From Tepidiphilus sp. (GTDB taxonomy: Bacteria; Pseudomonadota; Gammaproteobacteria; Burkholderiales; Rhodocyclaceae), in the NCBI GenBank assembly GCA_028684345.1, contig JAQUGB010000003.1:1-32610 (forward strand): a stretch of DNA of 32,610 nt. The letters run 5' to 3'. The number at the start of each line of letters is the position of its first letter. Position 1 is the stretch's first letter. The notes beneath the pieces were generated by a model. That model saw nothing but the letters and a program-made list of their open reading frames with translations. It made no database searches and was not told where the DNA came from. The translations under genes and the position numbers were made by a program. Below are positions 1 to 32,610 of the stretch, piece by piece.

Positions 1-173
1 GCAACTCGGTGACGATCGAGAACGTGGCGGCCGCCCGGGCGCGGGTGCTGGATGCGGACTGCGCCGCCGAGACGGCGAACCTCTCGCGGGCGCAAATCCT
101 GCAGCAGGCCGGCACCGCGATGCTCGCGCAGGCGAACGCCTCCACGCAGAACGTGCTCACGCTCCTGCGCTGA
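1..173 (+). CDS. fliC: Flagellin C-terminus (partial, 5' end outside window)
   Basis: Only the last 56 codons are present, read from base 3 to a TGA at 171-173. They encode a conserved flagellin D0 C-terminal helix: [19 protein letters not shown], then [16 protein letters not shown], ending NVLTLLR. In flagellins this helix packs against the N-terminal helix to form the inner core of the filament and carries the export and FliS-binding surface. Downstream genes for FlaG, FliD, FliS and FliT support the call. One oddity is a cysteine in the DADCAAET motif, where flagellins normally have phenylalanine or a similar hydrophobic residue. An imperfectly spaced inverted repeat (CCTGCGC at 164-170, GCGCAGG at 193-199) spans the stop region and could slow transcription, but it has no T-tract. 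Identity is firm; the size and number of flagellin genes cannot be judged. Confidence 0.93.
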
Positions 174-180
174 TCGGGGC

Positions 181-208
181 TTGACACGGGCGGCGCAGGG
201 TCTACGAT
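181..208 (+). promoter_or_regulatory. Sigma-70-like promoter ahead of flaG
   Basis: A perfect -35 box TTGACA (181-186) is followed after 16 bases by TACGAT (203-208), a 4/6 match to the -10 consensus. Transcription would begin near 215, leaving a leader of about 34 bases to the flaG ATG. It lies in the only gap between fliC and flaG and would let flaG-fliD-fliS-fliT be expressed apart from flagellin. It does not resemble a sigma-28 or sigma-54 site. Inferred from sequence only. Confidence 0.45.
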
Positions 209-248
209 GATCCTGACGCCGCCCGCTTTGCTTTGAAGGGGAAAGGTC

Positions 249-665
249 ATGAACGTCCCGATTTCTTCCGTGTCGCTACCGCAAGGCGCCGCGAGCACGG
301 TAGTGACCGAGCCGCCGCGCGCACCGGCCCCGCCGAGCACGGCGGCCGATGCGGCAGGCGCGGCGCAGACGGCACAGAGCGGCGCGCCGTCGGCCGCAGG
401 CAGCGCCACCACAGCCGCAACGTCTTCCGCGCCGGTCGATCGCGACACGCTGCAAGGCGCCGTCGACCGCGTGCAGAAAGCGGTGGAGACGCTCTCCAGC
501 GCCGGCATCCAGTTCTCCATCGATCCTGATTTCAACCGGATGGTGGTGCAGGTGGTGGATACCTCCACCAAGGAAGTGATCCGGCAGATTCCGCCCAAGG
601 AGATGCTGGAGATCGCCCAGGCGCTCGACAAGCTCCAGGGTCTGCTCGTGCATCAGAAAGCCTGA
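249..665 (+). CDS. flaG: Flagellar protein FlaG
   Basis: A 138-residue FlaG-family protein. The first ~70 residues are a low-complexity Ala/Pro/Thr linker. The conserved domain lies at about 72-138, with the family pattern FSIDPDFNRMVVQVVD followed by TKEVIRQIPPKEML. FlaG is linked to control of filament length and assembly in several polar flagellates; the molecular role is not settled. The ATG at 249 is preceded by an AAGGGGAAAGG ribosome site and is chosen over the overlapping ORF at 233, which reads another frame. It sits between fliC and fliD, 10 bases from the fliD start, so it is probably cotranscribed with fliD. A sigma-70-like promoter lies just upstream. Confidence 0.88.
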   Translation: MNVPISSVSLPQGAASTVVTEPPRAPAPPSTAADAAGAAQTAQSGAPSAAGSATTAATSSAPVDRDTLQGAVDRVQKAVETLSSAGIQFSIDPDFNRMVVQVVDTSTKEVIRQIPPKEMLEIAQALDKLQGLLVHQKA

Positions 666-675
666 GGAGACGGCC

Positions 676-2058
676 ATGGCCACGATCACTTCCAGCGGCA
701 TCGGCTCGGGGCTGGACATCAACGGCATCGTCGAGCAGCTGATGTCGATCGAGCGCCGGCCGATCGCCGCGCTCGAGCAGCGCAAGAGCACGGTACAGAC
801 GCAGATCTCGGCCTTCGGTCAGGTGAAGTCGGCGCTGGCCACGCTGCAAGCGGTGGTGAAACGGCTCGACGATCCCAGCGTGCGCTTCGCCGCCACGGCG
901 TCGGTGGGCGACGGGGCCGGATTCACCGCCACCGCGAGCGCCGGCGCCGCCACGGGCACCCACGAGATCGGCGTGCAACGGCTCGCCCAGGCGCAGCGCG
1001 TGGCCACCAGCGCTACGCAGACTTTCGACCCGAGCGCTGGCGGAACGCTCACCATCGGCGCTGGCGGCCAGAGCGTGCAGATCGATTTTGCCGCCGGCGG
1101 AACGCTCGAAGACCTGCGCACCGCCATCAACGACCAGGCCGGCTCCTTGGTGCGCGCCTCCATCGTCGACAACGGCGAGGCGAGGCAACTCGTGCTCACG
1201 GGCGCGCAGACCGGCGCGAGCCAGGCGTTCTCGCTCACGGGCACCGGGGGGCTCGAGGCGCTCACCTTCGACCCGAACGCTGCGGATCCGCCCACCGATC
1301 CGAGCAGCGGCCTCTATCGGGTGCAAGCAGCTCAGGACGCGCAGGTCACCTTCGACGGGCTCACCGTGACCCGCCCCTCGAACACGATCGAGGATCTCAT
1401 CCCCGGCGTGACGATCGAACTGCGCGCCATCACCGGCGAGCAGACGTCCCAGCTCTCGGTGGAGCGCGACGATGCGGCGCTGAAGGAGGCGATGCAGTCC
1501 TTCGTCGAGGCCTACAACGCGGTGAACAACACCCTTTACACCCTTTCCTACTACGATCCGGAAACGAGAACGGCCGGGCCGTTGTCCGGCGACGCTTCGG
1601 TGCGCATGATCCAGAGCCAGCTGCGCAATTCCCTCAATTCGCTCACGGGTAGCGGGCCTTTGCGCAATTTCACCGATCTGGGGCTGAGCTTCGACGACAA
1701 GGGCACTTTGAGCCTGGACGGCACCGCGTTCGCTCAGGTTCTGCAGAACGCGCCCCAGGCGGTGAGCCAGATGCTGGTGGGCACGGATGCGCAGCCGGGG
1801 CTGGCGCGACGGCTCGCTCCGGTGCTCGAGGCCAACCTGCAAACGGGCGGGATGCTCGATGCGCGCGTGCAGGGTTTGACCGCCAGCGTGACGATGATCG
1901 ATCGGCAGAGGGAGCGGCTCGAGTCTCAGCTCGGACGCATCGAGCAGAACTATCTACGGCAGTTCAACGCGATGGATGCGATCGTGGGCCAGTATGCGAG
2001 CCTGGGCGTCTATCTGCAGCAACAGTTCGACGCCCTGATGGCGAGCACGAAGAATTGA
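676..2058 (+). CDS. fliD: Flagellar filament cap protein FliD
   Basis: A 460-residue FliD (HAP2), the cap that sits at the filament tip and folds exported flagellin subunits into place. The N-terminal FliD_N domain begins SGIGSGLDINGIVEQLM and the C-terminal FliD_C domain includes FVEAYNAVNNTLYTLSYYD and a terminal heptad-rich helix (about 390-450) ending in QQQFDALMAS. A flagellin-hook-like segment lies near residue 95. Length is typical of the family. The ATG follows a GAGGAGA site seven bases upstream. The gene is part of flaG-fliD-fliS-fliT, and FliT, the cap's export chaperone, is encoded two genes downstream. No anomalies seen. Confidence 0.95.
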   Translation: MATITSSGIGSGLDINGIVEQLMSIERRPIAALEQRKSTVQTQISAFGQVKSALATLQAVVKRLDDPSVRFAATASVGDGAGFTATASAGAATGTHEIGVQRLAQAQRVATSATQTFDPSAGGTLTIGAGGQSVQIDFAAGGTLEDLRTAINDQAGSLVRASIVDNGEARQLVLTGAQTGASQAFSLTGTGGLEALTFDPNAADPPTDPSSGLYRVQAAQDAQVTFDGLTVTRPSNTIEDLIPGVTIELRAITGEQTSQLSVERDDAALKEAMQSFVEAYNAVNNTLYTLSYYDPETRTAGPLSGDASVRMIQSQLRNSLNSLTGSGPLRNFTDLGLSFDDKGTLSLDGTAFAQVLQNAPQAVSQMLVGTDAQPGLARRLAPVLEANLQTGGMLDARVQGLTASVTMIDRQRERLESQLGRIEQNYLRQFNAMDAIVGQYASLGVYLQQQFDALMASTKN

Positions 2059-2075
2059 TCTCGAGGAGAGAAGGC

Positions 2076-2486
2076 ATGTTCAACCGGATGCGAGGCGCCA
2101 ACGCCTATTCGCAAGTCAGCCTGGAGACCGCCGTGCAAAGCGCCGATCCGCACCAGCTCATCCTGATGCTCTACGACGGTGCGCTGATGGCGCTCGCGCA
2201 GGCCGTGGTCGCCATGGAGCAAAAAGACATCCCCAAGCGCGCTCAGTCCATCAGCCGGGCCATCGCCATCATCCATGACGGGCTGCACGCCTCGCTGGAC
2301 GTGGAGAGCGGCGGCGAGCTGGGCGAGCGCCTCGCCGCCCTGTACGACTACATGGTGGAGCGCCTGACGCAGGCGAACGCCACCAACAACGCCGCGGCGG
2401 TGCAGGAGGTGAGCGGGCTGCTGCGCACCCTGCGTGAGGCCTGGGCCGAGATGCCGCGCCAGCAGGCTGCGGCCGCGGCGGGGTGA
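2076..2486 (+). CDS. fliS: Flagellin export chaperone FliS
   Basis: A 136-residue FliS, the cytoplasmic chaperone that binds the flagellin C-terminus, prevents premature polymerisation and hands flagellin to the export gate protein FlhA. Visible family features are ANAYSQVSLETAVQSADPHQLILMLYDGAL near the start and YDYMVERLTQANATNN in the last third, with an all-helical composition. The track starts the ORF at a TTG (2055) overlapping the fliD stop; the ATG at 2076 is preferred because GAGGAGAGAAGG lies immediately upstream and the product then starts MFNRMRGANAY, as FliS proteins usually do. The fliT start follows four bases after the stop. Confidence 0.94.
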   Translation: MFNRMRGANAYSQVSLETAVQSADPHQLILMLYDGALMALAQAVVAMEQKDIPKRAQSISRAIAIIHDGLHASLDVESGGELGERLAALYDYMVERLTQANATNNAAAVQEVSGLLRTLREAWAEMPRQQAAAAAG

Positions 2487-2490
2487 GTCG

Positions 2491-2787
2491 ATGACGACGC
2501 CCATCGAAGAGGCGCCGTGGGCGGAGCTCGCGCGCGGCTGCGCGGCGCTCGCCGCCGCCGCTGAGGCGAACGACTGGGATCGCGCGGCGGCGCTGATGAG
2601 TGCGCTCGACGCCCTGACGACGGCCGACCGCGCCTGGTGCGCGACGCACGACCCGGCCTTGCCCGAACGGCGGGCGGCGATCGTGGCGGCGCGCGCGTCG
2701 CTGGAGGCGGCCGGCGCACACCTGCTGCCGGCGCATGCGAGCCTGAAGAAACTGCTGCGCGCCTGGGGTGCGCTGCCTCCGACGTGA
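2491..2787 (+). CDS. fliT: Putative flagellar chaperone FliT
   Basis: A 98-residue, mostly helical, Ala/Leu-rich protein directly after fliS, where FliT is usually encoded. FliT proteins are short, poorly conserved helical bundles that chaperone FliD and, in enterics, restrain the FlhDC master regulator. Similarity here rests on size, position and helix pattern (WDRAAALMSALDAL, SLKKLLRAWG) rather than a sharp motif. The track's longer ORF begins inside fliS; the ATG at 2491, four bases after the fliS stop, is the better start. The 3' end is followed by an inverted pair of a short repeat also found elsewhere in the window. Confidence 0.7.
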   Translation: MTTPIEEAPWAELARGCAALAAAAEANDWDRAAALMSALDALTTADRAWCATHDPALPERRAAIVAARASLEAAGAHLLPAHASLKKLLRAWGALPPT

Positions 2788-2801
2788 GCGCGCCGCTCCA
2801 G

Positions 2802-2877
2802 AGAGACGCTGAAGAAATGAGCGAGCACCGCGCAACGCAGCGATTCGCCCGCGCAGCCAATCATTCAGCGTTTCCCT
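2802..2877. repeat. Inverted pair of AGGGARACGCTGAA repeats downstream of fliT
   Basis: AGAGACGCTGAA (2802-2813) and TTCAGCGTTTCCCT (2864-2877) are inverted copies (12 of 14 bases match over the extended arms) separated by 50 bases. They fill much of the 110-base gap between fliT and the fliK-like gene. Related copies occur at 21859-21885 and 23763-23777, each at the 3' end of a gene. Possibly a REP-like element or terminator stem; no T-tract is present. Confidence 0.5.
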
Positions 2878-2897
2878 AGGCGCCCGGAGGTGATGAG

Positions 2898-4355
2898 ATG
2901 ATCCCGCCAGACCTCGCTGCGCGGATACGCATGATGGTCGAGGCGGAGCTGCTGCGCCCCGAGACGCAGGTCGGCGGGGTGGAGCGCATCCGCCCCCTTC
3001 CGGAGCGCCTGCCGGAGGTGCTCCCGGGGCAGGTGCTGCGTGCCACCATCCAGCGACCGTTGCCCGAGGGCACCTACCAGGCGGTAGTGGCGGGGCGTGA
3101 AATGACGCTCGCGCTCGACCAGCCAGTGAAGAGCGGCGATACCCTGGAGCTGGTGGTCGAGCGGCAGGTAGGCGGCACCATTTACGCCCGCCGCCAGGAA
3201 GGGCAGGAAGGAGCGGATCGGGGCATGGCGGGTGCCTCGGCGCGCACCCAGCTCTCCTCGGCCGGCGAGCTTCTGCGGCAAGTGCTGACGCAGCCCACCC
3301 CGCAGCGCCTGCCCCTGCCTGCCGGCACGGAACGAGCCGCGCCGCTGCTGCCCGCCCCGCCCCAATCGCCCGCGGAAGTACAGCGCCTGGCCACGGCGCT
3401 GCAAGACAGCGTGCAGCGCTCGGGGCTCTTCTACGAATCCCATCTGGCACGGTGGATCCGGGGACAGTATCCGCTCGAATCCCTGCGCGCCGAGCCGCAC
3501 AACCTCGTGGCGCGGGCAACACCGGCGGTTCTGAGCGCAGAGGCGCCGCCGGGCGCGCCGGCGTCGGGCGCCGCGCCTGCCGCTGCCGGTGCCGTTCCTC
3601 CTGCTTCCGGTGCCGCACCTGCCGCTGGCACCGCCTCCCTTGCGGCTGCCTCCGCCGCGCTTGGCGCTGCCGGCGAAGAGGTTTCGTCGGCCGAGCGCGC
3701 CGCGTTGGTAGCGGCCGCCGCGCCCTCCCCTTTGCTGACCTGGCTCATGCGCAACGCCCCTGGCGCTGCTGCCGGGCGGGGGAGCGCCGAGCGGCTGCTC
3801 GCGGCCTTTCTCTCCGGGCAGATCCCTGCGTCCGGCGCCGAGGAGGCTGCGGCGCGCCCCGCCGTCGCGCCCGAGCGCGGCGCGCCCCCGGGCGGCGCAA
3901 CGGCAGCGACCACGGCAAGCGAGGGCGCACAGGGCGCCCCTCCTGCGAGCGCCAGCGCCATTCCCGAACGGCTGGTGCCGATCGTGCAACATCAGCTCGA
4001 CGCCCTGGCCACCCAGCAGCTGAACGTGCAGTTCGCCCCTTGGCCGGGTTTGCTCGTGCAGTGGCGCATCGAGGCGGAGGGGGAGCAGGACGGAAGGGCC
4101 GAAGGGGAGGAAGGCGAGGCGCCGGTGTGGCGCTCCACGCTGCGGCTGACCCTGCCCCGCCTGGGCGAGGTGACGGCGCAGCTGCAGTGGCAGCACGGAA
4201 CGCTCGAATTGCGTCTCACGGCCAGCCAGGAAGCAGCTTTGACGCGGATGCGCGCCGCAGCGCCCATGCTGGCCTCGGCTTTGGAGGCGGACGGCATTCG
4301 CGTCACGAAGATCGAGGTCGCGGCGCAGGAGGGGATGGATGCAACCGAAGAATGA
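2898..4355 (+). CDS. FliK-like hook-length control family protein (non-operonic paralogue)
   Basis: A 485-residue protein with a folded N-terminal part (about 1-95), a long Ala/Pro/Gly linker (about 200-360, with repeats such as GAAPAA) and a C-terminal globular domain (about 365-475). The C-terminal part resembles the FliK Flg_hook domain: LRLTLPRLGEVTAQLQWQHG followed by LELRLTA and a final helix-strand segment. A second, canonical FliK is encoded at 14667, so this copy is a paralogue or specialised regulator. It overlaps the next gene, a stand-alone FlhB C-terminal homologue, by 17 bases. FliK and the FlhB C-terminus are known partners in the substrate-specificity switch, which supports a related role. 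The ATG at 2898 has GGAGGTGATGAG just upstream. Moderate confidence in family, low in exact role. Confidence 0.65.
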   Translation: MIPPDLAARIRMMVEAELLRPETQVGGVERIRPLPERLPEVLPGQVLRATIQRPLPEGTYQAVVAGREMTLALDQPVKSGDTLELVVERQVGGTIYARRQEGQEGADRGMAGASARTQLSSAGELLRQVLTQPTPQRLPLPAGTERAAPLLPAPPQSPAEVQRLATALQDSVQRSGLFYESHLARWIRGQYPLESLRAEPHNLVARATPAVLSAEAPPGAPASGAAPAAAGAVPPASGAAPAAGTASLAAASAALGAAGEEVSSAERAALVAAAAPSPLLTWLMRNAPGAAAGRGSAERLLAAFLSGQIPASGAEEAAARPAVAPERGAPPGGATAATTASEGAQGAPPASASAIPERLVPIVQHQLDALATQQLNVQFAPWPGLLVQWRIEAEGEQDGRAEGEEGEAPVWRSTLRLTLPRLGEVTAQLQWQHGTLELRLTASQEAALTRMRAAAPMLASALEADGIRVTKIEVAAQEGMDATEE

Positions 4356-4680
4356 ACGAGCGGAAACCGCGACGGGCGAGCGCCTCGCCGCGGTGGCGTT
4401 ACGCTACGAGTCGGGCGAGCCTGCACCCCGGGTAGTCGCCAAGGGGCAGGGGCTGATCGCCGAGCAGATCCTAGAGCGCGCGCGCGAGGCTGGCGTGTAT
4501 GTACACGAGTCGCCTGAGCTGCTCTCGCTGCTGATGAAGCTCGATCTGGACGAGCGCATTCCGCCCCAGCTCTACGTAGCGGTGGCGGAACTGCTCGCCT
4601 GGGTCTATCGACTGGAGCAGGAGGGCGGTGGCGGCAATCCCCTGCCTCCACGCGCTCCGCCGCCGGAAAGTATGCTATAA
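4339..4680 (+). CDS. Stand-alone FlhB C-terminal domain homologue (FlhX-like)
   Basis: A 113-residue soluble protein matching the cytoplasmic tail of FlhB/YscU after its autocleavage point: VALRYESGEPAPRVVAKGQG, then LIAEQILERAREAGVYVHE, then YVAVAELLAWVYRLEQ. Full-length FlhB has four membrane helices and an NPTH cleavage motif; both are absent here. Such FlhB-tail proteins (FlhX in Helicobacter) can replace the cleaved FlhB fragment in export. The start overlaps the end of the fliK-like gene and has AGGAGGGG upstream, suggesting translational coupling. The last ~18 residues are a Gly/Pro-rich tail. Full-length flhB is not in the window. Confidence 0.8.
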   Translation: MQPKNERAETATGERLAAVALRYESGEPAPRVVAKGQGLIAEQILERAREAGVYVHESPELLSLLMKLDLDERIPPQLYVAVAELLAWVYRLEQEGGGGNPLPPRAPPPESML

Positions 4681-4681
4681 C
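4673..4681 (+). promoter_or_regulatory. Extended -10 promoter for the PilZ gene
   Basis: TGCTATAAC fits an extended -10 element (TGnTATAAT) with one mismatch; no convincing -35 box is present, as expected for this class. Transcription would start near 4688, 26 bases ahead of the PilZ-protein ATG. It overlaps the stop codon of the upstream gene. Confidence 0.4.
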
Positions 4682-4713
4682 ATGACCAGCCTGCCAACGA
4701 TCTTGCTCCCTTC

Positions 4714-5490
4714 ATGTCTTCCGCCCCCTTGCGCATCGAGCTCTACGATCCCGAGCGCCACCCCGATCTCCTCTTGCGCTCTCCTCGCGAGATCGCGTTT
4801 TTGCTGCGAAGCCTGGCAGAGCGTCGGGTTCAGCTGGGCATCTTTGCCGAGCGGCGCTATCTCTTCACGTCCGTGCTCCTGAATGTCAGCGAGGAGCATC
4901 TCGTCCTCGACCCTTGTGGCGACGAGCAACTCAACCGCCTGGCAACGCAATGGGGCGTGATCTGCCAGGGCAAGCTCGAAGGGGTGACGGTGCAGTTTGC
5001 CTGCGCACGGCTGGTGCGTGTCGAACATCAGGGCGTGATGGGCCTCGGCGCGCCTTTGCCCTCAACGGTGCTGCGCTTGCAGCGCCGGGAGTTCTTCCGC
5101 CTGCCGCCGCCCGCGCCTACGTGGTGGTGCGAGCTGCCATGGTCGGATCCGGCTTTTGCGCCCTTGCAGGCGGAGGAGCCCAAGCTGAAGCTGCGCGTCC
5201 TGGATTTGAGCGTGGGGGGCGTCGCCCTGCTCTTTCCGCCCGAGATCCCCGCGCCCGCGCACGGCCACCAATTCGCCGGCGCGCGCCTCATACTGCCGCC
5301 CATGGATTGGCTGGAAACGGCCATGGAGGTGCGTAGCATCCTGCCGCTCGATACCCCCGGACCGGCAAGGGCCGTTCACACACGGGTGGGCTTTCGTTTC
5401 ATCGGCATGCCCACGGCAGCGGCGAACCGCCTCTACCGCATCCTCTTCGAATTGCAGCGGGAACAGCTGGCCGCACGACGCGGCACGTGA
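4714..5490 (+). CDS. YcgR-type PilZ domain protein, cyclic-di-GMP flagellar brake
   Basis: A 258-residue cytoplasmic protein with the two-domain YcgR layout. The N-terminal YcgR-like beta domain covers about 1-118. The PilZ domain begins with the arginine motif QRREFFRL (123-130) and continues with DLSVGG (164-169), the two elements that grip cyclic di-GMP. Proteins of this type slow the flagellar motor by acting on FliG, FliM or MotA when cyclic di-GMP rises. The location inside the flagellar locus supports this. No clear ribosome-binding sequence precedes the ATG, and a likely separate promoter lies 30 bases upstream. The PilZ insert between the two motifs is longer than usual (about 33 residues). 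A second PilZ gene lies at 22741. Confidence 0.85.
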   Translation: MSSAPLRIELYDPERHPDLLLRSPREIAFLLRSLAERRVQLGIFAERRYLFTSVLLNVSEEHLVLDPCGDEQLNRLATQWGVICQGKLEGVTVQFACARLVRVEHQGVMGLGAPLPSTVLRLQRREFFRLPPPAPTWWCELPWSDPAFAPLQAEEPKLKLRVLDLSVGGVALLFPPEIPAPAHGHQFAGARLILPPMDWLETAMEVRSILPLDTPGPARAVHTRVGFRFIGMPTAAANRLYRILFELQREQLAARRGT

Positions 5491-5524
5491 CGTGATTCGT
5501 GTTTATTCGCATGGGCTCTAGACG

Positions 5525-5782
5525 ATGTATACGCTGCGCTTCGCCAAATCCGCCGAGAAAGTCATCGCCCGGATGCCGCAAGGCGTGGCACGCCGCATGA
5601 TCGACGAACTCAAGGCCATTGCCGCCGATCCAACGATGTACCGTGGTGACTGGAAGCCCTTGTCCGGCTCACCCTTTTGGCGTTTACGCGTAGGCGACTG
5701 GAGGGCAATCTGCGAATTGCGTAATGCCGAACTCGTTTTGCTGGTGGTCAAAGTCGCACCACGAGGAGACGCATACAAATGA
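5525..5782 (+). CDS. RelE/ParE-family toxin
   Basis: An 85-residue basic protein of the RelE/ParE toxin superfamily. Features are the N-terminal strand MYTLRFAKSAEKVI, two helices, the central segment FWRLRVGDWRAICEL typical of this fold, and a final strand LVLLVVKVAPRGD. RelE-type members cut ribosome-bound mRNA and ParE-type members poison gyrase; the sequence does not decide between them. The stop overlaps the antitoxin start by four bases (ATGA), and the toxin comes first, as in HigBA-type modules. Base composition looks less GC-rich than the flagellar genes on both sides, suggesting acquisition by transfer. No strong ribosome site precedes the ATG, which would keep toxin yield low. Confidence 0.85.
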   Translation: MYTLRFAKSAEKVIARMPQGVARRMIDELKAIAADPTMYRGDWKPLSGSPFWRLRVGDWRAICELRNAELVLLVVKVAPRGDAYK

Positions 5783-6138
5783 GCGTGCAAATCATTGAAC
5801 TGGATGGAAAACCGGCTTTCGCCGTGGTGCCGGTGGCACAATGGAAGGCACTTTTGGAACGGCTGGAAGACCTGCAAGACGCCGTGGATGCCAGGGCTGC
5901 GGCAAACGAGGAAACATTGCCTCTCGACTTCATCGAACGGCGGCTCGCTGGAGAATCGCCGTTCAAGCTATGGCGAGAGCATCGCGGGCTCACTCTAGAG
6001 ACGCTCGCCGACAGAGCGGGTTGCACGCCCCAGATGCTATCGATGATCGAGCGGAGTGAAACCAAACCTTCCGCCGATCTGTTGGCACGGCTTGCGAGCG
6101 CGCTCGGTTGCGACATGGACAGCCTCCAGTGCGACTGA
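5779..6138 (+). CDS. Antitoxin with N-terminal Phd-like segment and C-terminal XRE helix-turn-helix
   Basis: A 119-residue partner of the upstream toxin. Residues 1-45 (IIELDGKPAFAVVPVAQW, then LLERLEDLQDAVDARAA) resemble Phd/YefM-like antitoxin sequence. Residues about 60-115 form an XRE/Cro-type DNA-binding domain: LWREHRGLTLETLADRAG, then TPQMLSMIERSETKPSADLL. The protein should neutralise the toxin and repress the operon by binding upstream of 5525. AGGAG lies upstream of the ATG, and the four-base overlap implies coupled translation. The apparent combination of two antitoxin types in one chain is notable; the boundary near residue 50 is inferred. No hard evidence for other functions. Confidence 0.82.
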   Translation: MSVQIIELDGKPAFAVVPVAQWKALLERLEDLQDAVDARAAANEETLPLDFIERRLAGESPFKLWREHRGLTLETLADRAGCTPQMLSMIERSETKPSADLLARLASALGCDMDSLQCD

Positions 6139-6153
6139 GCTTTCGCAAGGGGA

Positions 6154-6199
6154 GCGCGTAACGCAGCAATCAGGCGGTGCAACCGAGTGGTTTACGCGC
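6154..6199. terminator. Inverted repeat between convergent antitoxin and fliE genes
   Basis: GCGCGTAA (6154-6161) and TTACGCGC (6192-6199) form a perfect 8-base inverted repeat with a 30-base spacer, in the 81-base gap between convergent genes. It could form a loose bidirectional terminator or mark an insertion border of the toxin-antitoxin segment. No T-tract is present. Confidence 0.25.
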
Positions 6200-6219
6200 G
6201 CGATCGTGAGTCACACCGG

Positions 6220-6546
6220 TCACACCGGCATGTTCATGATGTCTTGGTAGGCGCTCACCAGGCGGTTGCGCACCTGCACCATCTGGTTGAAGGCGAGCGA
6301 AGCCTTTTCCAGGTCGATCATGACGTTTTGCAGGTCGACGTTGGGGTCGCCCGCGCTGAAGCGATCGGCTTGCTCGCGCGCCTGGGTCTGCGCCTGGCTC
6401 ACGTCTTTGAGGGCGGAATCGAGCACGGAGGCGAAATCGACCTGCCCCGCCGCTTGCGGCGCTTCGGCGGCCGCGGGCTTGCCCTGGGCGATCGCTTGGG
6501 CACGCTGCATCTCGGCGAGCAGTTGGTTGATGCCGTTGGTGTCCAT
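6220..6546 (-). CDS. fliE: Flagellar hook-basal body protein FliE
   Basis: A 108-residue FliE, the periplasmic adaptor joining the MS ring (FliF) to the rod and required for rod export. The C-terminal part shows the family signature: VDLQNVMIDLEKASLAFNQM then VQVRNRLVSAYQDIMNMPV. Length matches the family. Two in-frame ATGs exist at 6552 and 6546; AGGAGG at 6554-6559 is one base from the first and seven from the second, so 6546 is preferred. The gene follows fleS-fleR on the minus strand, 38 bases after the fleR stop, and is transcribed away from fliF, although fliE and fliF are usually codirectional. Only the gene order is unusual; the protein looks normal. Confidence 0.92.
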   Translation of the reverse strand: MDTNGINQLLAEMQRAQAIAQGKPAAAEAPQAAGQVDFASVLDSALKDVSQAQTQAREQADRFSAGDPNVDLQNVMIDLEKASLAFNQMVQVRNRLVSAYQDIMNMPV

Positions 6547-6581
6547 GGTCATGCCTCCTGTCCTTCACAGGCCCTTCGTTC

Positions 6582-6590
6582 ATTCTAGCA
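6582..6590 (-). promoter_or_regulatory. Possible extended -10 promoter for fliE
   Basis: On the minus strand TGCTAGAAT fits an extended -10 (TGnTATAAT) with one mismatch and overlaps the fleR stop codon. Transcription would start near 6575, about 29 bases ahead of fliE. No good -35 or sigma-54 element is visible here, so fliE could also simply be read through from fleSR. Confidence 0.28.
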
Positions 6591-7979
6591 TTGTTCGTCG
6601 CCCGGAATGGCGTAGCCTTCGGCGCGGTAGCGCTGCAGCTTGTAGCGCAGGGTTCGCTCGGAGATGCCGAGCCGTTCGACCGCGCGCTTGCGCGATCCGC
6701 CCACTTCGCGCAGCACGCGCAGGATGTGCTCGCGCTCGCGCTCGCGCACCGTCTGGGCACTGCCCTCCTCTTCGTGCGCCACGGGAGCGAAGTTCGGCGC
6801 CGCGACTGCCGCTGCCCTCGGTTCTTGCGCTGCTCTGGCCTGCGAGCCCGCGCGCGCAGGCAGGCAGGCGGTGAGCGCCGCGGCGTCGATCGCGTTGCCG
6901 GGGGCGAGGATGAGGGCACGCTGCAAGGTGTTCTCCAGTTCGCGGACGTTGCCGGGCCAATCGTATTGAAGCAAGATTCGTGCCGCCTCGTCGGTAAGCG
7001 TGGCGCCGTTCTTGCCGAAGCGTGCGCCGTGCACGGCGAGAAAGCGCTGCGCGAGCGGCAGGATGTCGCCAGGGCGCTCGCGCAGCGGCGGGATGCGCAA
7101 GGGGAAGACGGCGAGGCGGTAGTAGAGATCCTGGCGGAAGCGCCCGGCGGCGACTTCCGCGGGCAGGTCGCGGTTGGTGGTGGCGAGGATGCGTACGTCG
7201 AGTGGAATCGGCTTGCGCCCGCCGAGGCGCTCGACTTCCTTTTCCTGAAGAACGCGCAGCAGCTTGGCCTGCAACGCGAGCGGCATTTCGGAGATTTCGT
7301 CGAGCAGCAGCGTGCCGTGCTGCGCCTGCTCGAACTTGCCGGGTTGGGCGGTGCCCGCGCCGGTGAAGGCGCCTTTCTCGTGGCCGAAGAGGGTGGCTTC
7401 GAGCAGATGTTCGGGAATGGCGGCGCAGTTGATGGCCACGAACGGCCCGTCGTGCCGCGGGGAATGGCGGTGCAGGAAGCGGGCATAGACTTCCTTGCCC
7501 ACGCCCGATTCGCCTTCGAGGAGCACGGTGGCGTCGGTCTGGGCCACGCGCTCGGCCAGTTGCAGCAGCTGGCGGCTGGCGGGGTCGGCGGCGACGAGTT
7601 CGTCGTCTCCGCCGGGCTGGGCGTACTTGCGCACGAGGGAGAGGAGCGCCGTCGGCTCGAAGGGCTTGAGGAGGAATTCGCAAGCGCCGCCGCGCATGGC
7701 GGCCACGGCGCTGGCGACGTCGCCATAGGCGGTCATGATGGCCACCGGCAGCTGCGGCAGCCGCCGGCGCACGGCCTCGAGCACTTCGAGCCCGTTCATG
7801 GGGGACATTTTGAGGTCGGTGAGCACCATGGCCAACGCTTCGTGCTCGAGCGCGGCGAGCGCTTCGGGGCCGGAGCCGACGGCGATGGGGCGGTAGCCGC
7901 CCACTTCCAGCGTGAGCGCGACGGCGTCGCGCAGGTTCGCGTCGTCCTCGACGATGAGGATCGGCAGCGGTTCGCTCAT
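6585..7979 (-). CDS. fleR: Sigma-54-dependent response regulator, FleR/FlrC type
   Basis: A 464-residue NtrC-family activator. Residues 1-118 are a receiver domain with acidic pocket D12/D13, phosphoacceptor D55 (VLTDLKM), T83 and K105. Residues about 127-360 are a sigma-54 interaction AAA+ domain with Walker A GESGVGKE (156-163), the GAFTGA loop (203-208) that contacts sigma-54, Walker B LLLDEISEM and the R-finger region. The C-terminus (about 420-460) is a Fis-type helix-turn-helix (RKRAVERLGISERTLRYKLQ). In Pseudomonas and Vibrio the FleSR/FlrBC pair turns on mid-class flagellar genes. It overlaps fleS by four bases. The exact sigma-54 site ahead of fliK is a natural target. Family assignment is firm; the symbol is by analogy and context. 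Confidence 0.88.
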   Translation of the reverse strand: MSEPLPILIVEDDANLRDAVALTLEVGGYRPIAVGSGPEALAALEHEALAMVLTDLKMSPMNGLEVLEAVRRRLPQLPVAIMTAYGDVASAVAAMRGGACEFLLKPFEPTALLSLVRKYAQPGGDDELVAADPASRQLLQLAERVAQTDATVLLEGESGVGKEVYARFLHRHSPRHDGPFVAINCAAIPEHLLEATLFGHEKGAFTGAGTAQPGKFEQAQHGTLLLDEISEMPLALQAKLLRVLQEKEVERLGGRKPIPLDVRILATTNRDLPAEVAAGRFRQDLYYRLAVFPLRIPPLRERPGDILPLAQRFLAVHGARFGKNGATLTDEAARILLQYDWPGNVRELENTLQRALILAPGNAIDAAALTACLPARAGSQARAAQEPRAAAVAAPNFAPVAHEEEGSAQTVREREREHILRVLREVGGSRKRAVERLGISERTLRYKLQRYRAEGYAIPGDEQC

Positions 7980-9100
7980 GCGTCCTCCATTGGCGGTGGG
8001 GAAAGCGGCAGCGAGAGCACGAAGCGGCTGCCCTCGCCGGGGCGGGAGAAGGCTTCGATGTCACCGCCGTGCGCCCGTGCCACGCCGCGGGCGATCGCCA
8101 GCCCCAGTCCCGTGCCTTCGCTGCGGGTGGTGAAAAACGGTTCGAAAATGCGCTCCAGTGTGTCGGCGGCGATGCCGGGGCCCTCGTCGCGCACGACGAG
8201 ATGCACCCGATCCCCCTCGCGTTCCCCTTCGAGGCGCACCGTGCCGCCTTCGGAAATGGCCTGCAGGGCGTTCTCCAGCAGATTGGTGAGGGCTCCGGCG
8301 AGCGCCTTGGCATCCCCCTGGACCCAGGCGCCGGCGAGGGGTTCCACGGCGCCTTCGAGCCGGGCGCGTTTGGCGGCAGCAAGCGGTTCGAGGGCGTGCA
8401 GTGTCTCGCGGGCAAGCGGCTCCAGCGCCACCGGCCTGCGCGCGCCGCCTTCGCCGCGTGCGAAGAGCAGCATGTCGCCGATGAGCCGTTCGAGGTGGCG
8501 CAGCCGCTCCTGCGCCCGCTCGGCGAGCTGGGCGCGGCGCTCGGGCGGCAGTTCGCCGGCGGCGAGGTTGCCGACGTAGAGCATGGCGGCGGCCAGCGGC
8601 GTGCGCAGCTGGTGCGCGAGCGCCGCCACCATTTCGCCCATGGCGGCGAGCCGAAGGTTGCGCTCCATCGCCTGGCGCAGGCGGTGCGCTTCGGTGACGT
8701 CGTGCAGCAGCAGGAGCCGCCCGCCGTGGGCGGCGAGATCGGCCCCGGAGAGGTTGAGCCGGCGGGCCGACCCGTCGGGCAAGGGCAACTCCACTTCCTG
8801 CGGCGTGTCGGTCGGCCGGAGCGTGGCGGCGAGTTCCGCCCACGCGCGCCCTTCCGGTTCGAGGCCGGGCCACAACGCCTTGGCCGCCCGGTTTGCCTGC
8901 ACGACGCGGTCTTGGGCATCGAGCACCAGCACGCCGGCCGGCAACGCCTGCAGCAGCACTTCCAGTCGCTCGGAGAGCATCCGGGCGCGCGCCTGCAGCG
9001 CCTCGTAAGACCGCGTGAGCGCGTCGGAGGCGCGGGCGAACTGCTCGAAGGCAAGGGCGAGCTGTTCGGGCGTGAGCGAGGCGGCGGAATCGGCGGTCAT
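7976..9100 (-). CDS. fleS: Cytoplasmic sensor histidine kinase, FleS/FlrB type
   Basis: A 374-residue kinase without membrane segments, as in FleS/FlrB. Residues about 45-140 form a PAS-like domain (PAGVLVLDAQDRVVQANRAA). The dimerisation domain carries the phosphorylated histidine in LAHQLRTPLAAAML (H163). The ATP-binding domain shows the N box LTNLLENALQAISEG, the G1 box DEGPGIAADTLE, FEPFFTT and GTGLGLAIARG. It should phosphorylate the receiver of the adjacent FleR, with which it overlaps by four bases. The start ATG lacks a strong ribosome site (AAGAAACC upstream), and a TATAGT box ends only nine bases before it, so translation may begin on a nearly leaderless transcript or the promoter may lie further up. 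The input signal is unknown. Confidence 0.88.
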   Translation of the reverse strand: MTADSAASLTPEQLALAFEQFARASDALTRSYEALQARARMLSERLEVLLQALPAGVLVLDAQDRVVQANRAAKALWPGLEPEGRAWAELAATLRPTDTPQEVELPLPDGSARRLNLSGADLAAHGGRLLLLHDVTEAHRLRQAMERNLRLAAMGEMVAALAHQLRTPLAAAMLYVGNLAAGELPPERRAQLAERAQERLRHLERLIGDMLLFARGEGGARRPVALEPLARETLHALEPLAAAKRARLEGAVEPLAGAWVQGDAKALAGALTNLLENALQAISEGGTVRLEGEREGDRVHLVVRDEGPGIAADTLERIFEPFFTTRSEGTGLGLAIARGVARAHGGDIEAFSRPGEGSRFVLSLPLSPPPMEDA

Positions 9101-9234
9101 GGTTTCTTACTATACGCGAAAGCGGCGGCGGCAGGAATTGCCGGCGGTTTTTGCCGCTATTTCCGCGACGGCTTGCCGCCCGACGCGCGATAATGCAGCA
9201 TGAGACCGTTGCCCCTACGGCAGGAGAAGACATC
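9101..9234. promoter_or_regulatory. Divergent regulatory region between fleS and fliF
   Basis: This 134-base gap must hold promoters for fleS-fleR (minus) and fliF onward (plus). Visible elements are TATAGT on the minus strand (9109-9114), GATAAT on the plus strand (9189-9194), an inverted repeat CGGCA-N5-TGCCG (9129-9143), and three TTGCCG copies at 9138, 9151 and 9173. No -35 boxes of good quality and no sigma-54 -24/-12 pair with correct spacing were found. The TTGCCG series could be an operator for a flagellar master regulator, but that is speculation. Confidence 0.35.
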
Positions 9235-10929
9235 ATGGCCGAGGCCGATACGACGCTGAACGCACGAGCCCCCACCCCGGCACGCTTGCCGCCGGCGCTG
9301 ACGAACCTGATCGAGCGCATCGGGGCGCTCAGCCTGCAGCAGAAACTCGCCGCCGGCGCGGCGCTCGCCCTGGCGATCGCCCTCATCGCGGGGCTGCTCT
9401 TGTGGTCCAAGCCCGCCGACTATGCCGTGCTCTTCTCCAACCTGGACGAACGCGACGGCGGGGCGATCATCACCTCGCTGCAGCAGATGAACGTGCCGTA
9501 TCGCTTTTCCGACAACGGCAGCGCCATCCTCGTGCCCTCTTCCCAGGTGCACGACCTGCGCCTGCGACTGGCGGCGCAGGGGCTGCCGCGCGGCGGCAAC
9601 GTCGGTTTCGAGCTGATGGACAATCAAAAGCTGGGCATCACCCAGTTCGCCGAGCAGATCAACTACCAGCGCGCGGTGGAAGGGGAACTCGCGCGCACGA
9701 TCCAGAACATCGGCGCGGTGTCGGCCGCGCGCGTGCATCTGGCCATTCCCAAGAAGACGGGCTTCCTGCGCGACAAGGAAAAACCCGCGGCCTCCGTGAT
9801 GGTGACGCTACGCCCCGGCCGGGTGCTGGACGAAGCGCAGATCGCCGGCATCGTCCACCTCGTGAGCTCCAGCGTACCCGAGCTCACGCCCGATCGCGTC
9901 ACCGTGGTCGACCAGTCCGGCAACCTCCTCACCCGCTCGCCGAATCAGAACAAGGGCGATCTCGATGCCAAGCAGTTGGCTTTCATCCAGGAGATGGAAG
10001 CGTCCTACGTTCGACGCGTCGAATCCATCCTCGAACCCATCGTCGGGGCGGGCAACTTCAAGGCGCAGGTGGCCGTCGACGTCGATTTCAACCAGACGGA
10101 ACTCACGAGCGAATCCTACCGTCCCAATCCGGCGCCGGATCAGGCGATCCGCAGCCAGCGCATCGAAGAGCGCTACGGCGGCGAGCAGGTGCCGCAGGGC
10201 GTGCCGGGCGCGCTCACCAACCAGCCGCCGGTGCCGGCCACCGCGCCCATCACCACGCCGGAAGTCGGACAGGGCGCTGCCGCCACCGCTGCCGCCGCCG
10301 GCGGGGGCAGGCGCGAGCGCACCGCCACGATCAACTACGAGCTCGACCGCACGATCCAGCACACGAAAAAAGCGCTCGGCGAGGTGCGCCGCCTCACGGT
10401 GGCCGTGGTCATCAACCAGAAGACCGAGACCACGCGCGAAGGCGTCAAGACCATCCCTTCGGACGAAGAGCTCGCCCAGCTGGAGAAATTGGTGCAGAAT
10501 GCAGTGGGGCTCAACCCGACGCGCGGCGACAGCATCACCGTCTCCGGGGCGCTCTTCGCCGGCAAGGTGGAAGAAATTCCTCCGCCCTGGTGGAAACGCC
10601 TGTGGAGCGATCCGGTCATGGTCGAACTGGTCCGCGAAGCTCTGCGTTACCTGCTGCTGGCCGTGGCTCTGGCGATCGTCTATTTCGGCGTGATCCGGCC
10701 GCTCGTGCGCACCGCAACCACCAAGGCGGAGAGGGAAGAAGTGCAAAGCGCCCCTCGAGCTGCGGCCGCCGAGTCCGAAGAGGAAGGGGCGATCGTGCAG
10801 CTGGGCGGCGTTTCACCCGCCGCGCCTTTCGAACGCAAGCTCGCCGAGCTGCGCCGCATCGCCCAGAACGATCCGAAGCTGCTCGCCAACCTGATCAAAG
10901 AGTGGCTCGGAGCCACGGAGAAACGCTGA
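9235..10929 (+). CDS. fliF: Flagellar MS-ring protein FliF
   Basis: A 564-residue FliF, the inner-membrane ring on which the basal body is built. Membrane helices lie near residues 40-60 (LAAGAALALAIALIAGLLLW) and near 460-485 (YLLLAVALAIVYFGV). The periplasmic ring-building motifs between them include PADYAVLFSNLDERDGGAI and VSAARVHLAIPKKTGFLRD. The last residues (FERKLAELRRIAQNDPKLLA) form the FliG-binding tail. The track's longer ORF starts at 9151, but the ATG at 9235 has AGGAGA seven bases upstream and yields a typical length; an in-frame ATG at 9193 is a less likely alternative. fliG begins two bases after the stop. A Gly/Ala-rich linker lies near residue 350. Confidence 0.95.
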   Translation: MAEADTTLNARAPTPARLPPALTNLIERIGALSLQQKLAAGAALALAIALIAGLLLWSKPADYAVLFSNLDERDGGAIITSLQQMNVPYRFSDNGSAILVPSSQVHDLRLRLAAQGLPRGGNVGFELMDNQKLGITQFAEQINYQRAVEGELARTIQNIGAVSAARVHLAIPKKTGFLRDKEKPAASVMVTLRPGRVLDEAQIAGIVHLVSSSVPELTPDRVTVVDQSGNLLTRSPNQNKGDLDAKQLAFIQEMEASYVRRVESILEPIVGAGNFKAQVAVDVDFNQTELTSESYRPNPAPDQAIRSQRIEERYGGEQVPQGVPGALTNQPPVPATAPITTPEVGQGAAATAAAAGGGRRERTATINYELDRTIQHTKKALGEVRRLTVAVVINQKTETTREGVKTIPSDEELAQLEKLVQNAVGLNPTRGDSITVSGALFAGKVEEIPPPWWKRLWSDPVMVELVREALRYLLLAVALAIVYFGVIRPLVRTATTKAEREEVQSAPRAAAAESEEEGAIVQLGGVSPAAPFERKLAELRRIAQNDPKLLANLIKEWLGATEKR

Positions 10930-10930
10930 G

Positions 10931-11929
10931 ATGAGCGAGGACCCCGTCGAACGCGCCGCCTTATTGCTGCTCTCGCTCGGCCCGGCCGAAGCGGCCGAGG
11001 TCTTGAAGAATCTCGGCCCCAAGGAGGTGCAGAAACTGGGCACCGTCATGGCCTCACTGCCGCCCAAACCACGCGAGGAAGTGGAAGAGGTGCTCGACGA
11101 GGCCATCCAATACGTACAACGCGGGGCCCCGATCGAGCCCGATCCGGACAAGATCCGCGAGATGCTCACCCAGGCGCTGGGCGACGACAAGGCGAGTCAC
11201 ATCATCGCCCGCATCATGCAGGGCTCGGACACCGCCGCGATCGAGAGCCTGAAATGGCTCGACCCGGCCACCGCGGCCGATCTCATCAAGAACGAGCATC
11301 CGCAGATCATCGCCACCATCCTGGTCCATCTCGAATTCGATCAGGCAGCGGAGATCCTCAAGCACTTCCCCGAGCGCCTGCGCAACGAGGTGATTCTGCG
11401 CATCGCCACCCTCGAAGGCGTCCAACCCCTGGCGCTCAAGGAACTCAACGAGGCGCTCGGAAATCTCCTCGCCAACGCCGCTTCCAGCACCAAGAGCAAG
11501 GCGATGGGCGGCGTGCGGCACGTGGCCGAGATCCTCAACTTCGCCGGGGCACAGCTGGAGAACGAAGTCATCGAGGCGGTGCGCGAATACGATCCGGATC
11601 TGGCACAGAAAATCCTCGACGAGATGTTCGTCTTCGAGAACCTCATCGACATGGACGATCGCAGCCTGCAGACGGTGTTGCGCGAGGTGCAGAACGACCA
11701 GCTCGTCATCGCCCTCAAGGGCGCCTCACAGCAGCTGCGCGAGAAAGTCTTCAGGAACATGTCCCAACGCGCCGCCGAGATGCTGCGCGAGGATCTCGAA
11801 GCCAAAGGGCCGGTGCGTGTGTCCGAGGTCGAGGCGGCGCAGAAGGAGATCCTCAAGATTGTGCGGCGTCTGGCCGAAGAAGGAACGATCATGATGCCCG
11901 GTAAGGGCGGCGAAGAAGGGTTCATATGA
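10931..11929 (+). CDS. fliG: Flagellar motor switch protein FliG
   Basis: A 332-residue FliG, the rotor protein that meets the stator and reverses rotation. The N-terminal domain binds FliF, the middle domain carries the conserved ADLIKNEHPQIIATILVHLE, and the C-terminal torque domain has ILDEMFVFENLIDMDDRSLQ followed by the charged helix that contacts MotA. Length and motifs are standard. Its start follows the fliF stop by one base, and GGAG lies 9-12 bases upstream, indicating coupled translation from the fliF operon. The gene also supplies the likely docking face for the YcgR-type PilZ protein encoded at 4714. Confidence 0.96.
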   Translation: MSEDPVERAALLLLSLGPAEAAEVLKNLGPKEVQKLGTVMASLPPKPREEVEEVLDEAIQYVQRGAPIEPDPDKIREMLTQALGDDKASHIIARIMQGSDTAAIESLKWLDPATAADLIKNEHPQIIATILVHLEFDQAAEILKHFPERLRNEVILRIATLEGVQPLALKELNEALGNLLANAASSTKSKAMGGVRHVAEILNFAGAQLENEVIEAVREYDPDLAQKILDEMFVFENLIDMDDRSLQTVLREVQNDQLVIALKGASQQLREKVFRNMSQRAAEMLREDLEAKGPVRVSEVEAAQKEILKIVRRLAEEGTIMMPGKGGEEGFI

Positions 11930-11946
11930 CCCTGGGAGCAGTGTGA

Positions 11947-12753
11947 GTGGCGATCGACCGTCATCAGGCCACCGGCCTCTACCGTCCCTGGCAGCCGCCT
12001 TCCTTCGATGAGGCGGAAAACCGGCGCGAGCAGCTGCCGGTCGGCGCAGAAGCGACGCGCCAAGGGGTGCAGCTGCCCACGGTCGAGGAACTCGAGACCC
12101 TCTACGAACAAAGCCGCCGCGAAGGGTTCGCCGCCGGCCATGAGGAAGGGTTTGCCGCCGGCCACGCCGAAGGCCTCGCCCAAGGGCAGGAAGAAGGCCG
12201 GCGCCAGGGCCATCAAGAGGGCTACGCCAAGGGCGAGGCCGAAGGGCGGACCCAGGGGGAAGCCCGGGCCCGGGCGCAGTACGAGGCGCAATGGCAACAA
12301 CGCCTAGCGCTGGCCAACTCCCTGATCGAAGGGCTGGAGCACCTGGCGGAACGCACGCGCGAGACTCTGGCCGAGGAGATCGCCGCGCTCGCCGTCGAAA
12401 TCGCGCGCCACGTGCTGCAGGACGAACTGCGCACTTCGCCCGAACGCATCGTCTCCCTCGTGCGCCGCCTGCTCGAAGAAGAGGGCGCGCCACATCTCAC
12501 GATTCGCCTTCACCCCGAGGATCTTTCTCTGGTGCGAGAGGGGCTCGACGCCGAACTCGCCAAGGGGGGCCACCGGCTCATCGCCGATGCCTCGATCGCG
12601 CGCGGCGGCTGTCTCGTCGAATCCGATTCCCACGTGATCGATGCCACCCTGCCCAGCCGCTGGCGCCGACTCGTCGCCCGTCTCTGGCCAGAGAGCGCCC
12701 ACTGGGAAGAAGAAACCCACATGCCGGATGACGCGCGGGAAGGTGCCCCATGA
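11947..12753 (+). CDS. fliH: Flagellar export ATPase regulator FliH
   Basis: A 268-residue FliH, the dimeric stalk that holds the FliI ATPase inactive and anchors it to the C ring and FlhA. The N-terminal tryptophan motif ([10 protein letters not shown], about 11-20) matches the FlhA/FliN-contacting segment. Residues about 60-100 are a GxxxG glycine-repeat helix ([18 protein letters not shown] and similar units), a hallmark of FliH. The C-terminal half (about 115-250) is the FliI-binding V-ATPase-E-like domain. The start is a GTG at 11947, with GGGAG upstream; no ATG fits. The stop overlaps the fliI start by four bases. Confidence 0.93.
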
Positions 12754-14150
12754 GCGAGACCGAAGCGCTCGTCCTCGATCCCTTGCAGCAACGCCTGCGC
12801 ACCTGGCGCGAGGCATTGCGCCACACGCCGGCCTTCACCAAAGCCGGGCGACTCGTGCGCATCAACGGCCTGGTGATGGAAACCATGGGCCTCAAGCTGC
12901 CGCTGGGGGCGAGCTGCCGCATCGAAACCCCCACGGGCGGCAGCGTGGAAGCGGAGGTGGTGGGTTTCCAGGGGGACAAGCTCTTTCTCATGCCCACCGA
13001 GGAGGTCTATGGCCTCGCCCCGGGGGCGCGGGTCCTGCCGCCCGAACCGCCGCCCATTCCGCTGCATGCCGACGAGCTTCCCGAAACCCCTTCGCCCGAT
13101 CGCGCCAAGCACCTCCCCGCCGGGGAAGCGTTGCTGGGGCGCGTGGTCGATGCCGCGGGGCGTCCGCTCGACGGCAAGGGGCCGCTTGCCGGCGCCACGC
13201 TGCGCCCGCTCTTCGCCCCGCCGATCAATCCGCTCGCCCGCACGCCCATCGACACGCCGCTCGACGTGGGCATCCGCGCGATCAACGCGCTGCTCACCGT
13301 CGGAAGGGGTCAGCGGCTGGGGCTCTTCGCCGGCTCGGGGGTGGGGAAATCGGTGCTCATCGGCATGATGGCGCGCTTCACCGTGGCCGAGGTGATTGTC
13401 GTGGGGCTGATCGGCGAGCGCGGCCGGGAAGTGAAGGAATTCATCGAACAAAACCTCGGCCCCGAGGGGCTCGCGCGGGCCGTGGTGGTGGCTGCCCCCG
13501 CCGACGTGAGCCCGCTTTTGCGGCTGCAAGGCGCGGCCTATGCCACGGCGATCGCCGAGCAGTTCCGCGACGAAGGCCGCCACGTGCTCCTCATCATGGA
13601 TTCCCTCACCCGCTACGCCATGGCGCAGCGCGAGATCGCGCTCGCCGTGGGCGAGCCGCCGGTGACCAAGGGTTATCCCCCCTCGGTGTTCGCCCGGCTT
13701 CCCTCTCTCGTCGAGCGAACCGGGAATGGTGCCGACAATCAAGGTTCGATTACAGCATTTTATACGGTACTCACCGAGGGCGACGACCAGCAGGATCCGA
13801 TCGCCGACGCCGCCCGCGCCATTCTCGACGGTCACTTCGTGCTCTCGCGTGCGCTCGCCGACAGCGGTCACTACCCGGCCATCGACATCGAACAGTCGAT
13901 CTCGCGCGTGATGCCCCAGGTGGTGAGCGAAGAACACCTCGCGCTCGCCCGCCGTTTCAAGAAACTCTGGTCGCGCTACCAGCGCGCCCGGGATCTCATC
14001 GCCGTGGGGGCCTACCAGCCCGGCGCCGACGTCGAGCTCGACGAAGCGGTACGACGCCAGCCGGCGATGGCCGCTTTCCTGCAACAGGGCATGAACGAAT
14101 GCGTGTCCTTTACCGAGGCCTGCGAAGGCTTGCGCCGCGTGCTCGCCTGA
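12750..14150 (+). CDS. fliI: Flagellum-specific export ATPase FliI
   Basis: A 466-residue F1-beta-like ATPase that feeds substrates to the flagellar type III export gate. Walker A is AGSGVGKS (194-201), followed by [19 protein letters not shown] and Walker [21 protein letters not shown]. The conserved [18 protein letters not shown] and the C-terminal domain ending in [11 protein letters not shown] are present. The N-terminal ~30 residues provide the FliH-binding segment. The four-base overlap with fliH suggests matched expression with its regulator. No missing catalytic residues were seen. Confidence 0.96.
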
Positions 14151-14163
14151 AAGGAAAGCTCCC

Positions 14164-14610
14164 ATGAGCAAGAACCGGTTCCGCATGTTGCGTGAGCTGA
14201 TGCAGCGGCAGGAGGACGAAGCGGCCGAAGCGATGGGCGCCTGTATCCGCCGCCATCGCGACGCGGAGGAAAAACGTGATCTGCTCGAACGTTTTCGTAG
14301 CGAATACGAAGAAAAACTGCGCCAGGCGCTGCGCGACGCGGCCCCGCCCGAGCTCATCGTCAACCACCGCGGTTTTCTGGCGCGGCTCGACGAAGCGCTC
14401 ATGCTACAGCACGAAGAGCTCGAGCGCCTGAGGCATCTGCTCGAAGAATCGCGCCGCGCGTGGCTGGCGGCGCGCACCCGTCGCCGCGCTTTCGAAGTGC
14501 TGGAAGCGCGCGCCGATGCCGAAGCGATGGCCCAGGCAGAACGGCTGGCACAGAAAGCACTCGATGAACATGCGACACAGAATCATCTGCGCCGTGAACG
14601 AGAATTCTGA
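14164..14610 (+). CDS. fliJ: Flagellar export protein FliJ
   Basis: A 148-residue, almost wholly coiled-coil protein, thirteen bases after fliI, in the usual fliJ position. The composition is rich in Arg/Glu/Ala heptads (FRMLRELMQRQEDEAAEAMG; EELERLRHLLEESRRAWLAA). FliJ inserts in the FliI hexamer like the gamma subunit of F1 and connects it to FlhA. AAAGGAAAG precedes the ATG. It ends just four bases before a sigma-54 promoter, so the fliF-fliJ and fliK-fliN blocks appear to be separable transcription units. Confidence 0.88.
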   Translation: MSKNRFRMLRELMQRQEDEAAEAMGACIRRHRDAEEKRDLLERFRSEYEEKLRQALRDAAPPELIVNHRGFLARLDEALMLQHEELERLRHLLEESRRAWLAARTRRRAFEVLEARADAEAMAQAERLAQKALDEHATQNHLRREREF

Positions 14611-14614
14611 ACTC

Positions 14615-14630
14615 TGGCACCCTTTTTGCT
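14615..14630 (+). promoter_or_regulatory. Sigma-54 promoter upstream of fliK
   Basis: TGGCAC-CCTTT-TTGCT matches the sigma-54 consensus TGGCAC-N5-TTGCW at every defined position, with correct GG/GC spacing. The transcription start is expected near 14641, leaving a 26-base leader to the fliK ATG. It lies in the 56-base fliJ-fliK gap. The FleR-type activator encoded at 6585 is the obvious candidate to drive it. Other sigma-54-like sequences in the window failed on spacing. Confidence 0.85.
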
Positions 14631-14666
14631 CATGTTCAGTCGTCATCGCCCTCTCGGGAGTGTTTC

Positions 14667-16151
14667 ATGAACCTGCAAACCGTCGCCCCCCGGGGTATCG
14701 ATGTCCTCCGTGGCCTCAGTTTCACCGAGGCTGCAACGACCGCACCAGCGAGCGATACGTTCGCCCAGCTTCTCGAGCGCCGGAACGCCGAGACCCGAAA
14801 CGCATCACGCGAGAATCCCTCTGCCCCGAGGCCGGCGAACGAGCAACCGCCCTCGACGACGAACGCCACCCCGGAAAAACGCACCGACACGCCCGAGCCC
14901 CCTGCACCGACACAACCTGCACGCGACCCGGTCGAGCCGTCGACACCCACCGCCAACGGGGACGCAACGGCAACCGCACCCGCGGCAGTGTCAGAAACGG
15001 CGCAGTCTCAGGCGGTGTCCTCAAACCACGACACGAACGAGGAAAAGACTACTCCGCTCGAGGGCACGCTCCCACCCTCCGATCCCGGCCTTCTTCCCGG
15101 GGCAGTGATACTCCTTTCCACACCTGCAGCAAGCGGTGGCCCCAGCGCCTCCGAGCCGAAAACCGACGTCCTCGTGCCCTCGGCCGCATCGGCAGAAATT
15201 GCCGTCTCCCCTGCAGTTTCCGCCGCCACGAGCAAATCGGCCGAATCAACCGCCTCTGCCGCCTCTGCATCGCTCGAGGCCGCAGCCAAGCATTTTCGCT
15301 CCATCGTCCTAGAGGATCCCTCCCGCTCGCCCGTTTCCCCGACCGAGGATCCCGAACGACCCCTCGCCCCAGCCACCCCACAACCGCTGCAAACCGCAAT
15401 CGAACGCCTCTTGCGCGACGCGAACGAATCCTCGGTCTCGGTCACCCCCCTGCCCGAGCACGCCCAACGCAGCCCTCGAGCCAGCCGGCAGGGGCTACCC
15501 TTGCCTGAAGGGGTCGTGCCGCCATTCGATCGCGGCCCCAAATCGGACATGACTCAGGCGACGCCGATCACGCTGCAGCCAGACCCTCTGAATACGTCCG
15601 AAGGCGTAGAAAAAGGCACGATACCCTCTGGACATCCTGCCGAAGGAAGCGCTGCCTCGCGTCACCCTGCGCTTTCCTCTTTCTCCCCCGCCCCGTCTTC
15701 CTCACCGGCCGCGGAAACGCGCACGCTCTCCGTGCATACGCCGCCCGCCGAAGTGGAACGCTGGGCGAGCGAAACCACGCAGCGCCTGGTCTGGCTGGCT
15801 GGGCGCGGCGAGACCAAAGCCGAGCTCCAGCTCACCCCGCCTTCGCTCGGCAAGCTGGAAATCAGCCTCATCGTCAACAACGATCAGCTCACGGCGCATT
15901 TCGTCGCGGCCAGCCAGGCCACCCGTGACGCCCTCGAGCATGCCCTGCCCCACTTGCGCGAGCAGCTCGCCCAGGCCGGTATGTCGCTGGGGCAAACGAG
16001 CGTGAGCACGGGGGATTCTTCCGACCAGCAAGACCAGAACGGATCCGCTTCCACCCCCGCCACGAACGAGGGTCGCTCCCAAGCATCCCCTGCCAGAGAG
16101 GAGGATGTGGGGCGCTTACTGCAGCGCGGCTTGATCGACCACTACGCCTGA
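14667..16151 (+). CDS. fliK: Flagellar hook-length control protein FliK
   Basis: A 494-residue FliK, the exported molecular ruler that stops hook growth and switches export to filament proteins by acting on FlhB. Residues 1-350 are a Pro/Thr/Ser/Ala-rich, low-complexity ruler part. The C-terminal Flg_hook domain (about 360-450) shows the signature AELQLTPPSLGKLEISLIVN, then AHFVAASQATRDALEHALPHLREQLAQAG. The ATG has CGGGAG 9-14 bases upstream. The ruler part is richer in A and C than neighbouring genes, as is common for disordered FliK linkers. It heads the likely sigma-54-driven fliK-fliL-fliM-fliN unit. A second FliK-like protein is encoded at 2898. Confidence 0.92.
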   Translation: MNLQTVAPRGIDVLRGLSFTEAATTAPASDTFAQLLERRNAETRNASRENPSAPRPANEQPPSTTNATPEKRTDTPEPPAPTQPARDPVEPSTPTANGDATATAPAAVSETAQSQAVSSNHDTNEEKTTPLEGTLPPSDPGLLPGAVILLSTPAASGGPSASEPKTDVLVPSAASAEIAVSPAVSAATSKSAESTASAASASLEAAAKHFRSIVLEDPSRSPVSPTEDPERPLAPATPQPLQTAIERLLRDANESSVSVTPLPEHAQRSPRASRQGLPLPEGVVPPFDRGPKSDMTQATPITLQPDPLNTSEGVEKGTIPSGHPAEGSAASRHPALSSFSPAPSSSPAAETRTLSVHTPPAEVERWASETTQRLVWLAGRGETKAELQLTPPSLGKLEISLIVNNDQLTAHFVAASQATRDALEHALPHLREQLAQAGMSLGQTSVSTGDSSDQQDQNGSASTPATNEGRSQASPAREEDVGRLLQRGLIDHYA

Positions 16152-16248
16152 AAGGGGAATTGAGCTGGGTCGATGGCGCTTTTCGGCGCTCGGCGGAGGA
16201 TAATGTCGCGCTATCCTGACTCAAGAACGATCGCGAGCGAGAAGACCC

Positions 16249-16836
16249 ATGGCCAAGCCCGAGGAAAAACCGGAGAGCGAAACCGCCACCCCCGAAGCCG
16301 CTACCGGCATCAGCAAGAAGACCAAGCTACTCGTCCTGCTGCTGGTCGGGCTTCTGCTGCTGGCGTTGCTCGCGCTCGGTGCCCTGACGCTGCTGCTCAT
16401 CAAACAGCGCAGCGCCCAATCAGGGGAGGGAGCCGATCACCCCTCGGTTACCCGACCCACCACCCCCCCACCGATCACCGTCAACCCGAGTTCGCCGCCC
16501 GTGTTCGTGGCGCTCGACCCCTTCGTCGTCAACCTCGCGCCGGGTGAAGGCGAGCGCTATCTTCAGACCATCATCGTCCTGCGCCTGGTCGACCCGAAAT
16601 TCGATGTCACCCTCAAACAGTATCTCCCCGAAGTACAGCACCGGATCAATCTGTTGCTCTCGAGCAAGCTACCCTCGGAGCTCGTCACCCCCCAAGGGCG
16701 AGAACAACTCGCACGTGAGCTCACCGACGAGATCAACCGTGTGCTCGGCTATCCTCCCCCTCCTGCCGGTCAGCAACCGCTGGGGCCGACCGGCCCCGTC
16801 CAAGCGGTACTCTTCCGCTCCTTCATCATCCAATAG
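16249..16836 (+). CDS. fliL: Flagellar basal body-associated protein FliL
   Basis: A 195-residue single-pass membrane protein. A short charged N-terminus (about 1-25) precedes one membrane helix (LLVLLLVGLLLLALLALGA, about 27-50), a Pro/Thr linker and a periplasmic FliL domain with FVALDPFVVNLAPGEGERYL and the ending VLFRSFIIQ. FliL rings the stator units and supports torque, especially under load or on surfaces. The 97-base gap after fliK holds a GGATAAT sequence that could be a weak internal promoter (no good -35), but readthrough from the sigma-54 promoter is more likely. Length is slightly above the usual 150-180 because of the linker. Confidence 0.92.
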   Translation: MAKPEEKPESETATPEAATGISKKTKLLVLLLVGLLLLALLALGALTLLLIKQRSAQSGEGADHPSVTRPTTPPPITVNPSSPPVFVALDPFVVNLAPGEGERYLQTIIVLRLVDPKFDVTLKQYLPEVQHRINLLLSSKLPSELVTPQGREQLARELTDEINRVLGYPPPPAGQQPLGPTGPVQAVLFRSFIIQ

Positions 16837-16859
16837 CGAAACACACTCGGACGACGACC

Positions 16860-17879
16860 ATGGTGGGCGGCGGCGAATTCCTGACGCAAAAAGAAGTCGA
16901 CGAGCTCTTGCGGGACGTAACCGGCGAGACCGAAGAGCCCGAGACGTCCGACGGCGAGGGAGAAGGCGGCATCCGCCCCTACAATCTCGCCACGCAAGAG
17001 CGCATCGTGCGCGGGCGCATGCCCACGCTCGAGCTCATCAACGAGCGCTTCGCCCGCAACTTGCGCATCGGCCTGTTCAACTACATCCGGCGCAACGTCG
17101 AAGTCGCCGTGGGCACCCTGCACGTACAGAAATACGCCGAATTCCTGCGCAACCTCGTCATCCCTTCCAACCTCAACCTCGTGCAGATGAAACCCTTTCG
17201 CGGCACGGGGCTGATCGTGATGGAGCCCAACCTCATCTTCCTCGTGGTCGACATCCTCTTCGGCGGCGACGGGCGCTTTCGTACCCGCATCGAAGGGCGC
17301 GACTTCAGCCCCACGGAGCAGCGCATCATCCTGGGCATGCTCAACGTGATCTTCGAGGAATACCAGAAATCCTGGGCGCCGGTCTATAAGATCGAACTCA
17401 ACTACGTGCGCTCGGAGATGAACCCCCAATTCGCCAATATCGCCACGCCCTCCGAGATCGTCGTCACCTCCCAGTTCTCACTCGACTTCGGCATCGGCCA
17501 AGCCAACCTGATGCTGTGCTGGCCCTACTCCATGCTCGAGCCCGTGCGCGACATTCTCTACTCGACGATGCAGAGCGACCAGATGACGCAAGACACGCGC
17601 TGGACCCGCAATCTCGGTCGCCGCCTCATGGAAGCAGAAGTGGAACTGCGCGCCGAACTGGGCCATGCCGACATGGTCCTGGCCGACATCGTGGAAATGC
17701 GCGTGGGCGACGTCATACCGCTCGAAGTCCCTGAATTGGTGACGATGTTTTGTGAGAACATCCCGGTGCTGCGCGGCCAGTACGGCACGCGCGAAGGCCA
17801 CTATGCGATCAAGGTCGACCATTTCGTCGCCGAAGAAGAACCGGACGAGGAGGATTCCAAATTCTCCCCCCCGACATGA
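16860..17879 (+). CDS. fliM: Flagellar motor switch protein FliM
   Basis: A 339-residue FliM, the C-ring protein that binds phosphorylated CheY and triggers direction change. The N-terminal CheY-binding peptide is FLTQKEVDELLRDVTGE (about 7-23). The middle CheC-like domain includes YAEFLRNLVIPSNLNLVQMK and the FliG-contacting GGDGR loop (ILFGGDGRFRTR). The C-terminal SpoA domain lies at about 250-325 and pairs with FliN. Between fliL and fliN as usual. No close canonical ribosome site was seen right before the ATG (ACGACGACC), so translation may rely on coupling within the operon. Confidence 0.96.
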   Translation: MVGGGEFLTQKEVDELLRDVTGETEEPETSDGEGEGGIRPYNLATQERIVRGRMPTLELINERFARNLRIGLFNYIRRNVEVAVGTLHVQKYAEFLRNLVIPSNLNLVQMKPFRGTGLIVMEPNLIFLVVDILFGGDGRFRTRIEGRDFSPTEQRIILGMLNVIFEEYQKSWAPVYKIELNYVRSEMNPQFANIATPSEIVVTSQFSLDFGIGQANLMLCWPYSMLEPVRDILYSTMQSDQMTQDTRWTRNLGRRLMEAEVELRAELGHADMVLADIVEMRVGDVIPLEVPELVTMFCENIPVLRGQYGTREGHYAIKVDHFVAEEEPDEEDSKFSPPT

Positions 17880-17933
17880 TCGACGGGAAAGACCTCCTCT
17901 CCCCTTTCCTGAGTCCTGCGTAAGGATTTTCCC

Positions 17934-18473
17934 ATGGCCGAGAACGAAACCCCCAAGGAAGAAGACCAGGTCAGCGCCGACGACTGGGCCGCAGCGATGC
18001 AGGAACAGCAAAGCCAGGCCGGCGAAGGCGATGCAGCGCGCCACGAAGACGAATGGGCGGCGGCGCTGGCCGAACAGGCGCAACACGACGACGAGATGGC
18101 CCGCGTCGCCCAAGAGCTCAAGCAGGCGAGCGACCCCTACCAGCCCAAACCCGCCAAGGATCTCTTCCCCGAATTCGGCGCCGGCGGTGCTGAGGGCGAC
18201 AAGCTCAACGACTTCAAGATGATCCTCGACATCCCGGTGCGCGTCACCGTGGAGCTGGGGCGCACGAAACTCGCGATCCGCGACGTGCTGCAGCTCGCGC
18301 ACGGCTCGGTGATCGAGCTCGAGGGGCTTGCCGGCGAGCCGATGGACGTGCTCGTCAATGGTACGCTCATCGCCCAGGGCGAAGTGGTCGTGGTCAACGA
18401 GAAGTTCGGCATCCGCCTCACCGACATCATCACGCCGGCCGAGCGGATGCGCAAGTTGCGGCAGGAGGGCTGA
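17934..18473 (+). CDS. fliN: Flagellar motor switch protein FliN
   Basis: A 179-residue FliN. The C-terminal SpoA domain (about 95-170) is well conserved: LDIPVRVTVELGRTKLAIRD, VIELEGLAGEPMDVLVNGT, GEVVVVNEKFGIRLTDI. It completes the C ring and docks FliH. The N-terminal ~90 residues are acidic, Gln-rich and carry two similar units, DDWAAAMQEQ and DEWAAALAEQ, which is longer than the enteric protein but common in betaproteobacteria. AAGGA precedes the ATG. It is the last flagellar gene in this direction; fliO, fliP, fliQ and fliR do not follow, and the next gene (htpG) converges. Confidence 0.95.
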   Translation: MAENETPKEEDQVSADDWAAAMQEQQSQAGEGDAARHEDEWAAALAEQAQHDDEMARVAQELKQASDPYQPKPAKDLFPEFGAGGAEGDKLNDFKMILDIPVRVTVELGRTKLAIRDVLQLAHGSVIELEGLAGEPMDVLVNGTLIAQGEVVVVNEKFGIRLTDIITPAERMRKLRQEG

Positions 18474-18475
18474 AG

Positions 18476-18504
18476 GAGGGGCAGGCCAGGACGTCCCGCC
18501 CCTC
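18476..18504. terminator. Hairpin between convergent fliN and htpG
   Basis: GAGGGGC (18476-18482) and GCCCCTC (18498-18504) form a perfect 7-bp GC stem, with an internal GGACGTCC palindrome in the loop. It occupies the 37-base gap between convergent genes, so it could stop transcripts from both sides. No T-tract follows in either direction. Confidence 0.4.
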
Positions 18505-18510
18505 GATGTG

Positions 18511-20430
18511 TCACGCGGTCGGCGTGAGCAGCAGGCGGTTCATGCGCTGCACGAAAGCCGCCGGATCCTCCAGTTTTCCCCCTTCGGCCAGCAGAGCCTC
18601 CTCATAGAGGAGCAACGCCCAATCGGCGAACGCTTCGTCGGAGGCGGCCTGCAGCCTAGCGATCACCGGGTGCGTCGGGTTGAGCTCGAGGATGGGCTTG
18701 TGCGCCGGCACCTCCTGCCCGAGCTCGCGCAGCAGCCGCGCGAGCTGCATCCCCGGCTCGTGCTCCTCGACCACCAGACAAGCGGGAGCCTCCGTGAGCC
18801 GCGAGGAGACCCGCACCGCCTTGACGCGTTCACCCAAAGCCGTTTGCAACCGTTCGAGCAACGGCTTGAGCCGCTCGTCGGCCTCCTCACGCGCCTTTTT
18901 CTCCTCTTCCGACAGCAGCGCCGACTCCATCTCGCCCTTGGCGACGGAGGCGAGCGGCTTGCCCCGATACTCGGGCAGATAGGCCACCCACCATTCGTCG
19001 ATGCGATCGGCAAGCAGCAGCACCTCGATCCCTTTCTGGCGGAAAGCCTCCAGATGCGGGCTGTGGCGCGCCGCGGCGAAGGATTCCGCCGTGAGGTAGT
19101 AGATGCGCTCCTGGCCCGGTTTCATGCGTTCCAGGTAGTCGTCGAACGAGACCGTCTCTTCGGACGAGTCGTTGTGCGTGGACGCAAAGCGCAAGAGACC
19201 GGCGATGCGCTCGCGGTTGGCCGGGTCCTCGATGATCCCCTCTTTGAGCACGCGGCCGAACTCGCGCCAGAACCGAGCGTATTTCTCCGGCTCGTTCTTG
19301 GCGAGCTGCTCGAGCAGCCCCAGCACGCGTTTGGTGACGCCGGCACGGATCGCCTCGATCTCGCGCGAATCCTGAAGCATCTCGCGCGAGACGTTGAGCG
19401 GCAGATCGGCCGCGTCGACCACGCCGCGCACGAAGCGCAGGTAGCGCGGCAGCAACCGCTCGGCATCCTCCAGCACGAAAACGCGCCGCACGTAGAGCTT
19501 GAGCCCGTGACGCGGCGTGCGCTCGAAGAGGTCGAACGGCGCACGCTGCGGCAGGTAGAGGAGCATCGTGTATTCGTGCCGGCCCTCCACCTTGGCGTGC
19601 GTCCAGGCCAGCGGCGCCTCGAAGTCGTGCGCCACGTGTTTGTAGAATTCGATGTATTCCTCTTCGGAGATCTCCTGCTTGGCGCGGGCCCACAGAGCGG
19701 AGGCGCGATTGACTTGCTCCCATTCTTCTTCCTTGACGAGCTCGGCGCGGTCCTCGTCCCAGCGTTCCTTGCGCATCAGGATGGGCCAGAGAATGTGATC
19801 GGAATACTTGCGGATGAGCTCGCGCAGCCGCACCCCCGAGAGAAACTCGTCTTCGCCCTCGCGCAGGTGCAGCACCACCTCGGTGCCCCGCTCGGGACGT
19901 TCGATCTCGGTCACTTCGAAGGTGCCGGCGGCATCCCCCGTCATGGCGCATTCCCACAGCACGCCGGCGCTCGCTGGCAGCCCGGCGCGGCGCGAGCGCA
20001 CGGTGACGCGATCGGCCACGATGAAGGCGGAGTAGAAACCGACGCCGAACTGCCCGATCAGGCGCGCATCGGCCTGCCCCCCGGCACCGAGCTTTTGCAG
20101 GAACTCGCGTGTGCCCGACTTGGCGATGGTACCCAGATGGGTTACCGCCTCCTCACGGCTCATGCCGATGCCGTTGTCGCGGATCGTCACGGTACGTGCA
20201 GTGCGGTCGTAATCGACCCAGATTTTGAGTTCGCCGTCGCCCTCGAAGAGCTCCGGCTGCTGCGCCGCCTCGAAGCGCAGCTTGTCGCAGGCATCCGACG
20301 CGTTCGAGATCAGCTCGCGCAGGAAGATCTCCTTGTTCGAGTAGAGCGAATGCACCACCAGGTGCAGGAGCTGCTGCACCTCGGCCTGGAATTCCATCTT
20401 CCGGCGAGTTGCGTCGTTCGTTTCAGCCAT
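18511..20430 (-). CDS. htpG: Molecular chaperone HtpG (Hsp90)
   Basis: A 639-residue bacterial Hsp90. The N-terminal GHKL ATPase shows [20 protein letters not shown], the DNGIGM loop ([15 protein letters not shown]), the lid and [19 protein letters not shown]. The middle client-binding domain includes [19 protein letters not shown] and [10 protein letters not shown] with the conserved arginine, and the C-terminal dimerisation domain extends to the end. The protein refolds or holds client proteins under stress. Length is close to the usual 620-640. The ATG has GGGGTGAG upstream. A sigma-32-type promoter lies in the gap to greB, so heat induction is expected. greB is upstream on the same strand. 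Confidence 0.96.
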
Positions 20431-20469
20431 CGTCTCACCCCTGTCGATCGTCGTTCGGAATCCCTTCGT

Positions 20470-20498
20470 TTCTGGGCATGGAAGGGGAAATTTTCAAG
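20470..20498 (-). promoter_or_regulatory. Sigma-32 heat-shock promoter for htpG
   Basis: On the minus strand CTTGAAA (20492-20498) is an exact sigma-32 -35 box; after 14 bases comes GCCCAGAA (20470-20477), a partial match to CCCCATNT. The start would fall near 20463, about 33 bases before the htpG ATG. The -35 box contains the greB stop codon. htpG is a known member of the sigma-32 regulon in proteobacteria, which supports the assignment. Confidence 0.6.
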
Positions 20499-21051
20499 AG
20501 GAGGGTTCGTAGCGGATGTCGACGATTTCCACCTCGCGCACGCCGCCCGGCGTCAGAATACGCACCACGTCGCCCAATTCGGCCTTGAGCAAGCCGCGCG
20601 CGAGCGGCGCGATCCAGCTCACCTTGCCCTCGCCCGCGTCGGCCTCGTCGACCCCGACGATCTGCCAGGTCTCTTCGGTCTCGGTATCCAGATCGCGGAT
20701 CGTCACCGTCGCCCCGAAGAAGACGCGGTCGGTCTGCGTCTGTTCGCGCGGATCGACCACCACGGCCGATTCCAGCCGTTTGGTGAGGTAACGCAGGCGC
20801 CGGTCGATCTCACGCAGGCGGCGCTTGCCATAGATGTAGTCGCCGTTCTCGGAACGGTCACCGTTGCTCGCCGCCCAAGCCACCGTCTCGACGAGTTGCG
20901 GGCGCTCGACCTTGACGAGCCGCTCGAACTCCTCGCGCAAGGCGCGATACCCCGCTGGCGTCATGTAGTTCTTGAACCCGGGAAAGCTCTGGACCTCGAC
21001 GAGCTCTTCGTCCTCGTCGGCCTCGCTCTCGCGCACGAATGCCTTGCTCAT
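20494..21051 (-). CDS. greB: Transcription elongation factor GreB
   Basis: A 185-residue GreA/GreB-family factor that enters the RNA polymerase secondary channel and stimulates cleavage of backtracked RNA. The N-terminal coiled coil (about 30-105) has the acidic tip in SNGDRSENGDYIYGKRRLRE, the GreB form of the signature, and the C-terminal domain ends DVVRILTPGGVREVEIVDI. The first ~25 residues are an acidic extension (ESEADEDEELVEV). The track ORF runs far upstream to 21789, but the ATG at 21051 with GGAGGAG just before it is the real start. The gene diverges from the hydrolase at 21121 and is followed by htpG. Confidence 0.94.
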   Translation of the reverse strand: MSKAFVRESEADEDEELVEVQSFPGFKNYMTPAGYRALREEFERLVKVERPQLVETVAWAASNGDRSENGDYIYGKRRLREIDRRLRYLTKRLESAVVVDPREQTQTDRVFFGATVTIRDLDTETEETWQIVGVDEADAGEGKVSWIAPLARGLLKAELGDVVRILTPGGVREVEIVDIRYEPSS

Positions 21052-21087
21052 GCGAGCTCCTCCTGAAGTGCCAAGAAAAACGGTAAA

Positions 21088-21094
21088 GTATAGT
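21088..21094. promoter_or_regulatory. Overlapping divergent -10 boxes between greB and hydrolase
   Basis: AGTATAGT reads TATAGT on the plus strand (21089-21094) and TATACT on the minus strand (21088-21093), each a 5/6 match to TATAAT. Leaders would be about 20 bases to the hydrolase and about 30 to greB. -35 boxes are poor on both sides. The 69-base gap offers no other candidates. Confidence 0.4.
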
Positions 21095-21120
21095 CTTCGA
21101 TTCTGCCGGAGGGTTCCACC

Positions 21121-21858
21121 ATGACGTTCGCCACAGATCCGCTCGTCGTCCTCATCCACGGCGCCGGACACGACCGGCGCATCTGGTGGGCCGTCACCCT
21201 GGGGCTGAGCCGGCTGGGCTGGCAGGTGAGCGCCCCCGACCTTCCGGGACACGGTGCCGACGAACGTGCGCCGTGCCCCACCATCGAGGAATACGCGGCG
21301 GCGCTCGCCGTCGGTCTCGATCCCGAGCGCCCGATCGTCGCCGTCGGCCACAGCATGGGCTCGCTCGTGGCGCTCGAACTCGCCGCGCGGCTGGGTGAGC
21401 GCTGCCGCGGACTCGCGCTCATCGGCACGGCGCTGCCGATGGCGGTGAGTGCAGAATTGCTCGAGCGTGCCGCCGAGCCGCGCGCCGCCTGCCAGCTGAT
21501 GGAACCCTGGGCCTTCGGGGCACGCGCCCGGAACACGGGGCTGCCGCGTGCCGTGCAGGAACTCGTGCTGGAACAACGCCCCGGCGTGCTCGCCAACGAC
21601 CTGCGCGCTTGCGCCGCCTACGCCGCCGAACCGGCGCTGGAGCGCGCCAAGGCAATGACCGCGCCGGCGCTCTTTCTCACCGGCGCACAAGACCGGATGA
21701 CGCCCGTCAAGGCCGCGACCCGCCTGTGGGAAACGCTGGCGCGACGCGAAGCCGCCTGCACCTGGCAGACGCTCCCCGGCGTGGGGCACACCCCGATGCT
21801 GGAAGCGCCGCTCACCTTGCGCTGGCTGCTACATCGTTTCCTGCGCAACTGCCGCTGA
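21121..21858 (+). CDS. Alpha/beta-fold hydrolase
   Basis: A 245-residue cytoplasmic alpha/beta hydrolase. Visible are the oxyanion-hole region LIHGAGHDRRIWW, the nucleophile elbow GHSMG (Ser78), the acid in TGAQDRMTP (Asp191) and the catalytic histidine in GVGHTP (His223). The fold resembles esterases and BioH/MhpC-like enzymes; the substrate cannot be told. GGAGGG lies eight bases before the ATG. It diverges from greB and converges with the nuclease-family gene at 21905. There is no signal peptide. The gene stands alone in its direction, so context gives no pathway. Confidence 0.85.
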   Translation: MTFATDPLVVLIHGAGHDRRIWWAVTLGLSRLGWQVSAPDLPGHGADERAPCPTIEEYAAALAVGLDPERPIVAVGHSMGSLVALELAARLGERCRGLALIGTALPMAVSAELLERAAEPRAACQLMEPWAFGARARNTGLPRAVQELVLEQRPGVLANDLRACAAYAAEPALERAKAMTAPALFLTGAQDRMTPVKAATRLWETLARREAACTWQTLPGVGHTPMLEAPLTLRWLLHRFLRNCR

Positions 21859-21885
21859 GGAAACGCTGAATTCTTCAGCGTCTCC
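21859..21885. terminator. Hairpin made of two inverted AGGGARACGCTGAA repeats
   Basis: GGAAACGCTGAA (21859-21870) and TTCAGCGTCTCC (21874-21885) pair with an 8-bp core (ACGCTGAA), one mismatch and a 3-bp extension, around a TTC loop. It begins right at the hydrolase stop codon and lies between convergent genes, so a bidirectional terminator role is plausible. It lacks a T-tract and shares its sequence with repeats at 2802-2877 and 23763-23777. Confidence 0.5.
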
Positions 21886-21904
21886 CTGAGCCGATCGCTC
21901 CGTT

Positions 21905-22732
21905 TCAGAATTCGAGCTCGAGCACGATCGGTTGATGGTCGGAAGCGGCCGTCTCCTGCTCCACGAAGAAATCCCGCACGGCCGGCCGTAGCGCCTCGCT
22001 CACCCAGGCGTAGTCGCAGCAGTAAGGATGATCGGGCCACTCCGCCCCGTGCAATCCCACCGTGTGCACGTGCGGCGCCGCCCCATGCACCAGGCGCCAG
22101 GCGTCGAACCACAGACCGCTTTCCTCGAGCAGACGGTACTCCTCGTCTTCTGGGGCGAAGTTCCCGTCCCCTAGCCATACCGCCTCCGCCGGCCGCGGCC
22201 AGGCGCGGAAGGTCGCCTCTTCCTCGTCCCTGCCGCCCTCCGGCCAGGCGAGGATTTCCCGCTGATGTTCGACGAGGGCTTGCACCTGCTCCAGACGCTG
22301 ACGCCGCGAGTAGTATTCCAGATGCGTCGTCGCCACGCGCAGCCGATGCTCGCCCACCCGCACCGTCGCCTCGAGCAACACCCGCGGCATGCACTTGTCG
22401 GTCTCCGGCGGCGGGTAGGGCAGGCTCAGGCGCAGCACCTGCTCCACCGGCAGGCGACTTCCCAGCCAGTTGCCGAAGAGCGCCCGGCCGCCGTGCGCGC
22501 GCGGCACGTCGAGCGCCGGGGCGTAGAATCCTCGATACTCCGGCAAGGCGCCGCGCAGGATGGCCGGTCCGTCCTCGCCGCGCGAACCGGGCAGTTCGTC
22601 GAAACGGCTCGCCACTTCCTGCAGGCAGAGCACGTCGGCGTCGAACGCGCGCAGCACCTTCAGGATCCGCGCCCAATCGACGCGTCCATCCGCCCCTCGC
22701 CCCCACTGGATGTTCCAACTGACGATGCGCAT
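21905..22732 (-). CDS. Endonuclease/exonuclease/phosphatase family protein
   Basis: A 275-residue EEP-fold metal-dependent phosphoesterase (DNase I/Xth superfamily). Diagnostic motifs in order are the opening SWNIQWGRG, the metal-binding glutamate in LCLQEV, the histidine in ATTHLEYYS, WLGDGNF with the Asp/Asn pair, and the C-terminal ASDHQPIVLEL with the Asp-His dyad. Substrates in this superfamily range from DNA to inositol phosphates and lipids; the sequence does not choose. There is no signal peptide. It begins eight bases after the PilZ gene on the same strand and is probably cotranscribed with it. Confidence 0.88.
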   Translation of the reverse strand: MRIVSWNIQWGRGADGRVDWARILKVLRAFDADVLCLQEVASRFDELPGSRGEDGPAILRGALPEYRGFYAPALDVPRAHGGRALFGNWLGSRLPVEQVLRLSLPYPPPETDKCMPRVLLEATVRVGEHRLRVATTHLEYYSRRQRLEQVQALVEHQREILAWPEGGRDEEEATFRAWPRPAEAVWLGDGNFAPEDEEYRLLEESGLWFDAWRLVHGAAPHVHTVGLHGAEWPDHPYCCDYAWVSEALRPAVRDFFVEQETAASDHQPIVLELEF

Positions 22733-22740
22733 TCTTCCCC

Positions 22741-23637
22741 CTAACCGGTCAATGCGGGGTTGGTCTGCACCGTCGCGATGTAGGTCATCAAGGCGACGGT
22801 ATCCTCGGGTGTGAGATCGACGAATTCGATGCCATAGCCCTTGGCCCCTTCGAGGGTACGATCCTCGATCTCACGCGATGAACGCACGATGGCCGGCACC
22901 GCCAGGATGATCTCCGAACCAGCGATCTCCAGCTTGAACTTGAGCTGAACGCGTTGCCCGACTTTCAGCGGATGGCGCGTGGCCAGCAGCCCTCCCCCCA
23001 CCGACAGATCGAGGATGACCCCGCCAAACGCCTGGTTGTCGTCGGAGACCACCGCCGCCACCAGGCGCACCGGGACGCGCTCGCTGCGCCGCAGTCGCAC
23101 CGCCATCACATCCATCGGATACATGAGATGCAGATGAGGGTAGGGGCGCGAGGCATTGACCAACACGGAAGAAGGGAAGACGAAGGCATAGGAACCGACG
23201 CTACCGCGCACCCGCAAGGCAGTGCCTTCGGGCACGAAGAGTGGCAACCCGTTTCGCTCCAAGGAGTCGACGATCACCGACTTGCCGCGCAGTGCCCCGA
23301 TGTAGCGCGCGAAATAGCGATCCTCTTCCTGGCCCAGCTGAACCTGCAAGACGGTGCCCGGTATGAGGCGCAGTTCCTCGAAATCGAGGTGGATCGCGTT
23401 TTTACCCGGTTCGTCCGCCTTTTCGACCACTTTCAGGGCGGTACCGATCGCCTGGCGAAAACGCCCGTCGGTGTTCAGGTTGCGCTCCGGCCCTTGGCGC
23501 AAGAGTTTTTCTTTCTCCTCGGCCGAGGCGATCACGTGCCCTTTCGCCAACAACAAGCGGCCGTGCCGGTCGTAGACGTCGAATGGAATGGGCTTACCGA
23601 CCAGAAATTCGCTGGGACGAACGGGAACCCGGAGCAC
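22741..23637 (-). CDS. PilZ domain protein with N-terminal extension
   Basis: A 298-residue protein. Residues 1-75 are an N-terminal segment of unclear fold (FDVYDRHGRLLLAKGHVI), followed by a YcgR-like beta domain (about 80-180) and a C-terminal PilZ domain with RLRRSERVPVRL and ILDLSVGGGLL, the cyclic di-GMP binding motifs. The start is GTG at 23637, with AGGAG eight bases upstream. It probably senses cyclic di-GMP and acts on an unknown partner; it lies outside the flagellar locus, upstream of an EEP-fold enzyme in a two-gene unit. It differs from the PilZ protein at 4714 in its extra N-terminal part. Confidence 0.83.
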   Translation of the reverse strand: MLRVPVRPSEFLVGKPIPFDVYDRHGRLLLAKGHVIASAEEKEKLLRQGPERNLNTDGRFRQAIGTALKVVEKADEPGKNAIHLDFEELRLIPGTVLQVQLGQEEDRYFARYIGALRGKSVIVDSLERNGLPLFVPEGTALRVRGSVGSYAFVFPSSVLVNASRPYPHLHLMYPMDVMAVRLRRSERVPVRLVAAVVSDDNQAFGGVILDLSVGGGLLATRHPLKVGQRVQLKFKLEIAGSEIILAVPAIVRSSREIEDRTLEGAKGYGIEFVDLTPEDTVALMTYIATVQTNPALTG

Positions 23638-23673
23638 CGAGCAGTCTCCTTTTCATGCCGAAACGGTCGATTC

Positions 23674-23703
23674 ATTCTAACCCGGCACCATCACGAACGG
23701 TAA
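23674..23703 (-). promoter_or_regulatory. Possible promoter for the PilZ-EEP unit
   Basis: On the minus strand TTACCG (23698-23703) and TAGAAT (23674-23679) are separated by 18 bases; the -10 is a 5/6 match and the -35 only 3/6. The start would lie near 23667, 30 bases before the GTG. The 137-base gap to the antiporter holds no other gene. Confidence 0.33.
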
Positions 23704-23762
23704 AAACACCACGAAAAACCGCACGACGTCGCGGATCGATGCAATCGTCCGGGACCTGACAC

Positions 23763-23777
23763 TTCAGCGCCTCCCTA
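23763..23777 (-). repeat. Single AGGGARRCGCTGAA repeat at the antiporter stop codon
   Basis: TTCAGCGCCTCCCTA on the plus strand is, on the minus strand, TAGGGAGGCGCTGAA; its first three bases are the antiporter stop codon. It matches the copies at 2802-2877 and 21859-21885 and again sits at a gene 3' end. No inverted partner was found nearby. Confidence 0.45.
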
Positions 23778-25631
23778 GGATCGCGCTCCAGCGTCGTGCT
23801 CGATCGGTCCGGGGCCGGCCGCATCGCCCTTTTCGCCTTCCTCCGGCAGATAAACGCCGAGCAAATACCATTCCGCCCCCGGTCGCGACGTGAATTCGGG
23901 CCCCACGCCACGCAGATTCCCCTTCGGATCGATCGCCAAAAGCAACTGCCCTCGAGCCGCAAACCGCTCCTGGTACGCCTCGAAAGTGAACGCCTCGCTC
24001 AAGCGAGTGGTATAGACTTTCCCTCCACGATCGAACAAGACGAGCAGTTCGGCCAGACCCACTTGCGGGCCACCCAGCAGACGCGCATAACGTCTATCCA
24101 GCACCTGCTGCCGTTTTTTGCTCACTTCTTCGGGCGTGAGCAACACATAGACGTTACCCCGCCCGAATTCCCGCTGATAGCGTACCGCCGCCAGCGCGTT
24201 CAACTCCGGATACGGCGACATCGCCAGCAGATACCCCACGCCGACGAGATCGAGCCGCCGGTCGGCTTCCGTCGAAACCACGTTGCCGAAAAAAGTCTCC
24301 AGCCCCGCCATGCGCGCCGTACGCGCGAGGGCATAATCGGTATCGGCGACGATCGTCCGAAAACCCAGCTTGGTGAGCGCCAAACCCAATTCTCGCCCCA
24401 GGCGATGCGCCCCCACGATCAGAACCCCGCGCGCTTGCGGCTCCGCCACCCCCAGACGTTGCGCCGCCAGACGGGCGGTGCCGCCGGCGAAGAGCACGGT
24501 GCCGATGATCACGGCGAACGTGAGCGGCACCAGAATCTCCGCCCCGGGGTGCCCCAATTCTCGCAAGCGCAAGGCAAAGAGCGCCGACACGGCCGCAGCC
24601 ACGATCCCGCGCGGCCCGATCCAGGCGATCATGGCTTTTTCCTGCCATCTCAAGCCGCTCCCCGTGGTCGAGGCCCACACTTTGAGCGGCTGGGCCACGA
24701 ACTGGATCGCCAGAAAGACCAACACCACCCCTTTGCCCACCTCGGCCAGGCGCTCCACGTCGAGCCGAGCGGCAAGGACGATGAAGAGCACCGAGATCAA
24801 CAAGATGGTGAGCGTTTCCTTGAACGAGAGGATGTTCTCGAGCGGCACCCCTTTCATGTTGGCCAGACGCATCCCCATCACGGTCACCGCCAACAATCCC
24901 GCCTCATGGGCGAGCATGTTCGCTGCCGTGAACACACCGACCACGAAAGCGAGCACAATGACATTGTCGAGATAATCGGGTACCAGATAATGACGCAACA
25001 TCCGACCCAGCAGCTCGGCCGCGCTCCAGCCGACGACGAACCCGACCGCCACCGCTTTGACGAACACCCACAGCGCCAGCCAGGCCGGAAGATCGGGCAG
25101 AGCACGGCTGACGAGAAACTGATAGACCAACACCGCTGCCAGTGCCCCGATCGGATCGATCACGATCCCTTCCCATCGCAGCACCGTGGCCACCTTGGCA
25201 CTAGGACGAACGAAACGCAGCAGCGGCACGATGACCGTAGGGCCCGTCACCATCACCAGCGCCCCGAAAAGCGCCGCCAAGTCCCAAGCCAGGCCGACGA
25301 ACACATGGGCAGCCGCCGCCGCCACGGCCCAGGTCAGCAGCGCGCCCAAGCTCACCAAGCGCAGCACGACCTGACTCATGCCTCTGAGTTCGCTGAACCG
25401 CAGGGTCAGACTTCCCTCGAACAGGATCACCGCCACCGCCAGCGATACCAAAGGAAAGAGCACAGGTCCGAACAAGCGATCCGGATCGAGAAATCCCAGC
25501 CCGGGTCCGGCCACGATCCCCAATATCAGCAAAAAGACGATCGCCGGTATCTGGGTTCGCCACGCCACCCACTGCGCCGCCACGCCGGCAACGACGATGA
25601 AAGCGAGCGTCAATAAAATGTTTTCATGCAC
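23775..25631 (-). CDS. Cation:proton antiporter, CPA family with C-terminal TrkA-N-like domain
   Basis: A 618-residue inner-membrane protein. About residues 5-400 hold a dozen or so hydrophobic helices of the Na+/H+ exchanger fold, with characteristic MVTGPTVIVPLLRFVRPSAK and WIGPRGIVAAAVSALFALRL. Residues about 405-520 form a Rossmann-type TrkA-N-like domain (GVLIVGAHRLGRELGLALTK, then TIVADTDYALARTARMAG), usually binding nucleotides to gate transport. A last ~90-residue region is of unclear fold. It likely exchanges Na+ or K+ for H+. The track starts at a TTG at 25676, but a perfect TATAAT lies at 25662-25667, so the GTG at 25631 with GGGAGA upstream is preferred. Ion specificity cannot be stated. 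Confidence 0.88.
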   Translation of the reverse strand: MHENILLTLAFIVVAGVAAQWVAWRTQIPAIVFLLILGIVAGPGLGFLDPDRLFGPVLFPLVSLAVAVILFEGSLTLRFSELRGMSQVVLRLVSLGALLTWAVAAAAAHVFVGLAWDLAALFGALVMVTGPTVIVPLLRFVRPSAKVATVLRWEGIVIDPIGALAAVLVYQFLVSRALPDLPAWLALWVFVKAVAVGFVVGWSAAELLGRMLRHYLVPDYLDNVIVLAFVVGVFTAANMLAHEAGLLAVTVMGMRLANMKGVPLENILSFKETLTILLISVLFIVLAARLDVERLAEVGKGVVLVFLAIQFVAQPLKVWASTTGSGLRWQEKAMIAWIGPRGIVAAAVSALFALRLRELGHPGAEILVPLTFAVIIGTVLFAGGTARLAAQRLGVAEPQARGVLIVGAHRLGRELGLALTKLGFRTIVADTDYALARTARMAGLETFFGNVVSTEADRRLDLVGVGYLLAMSPYPELNALAAVRYQREFGRGNVYVLLTPEEVSKKRQQVLDRRYARLLGGPQVGLAELLVLFDRGGKVYTTRLSEAFTFEAYQERFAARGQLLLAIDPKGNLRGVGPEFTSRPGAEWYLLGVYLPEEGEKGDAAGPGPIEHDAGARS

Positions 25632-25661
25632 CGATTTTCTCCCGGCTTCGATCCGTTCCCG

Positions 25662-25667
25662 ATTATA
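25662..25667 (-). promoter_or_regulatory. -10 box for the antiporter gene
   Basis: A perfect TATAAT on the minus strand would start transcription near 25655, about 24 bases before the GTG start and just ahead of its GGGAGA ribosome site. No convincing -35 box is at the correct distance. It argues against the upstream TTG start in the ORF track. Confidence 0.45.
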
Positions 25668-25691
25668 AGAGGACAATGGGTGCCGACCTGC

Positions 25692-25720
25692 TTGACCAAA
25701 GCCGATCGAGCCGCTAACGT
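25692..25720 (+). promoter_or_regulatory. Possible promoter for ilvBHC
   Basis: TTGACC (25692-25697, 5/6 match) is followed after 17 bases by TAACGT (25715-25720, 3/6). The start would be near 25727. The leader to ilvB contains a small hairpin, GATCC-TTGCAC-GGATC, but is too short for a leader-peptide attenuator of the enteric type. The weak -10 keeps confidence low. Confidence 0.35.
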
Positions 25721-25770
25721 TATGGGTTTACCCGATCCTTGCACGGATCATCCCCACGAGGTATACCCCC

Positions 25771-27486
25771 ATGCTCCTCACCGGCGCCGAAATCGTCGTC
25801 CAGTGCCTGCAGCGCGAAAACGTCAAATACGTCTTCGGCTACCCCGGCGGCGCGGTCCTGCACATCTACGACGCCTTCTTCCAGCAAGACGAGATCCGGC
25901 ACGTGCTCGTACGCCACGAGCAGGCCGCGGTGCATGCCGCTGACGGCTACGCGCGGGCGAGCGGCGAAGTGGGCGTGGCGCTCGTCACCTCCGGCCCCGG
26001 CGCGACCAACGCCGTCACCGGCATTGCCACCGCCTACTGCGACTCCATCCCCGTGGTGATCCTCTCCGGCCAGGTCCCCACCGCCATGATCGGGCAGGAC
26101 GCCTTCCAGGAAGTCGACACGGTGGGCATCACCCGCCCCTGCGTCAAGCACAACTTCCTCGTCAAGGACGTCGCCGAGCTCGCCGACACGCTCAAAAAGG
26201 CCTTCCACATCGCCCGCACCGGCCGCCCGGGGCCGGTACTCGTCGACATCCCCAAGGACGTCTCGGCCGCCAAGTACGAATTCCACTATCCCGAGACGGT
26301 GTCGATGCGCTCCTACAACCCCGTCGTCAAGGGGCACCAGGGGCAGATCCGAAAGGCCGTCAAGGCGCTGCGCGAGGCCGAGCGTCCCATCCTCTACGCC
26401 GGCGGCGGCGTGATCCTCGCCAACGCCGCCGACGAGCTCACGGCGCTCGCCCGCCGGCTGGGCGCCCCGGTCACCACCACCTTGATGGCGCTGGGCGCCT
26501 ATCCGGCGAGTGACCCCCAGTTCCTCGGCATGCCCGGAATGCACGGCACCTACGAAGCCAACCTCGCCCTGCATCACGCCGACGTCGTGCTTTCAGTGGG
26601 CGCGCGTTTCGACGACCGCGTCATCGGCAGCCCCGAGCACTTCGCCAGCGAACCGCGCACCATCATCCACATCGACATCGACCCTTCCTCCATCGGCAAG
26701 CGCGTCAAGGCCGATCTGCCCATCGTCGGCGACGTGCGCCACGTGCTCGCCGACTTCCTGCGCATCCTCGATGAAGAAGGCGTCACCGCCCCGAGCGAGG
26801 CGCTCGCCCCCTGGTGGGAGCGCATCGAACAATGGCGCGCCCGGCGTTGCCTCGCCTACGAGCAGCCGGCCGAAGGCCCGATCAAGCCGCAATACGTAAT
26901 CGAGACGCTGTGGAAAGTGACGAAGGGCGAAGCCATCGTCACCTCCGACGTGGGGCAACACCAGATGTGGGCGGCGCAATACTACCGCTTCGATCACCCG
27001 CGCCGCTGGCTCAATTCCGGCGGCCTGGGCACCATGGGCGTGGGTCTGCCCTACGCCATGGGCGCGCGCTTCGCCCGGCCCGATGCGCCGGTCGTGTGCG
27101 TCACCGGCGAAGCCTCGATCCAGATGTGCATCCAGGAGCTCTCCACCTGCAAGCAGTTCCGCCTGCCGCTCAAGATCGTCAATCTCAACAACGGCTACCT
27201 GGGCATGGTGCGGCAGTGGCAGCAGCTCTTCCACGGCGGGCGCTATTCCGAATCCTACATGGACTCCCTGCCCGACTTCGCCGCGCTCGCCCGCGCCTAT
27301 GGGCACGTCGGCATCCGCGTGGATCATCCCTCCGAGCTCGAACCGGCGCTCGAGCGCGCCTTCACCGAGCACGCCAACGAGCTCGTCTTCCTCGACGTTC
27401 TCGTCGATCCGCGCGAAAACGTCTATCCCATGATCCAGGGCGGCAAGGGGCTCACCGAGATGATCCTCTCGGCCGACGGCCTCTGA
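25771..27486 (+). CDS. ilvB: Acetolactate synthase, large (catalytic) subunit
   Basis: A 571-residue ThDP-dependent acetohydroxyacid synthase that joins pyruvate with pyruvate or 2-ketobutyrate, the first common step of valine, leucine and isoleucine synthesis. The three domains are in order: the N-terminal ThDP pyrimidine-binding domain with the catalytic glutamate in VRHEQAAVHAADGYARASG, the FAD-associated central domain (AERPILYAGGGVILAN), and the C-terminal pyrophosphate domain with TGEASIQMCIQELSTC and NNGYLGMVRQWQQLF. The usual GDG of the ThDP/Mg motif reads GEA here. The regulatory subunit gene ilvH follows after 23 bases, then ilvC. It could equally be named ilvI; both names are used for this subunit. 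Confidence 0.95.
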   Translation: MLLTGAEIVVQCLQRENVKYVFGYPGGAVLHIYDAFFQQDEIRHVLVRHEQAAVHAADGYARASGEVGVALVTSGPGATNAVTGIATAYCDSIPVVILSGQVPTAMIGQDAFQEVDTVGITRPCVKHNFLVKDVAELADTLKKAFHIARTGRPGPVLVDIPKDVSAAKYEFHYPETVSMRSYNPVVKGHQGQIRKAVKALREAERPILYAGGGVILANAADELTALARRLGAPVTTTLMALGAYPASDPQFLGMPGMHGTYEANLALHHADVVLSVGARFDDRVIGSPEHFASEPRTIIHIDIDPSSIGKRVKADLPIVGDVRHVLADFLRILDEEGVTAPSEALAPWWERIEQWRARRCLAYEQPAEGPIKPQYVIETLWKVTKGEAIVTSDVGQHQMWAAQYYRFDHPRRWLNSGGLGTMGVGLPYAMGARFARPDAPVVCVTGEASIQMCIQELSTCKQFRLPLKIVNLNNGYLGMVRQWQQLFHGGRYSESYMDSLPDFAALARAYGHVGIRVDHPSELEPALERAFTEHANELVFLDVLVDPRENVYPMIQGGKGLTEMILSADGL

Positions 27487-27509
27487 CCCACGGCACAGGA
27501 ACGAACGCC

Positions 27510-29050
<1,541 letters not shown>

Positions 29051-29053
29051 CGA

Positions 29054-29192
29054 ACACCTCGAATAACCTACTGCGCGGCTCCATGGCGGCGTTCTCCGGT
29101 GCTCGGATGCTCGCCTATCTGGGTGATATGTCTCGCATCCTGCGCTCCGGGCGCCTTGCCCTGTAGCCGCTCGCGACGGTTCTTCGAGGTGT
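29054..29192. repeat. 139-bp near-symmetric palindromic element between ilvC and tilS
   Basis: The 15-base ends, ACACCTCGAATAACC (29054-29068) and GGTTCTTCGAGGTGT (29178-29192), are inverted copies matching 14 of 15 bases. Inner matched pairs share one centre near 29123: GCGGCT (29075-29080) with AGCCGC (29165-29170), CCGGTGC (29096-29102) with GCTCCGG (29144-29150), GGATGC (29105-29110) with GCATCC (29135-29140), and TATC (29116-29119) with GATA (29125-29128) around a TGGGT loop. The whole unit can fold into one long imperfect hairpin. It fills the gap between convergent genes. It contains no convincing gene. It resembles ERIC- or MITE-like palindromic repeats in layout, and may serve as a bidirectional terminator. 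Confidence 0.75.
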
Positions 29193-29203
29193 CGCCTTGG
29201 ATA

Positions 29204-30238
29204 TCAACCGCAGCGATAAGCGGCGTCGCACCCCTGCGGCGCCGCCTCCACCCACAGGCGCTCGCCGCGGGCGCACAGCCACGCATCCCCCAGGGGAAAA
29301 CGCCATACCCCGCCTGAATAGTCCGCCGCCTGGCGCAATCCTTCTTCTAAACGCCGGTGGGTCGGCGGCAGGGCCGGCAGCCGCAGGGTTGCCCAGCGCA
29401 CCAAATTCTTCTGCCGATGAACCGGCAACCGCAAAAACTCCGCCCAATCCCAGCCGCCCTGTGGATGACGCGCCCGCTCGTCGTCGAGTGCGGCCAGATC
29501 GTCCAGCCCCTGCTGCGCCTCGGCCATGGTTTCGGCGGTGCGCGCGAGCACCGCGCGCACGCCCGGCAACCTTTCCTCCAGCTGCGGCAGAATTTCCCCC
29601 CGCAGCCAGTTGCGGGTAAATGCCGCGCTCGCATTCGACGGATCCTCGACCCAGCGCACACCGCGTTCCCGCGCCCAGGCGATGAGCGCCTCCTTGGGCA
29701 GATCGAGGAAAGGGCGCAGCCACCACGGCGCCGCCGCCCCGGCCAGGGGCGCCGGAGCGATTCGCCGCATCGCCGCGAGCCCGGCCACTCCGGAACCGCG
29801 CAGGAAACGAAAGAGCACCGTCTCGGCCTGATCGTCGCGATGCTGCGCGAGCACCAGCGAATCCCCCGGCACGGCGGCGAGCGCCTGCAGACGCGCCGAG
29901 CGCGCCGCCGCTTCCAGCCCCTTGCCGGCCGGCTGCACGCGCACGTACGCCACCTGCAGTGGGACATCGACCGCGGCGCAATGCGCGCGCGCCGCCTCGA
30001 CCCAGGCGTCGGCCTGAGCGAGGAGCCCATGGTGCACATGCACCGCCCTCAGTTCCAGCGGAAATTGGCCGCGCGCCGCGGCAAGCGCATGCAGCAGCAC
30101 GGTGGAGTCGACCCCGCCGGAAAACCCCAGCACGAGCCGCAGCGGCCGCGAGGGCAGCCGCGCCGCAAGCGATTCGATCGCCTCGAAGATCGCCGCGGCG
30201 ACCGGCTCGCGCTCAGGTGCGCTCGACGAAACGGCCAT
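29204..30238 (-). CDS. tilS: tRNA(Ile)-lysidine synthase (short form)
   Basis: A 344-residue TilS, which attaches lysine to C34 of the CAU-anticodon isoleucine tRNA so it reads AUA. The N-terminal PP-loop ATPase has [16 protein letters not shown] (40-45 the core), [15 protein letters not shown] and [19 protein letters not shown]; the conserved WVEDPSNAS and [12 protein letters not shown] follow. The middle TilS domain (about 230-300) is recognisable, but the C-terminal domain found in enzymes of about 430 residues is missing; the protein ends shortly after GERLWVEAA. Short TilS proteins are known (for example in Aquifex), so this may work. The ATG overlaps the end of accA by 26 bases, indicating coupled translation. 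Confidence 0.9.
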
Positions 30239-31175
30239 AGGAAGCCAGGCGCTGCTGGCGGCGCTCCACCAGCACCTCTGGCGCGAGCCCTTCGAGCTCG
30301 GCGAGCGCCTGCTGCAGATGTCCTTTGAGGATCTCGGCCGTCTTCTCCGGTTCGCGGTGCGCCCCGCCCACCGGTTCCGGCACGATGCCGTCGATCAGAC
30401 CCAAGGACAAGAGCTTGGGCGCGGTGATGCCCAGGATTTCGGCCGCTTCGGGCGCCTTCTCCGCGCTCTTCCACAGGATGGAAGCGCAGCCTTCGGGCGA
30501 GATCACCGAATAAACGGCGTGCTGCAACATGAGCACCGCGTCCCCCACGGCGATCGCCAGCGCCCCGCCCGAGCCCCCCTCGCCGATCACGGTGACGACT
30601 ACGGGCACGCGCAGCATGGCCATCTCGAAGAGGTTGCGCCCGATCGCTTCCGACTGTCCCCGCTCCTCGGCGTCGATTCCGGGATAGGCACCGGGCGTAT
30701 CGACGAAAGTGAAGATCGGCAGGCCGAACTTCTCGGCCAGTTTCATCAAACGCAGCGCCTTGCGATAGCCTTCGGGCCGGGGCATGCCGAAATTGCGTGC
30801 GATCTTCTCCTTGGTGTCGCGCCCTTTCTGATGGCCGATCACCATGCACGGCCGCCCCTCGAAGCGCGCAAGGCCCCCGACGATCGCCTTGTCGTCGGCG
30901 AAATGCCTGTCGCCGTGCAGTTCCTCGAAATCGGTGAAGATGCGCTGCACGTAGTCGAGCGTATAGGGGCGCAGCGGATGGCGCGCCACCTGCGTCGTTT
31001 GCCAGGCATCGAGCCTGGCGTAGAGCTCCTCGAGCTGCTTGCGCGCCTTCTTCTCCAACCGCTCGATCTCCTCGCTGATGTCGACGGCGGAAGCGTCGTG
31101 CGCGTAGCGCAGCTCGCCGATCTTCTCCTCCAGCTCAGCCACCGAGCGCTCGAATTCGAGAAAGACCCGTTTCAT
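30213..31175 (-). CDS. accA: Acetyl-CoA carboxylase carboxyltransferase subunit alpha
   Basis: A 320-residue AccA that, with AccD, transfers the carboxyl group from biotin to acetyl-CoA to make malonyl-CoA for fatty acid synthesis. The N-terminal helix [15 protein letters not shown] and the core motifs [38 protein letters not shown] and [15 protein letters not shown] are present. Of two in-frame ATGs, 31175 gives MKRVFLEFE, matching the usual AccA start; 31184 would add three residues. The track's 360-residue form extends into the upstream terminator. accA-tilS adjacency with overlap is common in betaproteobacteria. Confidence 0.95.
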
Positions 31176-31203
31176 CAGCTTCATCCCGACCTGAGAAGTG
31201 GGA

Positions 31204-31209
31204 ATTTTA
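31204..31209 (-). promoter_or_regulatory. -10 box for accA-tilS
   Basis: On the minus strand TAAAAT (5/6 match) lies between the upstream terminator and accA, giving a start near 31197 and a leader of about 20 bases. No clear -35 box is present. Because the upstream gene ends in an intrinsic terminator, accA needs its own promoter and this is the only candidate. Confidence 0.35.
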
Positions 31210-31233
31210 CCCGAAGGCCGCCGCCGGGGCCCG

Positions 31234-31266
31234 AAAAAACGGAAAGGGTGCCCGAGCGCCCTTTCC
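31234..31266 (-). terminator. Intrinsic terminator of the Bax-inhibitor-1 family gene
   Basis: On the minus strand an 11-bp stem (GGAAAGGGCGC paired with GCACCCTTTCC, one G-T wobble) closes a 4-base TCGG loop and is followed by G and six T residues. It begins 26 bases after the stop codon at 31292. This is the clearest rho-independent terminator in the window and separates this gene from accA. Confidence 0.85.
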
Positions 31267-31291
31267 CGACGGAAGAAAACCGGCGTTCGGC

Positions 31292-31996
31292 TCAATCGTC
31301 GCCGTTGAACACTCCGAGCAGATGCAGCAGGCTCGTGAAGAGATTGAAGATCATGACGTAGAGGGAGACGGTCGCGAGGATGTAGTTGGTCTCGCCTCCG
31401 CGCACGATCTGACTCGTTTCATAGAGGATCAGGGCGGACATGAGCAGCACGAACATCGCGGACACGGCCAGCGACAACCCCGGCATCTGGAAGAAAATCG
31501 CAGCGAGTCCGGCGAGGAAGGCGACCAGCACGCCCACGAAAAGAAACCCTCCCATGAAGGAGAAATCGCGCTTCGAGATCGTGGCGTAGGCCGACAGACC
31601 CAGGAAAATCGCCGCCGTACCGCCGAAGGCCTGCATCACGATCGCCGAGCCGTTGGGCAAGGCCAAGTAAGCGGAGAGGATCGGCCCGAGGGTGTAGCCC
31701 ATGAAGCCGGTGAGCGCGAATACGGCGAGGATGCCACTCGCCCGGTTGGCGAGTTTGTGCACCAGAAACAGCAACCCGAAGTACCCCACCAAGGTGATGA
31801 TGACCCCCGGATGCGGCAAGCCCAAAGCCATGGACACACCCGCCGTCAGCGCGGAGAAGGCCAATGTCAGCGCGAGCAGGACGTAGGTATTGCGCAGCAC
31901 CGGATTGCTTACCGGCAATGCCGCACCCCGCGCCTGCGACAGGGGGATGGCTCGGGTTTGGGTGGAATCATTCCAGCGTTCGTCGATTCTTTGCAT
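31292..31996 (-). CDS. Bax inhibitor-1 / YccA family membrane protein
   Basis: A 234-residue integral membrane protein of the Bax inhibitor-1 (UPF0005) family. A ~30-residue cytoplasmic N-terminus precedes about seven hydrophobic helices, including [33 protein letters not shown] and the family-typical [20 protein letters not shown] before the last helix. E. coli YccA of this family modulates the FtsH protease; others act as pH-gated calcium leaks. The track starts at a TTG that is part of the ribosome site; the ATG at 31996, four bases after AAGGAGGG, is the real start. It has its own intrinsic terminator. Confidence 0.9.
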
Positions 31997-32116
31997 CGTA
32001 CCCTCCTTCAAAATTTCGTTTCAGCGTACATGAATCACTCTGCTCCGCGCACCGAGAGCGCTGCCGCGCTTCGGGCGCCTCCCGACTGCCCGGCGCGAGG
32101 ATTTCTTCACGGACGC

Positions 32117-32437
32117 TCAGACTGGCAGCGGCAGCGGCTGCGGCCGGGCGAAGCGTCGTTCGAGCACGCGCTGCACACGCTTCACCGCACGTTCGACTGC
32201 CAACTGCGCCACGCGTTCCGTGACCGCGAACACCACCTGCGGGCGGTGCCGCAGACGCATCTGCACCACGCAGCGCTTGGCCCATGCCCCGGTTTCGTCG
32301 CGCACGTCGACCAACTTCACCCGTGCCCAGGTCACCCGGTCACGGAAGCGGCGGATCGCTCCGGAAAAACGGTGCGCCAGCTCCTCCTTGTCGATCTCTT
32401 CGCACGTTTGGCCTTCGCAAACGAGTTCCAGTTTCAT
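32117..32437 (-). CDS. HPF/RaiA family ribosome-associated protein
   Basis: A 106-residue basic protein. The pattern AIRRFRDRVTWARVKLVDV followed by AKRCVVQMRLRHRPQVVFAV and a last helix AVERAVKRVQRVLERRF fits the beta-alpha-beta fold of the short HPF/YfiA ribosome-hibernation family, which binds the 30S decoding region in slow growth. Similarity is to the divergent HPF-like proteins common in betaproteobacteria rather than to canonical HPF next to rpoN. Two ATGs lie side by side; 32437 is six bases from AAGGAGG and is chosen, 32440 is three bases away. It diverges from the LysR-type gene at 32540. The 120-base gap to the downstream gene shows no clear terminator. Confidence 0.75.
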   Translation of the reverse strand: MKLELVCEGQTCEEIDKEELAHRFSGAIRRFRDRVTWARVKLVDVRDETGAWAKRCVVQMRLRHRPQVVFAVTERVAQLAVERAVKRVQRVLERRFARPQPLPLPV

Positions 32438-32461
32438 CATGAGCCTCCTTCTGCTGATCAC

Positions 32462-32513
32462 AGCCTTGAAATTTTATTTTAGATCAAGCAGACTCAGATA
32501 AAATCAGAAAAAA
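32462..32513. promoter_or_regulatory. AT-rich divergent promoter region
   Basis: This is the most AT-rich stretch of the window. It holds TAAAAT boxes on both strands (plus: 32499-32504) and an inverted pair CTTGA (32465-32469) / TCAAG (32484-32488) with a 14-base spacer, a possible operator for the LysR-type regulator. Plus-strand transcripts would start near 32511. -35 boxes are weak. Confidence 0.4.
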
Positions 32514-32539
32514 ATGCAAAAACTCTTCGGGAAATTCGA

Positions 32540-32610
32540 ATGATCAGTCTGAAGCAACTCCATCATTTCTGGCTCGTCGGTCGCACGGGCAGCATCCAGC
32601 GCGCCGCCGA
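32540..32610 (+). CDS. LysR-type regulator, NhaR-like (partial, 3' end outside window)
   Basis: Only 23 codons are present: ISLKQLHHFWLVGRTGSIQ then RAAE. This is the start of a LysR-family winged helix-turn-helix. The QLHHFW spacing and GSI..AAE pattern resemble NhaR, the activator of sodium/proton antiporter genes, more than general LysR proteins, but too little is visible for certainty. A nine-codon ORF (32514-32543) ends in an ATGA overlap with this start, and GGGAAA lies five bases upstream. It diverges from the HPF-like gene. Confidence 0.7.
   Translation, partial: MISLKQLHHFWLVGRTGSIQRAA

Follow-up and report, generated by a model that had tools for sequence, protein, structure and literature searches.

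The ilvC–tilS gap of the window, by which we mean the whole 32,610-nucleotide stretch of Tepidiphilus sp. DNA under analysis, raises the question of why two convergent genes should be separated by one long, nearly symmetric palindrome. The initial annotation had described a large imperfect hairpin with matching ends and inner pairs sharing one centre, and this description was borne out. The terminal arms match at 14 of 15 positions (93%), the inner arms (29075–29087 and 29158–29170) match at 85%, and further nested pairs centre on the same point. RNA folding of positions 29040–29205 gave −76.7 kcal/mol on the plus strand and −75.5 kcal/mol on the minus strand, compared with means of −55.4 and −53.2 for shuffled sequence (z = −5.9 and −5.3, respectively); both strands thus fold 5–6 S.D. 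better than shuffled sequence, and none of 200 shuffles did as well. For the DNA fold of 29052–29194, z was −6.2. A chance hairpin was ruled out by these z-scores together with the copy number described below. The limits given by the family model lie 2 bases further out on each side than the 29054–29192 of the initial annotation, and the orientation of the copy was set by the core GCCTATC-N5-GATATGTCTCG (Table 1). Our reading, to which we assign a probability of roughly 0.93, is that the hairpin is a copy of an IS5-type MITE that was inserted in a common ancestor with T. olei and has undergone slight decay since then.

Table 1. Coordinates of the ilvC–tilS element, its neighbours, and related copies (window positions unless a locus is given)
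Feature	Position	Strand	Genome	Evidence or remark
ilvC (ketol-acid reductoisomerase), convergent neighbour	28034–29050	+	window	Pfam KARI_N, KARI_C
MITE copy, type A, 143 bp	29052–29194	+	window	full-length nhmmer/CM match, fold z, genome copies
Left terminal inverted repeat ACACCTCGAATAACC	29054–29068	+	window	family consensus GGGCACCTCGAATAACC
Inner stem, left half GGATGC	29105–29110	+	window	covaries between families with 29135–29140
Apical core GCCTATC-TGGGT-GATATGTCTCG	29113–29135	+	window	pattern scan, alignment; common to elements of several bacterial groups
Inner stem, right half GCATCC	29135–29140	+	window	covaries between families with 29105–29110
Right terminal inverted repeat, plus-strand reading GGTTCTTCGAGGTGT	29178–29192	−	window	arm comparison
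CCTTGGATA between element and tilS stop	29195–29203	.	window	alignment
tilS (tRNA-Ile-lysidine synthase), convergent neighbour	29204–30238	−	window	Pfam ATP_bind_3, TilS
Second family copy, type B, internally deleted, 77 bp	2800–2876	−	window	nhmmer E 3e-11
In-frame type-B copy in tilS	L189:2678–2820, L061, L062		T. olei, T. margaritifer	4-bp duplication CAAA
In-frame type-B copy in YgiQ-like radical-SAM gene	L259:13711–13853 in ORF 12910–15135		T. margaritifer	
In-frame type-A copy in hemY	L295:7643–7785 in ORF 6512–8287		G004	
1294-bp IS, two copies	L334:701–1994; L341:1281–2573		T. margaritifer	97.5% identical, type-A ends

BLAST of the element's own genome (1.83 Mb, 87% complete) returned 42 matches, about 30 of them with E<1e-5. 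A covariance model trained on 19 copies counted at least 44 copies in the same genome, at least 83, 12, 22, and 55 in four Tepidiphilus congeners, and at least 39 in another genus of the same family. Rather than a single copy, dozens of further copies are therefore present in the own genome and in the congeners. Copy number varies up to sevenfold among the four congeners (at least 12 to at least 83), and the many near-identical copies of one end type (type B, below) in T. olei suggest a recent burst. No DNA similar to the element was found in plasmids and phages. The second copy in the window (GGGAAACGCTGAATGATTGG ... TTTCTTCAGCGTCTCTC) lies just upstream of a fliK-like flagellar gene (2898–4355).

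Two main end types on a common interior were distinguished in Tepidiphilus: type A (GGGCACCTCGAATAACC), to which the window copy belongs, and type B (GGAAACGCTGAATAATTG). An exact 4-bp target duplication flanks 17 of the 47 copies of type A (1.0 expected from re-paired flanks) and 20 of the 41 copies of type B (4.5 expected), and flanking repeats of 3 and 5 bp occur at chance level for both types. Type B prefers CTAG, CTAA, and TTAG as targets; for type A none is clear. Joining the two flanks of each copy gave a match to an uninterrupted site in a relative in 29 of 117 cases, of which about 12 had at most 2 gapped bases. The target duplication that the initial annotation had proposed looking for is thus real for the family, at a fixed 4 bp far above chance in both types, and is not clear at the window copy itself. 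Because copies are dispersed, carry 4-bp duplications, and have empty counterparts, and with a length of 143 bp, terminal inverted repeats matching at 14 of 15 positions, and no coding signature in the core, the ilvC–tilS palindrome was assigned to the MITEs.

The history of the site itself could be read from the congeners. The element begins 2 bases after the ilvC stop codon (TAA, 29048–29050) and ends 9 bases short of that of tilS (TGA on the minus strand, 29204–29206). This copy is common to the window genome and T. olei, and the site is empty in G002, G003 (T. margaritifer), and G004, where the two stop codons overlap (...AACTAACCGC...). The element and the adjoining CCTTGGATA are both missing from these congeners in the alignment. 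Some 10 extra bases lie on the tilS side of the window copy in the alignment; these, together with the lack of a certain duplication, are as expected of an older copy. It had also been suggested that the palindrome may have replaced the end of tilS. The C terminus of TilS (...RCG) is the same with or without the insert in all readable species, and the stop codon alone differs (TAG to TGA); no part of tilS was therefore replaced.

A search for transposases that might move the element was carried out through PF01609 and PF13586 in relatives, because the IS5 N-terminal domain PF05598 gave no match in the own genome. In that genome (87% complete), we saw one weak PF01609 match and no intact transposase bounded by ends of type A or type B. 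Among the PF01609 and PF13586 loci of relatives, IS ends matching those of the MITE were found on a 1294-bp IS of T. margaritifer (end GGGCACCTCGAAAAACC, 17/17 and 14/17 matches to the A-type end), on a 1191-bp IS of Nitrosomonas (GGAAACTCTGATTAAG; ends GGAAACTCTGATTAAGT / GGAAGCTCTGATTAAGT, target TTAA), and on a 1325-bp IS of G023 (end CAGGCCGTTGAAAAAC). The transposases of all three match NF033581 (IS5 family), with intact frames far above the cut-off, so that type-A, B-like, and CAGGC ends are each also borne by an IS with an IS5-family transposase. The G023 transposase (L347:922–2004) is intact and 360 aa long. In both full-length T. margaritifer copies the transposase is split over two frames and apparently frameshifted. 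Shorter, internally deleted relatives of this IS were also seen (L230, L344, and L337). Comparison of MITE interiors with the three IS by BLAST at E 1e-10, across all loci compared, gave no match, and the MITE is therefore not a plain deletion derivative of those three IS. Mobilization in trans is what we infer, with the IS5-family transposases of IS with matching ends as the probable agents.

Occurrence of the core beyond the genus was followed by scanning GTDB genomes with the exact 18-base pattern GCCTATC-N5-GATATGTCTCG, which recovered at least 119 stretches. Among the matches listed, the core lies mainly in Nitrosomonas, Gallionella-type bacteria, Rhodocyclaceae, Accumulibacter, and Tepidiphilus, with others in Chromatiales, Geobacter, and a Nitrospirae MAG, thus covering beta-, gamma-, and delta-proteobacteria as well as that one MAG. 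Most of the listed matches come from MAGs; Nitrosomonas sp. Nm33, Denitromonas iodatirespirans, and two Tepidiphilus isolates are also represented. Nearly all the listed matches form palindromes close to 140 bp long; where the ends and the duplication are readable, 143 bp far outnumbers any other length. Across 58 diverse elements, pairing holds in 93.7% of the cells of the consensus structure, and both sides have changed in 16 of the 24 pairs. The covariation score was 0.419 compared with 0.141 for shuffled alignments, and all five measures lay above 500 shuffles and above all slid registers. The arms beside the loop covary as GGATGC/GCATCC, ACACCC/GGGTGC, and GAACCC/GGGTTC. Because the identity of the core is partly a product of the search pattern itself, and because inverted repeats may undergo arm correction, function is proven by neither. 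The Tepidiphilus and G023 copies, recovered through similarity over the whole element, are conserved to a fairly even degree along it. The core was rejected as coding sequence, its three codon positions being conserved to much the same degree (major-base frequency 0.60, 0.55, and 0.56).

MITEs are usually viewed as decayed remnants of a single parent insertion sequence. At least five end types were found on this core, namely A, B, GAGCTTGTGAATAAATC, CAGGCTGTTGAAAAACT (YTAR), and GGAACCTCTATAAATCC. Elements with GAGCTTGTGAATAAATC-type ends (L096, L145, L112, L120, and others) have an apparent duplication of TCA (3 bp) or CTCAG (5 bp), pointing to a different transposase subgroup. Different ends occur on cores that are 87–92% identical over 92 bases, and end types do not track the core phylogeny: the end labels require at least 20 changes on the core tree, the GAGCTTGTG-type ends at least 6, and two core clades with GAGCTTGTG-type ends are split by a fully supported branch in a tree most of whose forks are weak. 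The most economical reading that this suggests is of one hairpin core repeatedly gaining new ends; parallel evolution of the ends may be the alternative. Stated more broadly, and tentatively, the hairpin core may be a long-lived unit that gains IS5-type ends, keeps its fold and often its 143 bp, crosses phyla by whichever transposase is present, and yields a 49-codon insert where the duplication is 4 bp.

That insert length follows from 143 + 4 bp = 147 bp, and copies within three conserved genes were found to leave the frame open. In the tilS genes of T. olei and T. margaritifer, an in-frame type-B copy with no counterpart in congeners lies directly before the PP-loop motif SGGVDS. The YgiQ-like ORF of T. 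margaritifer is ~49 residues longer by a type-B copy, a stretch missing in four congeners, and the HemY ORF of G004 is ~48 residues longer by a type-A copy, the residues being missing in three congeners. All three genes run against the core orientation and use the identical reading frame of the element; the window copy is intergenic. These three are the cases confirmed against congeners without the insert, out of ten long ORFs across copies that were tested with Pfam; two others of the ten have domains only downstream of the element. The long open frames that cross most copies were considered as genes and, the genome being GC-rich, set aside as mostly spurious. That such an insert can be carried as a translated peptide belongs to the same reading of a core with changing ends, and is held, from ORF comparison, with similar reserve.

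Other explanations of the hairpin were weighed against this evidence. It might serve the host as a bidirectional terminator or mRNA-stabilizing hairpin for the convergent genes, and its very stable fold on both strands and its location between ilvC and tilS, whose ends are kept, are what would be expected of one. The initial annotation had likewise raised termination of both genes. However, a search for an intrinsic terminator gave no terminator-like site, the element is missing in three congeners whose ilvC and tilS overlap, and the same element occupies dozens of unrelated places, some inside genes; we regard such a host role as unlikely. The strong covariation would fit a family of structured non-coding RNAs in which the conserved hairpin is what functions. 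Arm correction can make inverted repeats covary as well, however, and the signature of transposition is clear. An Rfam search with the element gave no match up to E 5, and the G–U excess on one strand is mostly due to three columns, which gives no clear sign of a general strand preference. An RNA product is accordingly given little credence.

A REP/BIME-type element moved by a RAYT (Y1, HUH) transposase would also be palindromic, dispersed, and mostly non-coding. The own genome, 87% complete, gave no Y1_Tnp (PF01797) match, and terminal inverted repeats with 4-bp duplications are of the DDE type rather than the HUH type; the duplications largely refute this explanation, which we consider highly improbable. 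Under the preferred reading, the ancestor shared by the window species and T. olei received an IS5-type MITE where the stop codons of ilvC and tilS overlapped, and this copy then decayed slightly. Movement would have depended on the IS5-type transposases of IS with matching ends, or on intact relatives of them. The palindrome would be kept by the mobile life cycle, whether because hairpins form, because the arms correct each other, or because transposition needs it, and any effect on the 3′ ends of ilvC or tilS mRNA would be a by-product. For the cell, the window copy probably serves little or no function.

Among known systems, the initial annotation had likened the palindrome to ERIC/MITE-type repeats. 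The MITE half of that comparison stands on the many copies, duplications, and empty sites, whereas the ERIC half had to be dropped. ERIC is a conserved enterobacterial sequence inserted at TA; our element, although also a palindromic interspersed bacterial repeat, has no Rfam match, occurs in a non-enterobacterial host, and makes its 4-bp duplication without a TA rule. REP/BIME repeats are alike in the same general sense and differ in hosts, in target duplication, and in the RAYT, for which the own genome showed no match. None of the papers searched prints the element's sequence. Rickettsia palindromic elements (RPE) are ~150-bp palindromes lying in frame in conserved protein genes and leaving the frame open (PMC10969869). 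By description, not by sequence, our in-frame palindromes inside conserved genes resemble them; unlike RPE, ours have terminal inverted repeats, target duplications, and IS5 partners, live in unrelated hosts, and seem mostly to lie outside genes. The copies in TilS, the radical-SAM protein, and HemY provide a second setting, outside Rickettsia, for asking whether mobile palindromes lengthen proteins with added peptides. Geobacter metallireducens and G. bemidjiensis have unnamed multicopy palindromic families, one of which, in the passages that describe them, lies inside genes without frameshifts (PMC2700814, PMC2996986). Compared by description only, these are likewise dispersed palindromes, and Geobacter MAGs carry our core; the same passages state no transposase or cross-phylum link for theirs (PMC2700814, PMC2996986).

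The closest likeness is to IS5-family MITEs, which are also short, without a gene, high in copy number, and bounded by terminal inverted repeats that match IS with NF033581 transposases, with a 4-bp duplication and the YTAR preference seen in our type B. In contrast to them, our element is palindromic over its whole length, its interior is not traceable to the matching IS at the sensitivity of the search, and one core, mostly of 143 bp, carries at least five end types in several groups. If one core, at a mostly fixed length, does carry several unrelated IS5-type ends in Proteobacteria and Nitrospirae, a change of ends would allow such elements to persist beyond the transposase of their parent. 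For genome annotators, the family offers a searchable repeat where dozens of gaps and ORF extensions had no explanation. The IS5-type MITE is a kind already known; what is new here, to the extent that this could be verified, is a common core with several ends, a mostly fixed length, and in-frame insertions.
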